A stretch of DNA of 64,000 nt from contig CM026428.1 in assembly GCA_014871385.1 (NCBI GenBank), positions 5,136,820-5,200,819 on the forward strand, read 5' to 3'. Below the pieces are notes generated by a model. That model had not been told where the DNA came from, made no database searches, and was given only the letters and a program-made list of their open reading frames with translations. The DNA is from Ceratodon purpureus (taxonomy: Eukaryota; Streptophyta; Bryopsida; Pseudoditrichales; Ditrichaceae). Made by a program: the position numbers and the translations under genes. Below are positions 1 to 64,000 of this stretch, piece after piece (the first letter of the stretch is position 1; each line of letters starts with the position of its first letter).

Positions 1-37
1 ATGACAATTTTGACATATGCAACACGTGTCTGCGCCT

Positions 38-80
38 GACGGTTTGGCCGAGCGGTCTAAGGCGCTGGATTTAGGCTCCA

Positions 81-112
<32 letters not shown>

Positions 113-117
113 CGTCA
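38..117 (+). tRNA. tRNA-Leu (anticodon UAG)
   Basis: The sequence folds as a class II tRNA. The acceptor strand GACGGTT pairs with AGCCGTC, with one G-T wobble. The anticodon stem CTGGA/TCCAG encloses the loop TTTAGGC, so the anticodon is TAG and decodes CUA leucine codons. A short variable arm and a T arm (GTGGG, TTCAAAT, CCCAC) follow, then discriminator A at 117. There is no intron, and CCA is not encoded, as expected for a nuclear gene. Confidence 0.95.
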
Positions 118-190
118 GTATTACCCTGCAGAGTTTTATCTTTTTCCCAACACTCTAAATTTTTTCGTACATAGTGTGTAACTAAGGTAG

Positions 191-312
191 AGGGCCCAGA
201 AACCGTCCGGGCCCTGGAACCGCTCAGTAGGTTTAAGGGTAGGGCCTGGAACTGCTCAGTAGGTTTAAGGGTAGGGCCCTGGAACCGCTCAGCAGATTTA
301 AGGGTAGGGCCC
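191..312. repeat. GC-rich minisatellite, about three 33-36 bp units
   Basis: Three imperfect direct copies of a unit that begins GGGCCCTGGAACCGCTCAG and ends GTTTAAGGGTA lie between the tRNA and the broken transposase. A degenerate partial copy (agggcccagaaaccgtcc) precedes them. No coding role is visible. Confidence 0.75.
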
Positions 313-1421
313 CAAACCGCCCACCATGGGCTGTAAAAAATCACGTAGAAAAAATTAAAGGAAAAGTGGACGGTTTTTGAGTTTTTGGTGGTTGGATAGA
401 ATGCCCAATGTGGATGAAATAGTACTTGTTGGTGGATAGAATGACGGCTCTTGGTGTGCATAAATTAGTGAACTTTGAGAAGCTCACCACCTTTGGTGCA
501 ACAAGGTGGTTTTCAATTCCATCTCAACACCTTGGAGAGGAATGCACACTTGTTGAGAGGGGGCAGCCATGCTCCAAGGAGTCCTTCATGCACTCAAAAG
601 GTCACCAACACCACAACAAGGGGGGCAGCAGCTAGAAGGAATGGGAATTGGTCAATTGAAGAAGGCCATGGATGCAGTCACTGATCAAGGCATGGAGGTA
701 AGAAAAGCTGCTCGTACCTTTGGAATTCCAGTGAGCTCTCTTAGAGATCACTTGTATGGCAAAACTTTGAAGAGAAAGAGAGGCAAGCAACCAGTACTCA
801 AAGAAGATGAGGAGACAAAGTTAGTTGAGTATTTATTTAAGATGCAAGACTTGGGCCATCCTTTAACCCCAGGACAATTGAGGTTAAAGGTAGCCCAAGC
901 TACACAAGCAAGGGAGACCCCTTGGAGTGATGTAGGACTCCCTGGAAAAAATTGGTTGAAGAGTTTCAAGAAAAGACACCCTGAAATTGCATCTAGAAAG
1001 GGGCAGCCACTAGAGGTTGCAAGAGTTAGAGGTCTATGTGCATCAACTGTGGCTACACTCTCTGGAAACTTACAAGAGCTCTACAATACCTTCAAGTATC
1101 CACCCTCACACATTTGGAATTGTGATGAGAGTGGTGCACAAGCTGGAAGGAGTGGAAGAGCCACTGTTTTGGCAAGAGTAGGTTCCAGAGCTGTACACAC
1201 AATAGAACCAGATCAGAGAGAGCATCTATCAGTCCTAAGTTGCATCAATGATGATGGTGGAAAAATACCTAACTTCTATGTGCTAAAGGGGACTTACTTC
1301 ATTGGAAATCATGTCCTAAACTATGAGAAAGGTGCACTAATGGCTATGCAGCCAAATGCTTGAATGACCAAGTGGCTTTTCCAAACATGAATGTCACATT
1401 TCATCAAATGTTTGTAGGTGT

Positions 1422-1437
1422 CACTAGAGCAGAACAG
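1422..1437 (+). repeat. CACTA left terminal inverted repeat
   Basis: A 16 bp repeat, CACTAGAGCAGAACAG, perfectly inverted at 3627-3642. The preceding TGT (1419-1421) is the target duplication. Confidence 0.95.
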
Positions 1438-3626
1438 TGTCCAAAGTGATGTCGTTTAACGCAGTTTTTAACGTGGTTTAACGCAGTTTAACGTGGACAG
1501 TTTTTTTGACACAAAAATGGCAAAAAGGTCACGGACGTCACTTTGGTTTGACGTGCTGCGTCAACCTTATGTTAAACGAGATAACAGGAGTGAACGTGCT
1601 GCGTCAAAAGTGACGCAAACACGAATTATGGAAGTTACCCAGGGTGAGTAACTTTGAGAGTAAGTTTTTTGCCACGTGAGCAGTTCCCTCCTTTTTGCAT
1701 TCCACGTTGCATGTGACATGGACATTTCCCAATGTTAATTAATTCCAGGTCAGATATGACGTGGACAAGGCTCCGTCGTCTTGATGGATGAAAAATTTGC
1801 TGATGTGGCATGGAAATATGACGTGTCATTTAGGTTTCTAATGGCCAAGATTGTGACACGTGGAGTGATTGTGGATTGAGGATATATTTTCGCATCAAAT
1901 TCGGGATTTGGGATATTTTGTGTTTATGTAAACGCAGTGTGACGATAACTTTGACGTTGTTTGACGATAACTTTGACGCTGTTTGACGCTCATAAACAAG
2001 TGTGTCACTTATTTTAACGCGTTTACGGAAACGACTTTAGACGTAGGATGATGTTTGCCACGTCAATAGTGACGCATTCAATTTGAAATTTGAGTAAAAA
2101 GAAACACTATGTACTGTTCATCTTGACGCTGATAAACACATATGTCACATAGTTTAACGCGTTTCAGAGAACGTCTTTAGACGTAGGATGACGTAACGTA
2201 AGGGGCTGCTCATGCTGGATCCTTCTTAATCTACACACCCCACATCACTGTGCTCACGGTGAGTTTATAGCAAGACATCATCCAAGAAACAAGGGAAGAA
2301 TGGAGACAAGAAGAAGATGGCGAACAAGAATAAAGTTAGGAGAAACCCCAAACCCCAAACCCCCCCCCCCCCTCCCCCCTGGATTTTATTAAAGTACCTT
2401 TCAGTTTATGGGTTGCCATTACTCCATCCTAGCTTGGATTAAGGCGTGCCTAAGCTTTTTGGAAAGCTAAGTTGATTGTGCATCTACCCTCAAAATCTCA
2501 AGATCATAGGATCAAAATTCAAAGACTGATAGCTAAAAATCCGAGACCCTTCCTCTAGCCGCACTCCTTTGACAACCCCAACTTGAGGAGGCGATATCTC
2601 ACTCCCTATAACTCTAAATTGGACGTACTTACTGCCATTGGAAAGCCCTACAAGAGATCTACAACTCTTTCAAATCTCAATCTACTTGGACAAGAAACAA
2701 GGGACTGAGAAGGAAAACAATGGGAGACACTCTATGGAGTAAGAAGAAAACACAAAAAGCTTGAAAACAAGCTCTCAAATACAAGATAAGAAGCTGCCAA
2801 AGTGGCGGCTCACCCTAACCCTACCAAGGCTCAAAGCCCTAATCTAAGACCTTCATTGATGAATGTTTCCACCAAAGAATGAACAATGGAAACATGAGTT
2901 AACATGTACATCACCAAAATCCTAGCAGCCACGTCACATCTGACATGTCAGCTATGTGATTACCTTTCTTGAAACACAATTTAACGCAATTTATGTCACC
3001 TTAAACATGCGTGTCAATATTGACACCCCCTAGGATGTTGATCAAGTCAAACCATAGCCGCCACATCAGTCACGGCCTCCATGTACATGTGACACGTCAA
3101 CTATGTCAATATGTTTCTTGAAACGCAGTGTGACACGTTTTTATGTCACCTAAAACACAGGCGTCACTATTGACACCCTCTAGGATTCGAATCCTACATT
3201 CCAGGTCAGCAGGGCATTCCACGTAGAATCTGTTAATATGTTTTTAGTAACATAGTTGAACGTTTCCTATGTCACCCTAAACGCCTTCTATGTTAACAGA
3301 AACGTGCTGATGTGGCATGTGACTAAATTTAACCATTAAAAAACTACTTTGAGGTAAAAAACTCTCCGAAAAAGTTACTTTCCACAATGCAGATTTAAGT
3401 TTAAATGGACGCGATGTCACTCATGTTGTTATTTTTAACACTAAACCGTTACTTCAAAATTCAAGTTGACATTCTTTGACAAAAGCCGTTAAAGCAACAT
3501 CAAAGGTGACGCGTGCACGTTAAAACGTTTAACGTGCAATATGTTTATTTGGATCACATTTCCACACTAATTTCCATAAATCCAGGTTTATGTTTCTGAT
3601 GACGCAGCTTAACGTAGGACAGAATG

Positions 3627-3642
3627 CTGTTCTGCTCTAGTG
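3627..3642 (-). repeat. CACTA right terminal inverted repeat
   Basis: A 16 bp perfect inverse of 1422-1437, followed by TGT (3643-3645). Confidence 0.95.
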
Positions 3643-3910
3643 TGTAGACAAGGAGAAAAGGCACTTATTGATTTTGGATGGGCACAACTCCCATGTCACC
3701 CTTGAAGTAGTCACATTGGCCATGAATGGAGGACTAGACATCATAACTCTCCCTGCACATACATCACATGCATTGCAGCCACTAGATGTTATTTGCTTCA
3801 AGCCCTTCAAATCAGCATTTCGAGCCATTAGAGATCAATGGACACTAGAGAACAAGGGAAGAAAAGTGGAGAAGAATGTCCTATGTGAATGGACCAGGAT
3901 TCCTATGTGA

Positions 3911-4271
3911 ATGTCAGACAAGAAACAAGGTCGACGTTAGCCTGGTCGAGTACAAACTAGCTTAAGGTGGGAACAGCATGTGAGACATACAATTAACGGG
4001 GCGGTTCATTGAATGTGCAGGAAGACCAAGAGGCGTACCTGGCGCTTGCAACGCTGGAGCAGGTGAGTCGGTCCTTCTAACTGCCGCAGAGTCAATGTGC
4101 TCCTTGCAGTCCAATATTGCCGAATCGTTAGCATGTGAAGAGGCTGACGTTACTGTCGGGGTTAAGTTTTTTTTTGGCTCATGGAACATCCAGTTGTAGA
4201 GATAACAGAAAACAACATGGTATGTGCAGGTGCATCAAGTGACGTACCTAGCACTTCGAATGTGGAAGCAG
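3911..4271. other. Spacer with an exon-like duplicated block
   Basis: No ORF of interest lies here. Two similar blocks of about 54 bp, at 4015-4069 and 4224-4277, share GTGCAGG, a CAAG..CGTACCT core and a GGAGCAGGTG/GGAAGCAGGTG end. Each looks like a small exon bounded by a TGTGCAG acceptor and a GCAGGTG donor. The MULE insertion point lies at the end of the second copy. Confidence 0.5.
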
Positions 4272-4280
4272 GTGCGTCAC
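4272..4280 (+). repeat. MULE target-site duplication, left copy
   Basis: GTGCGTCAC immediately outside the left TIR, identical to 18741-18749. Confidence 0.95.
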
Positions 4281-4532
4281 GGAGAACGCTAAATCCCATG
4301 TAGCAAAGGGTAGGGTTGGTGGGTCCCCGCCTCGGCGGTCCGCGTCGCGTGCCACGTCGGACCCGCCGTTTCACCCGTCGCGCGAGGCCCGCGGTAACAG
4401 CGGGAGACCGTAATTTTTTTCCTGCGTGACACTACTCGCGAAACACCTCCCATCGAGACTCAGCCCGTGACACTAAACACTGACCACCAGTGACACTGCC
4501 CGACACAACACTGACCGTGCCCAGAAAATTAT
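4281..4532 (+). repeat. MULE left terminal inverted repeat, 252 bp
   Basis: It starts GGAGAACGCTAAATCCCATG and ends CCAGAAAATTAT. It holds a GC-rich outer half and three GTGACAC heptamers in the inner half (near 4437, 4467 and 4491), which are candidate transposase-binding sites. It matches 18489-18740 in reverse complement over its full length. Confidence 0.95.
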
Positions 4533-4539
4533 GACGTCA
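4532..4539. promoter_or_regulatory. Palindromic TGACGTCA (CRE/bZIP-type) site
   Basis: A perfect TGACGTCA palindrome starts at the inner border of the left TIR, upstream of the ULP-like gene. TGACGTCA is a classic plant bZIP (TGA-type) binding core, so it may drive the rightward gene. It is absent from the corresponding inner edge of the right TIR. Confidence 0.5.
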
Positions 4540-4783
4540 TGCGACAGGTCATCGTCTCTCTCGGTACTTGGCTTGTCGACTAGGGTTTTCTAGTGTTTTG
4601 CGAGTTCTTTGTTGGTGAAGGAAATGGGTATGATGATGGGTTGCTTTGAATTGCATTGAAAGAGCTGGGTTGTAGGCTTGATCTCTGTAGGTTTTAGGGT
4701 TTACGGGAAATTAATTCGCGCCATTTAGTGTTCTATCTCGTCACATCAGTCCCAGGTGGAACCCCTCATCAACTTGGACCATT

Positions 4784-4880
4784 ATGTGCTACGGCGTGGA
4801 GATGACACTTTTGGAGACGCGCAAGAGCAGCGGCTTCAAGTCTGAGCGCGAGTATCTTTGCGGCTACCGTCACGATGGAG
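4784..4880 (+). other. Possible 5' exon of the ULP-like gene
   Basis: An ATG at 4784 opens a reading frame (MCYGVEMTLLETRKS...) that reaches a strong donor, GATGGAG|GTAAGT, after 4880. A second small exon-like stretch ends ACCAAG|GTGCGG near 5045. I could not find an acceptor that joins these in phase to the long frame open from about 5254, so the true first exon and start codon remain unresolved. Confidence 0.35.
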
Positions 4881-5442
4881 GTAAGTTTCAATGTCTTCTT
4901 GTTTTTGTTATTGTGTTTCCCGCAAATCGCTACGTTGAATCCACATGGAGTCTTACACTGTGCATCTCACCGATCTCTGCGTCACGAGCAGAAGCGCCGT
5001 GGAGACGTCGTCGGACCCGGACTTCGCGTTTTGGAGCATACCAAGGTGCGGAATCTGATTAGGTTTTAGGGTTTATTTCTTCATGCTCGTTGTCTCCACA
5101 TTTCAGTGTTTCGCAGAACTTGAAATTCTGTTACTCCTGGATTTAGGGTTCAGGGGCGGGGGTATGTCCATCTCTATTTGCTGTTAATTTTTTTGGGCGA
5201 GAAACATGTCTGTGTCTGAGTTCTTTTACGGATTATTTGATTAATCCTTTTCTGTGAGAACCTCTACATGTGGCAGGGACCACGACCAAAGCACTGAGGC
5301 GGATTGGTTCTATTCCCATGTCTACTGCAGAAGGGGGTGCGGGATTCCTATAGGGGTGCTGAATAAGTTTAGATTCATTTGTTTTTTTGCTTCCGGGTGT
5401 CCTAAGTGCGGAGAACCTACACAGCTGTACAAGGCAGAGGAT

Positions 5443-8400
5443 ATGGCAGAAGAGCCTGTGACACTTAAGGTGGTTATCTATGGCCACAGCTACAATATCC
5501 GCTACCCGAGTCTTCGGAGGGTTCAGGAATTACAGAAGGAGTACGCGACGATGTGCAAGGGGTCGATGCGACCATGCGGGACGAGGAAGTTCTTCGTTTG
5601 TATACATTGCGGAAGAGATGAGTTCTCGAACAAGATGATGCTCAATCGGCATCGATACGTGGAGGGGTGTGATGGTGCGAGGTACCCGGATGGAGCAGTT
5701 GCATTACTGCTTCCGTATCCAGACTTCAAAACTGGAGAGGGTAAACGCGTGGAGGTTCTGGGTAAGGAGACTGAGTCATTGAAGAATAGACCAGGTGGAG
5801 CAGACCGTCTGCCACAGAACGCTGGACCGTCTATCGTGACAGGTGGAGATACCGTGGATCCAGAACGTGTTCAGGAGGGGGGGAAGAGGACTGGTACAGA
5901 TGGGAGGATTTTGCCATCTGAGGACATTTTCTTCAAGAAGGCTCCTCTCACGAAGGGAGAGGACAAGGGGGGTCGTGGTGCCAAAAATGTGAGAAAAACT
6001 CCCCCGAAAGCAGCCAGAAAAAGAGCAACACCGGGATCACGAGTTTCACCGGATCGGGTCGAAGCGGAAGAGGGCGCTGCCATTGCTGACCGTGAAAGGG
6101 ATTTGGAGACAGGGCGTGACAGTGTCACAATGGAGGATGATCTTCCTCCGTTCGAATTAGGAAGGAGGAGTGTCACAGGGCCCAATGAAGAAGCTGTGGA
6201 GACGGAAACGGCTCTCACTGATCGAACCATGCTGGGGCCGACTTTGATAAATAAGACTGTGGCTATGCCGAAGAGCGGGTCTCAAGGGAAGGTTGTTACA
6301 TTCGTCTGTGACACTAACGCACAGGTGGAGATGTCCCCGGACGATGACAAGCCAACGCATTTGAGGGGGCCTACAATCAGAGACTCTCTGAAGCGGAAGG
6401 TAGAAGCAGTGAGAGAAGAGAAACCGAAACGGAAGAAGGGGAAGCCCGTGAAGAAAGCAAATGGAGGTACCACATCGCCCACGGAGGTAAGTGATAGGCA
6501 GCAGGCAATTGACACATTACGGGAGAGGTTTAGGGTTCAGATTAGGGGTGCGGCTGAGGGAACAGGGGAATTATTTAGGGGTTATAGAATATCGAAGAAG
6601 GGTACAAAGGTCAGTGAGGAAAGTGTCGAGACTAACCTAGATGTTACACATTCTGTAACTGTAGATGTGAAGGGTACAGATGTTATGAACCAGATGTCAC
6701 ATAACGTCCTAGGTGATTGTATGCAGTGTCACAGTGACGTGTATGTGGGAGATGATTTGCCCACCATGGATAGTCCATCACGTCCGCACCCACCTAGTTC
6801 AAGGATGTCAGTTGAGGAGTCAGTTTACTCTATTACTGTGTGGGACAATGACTTCGACTCGAACACGGAGCTTCTATACTACTGGGCGGCCGGGAATGGG
6901 TGCCCCGGGCCATTTACTTTTCAACCTGGAGCGAGGGAGAGTTTCACTGCGAGGAGGGATCTTCTCACCGACTTCGAAAGGGAACACGTGGTGAAGCAGT
7001 GCAGAGAAGCGGACTCGGTTCAGCGTCAACCACCTCCACCAGTTTGCCCCGAAAAACCAGAGATGCCTGGATTGTACCACTTGCGAGATATTGCTCATGA
7101 CGTCACACTGCCATGGACGTGGGACAGTGACACTGGGGAAGAGTTCGTGCGTCGATGGAATGAAGATGTTGCGAAGCCGGAGTTCAAAGAGAGGTTGCAT
7201 CATTTGCCGTATTGGTGGATTCGTAGAAAGGTGAGTGCCGAGGGTTTGCGGATCGCTAAGAGAGAATTTCATTACAAGTTCGGTCTGTATTCCGTATGCT
7301 CTGCTCTATTTCTAACAATTTATTCTATTCCTTATTAGGGGGATAAGAAATCACCATTGCATCAGACAGTTGTCCAGTCCGTCACACTTGCGCTCGATGC
7401 ACTTGTCCAAAGCGTGGAGGATGGGGTTTCGTACGAGGATTTACATGCTCTCGGGCGGTACGTTCAGTGGACTCTTGACTATAAATCCTATGAGACGGCC
7501 TTGGACACCTACCGAATGGAAATGCGGGACGCTGAAATCAGAAGAGCGGCTTTGGCTACTCTGAAGTTCAGGGAGCTCTATGGTAGGTTGTACGAAGAGG
7601 TACTATGGGACTGGTCCCCCCTGTGGCGTATAATCTCGAATACAGAGATCCTACTCCGACAAATGCCTCGAATGCCATGGCGCCATGACGGTAAGAACAT
7701 ATGCCATTTTTTATTTGATGTTTAGTCGTTGTCGCTATAAGTTTCAATAAGTCATATTTCGGTTCGATTTCTAAACCTGTAAGTTACAAGCTCTTACTGC
7801 GCGTGTGTAGTACTAAAATTCTGCTGATGAATGTGTTACAGGTATTGAGGCGACGGAGGTTAGGAGGTTATTATGCGAGAATCGTGTGGAGGCGGCACCG
7901 CCCATACCCTTAGTATACGTCTTCAGGGTCCTCTTCAAGTGTGTATACGGTCAGTTTAGACTTCTATCATGCCCTGTCTTCGGATTGACCGAATCTGTTA
8001 TCAGGAAGGAATGTAAACTCGTCTTGAATATCCAGCGAGCACTGTCCATATTCACGGCCGAAGGGTCATACTGTTTTTCGGGACTCCGGTTCGGCATTGG
8101 TGAGACTTTGCGGGCACGTGTTATCAGTGAGGTGGAAAAAATCAATAGTGGAGAAGGAGGGGACCTGATCGAGGCGGTACTTCACTGGCTTCGAATTGTT
8201 AGAGTCAGGGCGCTCCAAGATTTGGCGGTGTGCCAAGCATTGGAGTTCAATTGCATTTGGACGTCGACAAATCCAGAGCAATGGAAGGAGCACTCGAAGA
8301 TATGGGAAATGGTGTTACGCACAAGAGAAGACAGCGACATTGGTTGGGTGGCTACTGTTGAAACTCCGAATTGGAATCCGGGAGTAGCTGCTCTGAAGCT

Positions 8401-10754
8401 TGGAATTCTGGAAGCAGTTTGTGCGGTAGAGGATACGGTAAAGAAGGAAGACATGGCGTATTGGTCAGTCTGTTCAAGGGATTTACGTAAGGGAGTACCA
8501 AGCCCAGAGGAACAAGGTGCCCAGCAGGTACAGGGAGAGGGGGTTATAGCAGAGGCGGCAGTTGATGAAATAATAGCATCGGATACGGAGCATCAAGTTC
8601 AGATTCCGGAAGTGAGGGAGGAGACGGTGTTGCCGGAGTCCAAGAAAGGGGAAACAACGACAGTCTCTACTGTCGGCTTGGTCCCCGTCAGTGCCCCTCA
8701 CGAAGAACTTATGAAGTTAGTGGACATTGGTGACACACAGTGCGAGGACGTCAAACATTCGGGGCTGGGGATAACAAGTATTGACGACGTAATGCCAGAG
8801 AATTCTCAGTCTGTGGAGGAAAAGAAGATCGCATCTGTTGCGGACATTCCCAACAGTCCCACGGCCACTGACCCCTGTTCCAGTGTCACAACAGGGCAGC
8901 CACGGTATTCTTTGAGAATTGACCGCGATAACGGTATCCTAGTCGCAGAAGGTCCATTCCTCCCGGCTGACTTGACCAAGGGCGAACAGTGTGAGACTAA
9001 TCTTCTTGGGGCAATAGCCGATGCGGTACATGTGGATCGTCGTGGCAGCAATGTCACGGATGACGTTACAACGCCAATCCTCGGCAGTCCTGACGGAGTG
9101 AAGGATGCATCCAGTACTGTCTCGAAGGGTCCGTCGACTGGATCCCCAGATGTGAAGCACAGTGCCAGTGTGCTCTTCACCGATGTGGCCGACAGCGAAC
9201 ATCCTAGAGCGCAAGCAGAGACTGGCTCGGAGTATACCACTGCGGAAAATATTGGGACATCTCTGACCTTGCAAGACTCCGTCGAGCCGCTTCCAAACCT
9301 GACTCAAGGTTATACCGTACCTACAGTTTTCCCGGAAATCCGGCAGATTCTAGAAGATAGCAGCTCGCCCCCTGTTCTGACCCCGTTGATCACTCTTAGC
9401 CAATTCCATAACACCGCTCACGGAGGAGAAGACATGGTGGTGGATGAGACGGCATTTTCACAAGATCCGAGTTTTCAGAATTGGGTGAAAGGGAATCCAG
9501 ATGCCAATGTTCGAACACCTTACAAGGGAGTATCTATTATCCCCGGTAACAGCGGGCCCCAATTGCCAATTGTCCACAAAGATTCGACGTGTAGGAATCT
9601 CAGAGCAACCTTCGATGAAGAAGAGGAGCTCGAAGACACTGCAGCCGAGCTCGTGAACTTAGCTCAGCAGTCGGATTTGGAAAGTAAGTCGGCAATTGGA
9701 GAGGCTGACACTGTAGAGGATAAAGAGGTTGCACGTGTCGTGGCAGCAGCTCCTTGGCCGGGTTGTGCCATAATCCGGCTTGAAGAAGTTGCTGTCATGA
9801 CACTCTCCCAAGCGTATAATTACTTACACGTAGAGGACTTGATGCAGACATTGCCGGGGCGCCGAGGGAAGCGGGACGGAGCTCTTGATGTGGTCTTCTT
9901 CTCGGAGAAGAATAAGGAGATGGAGGTGAAGTTCCAGGCGATACGAGACCTAAAGCGCGTGCGGACCAGGCTCGGTAATGACATCGTGGACTTCGTCATG
10001 TCCCGACTCTATTTCCAGTACTCTCCCTCTAACCGGCATGAAATTCTCTTTGCTCTATCCCGTGTTAGCTCAACATACAGGCGTTCTATGGAAGACCCGG
10101 CTTCAGTGCTTAGGTGGGCGACGGCATTTCTTCTGCCACCTAGCCCTGTGAAGGTGCATCAGGTGAAGGAAATTTTGGTGCCCTGGGTCGACCACGACCA
10201 CTGGTCACTGCTCGTGTTCCAGTATGGGAAGGTAGTTCACCTCGACTCGGCCGAAAAGGAATACCACCAACCCGTAGGTAGGGACGCGGCGTTTGTGAAT
10301 GCAATCTCCCATGCTTGGCAAACTCTGAGAGGGGTAGAGCCTTATGCGGTCCCAGTTTTGAAGTTGGAGGTATTGAAGCAGGCGGGGAATTACGAGTGTG
10401 GTCACCATACAATACGGAACAGCATGTTGTACTTGAAGGTAACATATTATCCTTTAACTATCCCAGGGCGCCATCTTTAAATTTAATGTAGTCTCCGTAG
10501 TAGATGTTCAAACCGTTTAACATGAATACTGATCTCTGTGAATAAATGGTCTACAGTTACGAGCTTGGCGTTCCGACAAGAGAGAGGAGCTAATGAAGAA
10601 GGCCTTGATGGTTCCCTTCACACCAAAGGATGCGAATCTGGAAATTTTGTCCCTCCTGGCCCAGGAAATGGACCCTAATCGCCGTGACACTAGGTTCAGT
10701 GCTCCATTCAGTGTCCCGCGTAAGAAACAGGGACGTAGTGGACCCTACTTCTGA
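5443..10754 (+). CDS. Large MULE-encoded protein with C-terminal Ulp1/C48-like SUMO protease domain
   Basis: There are four exons: 5443-7230, 7339-7690, 7842-10438 and 10557-10754. All junctions are GT-AG and in phase, giving about 1644 residues from Met 5443. The frame is open upstream to 5254, so a 5' exon may extend it. Residues 53-76 hold a C-x2-C-x13-H-x5-C finger-like cluster. A long charged, probably disordered middle follows. The last 150 residues look like a Ulp1-type cysteine protease: His1500 in DHDHWSLL, Asp1515 in VVHLDSAE, Gln1560 and Cys1566 in QAGNYECGHH. The His-Cys spacing (66) and Gln-Cys spacing (6) match yeast Ulp1. The usual D-C-G is E-C-G here. Known ULPs cut SUMO precursors or conjugates in the nucleus. 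A role in transposition is inferred only from its presence in the element. It converges with the transposase gene. Confidence 0.82.
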
Positions 10755-11035
10755 ATAATTCCAGTAGAACTATGTGTGTCAGACATGGACCCTCTCAATG
10801 TAAATTTATTGGACCGAGGAACTCACCCTATTCAGTTTAAATCTGTAATACCGTCATCTGCAATACCGTCACCTATGTATGTGTGGGCTGTTTGAATTTG
10901 CTTTCCTGTCTATGTCTTCGCTACATTTGTAACTCTTAAGGTCTATGCTGTTAAATTGACTCCTTCTCCCAACCATTGTCACATTCGCATGCCGAAAAAA
11001 AATATCACGTTGTGTTCCTCTCGGACAGTGTAACG

Positions 11036-11330
11036 TTGTGACACAGAGGGACACTGTCACACAGAGGGACACTGGGACAATGTGACACAGAGGGACAGTG
11101 TGACACGTTGTGACACTGTGACACAGAGGGACACTCTGACACTGTGACACAGAGGGACACTCTGACACTGTGACACACTGTGACAGTATGCCGCAGACTC
11201 ACACTTGGATACAATGTGAATCAATGTCACATTGTTGAGACACTGTGACACAGTGTTGCAATGTGATCAGACTCTGAGAAGAAGCGACACTGTCGATACA
11301 GTGTGAACCAGTGTCACATTCCGAATACAC
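11036..11330. repeat. Imperfect tandem array of GTGACACAGAGGGACACT-type units
   Basis: Short units built from GTGACAC, GAGGGACAC and CTGTGACAC alternate for almost 300 bp and then fade into GTGTCACA variants. The core is the same heptamer found in the TIRs, so this array may bind the same protein or have grown from such a site. Confidence 0.85.
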
Positions 11331-11674
11331 TGCGGATCTGTGTCACAATGTCGACCTAATGTCCTTTATAGTTACGTACGAAAAGAAAGATAAGTCGGAG
11401 AGAACAAAAATACCCAATGACGTACTTCCGTTTAGAGAAGTCTTCACAGGTATAAGAAATATCCCTACGTATTGTATAAAGTTTTTTTTATGAAAATTTA
11501 GAAATGACTCCAGTGACTCTAAATTAATTAATTTCTTTACTCCCCCCTACAATGTATCTCGGTACATGTGTACACTCTAAACACATTACATCACTGATAT
11601 AATTTTAGAACGTAACTCTCCAAAATTATTGGATTTACAATTAACTACGTGTATTTACATATGTAAATGTGACT

Positions 11675-11686
11675 AAGTATATATAC

Positions 11687-11752
<66 letters not shown>
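11675..11752. repeat. (TA)n microsatellite
   Basis: A nearly uninterrupted TA dinucleotide run, followed by further TA-rich stretches to about 11,830. It is prone to slippage and assembly error. Confidence 0.95.
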
Positions 11753-11758
<6 letters not shown>

Positions 11759-12908
11759 TTATATACATACGATTAAAAAATATATATATATATGTATATA
11801 TATATATACATGTTTTAATTGTATTTTATATGAGTGTACGTATACATATGTGTTTTTATTTAAATTTAAAAAAAATTATTTATTTATGCTTTCCAATAAA
11901 TTTAAGAATTAAATATATTAAGGGGGAAATTCGAAGTAAATGTAAAGAGTATTATCTACTGATAACCGTTTGCGAATAAGACAATCGTAATTTACCTCTT
12001 CAAATTAAAAACGTACACGTTCTCAATTAAATTTGAACACGACATTTAAATAAAAGGTTTGAAATATAGTAACTACGGGACTGTCGTTACTTAGCACGGA
12101 TGAGTTTTATGAAAGATAAACCATAAAATATATCACCCAGAGGAAATGAAATTATATGTCAGAAATGGGCAGATACCTAAACAATTAAAATATAAGAAGT
12201 ATAAAATATTTTATGTGAAACAATTATTTCATACTGATGAGTATGTGGTAATATTGCGTATTTGGAAACCATAGTGTAAATAAAAAAAGTATTATACTTG
12301 CATGTAATATCAAGATCAATGTGAACTCATAATAACCTCATCGAAATCGGAAGGAAACTCTTTTTTAAGTAAATAATTAATGTTTATTTGGCCGTAACAT
12401 TTCAGAAATAACTAAAACACCCTTATTAATAATACATACGACGATATCATAAATTACCCAGTCATTTCTACAAGTCATTATTCACATAAATTTTCATTAT
12501 ACTTTTTACCATCACATTACCAATTAAGAAAATGCACTTTTCCATTCAATATATATAATTTGATATGAAGAACAACAAACTTTATCGTGCACGTACTGTA
12601 ACGGTTGGACCCTAAACCAGTGTAATCCCTATTGTCTGGTTACAACCTCATCAGAACACTTCCCAGATTCAACACTTTATATAGACAATGTCACAGTGTC
12701 ACAGTGTACTAAGTGACGGTTTGTGACACAGCGTTAAAATAATAAGTAACCGAACATGTGACACTGCAAAATATAAATCAGTGAAAAGAGGCTCGGACAA
12801 ATAAAGCGTGATATTGTATTACTCTTGCCATAGCACTTCTGTTCCTTAAGGGACATACAGGAATGTGTGAACTATAACATAGAACTAATAGCCTAGAAAT
12901 AAAGAGTA

Positions 12909-13298
12909 TCAACTGTTGTGAGTACATGATACCATGGATGTGCAACCACAGTCCATGGTCTTGGTGTCACGCGCCTCATTCTTCCACTTAGACTGGCCTT
13001 GCAATAGAGAGACGTAAGTGTTGGCACAATGTACTCCGTTGAACCGTTCGCTTCCAGGGAAGAGGACGACCTTCTTCCTCTCCGGAGCCTTTGAATTAAC
13101 ACCCAAAGCAACCGTCCCTTTACGCTTCAGGTGGGAAGGTCGTGAAGACGAGGCCGGGGGATACACTCGTTCATTATGCACTGGCAGAACAGTACGATCG
13201 GAAGGTGGAATGGAGAGACGACTTCTCGGGACTGGTACATCTACAAAATCGGCCAGTGTTGCTAAGAACTCCAACACCTCCGCTTCTAACCGTTCCAT
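12909..13298 (-). CDS. Small basic MULE ORF, function unknown (129 aa)
   Basis: It begins MERLEAEVLEFLATLADF, a short acidic or amphipathic helix. A proline- and serine-rich stretch with basic patches (HLKRKG, APERKKVV) follows, and the C terminus is cysteine-containing (MDCGCTSMVSC). I recognise no family. A TATA box lies about 115 bp upstream, which supports a separate transcript. Its place between transposase and ULP gene recalls accessory genes such as mudrB of MuDR, but there is no sequence basis for equating them. It may be an exon of a longer gene. Confidence 0.45.
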   Translation of the reverse strand: MERLEAEVLEFLATLADFVDVPVPRSRLSIPPSDRTVLPVHNERVYPPASSSRPSHLKRKGTVALGVNSKAPERKKVVLFPGSERFNGVHCANTYVSLLQGQSKWKNEARDTKTMDCGCTSMVSCTHNS

Positions 13299-13322
13299 TT
13301 CTAATGTAGAATCCAGAAACTA

Positions 13323-13840
13323 ATACAGACTTCACGTAGATCACAGTCTTAAAAATGAGACTACGAAAGGGAGACTGCGAGAGAGGGTCTGAAGCGAAGA
13401 AGTTGTCCCTTATATACAATCCGTGGGCGTCAATTCGATGAGAACGGTCCACGTTCTTCTCTAGTGGGAACTACTGCGCGTCTTAAAATTCTAAACCCTA
13501 ATCCATTTATAGTTATATCGTGCAACAGCAGAGTTGACAAAGCTTACGATAGTAATGGAAAGATGGATAAATCTCTGCTTTCAGTAAAGGCATATGTGGC
13601 TTCGTGAAGTTTTCATTTGGTACATACATTATACATTGCATTGAGTTGCAGCACCTAGACAGTGTCACAGTTAAAAACGTAGTTGAGAGCAAGCATAAAA
13701 CAATGTATGTTTCATACTGAATGCAGTGCGGGTTTAGCATCTGGACATTTATTTCATTACTAGAGGTGCGGCCAAAATTTGGTCTACAGCCAAAGAGAGA
13801 GTCCAAATTATGCCCATTGGTCTAGCTAATCCTCTAAGCT
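13323..13840. other. Spacer between the two small MULE ORFs
   Basis: Apart from the TATA box at 13410-13417, I see only short antisense or overlapping frames and one GTGTCAC heptamer near 13,668. No gene is supported. Confidence 0.5.
13410..13417 (-). promoter_or_regulatory. TATA box for the 129-aa ORF
   Basis: On the minus strand the sequence reads GTATATAA, about 112-119 bp upstream of the ATG at 13298, a normal distance for a plant core promoter with a short leader. Confidence 0.5.
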
Positions 13841-14227
13841 CTACTTCGCACTATAACTACTGAGATTGTGCAACTCCTCGTCACCGACTCCATTGTAATA
13901 CTCGTTCCATATGAAACCAGCGTCGTCGGAATCACATTCCTCTCCAACGAAAGAGCACGGCGGTCGCACAACACGACCAGTCGGGGTAGGTTCTTCAGGC
14001 TTGCTACGGCGGGCGCGGACCGTACCGAATCTCCGCCTATGTGACACTGGGATACACCTACACCCATGACGTGTAGAGTGATCTCCTCCACACCCAGTCA
14101 ATGGGTGTTTGCGTCCACAAACCGCGCGAACACTGCAAATGCAGACAGTCGACATTGCCAACACTGCAATACCAACCGCAACAAGAAACACCCACCCCGC
14201 TAGATCGAACACAATCAGCACTACCAT
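13841..14227 (-). CDS. Small single-pass membrane protein in the MULE (about 128 aa)
   Basis: From the ATG at 14227 the N terminus is a long hydrophobic stretch (MVVLIVFDLAGWVFLVAVG continuing to about residue 30). A cysteine-rich basic segment (CICSVRAVCGRKH, CGGDHSTRHGCRC) and an acidic C-terminal tail follow. This suggests a membrane-anchored protein with a Cys/His cytosolic or lumenal part, possibly metal-binding. I do not recognise the family. A TATA-like TTTATAAG lies about 105 bp upstream. It could instead be a 5' exon of a larger leftward gene. Confidence 0.45.
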   Translation of the reverse strand: MVVLIVFDLAGWVFLVAVGIAVLAMSTVCICSVRAVCGRKHPLTGCGGDHSTRHGCRCIPVSHRRRFGTVRARRSKPEEPTPTGRVVRPPCSFVGEECDSDDAGFIWNEYYNGVGDEELHNLSSYSAK

Positions 14228-14327
14228 CGTGCACATGCCGAGAGTAGGAAGAGTATGAGAAAGTTCTGTCTCTAGTTGCGATGTAATGGATCACAGTGAG
14301 AGGGTTAGGGCGAACACTTATGCTGAA

Positions 14328-14336
14328 CTTATAAAT
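14328..14336 (-). promoter_or_regulatory. TATA-like box for the membrane ORF
   Basis: The minus-strand ATTTATAAG lies about 105 bp upstream of the ATG at 14227. Confidence 0.4.
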
Positions 14337-14421
14337 CCCTGAGACACCATGAAGATACTTCCTTAGAAGACGCAGTCAACCCTAGAACGATATCCGGACT
14401 GGGTTAGTCGGCGGGTATTGC

Positions 14422-14625
14422 CTACAAACGGCGTGCGACTGAACTTTTCGGCTTCTCCAAGAAGTCCTTGAACCGCCCAAGTTTGAATCCTTTCCCATCC
14501 TGGACGGGGGAAAAATGAGGCGTTCCGGCCATAGGATGCACAGTCCCCAAATTAATCTCCGCTTTGATAGTTCTCAATCGACCCAATGTCTGGTTTAGGT
14601 CCGCTATCACATGCTGCATCAATAC
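14422..14625 (-). other. In-frame 67-codon extension behind the transposase amber stop
   Basis: Immediately after the TAG at 14628-14626 the same frame stays open for 67 codons (VLMQHVIADLNQTLGRLRTIK...) to a stop at 14422. The leucine-heptad pattern before the stop (LRQQIILLHEEI) continues after it. The TAG therefore looks like either a CAG-to-TAG truncation or a read-through stop. Confidence 0.6.
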
Positions 14626-17600
14626 CTAGTCACCACCGATTTCCTCGTGCAACAAAATAATTTGTTGCCTTAGCGTTTCCGCCAGGTCAGCCTGTGGATG
14701 CCTAGCCGGTGTAGCCCTATGCACAGACATGGGCGTCGTAGACTGTGACACTGGAACATGTTCAACCCGTCTAGGCGTTAGCAACTGTTGCAATCCGCCG
14801 TTAACGTTTCCAGCTAATCTTCCACAGAACCTCGCAATGGTTCCTTCAGCCATCTCCGGGTGCATCATCATGACGACTTTGATATGATGTTTGCACAGAT
14901 TTCCACGCTGAGCCCAGACGCAATTGCAAACCCCCCATTCCGAACCTGGATTATGGACAGTGTAACGCAGATGTCTATGATCAGTTGATGTTACAAGTGC
15001 CACATCTTCATCCATGGCAGGCAGTGTCACATCTTCATCCGGAATACTTCTGGCTTTTAGGATGGAGTTAACAACAGAGTCCTGAATTTTTTTATTGAAA
15101 ACAAAACCCTTTTCCTTCAATAGGTCCTTGTACCAATAGTGATCAAGAACGTCCTCCGTAAGTGCAGTAATACACCAGTCTACCCTTCTTCCTGTCATCC
15201 TGCTCCGCTCTGATTTCAAGATGGACTTCGAAAACCCGTGGTAACCCTCTATAGCAGCATTAGTGTCCTGCCCACAGTACTTTAACTTCCGGAAGCCGAC
15301 AACCCACATGTGGACCTTGTCCAACCATTGATTTTCCATATATTCCCAGAACTCCTCTTCCTGAGGATATTTTTTCCGCAGCTCCTCGATCCGTTCCTTA
15401 GCCCAGTCCTTCCCTTCAGGACCCTCCGGTGCACTTCTATCGTACATAATCGCACCTAATTCTTTCAGGATAGCAGCTCGCCGCTCTTGATTTGATATCT
15501 TGTAACAACAATTCTTTTGCCAAGCCCGTCGAACGTGCCAGAGGCACAGGAATATCTTCGTATTGGGCCAAGTGACACTGCCGAAATCAATGTCACAGTC
15601 AGTGTCACAGTTGGAGTAGTTTGAATCACTGCTTACCACTTTTCCAAGGTACAACAGTACAAGTTTCTGACCAAGGGTAATCATTTAACAGTAAAGAAGG
15701 AACAATTCACGGCGTTACATAAATTCACTTACTTTATCGCATTGATTTCTCCTTGAGCGCAATCCACTATAAATGTTGCGGGTCTCCAGTCTGGTTTCTC
15801 ATCAGTCATTCTAGAATTCAATGCCGTCATCCAAGGTGTAAGGTCTTTCTCAGCACATCGCGAAGTCAGAATAAACGCCACAGGAATACCGTTGTGCCAC
15901 TCATCGAAGACCATGAGTGTGTACAGAGGGAACTGAAAATAGCAAACATACAGATTATAAGATATCAGTGTCACATTAATATCAGTGTCACAGAGAATCT
16001 CAGTGTCACAGTGTATATCAGCGAAAGAATAGACAGAGTAAAGTACGTATCAGTATAGATCGAACCTTCTTCTCGTTCGTCCCGAATGTGGCGTCTACAG
16101 ATATACCACTTTGATGCCCGTGCTGGAGCATCATCTTCTTTTGCCAAGGCGTTTGAATGCCTATGGTGAAGGGCATATTCTCTCCAGTCAATTCTCCAGG
16201 AACGGGTACGGGCTTCTCCTTTTTGGACTCGGTGTAGTAGAACACTTTGTCACTATTTCTTTGGACCCACATCCGCACTGATTGGGCGTCATTCTTATCT
16301 AACATATAACTCTCTTGAGCCAGTTTCCCTGATATGTTCCGAATATCCTTGGTGGTAAGTAACAGGTCCCTCGTAATCTCCCTCCCTTCAGCTTGGTACT
16401 TTTTCAGGAGTTCCAAGTGCTTCTTCATAATTTGGTTTGAGGTGTCTTTCCGTCTAAGGCACTCCTCGACAAACGCTCGGATCTCAGGAGACAAATGCGC
16501 TGAAAATGCACTACGGTCCCCTACCTTCATACCACCATGGACCACTAACCCATCACAATTTACATGCTTCTCTTGGATGATAGTAAGCTCAGAAACATGA
16601 GGGAGGTGCAGGAATGTCTTAACTGTGAATTGGGCGAGGCAACCCCTCTTAACAGAGGCCCCCCATTTCTTCTTGGAATCTCTTTTCATTCTAGGACGGA
16701 TTTTTACAGGTTCATCTTCCTGCTTCGGTAAAACCGTGGCATCCTCGGCCTGTGCGCTATCTGGATTAAGGACCTCGTCTCTGACATCCTCTCCACACGC
16801 ACATGTACTCGCACATGCTGATTCTGGGCAAGATGAACCCATCACAGTGTCACATAGTGCGGACAAAAGCGACCCGACACCATCGGCAGGGTTACCAGAG
16901 TTGTTTTCGAAGTTCGCATCTACTGGAGTCGTCGCTTTGTGTTCTTCGCTTATAGGAGATCCCGCAGTACACGTGCCTGTCGTCTTCTTGCGAGCACCTC
17001 GTTTTTTGACATCCTTCGATGGTAGAATAGAAGCTCCACCTGTCGGATTCACCACCTCTCCAAAATTTTCAGCAGTTTCCATCGAGGACAGAGTACTTGT
17101 CGAAGCCTTCTTCTTCCTTGGAGCTCGCTTCTTGGGCAATCCTGGAACCTGGTCAGTGACATTAGACGCGGTTTCATCCTTTTTTTTCCTGGGGCCTCGT
17201 GTCTTCCTCGGCTTGGGAGGGTTCTCGGTTCCTGTGACACTGACTTCGGGAATTGCGGTGTCACCTCCGACTGGAACATCTACAACCTTCTTCGTAGGTT
17301 GTCGCTTCCTCACAGTCTTCGCCGGTGCAGGTACCGAGTCCTCAACGGTGGGAGTCTCGTTAAGATCCGGAATTCCGCCAACCATTTCATCAGACGAATG
17401 AGATTCAGGGTCACTTACCTTTTTCGAAACACCCTTCTTTGCCCGGGACGATCGTTTCGGAGGAGGAATTGGAAGAGGCTCCTGTACCATCCAATCCATG
17501 GCATCAACGGGTGCAATCGGGGTCTTCGATTTAAACTTGCGCGGGGGCTTCCTCGCATTCGGACCCTTACTCCTCTTCGCTCTAGCTTTCCTAGTGGGAG

Positions 17601-18291
17601 CCAGGACGTTGCCCTCCGGGACAGCGTCAGGAACACGATTCTTCTTCCTAGGTTTCGGCAGAAGATCCTCAGAAATTGGTTTCACAATGCGGCTGAAATC
17701 TTGAGGTCCGTACTCGCACTTATACCTGTAAAACATAAACGGAGCCAACCTTCAAGAATTGTCTGTACAGGATAAGGGTTAGGGCATTCATAGACTTCGG
17801 GAATAACAGAGGACAACAAATAACATGCTGATAACAAAAAAGTATCTTCTACTATGTGACTCTAGGGCTTTCGAAACCCTAAAAGAAGTCAGTGTTGTTC
17901 AGTGATTCAAGCGGTGGAATACATACCTGACGAAATTTAACGCTGTCCGAGGCCCCTCACGCAGCTGAGTATGTGCTCTGTTCTCCTTATTTGCTCTGAA
18001 CTTACACTGCGCACCCTCTCTCCCACACTGCATCCCTTCAATAAAGTCTTCGACACGATCACTGGGAATGTAGCATTGTTGTACGACATGTGCTCTCCTG
18101 TGCTCACCACGAGGGGGACGGTATACAACATCCCACCTCAAATCGCGTGGCCCAACAATTCCAGGGGGCGGGAATTGGAGACGTTCTTCAATGTCCAATA
18201 ATTGCAGCTTGTGAATATCGTACTGACTAATGTCTACATCGTCTACGAAGTGATCGTGAAAACTGTGGGACTCCATCTTAGGTGTGTCCAT
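14626..18291 (-). CDS. MULE (MURA-like) transposase, DDE plus SWIM zinc finger
   Basis: Four exons on the minus strand: 18291-17927, 17725-16066, 15932-15733 and 15577-14626. All junctions are GT-AG with matching phases, giving about 1058 residues. The N-terminal part is followed by a long Lys/Pro/Ser-rich linker (exon 2) and then an FAR1/MULE-like DNA-binding region. The catalytic core begins with Asp666 in GISVDATFGTN and continues across the intron into FPLYTLMVFDEWHNGIPVAF. Asp732 lies in FIVDCAQGEINAI, and Glu852 in NAAIEGYHGFSKS is the likely third acidic residue. WPNTKIFLCLWHVRRAW is typical of MULE transposases. A SWIM finger follows (C959-x-C961, C970-x-H972). The last exon ends at an amber codon with 67 further open codons. 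It would bind the TIRs and catalyse cut-and-paste transposition. A TATA box lies at the inner TIR edge. Confidence 0.88.
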
Positions 18292-18484
18292 GCTGCATTT
18301 CGACGTCAAAATCCTAAACCTAATCAAAAACAGCACGATCTACTCTGCAGCATACCTCAGACGACAGTGGTTGAAAAATGCAAGAAACCTAACTACGAAG
18401 CCCCTAAACCCAAACCCTAGATCGAGACAACGACAAACGTAGTGACATTGAACACGGATGAAAAAAAAAATCCGTCACAGAAAC

Positions 18485-18491
18485 TTATATA
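18485..18491 (-). promoter_or_regulatory. TATA box of the transposase gene
   Basis: The minus-strand TATATAA overlaps the inner end of the right TIR, about 195 bp upstream of the ATG at 18291. This suggests the TIR supplies the upstream promoter, as in other MULEs. Confidence 0.5.
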
Positions 18492-18740
18492 ATTTTCTGG
18501 GCACGGTCAGTGTTGTGTCGGGCAGTGTCACTGGTGGTCAGTGTTTAGTGTCACGGGCTGAGTCTCGATGGGAGGTGTTTCGCGAGTAGTGTCACGCAGG
18601 AAAAAAATTACGGTCTCCCGCTGTTACCGCGGGCCTCGCGCGACGGGTGAAACGGCGGGTCCGACGTGGCACGCGACGCGGACCGCCGAGGCGGGGACCC
18701 ACCAACCCTACCCTTTGCTACATGGGATTTAGCGTTCTCC
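18489..18740 (-). repeat. MULE right terminal inverted repeat, 252 bp
   Basis: Reverse complement of 4281-4532 with no mismatch or indel seen by eye. It contains the same three heptamers in inverse orientation. Confidence 0.95.
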
Positions 18741-18749
18741 GTGCGTCAC
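18741..18749 (+). repeat. MULE target-site duplication, right copy
   Basis: GTGCGTCAC immediately outside the right TIR, identical to 4272-4280. Confidence 0.95.
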
Positions 18750-20519
18750 TGCATTTCGAAATAGATGTGCAGCTCAATAAAGTGAACCTAAGGCACACTG
18801 CTTCAATCTGCACATGGCCGGTTTAGAGAAGTCAGTGCCGGCTGGTTTTTTTTTTTTTATTTACTTTTTTTAAATCTAAGAAGACCGGCAGCAAACAGCA
18901 GTGACCACTAATCCCCAATCATACAGTGGCTAAGTTCTTGTTCGAGATTCATTATTTCAGCAAGCATCGACCAACGTTAACAGGGAGGGGAGTACGATCT
19001 CAGAACGCCGCCAGTAGACGTCGATATGAGCAACAGGGCCAGTGTGATCTCTCACACATATTAAGGATTTTCATCCAGTGGGTCTGCCACAATCCGCCAG
19101 CAATTGCGAGATTGCAATGTTGATTTTACTCAACGTTAAGATTTCCTGATTCAACACTCCATCATTTCTGGCAATCCAATCGTCCACAGTGCGTAACTTA
19201 TCTCCTGTGCGTTAATATTGTGATTTCCCTAAGGGGTCTCCTTTACTATTCAACGGCCCTCCAGCCTCCGCCGATATCGGATGGCCTAGGGCAACGGAGT
19301 TATAAGGTCCTAGCAACATTCTTATCCCACATTTCCTTTCTCATTCTGTTTGCATTGTCTCTGAAACGGCTTGGAGTTCAAGTGTTTTGTACCATCAGCA
19401 CTAGTTTGATCCGTGTGGTCAGCTACGAGCGTTCGCATTTTCTTTGGCACAGCTTGTGCACTGGGCTTCGCAGCTGAAACCACTATTACAGCTGCTGCAA
19501 GCTAGCCGCATTGGAGAGACTGCAGTATGTCACCTCAGTTCTCAATGATGTTGAGAAGTGATGGTGTCTTGCAGTTTGTGCAGCTTGTTGTTGCCTGTGA
19601 GAAGAAAGCGCGTCTCTCTTAGCCAACCATACGATTCAAACTGTTGTTCTTAAACCGGAGCACTGTTCTTGCGGCATTTTCCCACATGGGTATTATTTTA
19701 CCTCGACGTTCATGGCCAGGTCGCACTCAGGTGGCACGTCCATTTGTTATTAATGCCTTTTTGAGATGTGTCTCACTTTGTCTGGAATGTTCTCCTCGGT
19801 GTTGGCAATGCGCAGAAGTTGAGTCTGAAGATTCAAGAGCTGTGGGTAGAGCTTATCCGAAGTACTCCACTGGTGCCGACAATGTGTACCTTGCATTCCT
19901 GTCAGTGACTGCCCCTTCGAAAGCCGGGCAGACTCCTAAGGTATATATGCATTCCTTAACGTGTCTTTGAAAGAACAAACAAAACCAGAGATTTACAGAC
20001 TTTTTAACTTCTTTTTGAAAATCCTTTGGCAATTTTCATCTATTTGGTTGGACTCAAAAACTTATTGTATCTTTTTTAATTAATTCATAGTTCATGTCTT
20101 TTGTTCTCTAATAACAATAATCTTGAACTATGTAACAGATTTTGCTCCAAAGGTGAGATTCTTAGACTTAGAAATTGGACCTAGAACTGTTAAAAATGGT
20201 TGTTTCAGACTATTCCTGTAATATGTCAACGTTATTATCATACCGGAAGGTGTTGACAGTTTAGAACCTGAATAGGAACTTTCATTCAGCAAGATGTTTG
20301 CATTCGAAATTTGGGCAAATTAATTCCATTCTGCAAGATGTTAACTGATTCCAAACACTAAACAAGTTGCTTCTATTCTACAAGATTCATGGACACAGAC
20401 ACCTCCTCAGTCAGGCACTATCACAAATTACTGATAAGAAGTTGACAACTTCCAGATTCTGAGTGCATTCAAGCTGTCATCGACCTTCACTTACATCATC
20501 CCAACACATGTAAACCTTA
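18750..20519. other. Intergenic region between the MULE and the PPR gene
   Basis: Only short ORFs (the longest 108 codons, 19644-19970) without recognisable domains. A poly-T run lies near 18,847-18,860. Part of the right end is probably the 3' UTR of the PPR gene. Nothing else could be supported. Confidence 0.5.
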
Positions 20520-23303
20520 TTACCAATAATCACCGCAAGAACACGTTCCATCCTTGAAGTGGTGAAACCGACTTGCATCTCTGGCCACAATCTCTCGACC
20601 AGTGACCTTGGAGATTAACTTGGTTGCTGTATGGCAATCCTTGCACACCCGAAGATTCTTGAAGATCCGAATTGGTTTTCCGGGAGGAATATGCATCAGT
20701 CCATATGCAATGGCTAACCTCTCACTGTGAGAGCACAGAGCTACTTCTTTTTCCTCCTCGCCAATACCACGCAATACAAGCTGAGTATCAGGAATATATC
20801 CTTCACCTTTTAGTTTTTCAGTCAATATTTTCAGCTCAGCGTATATCTCCTCAGTCTCTGCGTGCGATATATCTCCTACAACAAAAGAATGGATTTTGTC
20901 ATTAACTTCGATCCAGCTATGTCCTGGCTCCTTGCGTATGCCCCTTCCTTGTACCATACTTCGCAATCTGGGCATCTCTTCCCACTTCCCAGCTGCACGA
21001 TATATGTTTGACAGGGTGAGGTAACCGGACAAGTCCTCTGGCTCCCTCTTCAGCACCTCTTCGGCAGCTAATTCAGCCAATTCCACATCACTATGAATTC
21101 TACATGCACTAAGTAGAGTTTTCCATGTCACAGCGTTTGGTTCAATTGGCATATTATCAATGAAGAGCCTGGCCTCCTCCAAGTGCCCTGCCCGCCCAAG
21201 AAGATCCACCATGCAGTTAAAATGCATCACAGAAGGTGTAAAATCATATTCTTGAATCGAAGCCTTGAAATGGTGACGACCTTCTTCCACGAGACCAGCG
21301 TGGCTGCAGGCTGACAAAACTGCGACATGAGTGATTCCATCTGGTCTTACATCGTGTGCCATCATTTGTTCAAACATTTGCAGGGCTTCACGGCCAAGCC
21401 CATGGTCTGCAAGACCACCGATCATCACATTCCATGTGAATAAGTCTCGATCCGTCATTTGGTTGAATAGTCTCTGAGCTTCTTCAATGCTTCCACTCTT
21501 TGCATACATGTGAATGAGTGAAGTACCAACCCGAATATCTGATTCAAACCCTGCTTCCGAAGCGTGCCTGTGAACCTCAGTCACCCATTCCACACCTCCT
21601 ACCCTTACACGAGGATTCAAGATGTTCACAAAAGTTGTTGCCGTTGGCAAAACACCTCCTCTCTGCATCTGGAGCAAGAGAGACAATGCTTCGTACCCAA
21701 GCCCCTGTTCTGCCACTAAACCGATTATCACATTCCAAGTCATTACATCACGATCCACCATTCTGTCAAATAATTTCCGGGCCTCATCGTATTTACTAAT
21801 CTTGGCATACATGTGAAAAAATGCTGTACCCACACGCACATTTGACCCAAGCCCTGCTTTAAGGGCATGCCTGTGAGCTTCCTTCACCCATCCCAAAGCA
21901 CCTTCGCTTGAGTTTGGGTTTAGCAGGCTTGCAAATGTGATTGCATCTGGAGTGAAGCCCCCTTGCTTCATTTTGAGGAAGAGTGAGAACGCTTCGTGGC
22001 CATGACCTTGTTCTGCAAGTCCCCCAATCATGACATTCCAAGTGATAACATCACGAGTCACCATTCTGTCAAAGACTTTGCGAGCATCTTCAAGGCTTCC
22101 ACTCTTGGCATACATGTGAACTAAAGCACTACCCACACGCAAACCTGAGTCAAGCCCCGCATTCAGAGCGTGGTTGTGAACTTCCTTAACCCAGGGCAGG
22201 CCCTCTGCGCTTGCACGAGGGTTAAGGATGTTCACGTAAGTAACAGAATTAGCCTTAAACCCCTCATTCTGCATTCTGAGAAAGAGGCTGAACGCTTCAT
22301 TCCCAAGGCAGCAATCTGCAAGTCCACCGATCATAACGTTCCAAGTGATAACATCACGGTACATCATTTTGTCAAACACTCTCCGAGCATCCTCAATGCT
22401 TCCAACCTTTGCATACATGTGAATCAAAGAGTTGCCCACACGCAGTCCTGAAGCAAGCCCTGCTTTCAGGGCGTGGATATGAACCTCCTTGACCCATTTT
22501 AGGGCCCCTGCCTGTGCACGAGGGTTCAATATGCTCACGTATGTGACCTCATCCGGCATGAATCCTTCCTGTTGCATCTGGGAGAAAAGTCCATATGCTT
22601 CAGCACCACGACCTTGTTCTGCATATCCTCCAATTATCATATTCCAGGATATGGCATCTCGGTGAATCCCCATTTCAATCAATACTTGTTGTGCATCTTC
22701 AAGGTGCCCAGACTTGACATACATCTTGAGAAGGGCGTTCCCCACTCGGTCATCTGCTTCAAGACCACTACTTCTGATGTGGGCATGTATTTGTTTGCCC
22801 CACTTAAACGTTAGGGCTGGGCTGGTGCACGCCTTCAGAATATTCATGTAAGTAACTGCATCTGGCTGCACACCTTCTTCACACATTCGGTTGAAAACTT
22901 GCATGGCATCCTCTGGTCGATTCTGTTGAGCTAAGCCTCCGAGCATGGTAGTCCAAGTAATAACACTTTTCTTCACAAGTTTGTCAAATGCTTGGCGTGC
23001 ATCCTGCAAGCTCCCACATTTGATGTAAACTCTCAGGAGGTTGTTGACAACAAGTGTATCTTGCTCCATTCCACTCTTCATCATCCAGTCATGAACCTGT
23101 TTGGTCGACACCAAATCTCTCTCGTCATAGCACCTCTTCAGATTACTGATTGCCTCATTTCTCGTTCTGGCATTCTGGATGTGCATACTAGCAGCAGGTT
23201 GAGATTTTCCGATTCCATGAGAGCTGTTCTTGAGTACCCTGAATATCAGACATGAGGAGGTTTTCAGCCATAACATCATGTGTAAGAGACCGTCGCTCTT
23301 CAT
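20520..23303 (-). CDS. PLS-class pentatricopeptide-repeat protein with E and DYW domains (927 aa)
   Basis: An intronless 927-codon ORF, typical of plant PPR genes. A short N-terminal region, possibly an organelle presequence, is followed by about twenty P, L and S repeats (for example DALKLGK-like HGIGK start, ITWTTMLGGLAQQ, ISWNMIIGGYAEQ, ITWNVMIGGLADQ). E1/E2 motifs and a PG box (EPGHSWIEVND) come next, then a complete DYW deaminase. Its zinc and catalytic signature is HSE at 859-861 and CKDCH at 887-891, with CSCGDYW at the C terminus. Such proteins bind specific organellar transcripts and deaminate C to U in mitochondria or chloroplasts. Several L-S blocks are near copies (WVKEVHxHALxAGL), which points to internal amplification. 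Mosses have few DYW proteins, each with defined sites. I cannot assign it to one named orthologue. Confidence 0.93.
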   Translation of the reverse strand: MKSDGLLHMMLWLKTSSCLIFRVLKNSSHGIGKSQPAASMHIQNARTRNEAISNLKRCYDERDLVSTKQVHDWMMKSGMEQDTLVVNNLLRVYIKCGSLQDARQAFDKLVKKSVITWTTMLGGLAQQNRPEDAMQVFNRMCEEGVQPDAVTYMNILKACTSPALTFKWGKQIHAHIRSSGLEADDRVGNALLKMYVKSGHLEDAQQVLIEMGIHRDAISWNMIIGGYAEQGRGAEAYGLFSQMQQEGFMPDEVTYVSILNPRAQAGALKWVKEVHIHALKAGLASGLRVGNSLIHMYAKVGSIEDARRVFDKMMYRDVITWNVMIGGLADCCLGNEAFSLFLRMQNEGFKANSVTYVNILNPRASAEGLPWVKEVHNHALNAGLDSGLRVGSALVHMYAKSGSLEDARKVFDRMVTRDVITWNVMIGGLAEQGHGHEAFSLFLKMKQGGFTPDAITFASLLNPNSSEGALGWVKEAHRHALKAGLGSNVRVGTAFFHMYAKISKYDEARKLFDRMVDRDVMTWNVIIGLVAEQGLGYEALSLLLQMQRGGVLPTATTFVNILNPRVRVGGVEWVTEVHRHASEAGFESDIRVGTSLIHMYAKSGSIEEAQRLFNQMTDRDLFTWNVMIGGLADHGLGREALQMFEQMMAHDVRPDGITHVAVLSACSHAGLVEEGRHHFKASIQEYDFTPSVMHFNCMVDLLGRAGHLEEARLFIDNMPIEPNAVTWKTLLSACRIHSDVELAELAAEEVLKREPEDLSGYLTLSNIYRAAGKWEEMPRLRSMVQGRGIRKEPGHSWIEVNDKIHSFVVGDISHAETEEIYAELKILTEKLKGEGYIPDTQLVLRGIGEEEKEVALCSHSERLAIAYGLMHIPPGKPIRIFKNLRVCKDCHTATKLISKVTGREIVARDASRFHHFKDGTCSCGDYW

Positions 23304-26300
23304 GGTTTAATATTGAATCTCTATGACACAATGGGATTGCGTTTAGGACATCACTCACACTTAGTACCTGTTTGGGTTTGTCCAGTGTTGATAACCTCGG
23401 AAATGATTACCAACTACTCGGGTTGCCCTCATTGTTACAGAAATTGGCCCGGATATAAGAGTGTTCTGTTGCCTCCACAATCAACAGCCATGGTCAGAGC
23501 TGCAAGCTTTACTAAATTGTTGGCAACTTTGACATCATTCTATTATCAAATAACAGCTATTTCTGTTGATACCTTATCAGCCCCGCCGTACTTCCACGCA
23601 AATGGACATTCTGCCGAACACATCACCCAAAGAGGTTCAATCGTTTGTGCTTCAACTGAATCCAGTGCAACATGTTACTGTCAAACTAGTCGCCTTTGTT
23701 CACAATTGAAGGGTGAACTTGTTGTGTCACAAACAAATTCAGTTCTTTAGTTGCCTAGGCCGGATTAGTTAAACGGCGTCCCCGAGAGGAAAACATCCTC
23801 AAGTTTGTTGCCCAAGAGCCACAATAGAAAACATCCCATCACTCAAGGACATTAACTTTTTCAACTTAGGAAAAGCATGTCATTAATACTTAAATTCTGT
23901 TAGCTCCGAGTTTCTTAACCAACAACATATTAGAGTGACTCACACTGGTATACTGAACAGTAGTGTAAATTTCCGACTTGACATCTCTTATTGAAATTAG
24001 GGCTACCGATTGTCAACTGTGCCATCCAGAGACGGTGACGTTCCTCCTTTCACTGTGGACGTAGGTCAATAACAAGTTATGGATGTTTCGGCTTAGTATT
24101 CACTTCAAGACTGGTTCCAAGAGTTACGTACCTTGATCAGTGTTGGCATCAGTGAATAATGTTTTTAAAGCAGATGATGACCCTCTATTTCTTCCGGGGT
24201 TTCTTCCACCATAGTAAAAAATGATACGTACGCCTTGAAGCGATGAGAAGTGTGTCGTCAAAGACATATTCCTAATCCTAAAAAGCCCCTTCATGAACAG
24301 AGCTTCATAAGGCATGAAAATTTGCAGTCACGTGAGCAGACACTAAATCCCATGAAAACCTCCCTTATCATTCAATGACCCAATTACTATCCATGCCCTG
24401 TCATTTCGGGATCAAGAATGCACGACTATCTATCAGACAGTACATTTCAATAACCTCACTGTTTAACCATGAAAATTACACGAACCCTCAGCAAAGACCC
24501 GGGCAAAGACCAGAAGTCATGACCTCATTGCAAGCTACATGCAGCTCTCTCTCTCGAGGAAAATAAACTTAAAACCTGCACAATATGATTGACAGAGAGA
24601 GTCAGCTTGGAGACAAACTGGATACGATATGCTGATTTAATTCGCTGCAGAAATGATTCCAGTGCAGAAGAAAAAACGAGGTAGACAACACTGAGCGACT
24701 GTATCTGGTAATCTGCCGCCATCAGTCTCCACATGATCTTTCAGTTAAATCTCACGCTAAGTTAAGACTCAGCTCCCTGAGTCTGGAGTGTTGTGCTTCT
24801 TGTTGTGCATACATCCATGCCACAGTGGATGATGCAGGAATTGGGTAGTAATTCTGTGAGGATAATTGCCACTTTCATTAGCTGATTCATGCATGCTTAT
24901 AAACCGTCACTGAACCTGAAACCAACAAATCACCTGTCGCCAAACAGCCCAAAAATCTCCATAAATATATTGTCGTAACAAAGTTGTTAGGAATTTCATT
25001 TTATATAATTTTTAAAAATATGTCTTGTTTATTTATTTTGGCTCAAGGAATTTGAGGATTCCAATGAAGGATTCACAGCCATGAAATATTTTTTCACAGA
25101 AGATTATTATTTGCCACGAAAGTAGTGAAGCTGTTCTAAGAGTGGAACATTCATTTAAGGTTATGAAATTCAAGTCTTGTTCAAGTATTAGCTTCATTTA
25201 AAAAATAAAATTGTCTCATTCATATTGAAGCACATTACTCTATCATGTGCCTATCCTCAAATTTAGCAACTTCAAGTCACACCAAATTATCAAGAGTCCA
25301 AATTTTTTTTCCCAATTCTTTATAACATGGATTTACAACAATTAATAAGCCACATCATTGCAAATGTGCCTTGCCGCTAAGAATGGCACTAGATGGCATA
25401 AAAAGAGATACATGACAGAACTGTACACATGGCAAACAAGATACATGACGAAAAAAGACACAATAATTGTTTAAAGTGCTCAATCTACCAATTCCGAAGA
25501 GTAACATTATCAACAAATCAAGCACATGTGAGCGTCTGAAATGTACAGAACGTGTCGATGTCGTGCAGAGTGAAGCTTTCTCTCCGAGTTGGGTCGCGGG
25601 TCGCCTGTGTTGCAACAGGATTCGCAGCTGGGGTGGAGTGAAGGAGGAGGAAAGCCGGGGACTTGGGGAGGTTGGGAGGATAAATGGGAGTGTGAGAGTT
25701 CGTGACCACGGTTTCGGAGCCGGAGGTGTGGGCATGGCCGCAGGAGGACGCACCGACGCAGCAGGGGGCCCCGTGGGCAGGATGAAGATGGAGGGGCTAG
25801 AGTGGATCGGCAATCGGTGGAACGATGCAGTCCATGTCAGTCTGGTTTCAACCATCTTCTCTTCTGATCACCTCGCTTGCTCTGAATTTTCCATGGCCGT
25901 GTTGTAGCTTTTAATCAATGGTTAATTAGTCGATGTGGAGAATGGTGAAGTGAGATATGTTGATCTCTGGTACTTGTTGGTGTGATTTGAGCAAGGAGTG
26001 TGGAGTATTAGTTTCTAGGAGACGTCAGTTTTATTCAATTGTTAAGCACTTCATCTCTGAATTACATAGTAGTTAAGAAGATTGTTGTTGATCTGAACCA
26101 GAGCTTGGTTTTGGATTGTTCTAGTTGGGAGGAAGTGGAATTCGTTTTAAGTTCACAGCAATTCGTGCAGTGTTTTGGTGTTTCATAGCTGCTTGGTTTC
26201 TTGTGTTTGGATTGAATTAACCATGTTTTGACTATGGGCTGCTTATTGTGAGAGGTGAACTTGTGGTGAGTCAATGTTATGCTAGGGTGAGGGTTTCTGT

Positions 26301-26522
26301 CTTTCCTGCATCGTTTTGGTATAGTAGAGTGCTTTGTGGGGATTCTTTTTTCATGTGGGATCCAAATTTTGAGTTCGAACTGTGTGCTGCTGTGATGACC
26401 AGCTTAGGAGGAGGGTAAATCAATCGAGCATTTGATCAGTTTGTAGGCTGTCGCTGCTATTGAGTGTTACCCATCGTAATTATCTCCTTTTTGGTCATCA
26501 ATAAATACCTCGCAAATTGAGG
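23304..26522. other. Intergenic and 5' region between PPR and DUF220 genes
   Basis: This stretch includes the divergent upstream regions of both genes. AT-rich DNA (24,950-25,350) is followed by a GC-rich block (about 25,600-25,860) that is probably the DUF220-gene promoter and 5' UTR. An in-frame ATG at 25734 opens 34 codons (MAAGGRTDAAGG...) to a donor-like CAT|GTCAGT. I could not join it in phase to the first supported coding exon, so I leave it as a candidate leader exon. Confidence 0.45.
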
Positions 26523-28435
26523 ATGCTGAAGGGTTTGTCCGTTTATAACCAGGTTGCGCAGCAATCAGTATCGAAGTGGGCACAGGGTATTCAGTCCATG
26601 AAACTGAAGAATGGAGGCAACAGAATTGCACCCAAGCCTGAGGAAGGAAACGGCCAAGTAAAGTTTGTAGCTGGGCGGTCGTTGGATAAAGAGATGGAGG
26701 CATGGAGGCGAAACAACAGTTGGACAGATGAGACGCCTGTTATTCAGGTAGATTTCCTTCATTGAATATGGAGACACATATGCTTTGAACATTCTTTATA
26801 CAGCTCAATGTTTCTCTGCGAAATCGAATGATGCAAAGTGCTGAAGAAGTGAAGTCACTTGACTTATCCAAGGATTCACTGTTTTCAGATCATCCAAGAA
26901 CGGTAAATTTTGGGATGTATTTGGGAAGCTCTTGAAATTACTTTGATGAGAAATCTTTTAGAAATCCATAGGCACCAATTTTCACTTAATCGCTGCCACA
27001 CCTATCTTTTGACAATATCTGAGTCCAGCTGCATATTATGCTCAGTTCATTCGATATTTGTACTTTCAGGTCGACAAAGAACCATAGGTGCAATAATTTT
27101 CTACACTCGTTTACCATTTAAAGTGTATTACTGTTCGTCTGCAGGTGAAGGTGCCGAAGGGAGCTTTTTGTGAAGTTCACTCTCAATTCCATATAGGGAT
27201 TCCTCCTGACGCAGTGTGGAACATTTTGATAGATCCCGGGAATAAACGGGTCTTTAAGAACATTCAGGTAAATAACATGCTGCGTCCTCACTCCTTCGGA
27301 ACTTGTGGATTGCACAGAACTCAAGGAATAACCTTTAACCTGTTATGAAGTGTCATTTATCCTCATCGTCACCATTTTGAAGCATTGTCTACCTTTACGG
27401 ATGATATTTGACATGCCAGCTTCTTAATTACAGGAAGTGAGGTCTCGCAAAGTGCTCGAGGACGATGGAGAAAGGCAGTTGGTGGAGGTGGATCAAGCAG
27501 CAATCTGGAGATTTTTGTGGTTCTCTGGAACACTGAGCGTTTGTGTTCTAGTTGACCAGGACCGACGATCGCATTTGGTAAGCTTTCAGAAATCATCACT
27601 AGTGTCGAGTCGAGCAACCCACAGGGACCCACTCTGACCATGAAACGCTTGTCAAGTACATGGCATTCTTCTGAGCTTTTGGCTTTCAGAAGATCTTTGA
27701 AGGTAGAGGGAGGGTGGACGTACATATGTGGCTTTTTGCCTATTATTTTTCTTTTCAGCAGTGAAACCGTGATTACCGATAAGAATGTATTCTATCAGTT
27801 TGACTAAGCAGATTGATCACCTTGCAGATGAAATACAAGCTTGCAAGGCCGGGTTTCATGAAACAGTTCGAGGGATCCTGGAAAGTAGACCCTTTCTATG
27901 TTGATGCTCAGGGCAACCCCGCATCAGAAAATGCAGCAGACAGAGTGGCATCCATTGTCCATTTGGAGCAGGTGCCTTGTTTCACCCCATCTCTGCTTCT
28001 ATCACAGATTTTTATACCGGAGTAAATGCTGTAATTCTCTCGTCGAGCTAACTGTGATGATCAAGACCCTCTATGTTTGCTCAGGTGTAAGCTACAGTAA
28101 TCTTTCATTCCTCTCCCATAATGACATAAGAATGCATTTCTCATGTCATGTTTCCATGGCAGGTGGTTCAACCGGCAATGGTGCCTCCTCCTCCATTCAA
28201 GAGCTACGTGCGAGGCATCACCACTCGGACGACAGAAATGTTGCTGCAAGACCTGCAGGCAGAAGGAAAAAGACTGCGAGAGACCTCGGCCACTGGAGAA
28301 TCTCTTCAAGCTTCTGAAGCCAGTCAGAAGGAAGAGTTGCTGGACGAAAGCTCAGACCACTTCAAGAGGTCGACAGGTAGTCGACGCAAGTCGAGGAAGA
28401 GCAGGTGGAGGCTGAAAGAGGACCCATCTCCTTGA
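26523..28435 (+). CDS. DUF220 / START-like (SRPBCC) protein, about 335 aa
   Basis: Six exons join in phase: 26523-26747, 26804-26902, 27145-27267, 27434-27577, 27828-27971 and 28163-28435. The middle exons carry the family's conserved blocks: [20 protein letters not shown] with [40 protein letters not shown], and [19 protein letters not shown]. The last exon has [21 protein letters not shown] followed by a basic tail ([13 protein letters not shown]). These blocks match plant DUF220 proteins, which have a predicted SRPBCC/START-like hydrophobic-ligand fold. The ligand and physiological role are not known to me. Start: the first ATG of the open frame. An upstream leader exon is possible. Confidence 0.82.
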
Positions 28436-31400
28436 ACAGCAAACACCATCACTCCAAATCTGGAGGAAAACTTGGACACTCAGAAATGTACAGCTCTTTG
28501 CCCACAATTTGGTGACATTCCGGCTCAGCATCCTGAGCCATAATGGTATAGTTCATATATTGTAGTGTATATATTATTGTTTTGCATTAATCATTCTACG
28601 CCAATGCTCTGTATGTTGTACTTACTATATAGAAAAACTTGGCCTATTGCAGGTATGTCTGTACATGCTCTCGAAGTGTTTTTATTGTCTGCTTTCTTCA
28701 TAGTTTTCACATATCCTTCCAAATTATACGTTTTGACTACTCAAATATGTCAAGAAGTTCACTGCTTTGATGGACTTGTATCCTTGCAGCATCTTCCATG
28801 TGTCCATGTTCACGTAGGTTATAAACATGATCTAGTGTGCTCCTCCCTTGAGCATGCAACTTCTTCACACTGAATTCGTTGGCGCTTTATTGCATTAGCA
28901 TCTGCTATGCACTCACTTGTTGCGCCATATTTGTGTTTGGAATTCATTGTTGCCTCCGTGCAAATCGATCAAGCAACAATTTTCGAACAGTCGAAGGAAA
29001 TTTACAAATCATTCAATTCATAATTTGAGGTATCCAAATTATTAACAGTGTTAAGGTTATACTTGACAAAAGCATGCGCTAAGCATGGAATTGGTTTCGC
29101 TTGCCATTGATACATTGTGAAGGCTGGAGGAATACCTGGAGCTATGTTCGAGCTGGAGTTCAATGAGGTGTGTCTGGAAAGAGTAGCCGGAAGTGTACTG
29201 TTTAGACAAACATGGAATGGAAGGATATGAATACAGAGGCATACGATGTCTACTTGCTTCGACCATTGTATTGGGGCTACCAGTACTTTGTCAAATTACC
29301 GCTTTTTTTTTGTGATTCATATTGTGACTCATGCTATCTACGCTTTGTATTGATTTTTTTGTTGGATGCAGTGGGTTGTTCCCATTTATTTTACACGAGT
29401 GGATTTTGTTTATCCAATTTTAGAGGGGAATTTAAGAGCATGTTACAGATTTGGTTTTCCACAGACAGAGTTACGGACACTTTTGAAAATAATCCTGTGT
29501 TAGGAAAAGTGCATTGAATTAGATATTGGCATTGACTTTTATCTTGGCATTGGATTTTTCATGACAATACCTTATTAATTAATGAACTCCCTCATGTCAA
29601 ATTATTTTTCAACTGAGAAACTTGCATGGAGTGAACAAACATGACCAAATGTACGATATGTAGGTTTACTCGTCAATTTATATACTATTCTGAACTATTT
29701 TATTTTATTTTACAGATGAACTGCTCCACTTGTTCCAAAATAACGAACATTGGATCGTAAAGATTTCAGTGGACTTCTAGGCAAGGTTATATTTTCAAAG
29801 CATCAGAAGAAAGTCGTAACTGACGAAGGAGTGTTCACTCTTCAGCACATGGCACTCCCAACCTTGCTATTCACTGTAGCGTGGTGGGCAGCAAGCTGGT
29901 CCTAGCCAAGTTATGAAACAAAGGCAAAAATTTCACTGCCGAAGTGGGTGCTTGGCTTCAAGCCAAGCAACCTGGATACCACATACAACAGCACCTCTTG
30001 CATTAAGTGACGTGGATGAGTAGGGTAACTGCCAGAGAGATATTTCAATCCACATTGACCTTGTAAGTTCTCAAATGGTGATACACCATCCTGTCACACA
30101 GCCAAGTTTCCTTTGTTCCAGTTCTGCTAACTGTGAAGGCCCCCAGTAGGCAAGAACAAGGTAGGAATTCATAGGATTTTTGCAGTTTGGCGAATGACTA
30201 ATCAGTGGTTTTGCAATCTAATTGGAGACTTTGCCAGCAATAACCTCGGAAAAATACTGAGTATTCGACAACGCATTGAGAATATTAGCCACAAAAAGAG
30301 ATTCATTTCCATCGAATGAGAGTTCCGGTGTGTCCCATTTAATTTGAATTACGACCCTCAATTTCTATAGAAAACTTGTCACACTATCGTATCAAAATGC
30401 ACTCGAGGCCAAACGAGTCTCTCATGTTCAATTACGTTACAGAGAAAACATTCATCTGGTATGACCCAGCTATAAGTTGTCCACCGCATAAACCGAAACC
30501 TGTCAATAAAATATAGGGAACAAACCCGCCTAGTGTGTCACCGCGGACAGATTCGCCATTGCCTAGAAAAGCCAGCTTTCTATTCTGCACCACAGAACTC
30601 AGATTTTAGAATCCAGCAATCAAGTGCCTTATTTACGAATAGGAAATTAAAATTCCTTTCGACATGATTTTATAATTGCTTTCAGCCTCATCACCTATAT
30701 ACTAGTAATGCAGTTGCACCATTCATAACGTTCAGAATAGTGCAGGCTGCAGTGTACTCCAAGTTGGGGAGAAGCTTTGAAGTCATCAAGAGAAAATACC
30801 TGCAACAATAAGCCAAAATCAGTGCTGACGAATATGACGTAATTTAAGGCAATTCCTGTTTAGATCTCAGATATCACTAAATCCTTCGAGAAGAGCAACC
30901 AAGTGGCATAGCTTCGACTTGGTATCCAGAGCGTTCCTGGAAAATGGACACCTGAAATGAAAACTGGTCAACTGAAAAGTAAAGACCGTCATGCATATGA
31001 GATACTTAACATAAACACTTAGAACCATTTCTGTATACTACAAGCTGTGACGCTCCTGCTAAAGACGAAGCTTACCAGTAAGACCTCCCTGCAACAGCCA
31101 TTTGCCTGAAGTCGTGACCAAAAGTCTCACTGACCTTGGCCACGAGCGTGCGTACGTAGTGTTAGGAGCCACTTGTCCTGGAAAATGCACGAAGAAAATT
31201 GATACTTAAAAATCGATAGCGTTTCTGTCTAATGAGGTCCATTTCTAACTTGATGGAAAAATTAGATACAAATGAAAACAACACAAGGACTTCAATACCA
31301 GCTAGAGCATGATGATAACCACATGTGGAAAAACATTGGACGAAGTAAATATCGAGTAGATGTAAAGGGAAACAGGTGCGTGACACTGCAGGATACTGTA

Positions 31401-31880
31401 GCTTGGGGTAGTGAAACTCCTCACAAGAAAAGAAAAATTGATACAGTAAGAGAAGTTCAGAACACCTTGATGCGTACAGAGCTTCAAACGGTTTTTGTGT
31501 GGAAGCATAAAAAAGGTGATGTAAGTAACCGAAAGTTTATTCGGGCACAATAAACAGCAAATTTGCATTTTTGCGCTCTCATTGTCGAGCTCAGTTTACA
31601 ACCTAAGCTTTCAATTTGTAAAGAGGGAGATATCAATCAAAAAGTTCTGAGAAAGCAACAGTAATTGTCACATAAATTATACTTTGCCACAAATCAAAAG
31701 CAAACACTTCTGACACAAGCATAGTTACCAGTTATGAACCACGATAGGAGACAAACGCAAAATGGACGAGTACATCAGATAAGCATCAGATGAACGCAAT
31801 TACTCCCTCATGTCGAACTAAGAACCAAAAGCTTAGTGATCAAAAGATCTGTAAAATACAAGTGCAATTTATAAAAGAAC
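28436..31880. other. Gene-poor intergenic region
   Basis: It begins with the DUF220 gene 3' UTR. Two ORFs of about 100 codons (28565-28873 and 29212-29517) and one of 93 (31272-31553) show no domain and no splice continuity. I see no gene here that I can support. Non-coding transcripts cannot be excluded. Confidence 0.45.
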
Positions 31881-32567
31881 TCAATACAAGTCCTGTTTTA
31901 CAAGAAGATTTAGGTCTTCCTTTACATCTTGTACAAGTTCCTGGGAATTCTGATGAAACTTTTTCCATATGAGAGGTTCATCAGAAATCCCAGCCATGCC
32001 TAGGATGGAGGAGGACACAAAATTGAGAACTGAAAAAAAATTTACGGTACCTTGGACTGAATTGATGTCTTTCTTTTGAACTGCCAATGACTGTTGAATG
32101 TCACGAGCAGTTGACTTGAACGAAGCATGGTCACTCACTAATTCCTCTAATTTATGTTCAACTTTTTGTTGATTGCCTTTTAGGAATGTGGTGTCCAACT
32201 GGAGTTTCTCGACATCAGTAGCTACTCTATGAAGTAGTGAACTGATTTTATCAACATTCTTCTCAATCCTATCAACATTCTTCTCAAGCCTATCAACATT
32301 CTTCTCAAGCTTATCAACATTCATCTCAATCCGTAATGTGCTGGAAGAGCCTCGTAACCGACGCCTTGCTCCAACATTCTTCTCGATCCGTAATGTACTC
32401 GAAGTGTCTCGTAACCGCCGCCTTGCTCCACATCGAAACATCCGTCGCCGTCGCGTCTCTTCATGCTGGAAGTTTCCCTCTTCATGCTGGAAGTTTCCCT
32501 CTTCATGCTGGAAGTTTCCGTTGAAATCCCCAAACCACCCGCCATGAAACCCCCCCATAGACGCCAT
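31881..32567 (-). CDS. Coiled-coil protein with internal 7-residue repeats (228 aa from Met 32567)
   Basis: An uninterrupted frame; reading continues upstream to 32762. After a Gly/Phe-rich start come three identical heptads (GNFQHEE), then Arg-rich segments (ARRRLRDTSSTLRIEKN and a near copy), then tandem EKNVDRL-type heptads. A long amphipathic helix follows (KLQLDTTFLKGNQQKVEHKLEELVSD). The C terminus has a mildly hydrophobic patch (LNFVSSSILGMAG). The heptad pattern implies a dimeric coiled coil. No family is recognised. The alternative start at 32762 would add an N-terminal hydrophobic stretch (VVSLWCVFVWVLTLLTW), making it a possible membrane-anchored form. A real transcript is not proven. 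Confidence 0.55.
   Translation of the reverse strand: MASMGGFHGGWFGDFNGNFQHEEGNFQHEEGNFQHEETRRRRMFRCGARRRLRDTSSTLRIEKNVGARRRLRGSSSTLRIEMNVDKLEKNVDRLEKNVDRIEKNVDKISSLLHRVATDVEKLQLDTTFLKGNQQKVEHKLEELVSDHASFKSTARDIQQSLAVQKKDINSVQGTVNFFSVLNFVSSSILGMAGISDEPLIWKKFHQNSQELVQDVKEDLNLLVKQDLY
32229..32440. repeat. 21 bp and 57 bp coding repeats
   Basis: Four imperfect 21 bp copies of a TATCAACATTCTTCTCAA-type unit encode the EKNVDRL heptads. Next to them are two copies of a longer unit that contains CGTAATGT, CTCGTAACCG and CGCCTTGCTCCA. Confidence 0.8.
32456..32520. repeat. Three near-identical 21 bp units
   Basis: TTCATGCTGGAAGTTTCCCTC is repeated three times, giving GNFQHEE on the minus strand. Because the unit is a multiple of three, copy-number change keeps the frame. 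Confidence 0.9.
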
Positions 32568-32762
32568 CCCTGAATCCAACCAAGTCAAAAGGGTTAGTAC
32601 CCACACAAACACGCACCACAAGCTCACCACAGAATTGAAGCGAAATCCACAACGCAAAGCGCCTTCGACTCCCACTCCTTCACCACCAGGACACGAGGAT
32701 CTCCCACACACTACAAGCTGCATCAACTGCAACACACTAAACCAAACCTCCAAACCTCCCAC

Positions 32763-34490
32763 TACCCAATAAACAGATCAAAAGAGGAAGGCGTTCCAAC
32801 AACGATAAAAAGAAATAAAAAGAAATAAAAATAAGAGACATATCCGTAGCTCGCAGTGCGCACCTGTTACAGATGTCACGAAAGCACATCCGCAATCGCC
32901 TCAGGTGGTTCTCCTCCACTTCCGCCCGCTCCCGCAGTTCTGCCTCGGTCCTTTCACCACATTAGGCGCCTTCGGCAACTCAGGAAGCACCTCCTTCTGC
33001 TCACTCCCACTCACTGCTCGTCTCCTCGGAACTGCGACTGCCGCATCAACCAGCTGCGAGAAAAACTTCGACCTCGCTTCCGTGCTCGGTAACTTCACTT
33101 CATAACTGTGCCACACCCAACCCAACCATCACCGTCCCATTCCACGCATGACATGCACCGCCAATCCGACTATCCATGCTCCTGCCCACTTGCGCAACAC
33201 ACACAACTGCACACCCTACTAACCTTCCCGCTACATTTCCCAATACCACTACAAAACCACTCTCCTTGCTCAACGACTCACCAGTTGTACCCAAACAACG
33301 CACGTATCTCCTCGTCCAGATCCTTTCCACACACCGAAGCAGTGCCCAGAGACCGAACCGGAAGATCACCCAGCAGCATCTTCAATACAGCTCAGTTGTT
33401 CGTGAGCCTGCCAACTTCCAACAACGAGTGTCAAAACGACAACCGCCCACACCGCATTTCATTCGCTTCACAACCCCGTGCAACGTACAACCACTACATT
33501 GCAACCACCAGCAATGCAGACACCCCTCGTTTCACTCCGTCGCGAGCTCCCCTGAGCAAACACAATACACGACTCATTCCGTTCCCAAACTACTATCAAG
33601 CTTGTCATGTGACCACCACCCACTACGACAACATCCGAATCCAGAATCCGCCATCTCTTGCCTGCACATCGCTCATATTCAACCCCTAACAATTTATCTA
33701 CCAATTTCGACCACTCAAATGGACGCACCAGTCATCCGTATCTCAGACTGCAAACCAAACACACATACCGACTCCCACCACAGGTGAAGCTGAGGCAAGT
33801 ATAGTATCCGCCCCCCTGGAGGACTGCATAGAAGACAAACATCTCGGTATCACTAAAAAAAAGTCTAGATTAGGTTTTAACACATCAATTTTCATATTAT
33901 TAAGAAAACGATAACACATACAAGATTCCTCACATTCTCGAAAACTCGACGGTCATTCTAAATCTGCCACCAACGATCGCAAGAAACTCTCATCAAACAG
34001 TACCTCGTATACATAACTAGGGCAACCTGGAAAGCCAAGCAGTAGAAACCTAATTTACATCTCAAACTTTGCCCTAACACATCCCAAACCTCAAAACAAA
34101 TGCACTTGTCCGCAGTCTTCGAAAGCAAAACTTACTAGCCTCAAACTTGCGCGTCACAGACACTCGAATCCAGCAATCGAAGCCAAACCACCACGATCAG
34201 CTACCAACACTCCACCCAAAAACTCCTCAACCATATATGGCCATCGCACGATCACCAAAGCTCCCAGAACCTCAACAAGAGTACTAGATTCAACCATAGA
34301 ACGCAAATTCACCCCAATGCGAGCGATCGACCCACAGCCATATCCACCAAGTCGGCAAGAGCAGCACACGAGGATAATCAAGAAGGGAGTAAGTTAATCT
34401 GCAACAACGGAGAGAGCTCTTCCGATCAAAACCTGCCACTGTCGAGATATCGCCCTTGTGCCACCCTGGCGTCTGACGTGTCAACTTTTT
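32763..34490. other. Strand-skewed A/C-rich region without a supported gene
   Basis: From about 33,100 to 34,460 the plus strand is rich in C and A and poor in G. Stops are therefore rare and two overlapping frames stay open (33108-33689 and 33176-33787). Their translations are low-complexity and domain-free, so I treat them as composition artefacts. Confidence 0.5.
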
Positions 34491-37400
34491 AAATTTATTT
34501 TAATGTAAATCCTACGTGGATATGACTTGGCATACAGCACGGTGTATTAACATCCCCTGTTCAAAGTTAGTTCATCAATTGAAATAATATAATTTCTAGG
34601 TTCAGGTTATTATCAGGAGGTAAAAATCTAGGTTTTACAAAAAATTATTCGGCCAGGTAAGTTCTCTTGCCTGGGCTTTGCGACGGTGTTCTTTTTCTTT
34701 TTAATGCAATGGAAATCCACCATTTGACTCAAAAAAATAAAAAAAAATTAAAAAATAAAAAAAATAATATAATTTCAAAGTCAGAAGTCTTTATATATAA
34801 CTTTATTCAAGCCCATAAAAGTAAAAACAAATTTTGAAAAAGTAAAAGTGCCTATGTCGCCTCGCCGAGATGTGAGTATGCGTGGCAATGAAATACGGTA
34901 TACAGTGGCTTTATCTGCCCGGTCCAAGACAACGCATCTACGAGGAAATAATGTTCACACAGCTACCGGTATTGAAGAGAAAAATGGAACAGGGGATGTG
35001 GTATAAGAACAATGTAGAATTTTATTTGTCGAGTCTTGAATCAAGAAGAATTTTTTTACAGATTTAGTTTGAGATTAAATCCAGCAAGTTTCATAACAAT
35101 CAAAATTCACTTGAAGGAGGAAATGGCTTTTTAAAGAAAGATCTCCAAATGGACACATTATGTAATTATGTAATTAATACACTGCTACAAATTATGTAAT
35201 TTATACACATTCCAACCTTAAAACAAACAAAGAAAATTCATATCAAATATAAGTTATACTAAAAAAATTCTAAATATTCACTATAGATGTACATGACACC
35301 GAGAACCTTATTTTAGTTACCATGCTCAAAAATATGATGAAAAACCCCAAACCTATGGAAAATCAAGTAGTAGCCACAGTCATACTCGTTCATCTTATAC
35401 CAGCTATAAATCCTTCAATTTTAGGATTTTTTCAAAATTAAAAAATGGATTGGAAAACGGATTTTTCAAGCTACATTTCATTAGTCACTTCAAATGCGAA
35501 AATGATCATCCCAATAATCAAAATTGTGTTTCAGCTGTCTCTAGTATGAAATTTTTTAATACACTATACAGATTCAATGTTTTGGACTTTAAGGAGGCAC
35601 CAAAATTCATAAAATTATTATTTAAAAAATTCATTAATGGAATTAGATAGATTTATCACAATTTTACAACATTAAAAAAAATGAATGAAAAAATATCTTT
35701 TGGATGATAGTTATGGAACTTGAAAGAATGAAATCAACAGGTTTTTGGTTGTTTTGGCGTTTAGGGATTAATACTATGATATAGAACTTTTGTAATATAT
35801 GATATTAAATCATGTCTAATATCTTTAGGATGTTTTCGAAAGAATTGGATGCATTGCACAAATACTTTAAACTTTGAGTTGATAACCAAAAATAAAATAG
35901 AATCAATTTACAGTCATTTCATTCAAACCATTTAAAAGTAAAATTCATTTTCGAGAAAAAATAATCTAATCATTTTATAAGCTTCATTTATATAAAATGA
36001 AAACATCTAAAATTCTTGAAGGTAGGCACTTCCAATGTTTTGAAAAGTATAGAATGCACTAATATTAATATTGTCCAATTGAATACTTTACTCCGGATTA
36101 TAAAAAAATATGATAACCTCACTAAGGTTGACATACTTATAAACACCAACTCAATGATTTCATCCATATGTAGGAAGGTTATCTTTAAGAAAAAATATTC
36201 ATATGCAGAAAGATAGTTTTCCACCAAATCTAAAGAAAACCATAATTAAGTCTTAATAAATTAATTGATGCAGGTTCTTTTAGTGAAAAATATTCCTAAT
36301 CTTACCATTAACTTGTAGGTTCCTTCATATCTACCACCTTCATTCTTCCAAAGTTTTGCATGCCATAGCTAAGCTTATTCCTTTTGCAACCAAAAATGGG
36401 AATGGTTCTGGATTTGATGAAGGGTGGCCCTAAATGAGATTTATATTTTGCTTGTGTTTGTGGTTGTCATGACCTTGTAAACCCATTATTTCTTTGCATC
36501 TCCCCTTCTCCAATACTCAATGTTTGTATATTGCACACATTTCAAGTGAATCAAGTTTTTAATTTAATCAATTATTAACCCCTAACTTTCCTTCTGTTTT
36601 TGGAAGCTTGAAACATCAAAACTGCGATTTTTAACCTCTATGCACTTCCAAGGGTGTAAACAACTTTTCAAAACTTTTTAAAGACTTTCAAACGTAAGAT
36701 CTTGAATCTAATCCTATTTTTAGTTATAGTTAAAAAAAATGACCATTGGATGATTATTGTTTTCAAGATCGTAACATTCAAAGTTTGTGCAAAAGTTTTT
36801 TTAGGCATTGCTCAAGAGGCATTGCTTCCATGGTGCGAAGGGAGACTTGAAGATTGTTACTTCAAACATTTTGGTCATATTTTTTTCCATGTAGCTAACT
36901 AGGTTAGGTATGCTCATGCAAAATTTTAGGGACTCAAAACGCTTTTTAGACCTTCATGCAAATTATTTTCTATACGAAGGTGTAAAATTGACGAAATAGT
37001 AAAACATGCATTACAAAAACAATTTGTGAGCTAAGAAAAAAGTGAGCAGTGAATAGGTACCTTTATAAATTTGTGATTTTCAAAAGAAAAAAAAAAAAAT
37101 CAAAATTCAAAAATCTCGAATTTTGACAAATTTTTAAGGGAAAAACTCAAAAATTACTAAAAACTTTGAAGCTTGTCTTTGTAAGTTTTGGAGGCTGCCT
37201 TCGTGAAATTGGTAAACTTTTTGACTTGGGTCACTATGGAATTTGAGTAGTGATTTGGAAAGACTGTTTTTTTTAAAAGATTTTGAAAAGTCAATTTTTG
37301 TTTTTTTAAAAAGACCTAATTTTAGACTGCCAATTTTTGACTTGAAACCTAAAATTTCTAGATAAAGGTTCTAAATCTGGAATTTGGCTTCAAATTTTTT

Positions 37401-38509
37401 ACTACATAGACCTTACCGTAAAAGGAGCACCCAATACAAATCTAAAAAAAGAATATTACTTTTAACCCTCCCATCATGGCTACCCGAAATTGCAAAAACC
37501 CATTTTGGGTTTTAACGATAGTTAGGGGTTAATAACTTATCATAAAATGTCTACTTGCTCCACATTCATATGCCTAAAATTGCAACTAAAATTTAAGATA
37601 TTATCTTTTGTGGAAATGGGGATCTTGTGTTTGGTCCGTAAACCTGAAAACTACTTTTGTAGCTACTAAAATATATTGTATATAATCCTAAATGGAATAG
37701 GTCCACATCTTTAATGGATTTGAGGTTAAAAATGAATTGGGAATTGAGATCCATGTCGTTCAAGTGAGCTGCTGTTGGAATTCCAATATTGATGGTAGTA
37801 AATGTTTAATTTTAATAACAACATACCAACTATCCCCAAAGGTCGTTTAGGGATTAACATGAATGAAGTGGGGTTTTTTAATTTTTTTTTTAAATCTGCA
37901 AAAGTGTTGTTTTCCCAAAAAAAGGGTAGGTGCTGTTAAAGCTTTAGAATGGCTCTAAACGAGCCTGTTAGAGCAGCCCTATAGTGGCCTTCTCATAATC
38001 AAAAAGCATGCTCGTACTATGAGTTTGGGTGGCCCTGCCCATGAGTCATGCAACTCATGTTTGGTGGGGATTCCTTTCATGAGGTATACATCAAAATTGT
38101 CATGATTTCCATTATCTTCAAAAAAACGTCTGGTTCGATAATTTTTATTCAGCAAGTTTGGTTCGATAGTCAATAGTATGGAAGTATTATTGCTTCAATT
38201 TCTTATATCTGATTTACCTCACAAAGATACACCAGGTGTAGAATCGAACCGCCTGTGTGAACCACATAAGCCTATTTGAGTCTTGCAAGTTTGCATACAC
38301 TGAAACCAGAGATGGGCAAGGCAGGAATTGGATTACATTAATTCTATGAATTTAAATTACAACCCTGTATGGAAAAGACTCCTGGCCTTGGTCACCAGTT
38401 GATTCAGGGTGCTGAGCTAAATCTGGTTTGCTAATCTAATTTTCCTACGCTTAATTCATAAACAAAAAAAACCTCTAATTTAAACGAATCTGCATAAACA
38501 CTCATCCTG
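34491..38509. other. AT-rich gene-free DNA
   Basis: About 4 kb of low-complexity AT-rich sequence with A and T homopolymers and no ORF above 80 codons. No terminal repeats or retroelement motifs were recognised. It could be old, fully decayed transposon sequence. Confidence 0.5.
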
Positions 38510-40792
38510 TTACAACTCACCGGACACCTCTGGAATCTGCTCAAGCCGGTTGAGGTGGCTCGTCCAGACGGAGTGCAAGATCATGTGAAACACATCGTAC
38601 TTCTCCGGAGTTTCATGCCAGACGAAGTGCTGCCGGACCTTTCTCAACCTCATCTGCATGCTCATGTAATTCCCATGTGAAATCCCATGCAAGATATGCT
38701 TCAAGTTCGGAATCTCGCTCTCGGGAACCGTCACGGAGAAGGCGTCCCAGTCGAGGAAATCACTGAAGGGGAGCACGAAGTTGTCGGCGATGATCACCGG
38801 GACGCAGTCGTAGTAGATGGCCTCCACTATGCAAGGGCTGTTGACCTCATACCCCATCGCATAGATGCAGTACTTGCTCAACTTCATGTGCTGGATGTAG
38901 GAGATGTTGCGGGCGATGGACTTGGGGAGCACCTCGTAGATCTTCATCTCCGGGTCCTTGTCCTTCCAGTGGTGGAGCAGGATGGGCCGCACTCACCCGT
39001 GCATTTGCCCTGCGAAGAACGCCATGAATGGCCGCTTGTCGTAGCTTGGACCGCCGAGTTGCAACGGCAGCTTGGTCTTCGGGTTGTGGATGTAGACTTC
39101 GGGAAGAAAGGCGTCTTTCCCGAGAGAGAATAGGCCATCGTTTAAGTCGGCGTTGCAGACCACTTTCACTGCGTTGCGTCGTAGCGTTGGGTGATCTCGA
39201 GTTATTGCTGGCACCTGAAAGGAAACGGTTAAGTAGCTCATTAGATGAGGAGACTCTTGGGGGTTGAATCGAGTCGAGAGGAATGTGAGATGAGGGATTC
39301 ACAGTTAGCATACCCAGTCGTGGCAGGAGACGAAGAAGTGGTCGATGCCCTGCGTGCGGTTCCAAAACGGGTACCGCTGGGCTAGAGTGTCGACGCAGTC
39401 TTTGATGAACGTGGCCAGCGGGAGCATGGAGTGGAAGTTCGGAACGTAGAAATGGGTCACCATCTGCTGGACGCTGTAGGGGAGGAAGAACATGTGTGCC
39501 TGCGATGGGTGGTTCGTGAGGTACTGGCTGGCGTGCTTGATGCGCTCAATGAACTGGCCCTCGGAAGCGTAGATTCCTGTCAGGGGCCCGGAGTAGACGA
39601 GCGGCTTGGGGCCGTCTCGGTACGAGTAGATTTTGAAGATATTCTCCATAAGCTCATAGCTCCTGCGGAATGTCATCAGCACGGCACCGATTGATGTCAA
39701 GACAACTGATTTCAACAACGTAACCCTAATCTCTTAAATGTAGAGTCGTCTGCAAGGGACTCAGAATTCAATGGCACAGCTGTGATCTATACAGAGCGAG
39801 GTAAAGTAGTTTGGTTGATTCTTACTTCGAGAACTGCGTTATGTTTTTGTAGAGTACTCTGTGCAAACTCGGATCGGCAGACTCTTAGTGGCTTCGCTAA
39901 TTGCCTCCTTGGAAGCCTTCAGCTCATCGTAAATGGGGCTTACAATATGTGATGATTTCTGTACATAGAATCACAGGCAAGCCTGAGAATTTCTCGTCAA
40001 ACTGATCACTCTAATGCAAGAAGCTTTATAGCATTCCCCTAAAATCAAAGATTAATTACTCAGCCGGTTGAGAGAGATCAATCGTAGTTGCACTGACCCG
40101 GGGTTTTGAGTCGGAAACCATACCTTGAGCTTCACGAGCGATGCTCTGAAGCTGCCATTTGAGCCCGCTACAGCATCGGTGGCATTCAATCCACTGGGGT
40201 TGTGCGGCTTCAAGTGCAGATCTCCGCTTTTGTCCGCATCTTCTGTATTGGCAAGGGTAATGTACATCGCACCATCGGCATCATACTTCGCCGATTCCAA
40301 GGTGCTCAGTTGAAGGCCAAAATCGTCATTCGACATGGTAGAACTCAAAGTGGGATTGTTTCCTGCATCTGCAGCTTCAGGCTCGATGCCCCCTAATCTG
40401 AAGCTCCCATGAGCTTCGTCTTCATCTGTAGGTGCTGCTGTAGTGGTGCCAGATCAGCTGATGAGCAAAGTGGGGGGACGCTCTTTCGCGGGCGCCAAGA
40501 CGTCCAAGCGAGAGAGGATAGTTGCGGGGCGGGTGACGAGGGAGTTGAAGTGCAGCAGTGAGTAGTTAGGGTCGATGCTGGTCCAGGTGGTGTGCAGTAG
40601 CAACACCATAGTGACCATCATCATCAGGCATGTCAGAAACACTGGATACTCTCTCCCTCCCACGCATCGTGACGGTCCTCTCGCATTTGCCATTTCAATC
40701 TTCACTCCTCTGGCCATCGAGTTGCTAAATCTTCGCCCCCGTTCGTCACGATCGAGACAAATGTGATAACAGCCAATTGCTGGCTGGGTCAT
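38510..40792 (-). pseudogene. GT47 exostosin-family glycosyltransferase with two in-frame TGA codons
   Basis: Four exons (40792-40124, 39958-39858, 39662-39314, 39214-38510) join in phase with good GT-AG sites. Family blocks appear in order. A type II membrane anchor comes first (YPVFLTCLMMMVTMVLLL), then SYELMENIFKIYSY and PLVYSGPLTGIYASEGQF. YPFWNRTQGIDHFFVSCHDW, RPFMAFFAGQMHG and VRPILLHHWKDKDPEMKIY follow, and last EAIYYDCVPVIIADNFVLPF. GT47 enzymes act in the Golgi on cell-wall polysaccharides or glycoproteins. The frame has only two lesions: TGA at 40456-40454 just after the anchor, and TGA at 38995-38993 where the family usually has Arg (MHG-R-VRP). Both fit CGA-to-TGA changes. No frameshift or broken splice site was seen, so inactivation is recent, strain-specific, or a sequence error. 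Confidence 0.8.
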
Positions 40793-43700
40793 TAAAACTT
40801 CGTCCTACAACTGATGCATGCCGACTACTGAATTGCCACTCGATGCGAATACCTTTCGATGCGAGAATTCCTTTCACTACATGTCTAATCTCAATCCTTT
40901 TCCTGTCCGTCCTCATGAAAATCCAACAACTCAGAAACCACTGAATGGAAGCGAAAACTTGTAAAATAAACACTACACCGCACTCAGCTGGGTCACAAAT
41001 CGATCCTCTTACATATCTACAAAATCATGCAACTCTGTGACAAATGCGAACTATAGCCTCGTCCATACACACCAACTGTCAAGTGAAAGGGTTGATATTG
41101 CAAAGCACTTTGCGTGCATTAACCCTTTTGACAACAATCACTGTTATAACTCTAAGTGTCTCTGGGAGACAATATAGCCGTTCGCAAGAGCAACAAATGA
41201 GGCAAACATCTATCTCTAACAAAAATCTTCATTCTAAGCATGCGCCAAGCGGCCTTCAGAGAAAAACTTGCAGACAATTCAAGCTATACGTAACGCCAGC
41301 AGAACGGAGTTTGGCGCCCATTCAACTGCCTCCGGCGACATTGCCAAGAAACGACGTCTTTCAATCATCTACTCTCTCTCCACTCTCCACTCCTACGTAT
41401 GACAAGTTACACTGTTCAGCTGACTGCGCCATTACCTATGAAACGTGAACAACTAATTATTCCACAGCCAGGACGCAGAAGAGTAGTTACACAAATGTTG
41501 TAGTCCAATGTGTCGCTATGATCAATCACCGCTTCCACATGCTGTTACACACGTGTTGATGTTCCCACAACTTCCTTCACACCCATTCCTTACAACTAAC
41601 TCCAATTCTCAACTCCGTGCATGTCGATGGTTGAATCCGCATTGCAGACCACCACTATCCTCACATCCTCTCATGCATGCCCCAGAAATTCCAACAATTC
41701 ACGACTGCTCACAAGTCTTCCTACTTCTCAACAACTGCTTCCTAAAACATAAAATATACGTTCAAGTGATGACAATGATGCAAATGTATTCTGCAATCAT
41801 GTACCCAAGAGTAAATCAATAAAGCAGACTGAATCCATGGACTAGCTTGCCTGTACCTGAGTCAACAGTGTAATTTGGTGCCGCGTGATGACTCATTTTC
41901 TGTCAACTTCCCAGCCACTGTTGTCAGCAGAGCCTGTACAAATGATGTTTCATATAGCACTTGCACATACACTTCATGGTGAGTAGTGCACTAATTAGCT
42001 GAAATGCACTTGGGTCGATCGTAGTGCACATGTAGTTGCAGCATCCTTGGAAGATCAATTACCGGTAGTTGGCCGTGTAACACACTGTAGACGATGATTG
42101 TTCGTTTGTAGCTAGCTTGGAGTTGGAGACGAGGTCAGTCTTGTAGTGCTCTCAGCAGGTGTACTTGCTTTTGAAAGGGGCTTTATAACCAACCTAAGGT
42201 TATAGAGGGGGTGATACTGATGATCATTGATGAGGTGTTGGTGAGTGATGAATCCAGTCGTGCGCTCGGACACAGAGAAGTTGATCTGGAATATAGGATA
42301 GCGCCCTTGCCTACCTTGTGACAATTCCGAGGCTTAATTACAAGTTGTGCAACTTTTGGAACGGATGGGTCTTCATGACAAGGATATTCTGCCATGTGAT
42401 GGTTCTTCCTTATATATAATGGGAGCCCCTTCGTTAATTCTATCACAGTTTCATATTGGTGTTGGACAATAGGTTGCGGAGTTTAAGGATAATCTCCGTC
42501 TACACAAAATATTAAGCTGTGTTTTTACCCCGGATTAGTTTTGCACTCTTTGTGGCTATGTAGAAGATCTCCCAGTTGAGCAGCATTACATGGTTGTGTG
42601 ATTCATTGAGCTCTAAAAACATTTTATACTCTACGAATAAACCTAGAGCCAGGCCAACCATCCACTCAAATTATTATAAACGTCATCATGTCACAATTCA
42701 AAACTTAAACTAACAACATAGGATTACAGGAGAGTGAACAGAAGTGCGTAAGTGATCCACCAAGGGAGTTGCGTGCAATATGCACATACATGCTGGAGAC
42801 ATATTCGTACAAAGAGCGGGTTAGTTCCGTGACTAAAGTTTGCACCAGTTTGCAACCATTGGAAAATCTGAAGTCTGCACAGTTCTCTAGCTACTAGGTG
42901 CTTCTCAATATAATTGTCCAAAGCTTGCAGTACACTTAATTGATTTTTTTTCCCCTACAGGCCAGGATTTGCATCTAGTTACATAAACTCTCCCCTCTTT
43001 TTCCAAACGTATTCCACAAAAGTGCTCTATGTACCTTGAACTTCGTGCCACCAAAGTGAACTTGGCGGTATGATATTCATGTGCTTATCCATGAGAAACA
43101 AGTATTCGTTTCCATGGACATTCCTTACTGGAATTTTGAGGCAACTGCTCAAACAAATGTGTCTCCAAGTCAATCACCATCACCCTTCCAGAAATTTTAA
43201 AAACTTGCAGGATGGAGTTTCGAAAGCCAGACACAACTATCAGCTGATAGACATTTCAAATATGACCCCCAACCACATGTTACATCAAAAACGTCCATGA
43301 TATGTGCTCTTGGCATTTCAATCAACCTCTCCTGAGGTACTCCAGGGATCTTTATTTCGCCAAAGTTCTTTGGTATCACTGCCAAAACATTTTAAAAACA
43401 CAGTTGTGATATAATTTTAAAAAAAAATTTAAATTAAAATACAATGTCTTTTATGATCCATTATAGTGTTGCATTGACTATTGTGGTTTTAGATTTATCA
43501 TCATTATGAATGGGTGAAATACAATATAATTCTCAAATTTTCAAAAAACATAATGGAAATGATACATTTAAAATTATAGAGACTTATGAGTTTTTAAAGC
43601 CCATCCATATTGTGTAAATTTCATCTCTTTCTCTTCTCTTCCTCTCTCTCCCCCATAAATAATTCTAAAAATAAAATAAAATAATTAGAAATTTTAAGGA

Positions 43701-43890
43701 TGGAAAAAAAAATTTATGAGAAGTTATTTTATATGATATTTATCTATATTTAATCCATTTAATACTATTTTTAGTGGTTTTTTTGGGGAAAACTAAAACT
43801 AAAAAAATAAAAAATTTGGGAGACAAACCTATTCTTCCAAAAAAATAGATATTCGTTCCAGGGTGAACAAACCGGCTATCAACGTACACT
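40793..43890. other. Intergenic region upstream of the exostosin locus
   Basis: Short ORFs only (up to 134 codons, 41044-41448) and none with a domain. AT-rich sequence from about 43,400. I see no supported gene. Confidence 0.5.
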
Positions 43891-44019
43891 AGTAAGATAA
43901 ATTTAACAGTAAGATAAATTAACAGTGAGATAAATTATTAGTGAGATAAATTATTAGCAAGATAAATTAACAGTGAGATAAATTATTAGCAAGATAAATT
44001 AACAGTGAGAGAAATGAAC
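43891..44019. repeat. Eight-copy 16 bp tandem repeat
   Basis: Eight units of AGTGAGATAAATTA followed by AC or TT (the first unit is 17 bp, the last diverged) lie about 340 bp upstream of the hydrolase start codon. Each holds a GATAA core, the GATA-factor/I-box type plant motif. Confidence 0.85.
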
Positions 44020-44357
44020 AGGAAGGGAAATGACGCTGGTGAGGTTCTGGAGGGGGAGCTGGAGTGGAGAAATGGAGAAGCGAGGGGACGTCAGAGCGCG
44101 ACGCGAATGACACATTCCCAGTAGCGATGCGCATGGCGTGACGCCGCATCGCCATCCCCCATCACGCGAACTCATCTGCCGCCGCCACTTTTGCAGCGAG
44201 CGAGCCTCATCAGCACGGCTGCCGGGCTGCGCCTCCGTCACGGCATCCGCGTCGCCAGCGTCGTCGTCGCGGGCCACGGCCTCTCGCTGCATTCCCATCG
44301 TACAATTGATAGTGTAGTTTGGGAGCCGGGGCGCTCCATTGCACTGCGGTTGCAGCG

Positions 44358-47300
44358 ATGGTGCTAGGGTTCCAGAGGCTGGCGGGACTGCGCTTCTCGC
44401 TGCTCTCGTCGCACAGCCCTCTGCGTGCTGCGGCTGCGTCTGTTATGGCTCCTCCTCGCGCGCTCTCGCTCTCCGTCGCCATGCACGCCAAGGCTGCTGT
44501 TCCCACGGAGGAAGAGGTGGAATTCTCGGTTTGGGGTTTAGGGTTTAGGGGACGATCGGGGTGTTTCGGGAGGAGTGGTGATGATCGGAGTGTTGGTGGG
44601 AGTTGATCGGATGGTTTTGATGTGTTGTGCGTGTGGAGAGATTTGTTATGTTGGCAATTGTGAGCTGGTTGTTTGTGAGTGAGGCTTTGTTTTTCGTGTT
44701 GGAGAGCTCGGGATGGTGTGGAGTAGGCCATGGTGATGAGAACGGGGTTCATTTTTATGCTGTGGGGATGTTGTGAGAGGAGAATTTGGACGGCATTTCG
44801 TGTTGCTTTGAGGGAATGTTCGTTGATTAGGCTTGTGTACAGGAGTTATGGTTGGGTGGATTGTATGAGTTTTTTTTATTGGCTTGGAGTTGGTCAGCTT
44901 CGTGAATTTGTTTGGTAGTAGTTGGATTTGGTTTTGGGTGGAATTGGTGGTGCTTTGTCGGGTTCTGGAGGAGGGCGTGCTGGGTGTGGGTGACTGCGGG
45001 ATCGGTAATTTGGTTGTGAGTTTGTTGGTGATATTGGCTTTGCTAAGTCATGAATTGATGCTGGTCGCAGGTTTTGGTGGAGGATGGATTCGCTACGAAG
45101 GTTGCCATTCTGAACAGGCCGAAGAAGCTTAATGCGTTGAATGAAAATATGGTAATGTTAACCTTTCATTGTTCGATCTGTCCGTTTTTTATTATCGTGA
45201 TGAATCATTTTGATAGATTTTTGAAGGGTTTGGTCCGCTTTGAAGTAACGTTAGTGAGCATTTGGGGAAGAGACGGGCACTGGTGACCGGACATTAATTA
45301 ATTGAAAACTTGCCTGTCTATCATTTGCGGAGATGCTCACTGGGACTTTACATGAATCAGATCGATCGCTTGTTGGAGCTTTACGTTAAGTGGGAAAAGG
45401 ACAAGCATGTGCGCATGGTTATTCTTGCAGTGAGTTATTTCTTTGCCTTCACTCTCTAATTTAGAACGATTGCAATAATGTTAACTGTCAAATGTAGGTC
45501 ACTTTAGTGATACTGAAAGTGTTATTGCTGGTTTTGTGAAGTGCTCGGGTTGGGTGTTACGCGAATTTACCAAGAACCGAAGTAAATATGTTTTTCAGCA
45601 TGATGTAGTATTTGTAGTTTCTAGTCCCGATCACTTTAAGGTCATGAAATAACATTTTGGTACACCGGTGGACAAGATGCCTCCGCATTATTTTTCTCGC
45701 CTGAATGATGTCATATTTTTTGAGATATGAGTTCCTAACTTTTATGCGAGAATTTTATTTGTGCTTGCAATGAACTTGCCCTATCACCTTGTCTGACAAA
45801 ACCATTTGGGTGTTTTTGCAAGGGTGCTGGGCGGGGGTTTTGTGCAGGGGGTGATGTAGCGACAGTGTACCATCTTGGAAAGGCTGGTTAGTAACAGATC
45901 CTCTCTTTTTGGTTGTTCTGAAAATACATATTTTAATACACTAGTCAAGAAACTGCTATATAAACTAGTCAATGTATTATTATTCTATTTGAAGTTGAAA
46001 GATCACGTTGGACTTGTTGTGATGCTAACTTTGTGGAGTTGCCCATATAGGTCAACAGGATCGTGGGAATGCATTTTTTTTCAAGGAATATCATCTCAAT
46101 TACATTCTGGGAACTTATAAGAAAATTCATGTATGTGTACACGGAGGATCATTATTCTCGGGAGCAAAACATTTGAGAGTGTGAACTGGCAAGTTAGAGT
46201 GCATGATTAGCTACGCTGGAACTTTCTTATTTTTTTAATTTTTAATTTTGTGTGGTGTTCCGGATCCTAAACTCTTCTTTGAATGTAAAATCACAGGTAG
46301 CTCTTCTTGATGGCGTATGTATGGGAGGGGGCAATGGCGTCTCCATGCATGGAAAGTTCAGAGTGGCCACAGAAAATACTGTGAGTGCTTACTTTGAATG
46401 AGAGTTTCATTTTGCTACCTGTCTGCAGGCTCTGCTGAGCAGTCTGGTTGGAGGTGGAATTTTGTAGCGCTGCAGGTGCTACGTAGAAGGATATCTTGGC
46501 TGTTTTTTCGTTTTTGGTAGAGAATCGAGAATACATAGGCTTGCTGATTGCTAGGTGTTCAGTTGTTTGCCATGCCAGAAACTGCCATAGGGCTTCATCC
46601 TGATGTCGGAGCGTCGTATTTTCTCTCAAGATTACCGGGTCACCTAGGTAAAGCTGCGAGACCGTGCACTTTGCTTAAAGTTAGTATGCTGGATTAAATA
46701 CTCTAAGGGCATTTTGGCAGTTTGTTTGGTTAAAGTCGAGCATCAGCCTTTTGTTGCATTGAATTATAGATGCTTCACTTTACTGCGGGATGTGTGCCCT
46801 TTAGATTGTGTCAAAGGACATTATCTAAGCAGTGTCCATCTGTCGGATTCATCAGTTTGACATTTAGTCACTTAATTTTAAAGGTTGCGAAGGTTTTCTG
46901 AGCAGTTATTTCTGTGTGGCAGGTGAATACCTAGGTCTTACAGGGGCTCGTCTTGACGGAGCAGACTTGCTGTCAATTGGCCTTGCCACGCACTTTGTGC
47001 CCTCTCAGCGGTTGGCTGATCTGGAAGACCGACTTGGTGGTCTTAACACTGGGGATTCAGAGGTTGTGGGTATTGCTATTGACGAGTTTTGTGATGTTGT
47101 CTACCCTGGAGACAAGAGTCCGTTGCACCGGTACGCAACATTTCGGTTGCAATATGCCTAGCAAAACTATTCTTGGAATGGTTTTAGTAATAGCTGTTGT
47201 GTTTGCTGAATGTTGGTAAATACCCCTGGAAGTTTATGTCTATTTACTTTATGTCTGGATGTGAAGGAGGGAGGACATTGATGAATGCTTTGAGAAGGAG

Positions 47301-48741
47301 ACCGTGGAAGAGATCGTTCAGGCTCTTGTAAGTTTATCTTTTACTCACCATCTAGTCTTGGCGAAACTTTGTAAATATTACTCTAGTTCTGAATAGAATA
47401 GCACGCTCTGCTGAATGACCTTTCAGTTGTTGGTGCGCCCATATAACATACTATATTTTCTCCATTTTTTTTTTAATCTACAGGAGGCGAAAGCAGCAAA
47501 CTCTGAAGATGAGTGGTATTCAAGCACTTTGGCTTTACTGAAGAAAGTTTCTCCTATCAGTTTGAAAGTAACATTAAGATCTGTAAGTTCCTTCGTCTAT
47601 TTTAGAATAAATTTCGATGTGAGGTTTTTGTTTATTATTTACACATCTTGTCATGTATTAAGAAATTTTATCATGGCCTTTCAGCCGTACAAAATTTGGG
47701 AACGATGATTACACTCCCTAATCAGACATTGAAGGTCATGTATGTGACAGCAATAACATTTTCACTTAGCTGCATTTTTGTTGAATGAAAAATCTTGCTC
47801 GTGTTGCTCATGCATTCTCTGGCTTACTAATAAATGTTGCCTCAGATTCGCGAAGGTAGACAACAGAGTCTGTTTCAATGCTTAGAGCGGGAGTATAGAC
47901 TTTCTGTCCATGCTGTTAAAGCAACGCATTCCACAGACTTCTATGAGGTGGGTCCTTTCTACTGTTAGAATCTGGAGTTTTCTAGTTCAAATTATTATCT
48001 GGGTACGTGATTCAGTGTTACGTGGTACTGTTGACTCCAAGCTAGTTTGATGTGAGTCTTTTTAGTTATTCGATATGATAAACTGTCATACGTTTTGTAT
48101 TTGACTCTTATCTCTTCGTTTGTGTTACAGGGTTGCCGAGCTCTTTTGGTGGACAAGGATAACAAGCCTCAGGTATTCTTCTATCCTGGCTCTCTTGGTC
48201 GATGTTTATTGGCTTGATATAATTGTCTAATTTGTCGTTGACATATCTTATCTACTTGTTGCACTCAGTTCTGCTAGGTACCCTAGCATTTCTGAAAAGG
48301 CTGGAATGGTACACATAGCTTTTATCCGTGCATAGATTAACATGGTCTTTGCTTATGTGCTTGCCTTTGTAATGTCAAGTACTTCAATGAGGGGCCATAT
48401 ATGTCTTGTCTTTCTATCTCAATGTTAGTGGTGTCATGTAGACTTGAAGATGTAGCTCTTGTGAATCGTATCTCTTATCAAATGGCAAGTATTTTGGTGG
48501 CTCCTTACCCTTCAATGCTGTATGCTCGTATCTAGAATTTTCCTTCAAGAAAATTTTCTACTGCATCAGATTGGTGCTAAGATCTCTGTTTTTCTTTCTG
48601 CAGTGGAATCCTCCTACTTTGGCTGAGGTATCAGACGAAATGGTGGATGATATTTTTGCTCCATTCCATCGTGGGGAGCAAGAGTTAAAGCTTCCAGCTC
48701 AAGAGCGTGAAAGCAGATCAAGATCACGTTCACGACTTTGA
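44358..48741 (+). CDS. 3-hydroxyisobutyryl-CoA hydrolase-like protein (about 423 aa)
   Basis: Thirteen in-phase exons: 44358-44516, 45071-45151, 45361-45429, 45823-45886, 46051-46130, 46297-46380, 46563-46647, 46923-47130, 47267-47327, 47484-47582, 47846-47947, 48131-48172 and 48604-48741. The crotonase fold is clear: [29 protein letters not shown] (about residue 104), and the oxyanion-hole segment [15 protein letters not shown]. Next comes [20 protein letters not shown] with Glu185 and Asp193, spaced as the catalytic pair of HIBCH. The enzyme hydrolyses 3-hydroxyisobutyryl-CoA in valine breakdown. The N terminus (about 45 residues, Arg/Ser/Ala-rich, no acidic residue) looks like a mitochondrial presequence, while the protein ends in SRL, a plant peroxisomal PTS1. 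The exon-3 acceptor is the least certain junction. Length is normal for plant homologues. Confidence 0.92.
44537..44550 (+). promoter_or_regulatory. Telo-box (TTTAGGG x2) in hydrolase intron 1
   Basis: Two tandem TTTAGGG units lie just inside the first intron. Telo-boxes are common near the 5' ends of plant housekeeping genes. It is too short to be a telomere remnant of note. Confidence 0.5.
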
Positions 48742-50800
48742 TACTATTGTAGCTTCACATTCGTGTGTAGGATTTATGACTTCGACTAATTAGTCAGAAG
48801 AGCAGCTGACTCTGGTGACTTTTTAATCATCTTAGTGACCTATTACGATATGGTGATTGAGAAGTTTAATACACCCTTTACATGATCAAGTGGTCCAACA
48901 GTGACACCATTATTATAGCTCTAGTTACGCACTTGATACAGCTTTTAAGATGTGTTACTTAGCACTGGACTAAACGATTCATAGCTAGTGCTTTTGCACT
49001 GAGAGATAACTGTCAGGCCACCATTTGGCGGTTTGTATTGGAAGAAAGAAGATTTTACTGGCATGAATGATCATGCTTACCTACTACTTGAAAAATTGAG
49101 TATTTGCAATTATGATGTTCTAGCTGAGATCATCCTTGTGCTGCCTGTAATATTCTGATTGAATGCAAATTGGATTCAAAGATCATGAAGTTCAACCATG
49201 AATATTTGAAGCTTGGAGGATTTTAACTACTGTATGCTACAACACTCAAGATAGAATTAAACCGGGAGTCGTGTACATAAACCGGGAATAGCCACTCCTC
49301 ACTTCTTACCCACTAATCATGTGATTGCTCTCGCTGGGGTTCGTTACACGAAATTTACAATATTGCTGCACATATTCAGAAACATTCCAATGTCTCGATC
49401 AAAATACTACATTTATACATTACAAGATGCAGTTTCAAACACCAATTACTGATCGCCGGAAACTAAAATGTTACTATTACAAGTCTCTCCAACCAAGTGG
49501 AGAATACCATTTTCTCTAGATAGTGGTGACAAAACATTCAATTCGATAACAAATGCGATCTGAAGAGACTTCTAATCCACAGATAGGGATCACTGACTAA
49601 ATGATGGCAAACGTCCCATCTTTTGCATCTCTATTGCCGCCAGGTATATTGACAAGCAAAGTTCGACTTTGTCTGTACACTCTTAGCGTCCTCTGCAAAA
49701 CCAACAGCTGGGTACCGCTGAGTGTTGCTCCATAAACCGATGCCTCGAGATTTAATCTCCAACTATCCTAGCCAAGCTTTGATTCACACTTCTGGAGCAT
49801 AATCGCCTCACCACTTGACTGCCCTGTACGAATGACTTCCCCGCAAATCACTATGTTGTTCTTTCCGCTTTACAACTTTAAGAACTTTAATCACTTGTTT
49901 AGCATGGTCGGTACGAGAACCATCACAACAGACACCTGCGAGGCTATCATTGTGTGATTTTCCGCAAGGGTGGTGTCCACCCTGATGCTGAAGGCTACAT
50001 AATCACACAATGATGCTGTCCACCCTGCACAGACGGTAATGTAGCCTTCAGCATCACAAATTCACAGCTCCGAGGTATATTTTAAGTGGTCCTCACAAGG
50101 CTAACTGCGGCTCAAGATTGGGTGACGCATCTCGATTGGCCATCAAAGATATAAAGCATACTTGCACTCCTGCCATTATAAACACTTGTTCAGAAATAGC
50201 AATCTCATTGGCACAAAATGGATCCATTTTAGGGACAGTGCTAGGCATGTTTTAGTTTAGACAGATCGTTGCTAGAGGGAAAAATATAATTTTTTAAAGA
50301 AACTTAGCTATGTCCCTGGTTTTAAAATCGAACGCTTACAAGTGTTGACTTAGAAGTTACCTGTCATCGACCTCAACTAAACATGTGAGCGTTCCTGTGA
50401 AGGACTGCAAATTCGTAAACCAAGCTCCAAGCCCGATGATCCACCTGAGGCACAAATATCATATAACCTCTTAATGTGCTAGTTTTGGCAAACGCTACTA
50501 GCTTGATTCGTTTGCTAGATTGGTAAGTGAGTTGCCAAGTCGAAAATCCGAACATCTGCGTTGCTTGGCAGACAACACGATAACCACAATAATGATAATC
50601 GGAGGGTCACAAACTACACGAGAAACCCAAAAAAAGCCAAAACCAAAACAGACAAACAAAGCCTGTAAAGGATGCGGCATCAGAAGTTGAGAAAGATCGG
50701 ACGCACCTATGGAATAAGGTCGACGTCGGATCTTAGTGTGAACCTTGTGAAGCTAATGTCAAACTGGGCGAGTCTTGACATTTTGTGGTATCGAGAAATT
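48742..50800. other. Intergenic region between two convergent genes
   Basis: It contains the 3' ends of the hydrolase gene (plus) and the coiled-coil gene (minus) and an inverted-repeat cluster at 49946-50056. No ORF above 64 codons is supported. Confidence 0.55.
49946..50056. repeat. Two interlocked inverted repeats
   Basis: ATCATTGTGTGATT (49946-49959) is inverted at 50001-50014. TGATGCTGAAGGCTACAT (49983-50000) is inverted at 50039-50056. The arms interleave (A-B-A'-B'), and TGTCCACCCTG occurs twice within. The second pair alone could form an 18 bp stem with a 38-base loop. Confidence 0.85.
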
Positions 50801-53800
50801 TTAGGAATATGCCATTTGTGGTGGAGACAAGAGAAGCTTCCTTCGTGTATTCCTTTCATGGCTTCCCGACTCATGGGTTCCAGGGTCGGCAGAATGATGG
50901 TTGGCTGGGCTACTCAAATATTCGTAATCAACGAGGGGGGAAAAGGAAAGCCCTTTCGAATCTACACCTTGATGTGATTCAAATGTTGTATTCCAGTTTA
51001 GTGGAGAGAATTGATTAGATGGCCTTGACCCTCCATTGAGTAGGTCTGCATTCGAGTTCTCCCCAGCATTACCGCTAACCCTCCCCATCAATTCGTAGGC
51101 TAAATGTCCCTTATCATTCTGATACATATTATTGCTGTGATTCTGCCAATCGTTCATAGGTAGTGCACCTTGATTTGAGATTCTTGGTGGAGTGCTGAAG
51201 TTCGGTGAGCTTCTAGATGCAGCTTGAAGCATGCTGATAGTCTCAAGTTGTCGCTGCATGTCCTCCTCCCATTCAGCACGCAAGCTCTGTTGTTCTTCCA
51301 TGCGGCACAGTAATTGCACTTTGTCAACTAACATTCCTTCTGATTCTGGTGATTCTGTTTCATATGCTTTCCGTAGGTGACTTTCTAAACCTTCTTCGAT
51401 TTGTTCCATTAAACCTAACCGAGCAGAGAGAGTATTAAGAGCCTGCTGAACTTGTGTGATGAAACCAGATGAGGGTGGAAAGGCAAGCAGAGCATTCTCA
51501 GTTCGCTGCAAGCGGCTGCGACTGGCTTGTCTAGCATGCATGAGACTGGTCATCACGTTCTCCAATCTCTTTCGGCTTGGTACACCATTCTTTTCAAGAA
51601 TTTGACGATAGCTGCTATTAACAGTCATCTTCTCTGGTGTGGTCTGGTTATAGGTTGCACTTATGCTAGAAGTTGCGGAACCAAATGCTTCATCCCACTT
51701 AGTATTAGATATTTTATGGTTTGTAAGCTCGTGGTATGCTTGAATATTTCTGCCAGATCCCTCACCGAGGTCGGCATTCGAACAATTGACCTCCAACTCA
51801 CCCTTCATTGCTGAAAAGGAAAATTCCTGTTCAGCTGTATGACTTCTGTCATTCGAGGAACCCTCAGAGGTTGGATCCCAACCGTGCGCTTCCCCGATTA
51901 CCCGTTCCCGTTCTCTTCTCTTTTTAATCTCCTCCCAAGCCATTCGGTTCTCTGCATCCTTGATTAAAGCGTCAGCTTTCGCAATATTCTTTAAACTGGC
52001 ATGAGAATGTTCTATCTGCTCCCTTTCCAGTGCGTCATGCAACATCTTTACGTGCGCCCTTTCTTCTTTTAAGTTCTTTTTCTCCCTTCGAATAGCGTCA
52101 GCGCTACAGTCAAGCTCCTTTTCCCTATTCTTAAGACTTGCCTCGCATTGGCTGTCCTTGTGCAGAATGATAGAATCCCACGGAGAAGTACTGCTTTCTG
52201 CCTTGGCATGTTCCGTGCTCATCGCCCTCTTTGCAGATTGCTGTATCAATTCCATAGCTTTCGCCTTTTCCTGCTCCAGCATACTCTTCATGTTCTCGAT
52301 TTGCTTGGCTTCCATAGATAGTTTAGCTTCTTTGGCAGCCACAGATGCCTCTGCATCCTTTTTATCCCGGGCAAGCCGTTTTCGCTCTTCCTCTAAAGCT
52401 TCTCTCTCCCTACACATGACACGCAAATTCAATGGTCACAAATCAAAGCTCATATTAAATGAAAGATTCTCTTACTTCGACAAGATAGTATGTATCCCAT
52501 CAGTACAAATTTCTCTCAGGGAAAGAAAAAGCTTCGAGAGGGCATTTGGTAGTTAACCTGGATGCATTTTGCGCGGTCAGGGCTGCATCTGCTACCATTT
52601 GTTTTGTAGCCTTCAGCTGAGCTGTAAGAGTCAGCTTAACCTCCTCAACCGCTTTCCTCGTCTCTTCCTGAGAAAATACGAACAAAGTTCTAAGAACGAT
52701 GTTTAGCAACAAGGGCACTACAAATTTCTCCAAAAAGCAGAATGAAAGTTACAAGGAACATTAGAGCGGCGAATAAAACTTCTTCAGTCAGGATTATGAA
52801 ATGGATGAGATTTCGTACCAGGTCCTGTTGCTGTAGTTTCAAGTCAGCTCTTTCCTTTGAGATCTTGGCGGCTTCCTTTTGAAATGATTCTTCCATTTGT
52901 TTTAGGCGATCTTCCATGCCTTCATCCATTTGGTTGTGCACCAAGACGTGCTGGGTCCTGAATTCTTTGGCAACATGCTGATAACCAAGCCGAGCCTCTC
53001 TTTTGTCTGATTTGTTCATCCAGTGCGCAACATCAGCCTGCACGTAAATGATTGCAAAAAAATCTTGAAGTAATCATTTAAATTTCCCACGGAAAATACG
53101 AACCAAATGAATAGTACTATCTCAATCACTACAAGCTTTTCCTTGGGGTACAGTTAAGAACACTTCGGAATAAGTTAAAGATGAGCAACATATTTGCAGG
53201 TTACAGATTCGAGGATAACTGCGTTTCTGAACAAAATGGAAAGAGAGCTTACCAACTCTTCAGTGTCAGTTAGCCGCATGCCCAGCATTTGCGCCTGGTA
53301 TTCATATTCAGCAGAACCTCCCACTGCGCTACTCTGCCGGGTGTGCAACTTGTCATGACTCACCCCTCCGTGGTATCCTTCTGATTCAGTTGCTTGGATC
53401 TGAGTCAAGTCCTGTTCTCTCAACTTGAGCATAGCCTCCCTCTCCTCTACAACAGAGGCAATTGCCTCTGCGGCTTTGCACTTCTCCTCTACGTATCGCC
53501 GTTGATCTTCAAGCTCGGCACGCGCCCCGTGCAACTGCTGTCGCAACTCTTGAGCATCCTTCTCGACTTGATCCTTGTGGGCTTTGGTTTGTTGCTCCAT
53601 TTTCAGCAATGCCGCTTCTCTTTCTACCGCTTTTGCTTCACGAGCTTCTATCCCAGCTTCTCTAGCACGCAGATCCTCCATTATCTCTGTTCGCTGCAAC
53701 TCCACACCCTTCAATCAACCCTTGATTCATAGTTCCTCTTGAAAGGAGATATCTAAAAAGATGAATTATTAATCCTTAGTAACTGTAGTTTGATAACGGC

Positions 53801-56800
53801 GACTTGATTGTTATGTATCAAAAGTCGCATCTCTGAAATAAATGGTAATCAAATAGCAGGCTCACCTTTCTTTTGATATCGTCTTTTTCTGAGTCCATCT
53901 GCCACTGAACTTTATGAGTTCCTGCTGTTTTGTGGATATCCGCCTTCAAGTTGGCTCTATTTAGTGCCTCTCTTTCGAAGGCCAACCTTTCCCACCCTGC
54001 ACAAAATACCCAAGTCCACCTAATGATGTGATAGTTGTGAAAATATTCAAAACTAAAAATACAGAAAATTAAGAATTTCTATTTTACACGAAACGAGCGA
54101 CATCTTTGACGCAATATCGCCAGTGATTGATATGCCCATACCTTTTTCAAGTTCTTCAGTTTTCGTTTCAAAATCTACAGCTCTCTGCAGCCGCTCCTTC
54201 ACCTGTACTTCCAGTTTGGAAATAGTCTGGCCGTGCTCTTCCAAACTTTTTGCTTTCTTTTTTAAATCGGCTTCAAAGTCCGCTAACTGTCGTTCCTTGA
54301 CTTGTAGTTGCTCTCGTCTCTCTTCAATCATAAGCTCATCATGTGTGCGACTGCGGCTAATTTCCTCCACAGAAGCTGTCTCCTCTTTCAGTTTGGCAGC
54401 GTGCTGTTCCACTTCTGCAATCATCTTCTCCAAATCCTTTCTTTCGTTTAACAATCTGGCTTCCACATCCTGCATTTTAAAAAATAAAACATAAATTAGG
54501 TCTTCCCAATCCATGAACATTTGGTGATTAAATAACGTAGATGCGCCAGCACTATACATACAAGTAGTTGAAGAGCTGTTTTGTCACCTACATGTAAATC
54601 ATTTTCACTATCAATAACCGCCTGCTCACGGGATCTCAGATTCTTTTCCTTCGTGGCAGCCTCTGCAGCCATCTTCTTAAGCCCATTTTGAACCGCAACC
54701 AACTTTGATTCCTGCATCAGATAAAAAAAATAACAAATTTATGACTTGCTAAAGTAAGCCAAAAACATTCTCCGAAGATGTGTACTTCTAGACAAGGCAG
54801 GACCTATCAACCTGCGACGAAGTAGACAATCAAACATAGAAATCTACGGTCAATTCTATTCCCTTCATCTGCTCCTCATCATATTTATGCGGGGAAGGAC
54901 GAATAAACTCGAACATTCCTAGAAGGCACCGGCCGTTCTGCTACAGCTGCGAATTGAAAGGTAATGACATCATTAATACCTGTGTCAAAAATTCACTTTC
55001 TCGTCGCTTCAGGACTTCCTGATGTGTAGCCAGTTTGTCGGCAAGTCCCTCCAGCTTACTTTTGGAAGTCTCGACCTTATGGCGCTGACGCTCTAGTCGA
55101 GTAGAAGCCTGATCTAGTTCTGCTACGCGATCGATTATCTGGGAACCAGCTTGTTCAATGTCCATTTGGAGCTTCTTCTGCGGACAGAAATTTTGCAAAG
55201 GATTAGGGCACATTCAGGCCATGAAAATGGTGACAGTAGCGAGGTTACAGAAGTTAACACGATATTAAGTAGTTAGCCTGTCCATATCCACGATGCCGTA
55301 AAAATATAGATCACAGATAAACAACTGCGTAAAACCTCAGAAACGACAGGACAAGACTATGACGGGATAATCGAGCTACAAAATTGGACCTTTAGAATGA
55401 TGGATGAAAACAAGAAAAACTGTTGCATTTGGCACAGTAAGAAAAGGTGAGACTATACTAATCTGCCAAAGCGCAGAGAAGATTACGAATGAGCAGCCTC
55501 AATTTTATCAAAATGTTCGAAGTAATAAAATCAACCAATTTGTTTTTTTGATGGAAGTATCAACTTGAGAACAATTGAATCAGAAGTTGCCTTAGTGCTT
55601 CAAGCAACTGAAGTTACAGAGCGAAGCATTTTATTTCTAGACAGTATTTAAATCCATCACAAAAAAGTGGAGCAGCATACCAGCTCTTTGATTTGTGCTG
55701 TCAACTCCTCTTTCCCCTTTATGAAGCTATCAATCCTGTTCTGTAGAGTTTCTTCTGCTTCTCGTTGCCAGATTTTCAGCTCCTGCTTCTTTGCACGAAC
55801 TTCTTCAAACTCTTTCTTCACTTCGCGCTTCGCTAGCTCTAAATCCTCTACTTGGCTATGGTACTCGCTGGCGTGCTTGCGAACCTGCTCAAGGATGCAA
55901 ACACCATTAAGGATAAAGATTCTTGAAAAATTCAAAGGTTCCCTTACTACCGTATAAACTAGGTTCTACCAGCATTTGGCTATATGTCCAGATCGCAAAA
56001 TCCTTTTTCTCATAAAGGAAAGTCCTGCAAATACTGTCGCCATCCTTCTTTTTAATTTCAAAGCATGTGCATGTTGAACTTGAAATGTCGCAGAAACTTA
56101 CTTCTTTAAGGTGCTCGTCGTGTTTAGTCTGCAGTTCTCTCTCAGCACCCCAAGCCCTCGTCTCCATCTCTGCAAGACGTTTAATATCCTCAAGTGCGAC
56201 TCTTCTCTCTTCCGTCAGCCTCTCCAGGTCATTGTTTATTTCTTCTTCTTTGGCATCCAAAATTCTGCTTCGTTTTGAAAGACCCTCCTGCTTGGCTTTC
56301 AGTTCGTGGGTCCAAGATTCCTGTTCCTGGACCAATTTTGCGTGCAAGGCCTACCATAGAAACAAGAAATAAATTCAATATCAAGCAACTTTTAATGATA
56401 CAAAGACATGAAATTTTACAATATGTTTTTTTGGTTCAAACATGGCATGTAAACTTTTTGTGGATCCAAAAATACTGATCACTTCACCTCAGAATGCTCC
56501 TGCTCTTGTCTCGCTTGATTCTCAATCTCTTGAAGCTTTTTCTGTTGTCCTTGTAGATCTTTTTCCTTACAACGTAGTCTATCCTCCCATTGTTTAAGAC
56601 GCTCTTCAACAGATTTCAAGAACTCGGTAGATTCCCGATGTTCCTGAGCTGTTCGAGCCCACGCCTCCTCAGCGCTTTTCTTTGAACTGTGTGCTTCAGC
56701 TACTGCCTCTTCTGCCTCTTTTAATCGCGATTTCCCCTTCTCCAGGGTAGTCATCATTTCTCGCATTTTTGACCGCTCTTGCTCCATCTGCCTTTGTAAT

Positions 56801-59800
56801 CCAGTCAGCAGTTTCTCTCTCTCATTAAGGTTATTGGTCATCTCCTCTGCAGCAGCACCCTTGAGATCAAGTTCCTTCTCGAGTTCACGGAGAGAGATTT
56901 CCTTGGCATTTATTCTTGCCTCAGTTTCTTGGAGAGTCAGCAAGAGTTTCTCTTTCCTCTTTTCATCAAAAGCCCTATCCTTCTCCAGCTGTTCGGCCTT
57001 GACGTTTAAGTCGACCTGCAACTTCTTCATGACAGAAATTTTGGAGTCAGCCTCTCTCTCTCTTCCTGCAGCCTGTCTCAGTTTTTCCTGGACTTTGTGT
57101 TTCTCTCGGTTTATGAGTTCTTGGTCATCTTGCAACCTCTGGGACGTGACTCTCAGTTCTTCTTGAAGGGCAGAAATTTCAAGGGCTCTTCCATCTATGT
57201 TTGATTCATGCACAAAGAGATCAGCCGCCTTTTTCTGAACCTCTGCCAACGACGTGGCAGCTTCTCTTTCACATTCTGCCACAGCCTGTCGACACGATCA
57301 CAAATTAACCCCACAAGCCATGGGAAATTATACTAACACTCCTTGTAGCCCCTAGAGAATTATAAAGCTCATGCCATTGAAGTAGAACAGATGTGATATA
57401 AACAACACATGTAACAACTGAATGCATCCCTTGAAACTGAACCCTCTATGAAGGAGACGTCGAGAAGTAAATTCATGAGTGTGATTGCAGCTGATGGAAT
57501 TTCAAAGCGATATCTCGAAGCTGACTGGCCCGAAACAGAGCACCAGATCACCAGGAATCTCCGAGTTCAAGCATGAGAATACATAATCAAATTCAAATAT
57601 GAATTTTCTCTGCTTTTCAGCTCACGAGTCGTACAAGAGAAATCTTCAACTGAACCATTTTGACTGATGTTTAAAAAAATTATGAAGATACCTTACGACG
57701 CTCTTGAAGGTGAGTGACCCAGAGGATAAGATTATCGCGCTCTCTTGCAAGCTTTATCCGTTCCTCATCCATGCAAGTAGCCTGCTCTTCAGCACATTTC
57801 ATCATTTCCTCAGATCGAGCACACTGTTCAGTGGCAGCTTCCTTGGCTTTGGCCATCTCCTGGGTCATTTTGGCCAGTCGCATTCCCTCTCTTTCCAACA
57901 CAGTGCCCCATTTCTGAAGGTGAGTTTCGCGGCTCATGTAACCAACTAGGCGCTCACAGATCCCAACTACTGTCGAGCACCACTCTTCGCACTTTCCTTC
58001 CGCAATTAGGAAGGAGATGCCCTCGAAAGTAGCACTTCTTCTATCCTTCTGTGGCACCTCCGGTTCAAAGCCGAAGGAATGATCCCCAAACACGCTTTCT
58101 GTATCAACCGAATCTTTAAGTTCTTGCCAGGTGTTTTGGAGCATTTTTTCCTTCTGTTCCAAATGCCAGAGCACGTCCTTCAACCCTGTGCAGAGCTTTT
58201 TCATTACTGTTTTCCCTGTTTCTATGGAGTTCAGGGACTCTGTCAAGTCGTTCTTCTGCTTCTACAGATTGTCAACATGTTCACACGTTAAAGCAATTAC
58301 CAAAATCACAAACCATGCATTAAATAGTCACATGAATGAGGGAATTTTCATTCCTAGAGAAGTATCCCTTGAATCTAGTAGGATTTTTTGTATAAACTAC
58401 GTGGCAAGTAAAGAGTGCACATAGCTTTCTCTTGTACAACTCGTGAGATTAAACCTAGAAATTAAAATTCGTAAAGCTGTCGTCCACCAGCAACTATTAA
58501 ATACTGTGAAAACCAGATCAGATATAAGATGATTACCTCCGATTCTTGCTGCACATCATGTTCTCTCTGACGCAAAGAATCTTCGCATCTGCTAACTGCA
58601 AGCCGGGCCTGAGAAATACTTTGCTGCTCCTCAAGAATTTTTTCCTCAGCAATCCTAAGTGCAGCTTCGCGTTTAGACAATCGTAACTCCCAATTAACCT
58701 GCATAGCATGCTGTTCTTTCAAATTTTAGAAAGGAGAGAATGGCTACTTTCCACAGTCCAAACTCTACTATATCCCAGATCGTTCCAAACCACAATTGAG
58801 CTTGGAAGAGTCGATGAGATAATAGTTTCAAATAAATGATAATGAAATCAAAAGTAGGCAGCATCGAAGGAAAAATTACTGCTTACTTTTTTAGCCCGAT
58901 GCTTGCCTAAAAGGGCTCTGAACTGTATGCAATTACAATAATAGAATGCAAGAAAGTCTAAGGCAGACCTTGTCAACCCTATCGCCTAGCTTCACATGGT
59001 CCGCTTCAAAGATATCTTTCTTGTCAATCTGAACTTCCAGCTTCAAACAGTTGCCATTTTTGGGGAGCACTTCGTTTACGTGTTTAACTGGATTATCGGT
59101 TGATAAAGTCTTGTCGATTTCCAAGTTCAGCTGTGCATCACATCGGTGCCAAAGATTAGTAGGATACACATAATTGAGTTCTATGTAGCCGGTTATAGTG
59201 ATGTCTAATAGTTGAATAGATCAATTTAATCACCCATCAAATAACATTCCAAATTCCATCCCAGCTTTCAGTTAATAAGTCAAACTTTGATGCTCACGAA
59301 GCGTTCAAAATGACTAACCACATCAAACACGTGATACTCAAGCTTTCTAATCACTGAGAAATGAGGATATTTAAAACAAATTTCCAAAAAAAAAGGTTTA
59401 AAATATAAATCAAAACATGAAACAAAGACTAGGATTTAACAGTGAATGATGATAAAACAGTGTGTATATATAAATGAAACAAAAATGAAACAAGCTTAAG
59501 AGTTTTGAAAGACTGTTCCAACCTCGGTAGGGTGTTTGTCCATCCTGAGAGATCCCTCAGTCAGGACCCCTCGTTCTGCGAGAACTCGCCACGATATATT
59601 TCTGTGCAATAACATAGAACGATGAAAACTTTGATCTTTTGTGGAGTGAACATTTTGTACTAAAAGAATATTTTTTTTTGGAAATCTCAAAGATGAAGAT
59701 CTAAACCTCACTTACATCTAATCAGTATGCGAATCTTGGAAGAGTCTTACTAGATAGAGGCATCAGTATCTACTAAGAATTGTAGAAACATCGTGTGAAA

Positions 59801-61272
59801 TATCCATCATGAGAGACAAACAAAGGACAAAAAAGTTTCAAAGACATTGACAAGAAGGTTCTAGCTTGTACAAAACGTTCCATTCTAGTGGTGAATTTAA
59901 CAGTGGTGGATGTGTGAGGCTAAGGAGATATAATAGATTAGCATACCTGTCCGGTACTCCTTCAAAGCCTAGCAATGGGTTCAACTGCTCATCCTCCTCG
60001 GTTGCAGATGTTTGAGGAACACTCGGAGGAGACCTTGATTGATCGATATGTGCATCATTTGACTGTTCCGGTTGCCCTGAAGATGTTAGGTGCGGCTCGG
60101 GAGGTCCTTTCCCAGATGAATAGGTTCCAGGATCTGAGGATGAAGGATAGTTGATGGAATGAAGGCTCTCAACCATCTCGGCGTCACACTCACACTCACG
60201 TGAATTATCTCCAGTTGAAGACTTCGTCGCGGAAGTGGATTGCTGAGGACATTCTAGTCCCAGAATTTCTGGTAGCTTGAGACTGCTTCTGAGCTCTCGT
60301 CTGTACTCAGTCTTCTTGCGTAAGGTGTGTCGGGTTATGGATGATGCTGCACAGGTTACATCCTTTTCATTCCCAAGAGTCGGTGCTTTAGAAATTGTTT
60401 GAACTGCAGGACTCAAGGGAGGCTTCTCACGAAAGAAAGTTGGCACAGTGGCCCTTGTGTACATGGATTCACTTGAAGGTGACACTTGCCCATCTTTGAA
60501 TGTCTTCTCAGAGTTTGGGCGAGGGGAGCTAAGCATAGATGCGGACGGAGAAACAAGAGATGACGAGTTGTCATCCTTTGCAACAGTTCCATCCCTCGGA
60601 GAGGTGGCCAAAGATCCTGATTTTCTTTGACGAAAACAGGAGAAAGGTGCTCTATCAGGATTTATCGCAGACCCGGCGTAGGGACTACTGATTCTGCTCG
60701 AGGCTGTTGAAGTCCTATCAGCAGTAGTTTGAGCAGGTTTGGCTGTTGTATGGTTCGTGAACAAGGGGTTGGAGTAAGAGGATGCAGCAGATGAGACCGC
60801 ATTTTTTTGCAAATGATTGCGAGGAGAGTTTGTCGTCGATTTTTGTGAGTTATCCTTGTCTCCTTCCAATTTTGCAGACTTCTTCTGGAAGCTCATCCAC
60901 TAACACACAAAACAGGTTTCAAGAGAACCGCGTTAGCAGAAGTTCTAGGAGTGCAACAAATACTTGCAAATTGTTCAGAATGTTGTAATAAGTGACATGT
61001 ATTTCACAGGCTACATTCTCCGCTGACTGTATATAATTCACAGCCAAAAGAACATATTCGTCATGTAAAGTTCCCCTGCAAAGTAGGTTCTCATCTATGT
61101 ATTCAATATTATGATTCGTATGCTGATCCACTGAAACCAAACGTGCTGAGATGACCCTTACCTGGGTCTCAAGCTGCTCGAAACGCCTCGCAATGTCACG
61201 TGCATCAGACATGTCCTGTGCAACAGGTGTTGCACAACTTTCAATTTGCAAAACTCTCCCACAGTCGCCCAT
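50801..61272 (-). CDS. Giant coiled-coil protein, about 2152 aa, 17 exons
   Basis: The exons on the minus strand are 61272-61162, 60899-59947, 59601-59523, 59130-58969, 58698-58537, 58261-57692, 57285-56488, 56350-56102, 55884-55681, 55177-54980, 54711-54592, 54469-54142, 53996-53866, 53708-53253, 53037-52819, 52667-52558 and 52409-50801. Every junction is GT-AG and all phases agree. Residues up to about 350 are Ser/Pro-rich and probably disordered. Then more than 1200 residues of almost unbroken Glu/Lys/Arg/Gln/Leu heptads form a long coiled coil (for example QEELRVTSQRLQDDQELINR). A helical C-terminal block (SLMHARQASRSRLQRTENAL, FITQVQQALNTLSARLGLME) and a disordered tail close the protein. 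No catalytic domain. Architecture fits a cytoskeletal, centriolar or scaffold protein. Similarity to ciliary proteins such as FBF1 is only a guess. Confidence 0.85.
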
Positions 61273-62600
61273 TTTACGATGAAATTAATCTACAAATCTG
61301 CTAGGATAAGATTTGCCGCATCGACATATGCACAGGTCAGAATTCTCAAACGAATGTGCAAAAGGGGTAACAACTCTCAATCTATGTCCAGGTCGATGCA
61401 CACCATAAATTCAACTGAGTAATGCAGTCTATCGCACTATCAACAAAACTACAACAATAAAAAAGCAATATCTCCCCTCATATTAAGAAACATAATCTGA
61501 GAAAATGTGAACAGATTCTTGACTCATTACTAGAATCCCCGTGCTAAGCAACCTAATTCAAAGAAAAGCATTCAAATGCACAGCATTTGCGTCACGCTTC
61601 GCTTCATCCATTTTAAAACAGAGCAAACACATAGAAACTCAACAGGAAAACAACACATTTAACAAAGACGTCTAAGAATCCCCCATTCAAAATGCCTCAT
61701 CCTAACTCATAAACTAAAGACATGCTTGCATATGATTTTAACTTCGCTTTGAAATCTTTCATGCAATCTTTCGCAATCCACATCTCCCCAAACTCAAAAC
61801 ATCCCTCCACTACACCCTAAAATTGCGAGACATTATCAGAAGAATGTCACGGAGAAGACTCTCTGTACAGAAACGGTTCCCAACACATATCCAGAAGAGA
61901 GCTGGTCCAGCAAAAAGAAAATTACAGCTTATGATACGAATGGTTCCCCCCTGCTCCAAACAGCAGTGCATCACAACTGATCCCCGTTCCAATCTCCATC
62001 ACATAAACTCCTCACACCCTCATGAAAACACGCAACCACCCTTGTGTATCTCACAAACAAAAATCTCCCACATCCATGAACGACCACAGACAGATGAAAC
62101 TCCCCCGCATGAGACATAGCCCAGCGACATACCTGAGACATGGCCTAAGCCCGGTCGCCGCTCCCCTCATGACAACGGACGCATCCCTGTGGCACAGGAC
62201 ATCGACATCCAGCGCAGGGCGCGCATCCGCAGGAGCTGATCCGGGTGATCTCTCTCTAGGGTTCCATGGAGCCCCCCTGCAAGAACACTCCGCCTCCCGG
62301 CCCCAGCCCCGCTCCCCGGCACCTCCAGGGCGCAATTCTGCACCAAATCGCATGGGGTCAATCGCGATGGCTCCCTCTCCTCCCCCTGCATGCCCCCCGC
62401 TCAAGAGCTCGCCCCTCCGCCTCGGCGTGGATCCGGAATTGCGAGCGGAGCGCGCAGGGGGAGCACCGAGGTCGCCTCTAACCATCGCCCTCCTTCCCAG
62501 CCTCGTGACAGTTTCTTGGCCCCCAAATCTACCGCCCCATCTCCACTCACATAGAATGCTGTAAATATAATCCCAGTGTACATTCTCAGTGGATCCAAAT
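61273..62600 (-). promoter_or_regulatory. Probable 5' UTR, leader intron and promoter of the giant coiled-coil gene
   Basis: On the minus strand a strong donor, TCTCAG|GTATGT, ends a GC-rich block (about 62,133-62,520). An acceptor TCCTAGCAG lies about 30 bp before the ATG at 61272, so a leader intron of about 830 bp is likely. The GC-rich block also contains an upstream ORF beginning at 62485 that runs across the donor and would end soon after splicing. It might be a uORF. Confidence 0.45.
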
Positions 62601-64000
62601 TTATAGATTGTCGAGGAATCAGATCTATGAAGAGGAACGGTTCTTATGAAGTGGTGATTTGCGTCGACCAGTTTGTGACGTGATCATTTGACTGAATCGT
62701 AGATCTTTGCTTTTGCTAATTAGCGGATGACGTATCTATATTCTGGTGAGAAAAGCGGGGCTCCTTACGTGTGCAAATCTTCTGAACTAGTTATCTTGAA
62801 GATTACTGGTAATCTTCTCCTGCTTTGAAATTACAGAGGTGAATTCGGTGATTATGGGGCGGCGATGGCCTCTACAGGATGTGGTGATTTCTCGTGGTGA
62901 TTTCTCTACAAGCAATAAAAGGTTTAAATTTGGAACGTTTAATTCATATCTGGAAATCTTGCAAAGCACAAGAGACATTGTCCTATCATGAAATATTTGA
63001 CAACGAATTTGTATACAAATGATTTATTTTATAATAAATATTTTGAGATTCTTACTTTGAATTCAAATGCTTGATTAACTTATTCATATAAAACAATCAT
63101 CCATGAATGAAAAAATGTTTTTATCATCTCAAGTACACATTTATATCAAATAGAATTTAAAATATATTAAAATCATATAAAGTACACATATATATTAAAC
63201 ATAAAATGTAAAACATAGTTAATAAGAATTTACTTGCAATTTTCTTCAATATTCATTTATATCAATGAATTAGTTTTCAGCTATAAGAAAAAAATATTAA
63301 ATTAAAAATTAAACATGAGATGTTAATTGATTTAAAAAATGTTGATTGATTTAAAAACAATTAATTGATTTAAAAAATGTTAATTGATTTTTAAAATGTG
63401 AAAAATGGTTTGGAATATAAGGTGAATAATTAAATTAGTGCAAATTTGAATTAATATAGAGAAGTATGGTTTTAGCATTAATTGAGATGACATACGGATT
63501 GTCATTGTTGCCAATGTTAACAAGAGAGCACAAATTATTGTCATTGATATGAGGCAAGTGGCTCGAGCATTGCAGCCCAGCTCGGAATGTTTACAATCCC
63601 AATTTTTTTGTTGTTCCATCTTTTAATAAATAAACAAAGTCTCAATAAGGTTTTGAAGTTCTAAAATAGTTTTGACTATTCAGATAAAGTTTCATAGTTT
63701 TTGCAAATCAGTATCATAGTATAGGGAAATAAGGAAATTATATCAATACTAACAATGTACATATACATCGAAGCAAATATGGATTTGAGGTCAAGTGTTT
63801 ATTTGGAAAAGAGTTTTCAAATTTAGAATAAACTCATTTATCAAAGGGATTGAATAAACTTGAAAATGAAAGAATCCGAGGTAGTAATTAAATGTTGCCA
63901 TGAATTTTGGTTTTTAAAATTTAACACATTGAAAGATTATGCTTGTTTTATTATGATAATATCTAAATATCATTTCTTTAATTTTATAGTTTCAAAGAAT
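62601..64000. other. AT-rich intergenic DNA at the right end
   Basis: Very AT-rich, with repeated short words such as TTAATTGATTTAAAAAATG near 63,310-63,400. No ORF above 80 codons and no recognisable element. Confidence 0.55.

Follow-up and report, generated by a model that had tools for sequence, protein, structure and literature searches.

A putative C48/Ulp1-like partner gene and a retained short motif in a large multi-gene TIR-MULE family of a probable moss

What kind of element occupies 14.46 kb of a 64-kb window of DNA, and what might its several genes do for it? The window, by which we mean the whole stretch analyzed, is contig C8 from 5136820 to 5200819 of a 362.5-Mb genome, and the element under study, which we call E0, fills window positions 4281 to 18740. 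An earlier note had described it as a structurally complete MULE in a bryophyte-like genome, its two terminal inverted repeats (TIRs) of 252 bp apparently identical and a perfect 9-bp duplication on their outer sides. This description was upheld by the TIRs, the target site duplication (TSD) and the transposase domain. Positions 4281 to 4532 (left TIR, plus strand) and the reverse complement of 18489 to 18740 (right TIR, minus strand) match at 252/252 bases, where the local alignment stops; each TIR starts with GGAGAACGCT and carries three copies of the motif GTGACACT. The TSD GTGCGTCAC abuts the left TIR at 4272 to 4280 and the right TIR at 18741 to 18749 (9/9 match).

We searched the genome with the TIR and scored the best 40 of 95 candidate matches. 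The 40 scored matches formed 18 candidate pairs and left 4 unpaired; of these four, S16 and S19 were read as single ends and two were left out. All 18 pairs were read, and 17 are elements, E0 included; E18 was rejected, its duplication matching at only 1/9 positions. The ends of the 17 elements are GGAGAACGCT or differ from it at a few positions. The 9-bp duplication is perfect in 14 of them and matches at 8/9 in E1 and E8 and at 7/9 in E7. The search proposed in the earlier note therefore found at least 17 paired elements in the genome, which refutes the notion that E0 has no related copies. Chance TIRs are ruled out by the 252/252 match and the 17 elements, and an assembly artifact at the boundaries, a concern of the earlier note, is unlikely, because the 64-kb window contains no N and the elements lie at independent targets, each with its own TSD.

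E1, on contig C6, is 98.5% identical to E0 over nearly its full length in a BLAST alignment. E4, E5 and E6, also on C6, are each exactly 11,980 bp long and occupy different 9-bp targets; they are 99.7 to 99.8% identical (relative to E4, E6 differs at 23 positions and E5 at 35), and the family has therefore moved recently. We aligned eight copies (E0, E1, and E3 to E8), leaving out E2, which has a nested insertion. For E9 to E17 the reading covered the ends, and for E10 and E12 the C48 region as well. With its MULE-type DDE transposase, 9-bp duplication, long TIRs and dispersed copies, E0 has the features of the Mutator superfamily, in which TSDs span 8 to 11 bp and most often 9. It is a real, structurally complete, multi-gene TIR-MULE from a large, recently active family, probably of a moss. 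E0 is ordinary as a member of its superfamily and unusual in its core C48 partner, its retained motif array and its modular history. Assignment to the Lanisha/CMC clade was considered and rejected, as E0 has GGAGAA ends and a 9-bp TSD; Lanisha, an EnSpm-like lineage, is presumably linked to the moss Ceratodon purpureus. The accessible text of the report on this recently named DNA transposon lineage gives the clade mostly CA..TG ends and TSDs of 2 to 5 bp (PMC12730594).

Gene models were drawn from the eight copies using splice sites, conservation and three-base periodicity. The transposase gene, T, occupies the minus strand of E0 as four exons with 1,127 codons including the stop. Exon 1 (17927 to 18291) was placed by its GT/AG borders and conservation in relatives. 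The other exons were placed by the gene model and alignment with relatives: exon 2 (16066 to 17725) holds the first catalytic Asp (DATFG) near its end, exon 3 (15733 to 15932) holds the second, and exon 4 (14422 to 15577) holds the catalytic Glu, a SWIM-type CxCx8CxH finger and a conserved C-terminal tail. The D, D and E residues and the SWIM finger align with relatives, and the protein up to its amber codon matches PF10551 (E = 5.3e-14, above cut-off) and PF21056 (3.1e-8). To the earlier note the transposase frame, splice sites and TIRs looked intact apart from one amber, and the splice sites look so to us as well. The amber at codon 1059 of 1,127 (14626 to 14628, minus strand) is real, a CHG deamination-type change at what is a sense codon in E1, E3, E4, E7 and E8, and the other stops are intronic. 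A stop after 'INAIK', considered as a real in-frame stop, was rejected on the same ground, falling within an intron of the gene model.

Searches with the 67-residue tail missing from the E0 protein showed 92 to 99% identity across eight other copies, and 58% and 63% in two distant relatives. Since T of E0 stops 68 codons early, E0 is probably not self-sufficient and probably depends on T made elsewhere. The suggestion that E0 could still be active thus fits the family, with its three nearly identical 11,980-bp copies, better than E0 itself, whose T lacks the conserved tail. T is open in E3, E4, E5 and E6, has another stop in E1 (codon 965) and is frameshifted in E7 and E8. Among E0, E1, E3, E4, E5 and E6 there are no indels over the 1,127 codons. 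The dN/dS ratios of 0.18 (E0 versus E4) and 0.16 (E0 versus E3), at a dS of 0.57, indicate purifying selection on T between subfamilies; the close pairs E0-E1, E3-E8 and E4-E7 give 0.28 to 0.35. In a protein search, T residues 480 to 1040 found 50 proteins, which include fern and many angiosperm proteins, several of them named SWIM-type. The first catalytic Asp is replaced by His in 22 of the 50 (21 of the 22 are named, every one an angiosperm protein) and is retained in 14 other named angiosperm relatives. The sequences suggest that the angiosperm SWIM relatives are domesticated, and T would then be a mobile relative of these possibly domesticated proteins.

The earlier note had also taken the full identity of the TIRs to imply a young copy. 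We rejected TIR identity as a clock in this form: across the 17 elements, TIRs differ by a median of 1.2% within an element versus 28% between elements. Polarization by E2 over 12,890 columns assigned 57 substitutions to E0 and 42 to E1 since their split, with 3 unresolved. An E0-specific doublet occurs at mirror positions of both TIRs (4349 to 4350 and 18671 to 18672), and E1 has its own mirrored change at 4348 and 18673, plus two unmirrored TIR changes. In E4 to E6, two differences between left and right TIRs are common to the three separate insertions. We concluded that TIRs are homogenized within elements, and this, with the shared differences of E4 to E6, ties TIR identity only loosely to insertion age; the absence of TIR differences in E0 allows, without proving, a young insertion. 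E0 might instead be an inactive inherited element whose identical TIRs reflect gene conversion alone, a reading with which the homogenization, the amber in T and the 57 E0-specific substitutions all agree. We consider it unlikely in view of the perfect TSD (though 14/17 elements have one), the frame of the partner gene, open from exon 2 onward, and the 99.7 to 99.8% identical sister-subfamily copies at different targets.

This partner gene, U, lies on the plus strand, converging on T. We read four exons totaling 1,699 codons (about 1,700 residues), which are open in E0 and E1: exon 2 (5278 to 7230; gene model and copy alignment), exon 3 (7339 to 7690) and exon 4 (7842 to 10438; both by gene model), and exon 5 with the stop (10557 to 10754; gene model and conservation); exon 1 was not located. 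A recoded or read-through stop at 7336 to 7338 was rejected, since it sits at the end of an intron. Relative to E0, U of E4, E5 and E6 has a 1-bp deletion and a stop at codon 1694, with a further stop at codon 1475 in E5, and U is broken in E7 and E8. U of E3 departs from the E0 frame model, and in exon 4 the two are 46% identical; E3 has open stop-to-stop frames of 705 and 737 residues. A dN/dS of 0.28 between E0 and E4 points to purifying selection on U between subfamilies, and the 0.45 to 0.47 of close pairs makes this constraint look weaker recently.

Family alignment and profile matches place a divergent C48/Ulp1-like domain, as we read the sequence, at 9680 to 10438 of U, with residues in the order H..D..Q..C. 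In an alignment of 21 members (E0 and 20 chosen from stop-free matches, a choice that favors intact residues), W-S-L, D-S, Q and C are invariant in 21/21 and H is present in 20/21, so that the catalytic order H-D-Q-C is complete in 20 members and L047 is the sole one without the His. Searched singly, 13 of the 21 matched Peptidase_C48 at E values up to 10 (best, 2.9e-6); the domain in E0's own U had no Peptidase_C48 or other Pfam match even at E values up to 10. Taken as a profile, these domains matched best in PDB to a Ulp1-like SUMO protease (E = 0.0016) and next to SENP8 (0.03), both weak sequence-profile matches. In Pfam, neither U exon 2 nor the frames of exons 3 and 4 gave a match above cut-off. 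The exon 4 protein search returned one protein, 98% identical, among the best 8,000 candidates, and there were no matches when the end of the full-length U served as query. These searches, an indirect comparison, gave no sequence link from U to VANC.

We scored the best 126 of 799 T exon candidates and the best 150 of 394 U domain candidates in the genome. A U domain lies within 20 kb of 103 of the 126 scored T exons, in convergent orientation at all 103, whereas 200 rounds of random placement (in which a few contigs were assigned a length of 16 Mb) gave a mean of 3.1 and a maximum of 8 T-U pairs. U is a core gene of the family and not captured cargo. The remaining 23 T exons have no scored U, some perhaps because the U domains scored were the best 150 of 394. 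The size and multi-gene cargo of E0 had been called unusual, and the size and gene content are so, MuDR being about 5 kb and smaller than E0; calling the main extra gene cargo was the part that did not hold. A conventional MULE carrying pieces of host genes as passengers, in the manner of Pack-MULEs, is very improbable. Pieces of Ulp1 have reportedly been transduplicated by MULEs and CACTAs (PMC2528002, in its accessible text), but such passengers would hardly share one convergent layout at 103/103 paired loci, keep catalytic residues in the 21 aligned members and long open frames at many U loci, or show a dN/dS of 0.28 between E0 and E4; in E3 the two long frames are open even though exon 4 has diverged to 46% identity.

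The two genes seem not to share one history. For T, E0 is equidistant from E3 and E4 (dS, 0.570 and 0.567); for U, it is near E4 (dN, 0.19) but far from E3 (dN, 0.54, with dS saturated). Of the 103 pairs, 32 chosen by hand were tabulated. In six elements T is 85 to 92% identical to that of E0 but the U domain only 55 to 60%, and in ten the values are 74 to 77% for T but 71 to 75% for U. We read these distances as different histories of the T and U halves, which would have been exchanged between lineages like modules.

C6 measures 110.5 Mb, 30.5% of the total. In the fire moss Ceratodon purpureus, according to the accessible text of a review, the sex chromosomes U and V each exceed 100 Mb, about 30% of a genome of 360 Mb (PMC8000587). 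The present genome fits that species, and C6 is presumably a sex chromosome. Among the matches listed, whose counts may be biased, C6 holds 75 of the 126 scored T exons (binomial p = 2e-11) and 98 of the 150 scored U domains (p = 2e-18). Stop-free T exons number 35/75 on C6 versus 43/51 elsewhere (Fisher p = 1.6e-5, again among the matches listed). Damaged copies persist on C6, subject to the same possible bias, and the family lets their persistence be compared between this presumed sex chromosome and the other chromosomes.

Two small frames on the minus strand lie between U and T. X2 (12909 to 13298) is a 129-residue gene ending in CxCx5CxH, placed by a dN/dS of 0.22 to 0.39 over five elements; E0 and E1 differ too little there for a reading (dN, 0.011; dS, 0.005). 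In F1, no stop directly follows the matched 129 codons, and in F2 the orientation is inverted relative to T. X2 was not found in the recently multiplied E4 to E6. X1 (13841 to 14236) is open in 8/8 aligned copies, and two distant relatives have matches to its last 30 or so residues too. It may be a separate gene or a 3' exon; we claim it only as a conserved open frame, because its three-base periodicity is ambiguous and its dN/dS, 0.40 to 0.52 for distant copies, is as high as 0.79 for E4 versus E7. An overlapping frame, X3 (14058 to 14375), was set aside as less similar than X1 in E3 and E4.

The motif GTGACACT occurs 29 times within E0 versus twice in the remaining 49.5 kb of the window (mean of 2.15 in shuffles of the window). 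Fourteen of the 29 copies are in exons and 15 outside them, six of these in the TIRs. It is the top 8-mer of at least three letters in stretches of two distant relatives. Tandem arrays occur between U and X2 (11037 to 11185, made of the GTGACAC motif) and in T intron 2 (15962 to 16021, an 18-bp tandem array of the motif). We compared its retention among E0, E3 and E4, TIRs excluded, with that of 8-mers of equal composition without CpG. Retention was above this control in 12/12 comparisons, which are not independent (one-sided Fisher p, 1.7e-5 to 0.04); from E0 to E3, 9/11 copies were retained in exons versus 46/210 matched 8-mers, and 5/6 outside exons versus 20/99. In the TIRs, 2/6 to 4/6 sites were kept against a background of 0.26 to 0.37, which is not clearly higher. 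The motif is also unchanged in lineages with divergent U and is not lineage specific. Together, the constancy of the motif and the indifferent retention of its TIR copies weaken an analogy with VANC, and T may be the protein that binds it.

The array could accordingly consist of binding sites for T (or X2), used in synapsis, transcription or titration, with U acting otherwise, for example by controlling how stable T or the integration complex is. We regard this as a serious but rather unlikely alternative. It would account for a motif that stays constant over lineages with widely differing U and stands in three copies per TIR; T and X2 both carry zinc-finger-like CxCxnCxH motifs, and MURA reportedly lowers TIR methylation of nonautonomous copies (PMC10398659, in its accessible text). 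It less easily explains why 23 of the 29 motifs occupy introns, exons and spacers rather than TIRs, and why it is the TIR copies that lack clear retention.

We lean, with little more than even confidence, toward U being a self-encoded helper of the VANC/KIU kind that acts at the motif arrays of a multi-gene TIR-MULE family. By this proposal T would cut at the TIRs, U would be targeted, directly or via T, to the GTGACACT arrays, and there U might counter SUMO- or chromatin-based silencing, as VANC/KIU proteins reportedly do for Arabidopsis VANDAL MULEs. E0 would probably borrow T made elsewhere while its own U frame is open from exon 2 on. Points against a helper role are the lack of the His in L047, the missing Pfam match in the E0 domain, the apparently weaker recent constraint on U, the constancy of the motif though U differs, the 14 exonic motifs, the unclear retention of TIR motifs, the failure of the searches to link U to VANC, and the absence of X2 from E4 to E6. 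The anti-silencing action of U and its motif array is what we infer and can be tested. More tentatively, and with less than even confidence, we propose that a Ulp1-type factor and a distributed GTGACACT array form a sequence-specific, self-encoded anti-silencing system in moss TIR-MULEs, independent of or ancestral to Arabidopsis VANC, whose halves are exchanged like modules. In the accessible literature, Arabidopsis VANDALs are the worked-out case of MULE-encoded anti-silencing, and there are indications of it for maize MuDR. A moss family that combines open frames, near-identical copies at different targets, a putative C48 partner and a conserved motif array could test how general this strategy is in land plants.

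Among known systems, judged from the accessible text of the cited reports, no bryophyte MULE with these features appeared in the open-licence literature by title and opening of the abstract. MuDR of maize has long TIRs, a 9-bp TSD and two oppositely transcribed genes, as does E0 (PMC9168764). Hvu_Abermu of barley resembles E0 as a large MULE (8,176 bp; TIRs of 138 to 145 bp; 9-bp TSD) with three frames, one of them reverse, and a divergent ORFR; it is smaller than E0, its authors place it closer to MuDR, and the text mentions no ULP domain (PMC9168764). VANDAL21 of Arabidopsis, with its transposase, VANB and VANC genes, resembles E0 in having a partner gene beside the transposase (PMC5735166, PMC13317346, PMC2528002, PMC10398659), and VANC systems have short motifs as tandem arrays in introns and spacers, as in E0 (PMC5735166). 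In contrast, VANDAL TIRs are described as degenerate or absent, while those of E0 are 252 bp and identical; VANC targets differ between VANCs (PMC5735166, PMC10398659), whereas the E0 motif is the same despite divergent U; and VANC21 sites are mainly noncoding, whereas 14/29 motifs in E0 are exonic. Melon and grapevine TIR-MULEs with ULP1 have TIRs as in E0, and downstream of their transposase lies a ULP-like sequence that may face either way; the accessible text mentions no motif arrays (PMC2528002). They differ in host lineage, and the moss family has a U of about 1,700 residues, under selection, beside 103/126 scored T exons. In the KAONASHI (KIU) MULEs of Arabidopsis, a ULP gene runs reverse to the transposase (PMC13317346), and U of E0 is likewise a putative C48 gene, convergent with T.

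We found close matches to the 14.46-kb MULE in ena-source records (the set comprising P0051 and P0002-P0005), where an exon of U, the plus-strand gene with a C48/Ulp1-like domain, was 98% identical to that of the element and pieces of the transposase gene T were 80 to 92% identical. These identities show that close relatives are present in other deposited samples. Among the genome matches listed, copies of both T and U were enriched about twofold on the presumed sex chromosome, C6. The T exons on this chromosome carried more stops, with 35 of 75 being stop free versus 43 of 51 elsewhere among the best 126 of 799 candidates. One family copy, E2 (L011-L014, C6:86062484-86093905), spans 31.4 kb and has an insertion of about 17 kb located where U exon 3 would be.

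Within the element, a TA dinucleotide repeat of 65 copies (window 11678-11808) lies between U and X2, the small 129-residue gene. Near the element, a plus-strand open frame (557-1363) matched the HTH_Tnp_Tc5 and HTH_psq domains, and on these domain matches, we consider it a pogo/Tc5-type transposase-like stretch. A tRNA-Leu gene occupies 37-118 on the plus strand, and a PPR-DYW protein is encoded on the minus strand in an open frame of 928 codons (20520-23306), 1.8 kb from the element's right end.

The named seed-plant relatives of T (P0008-P0050) include SWIM-type proteins. In the alignment of 50 T-related sequences, the first catalytic Asp was replaced by His in 22 and was kept in 14 named angiosperm relatives. 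Judged from sequence, the SWIM-type seed-plant relatives may represent domestication out of the MULE clade to which T belongs.
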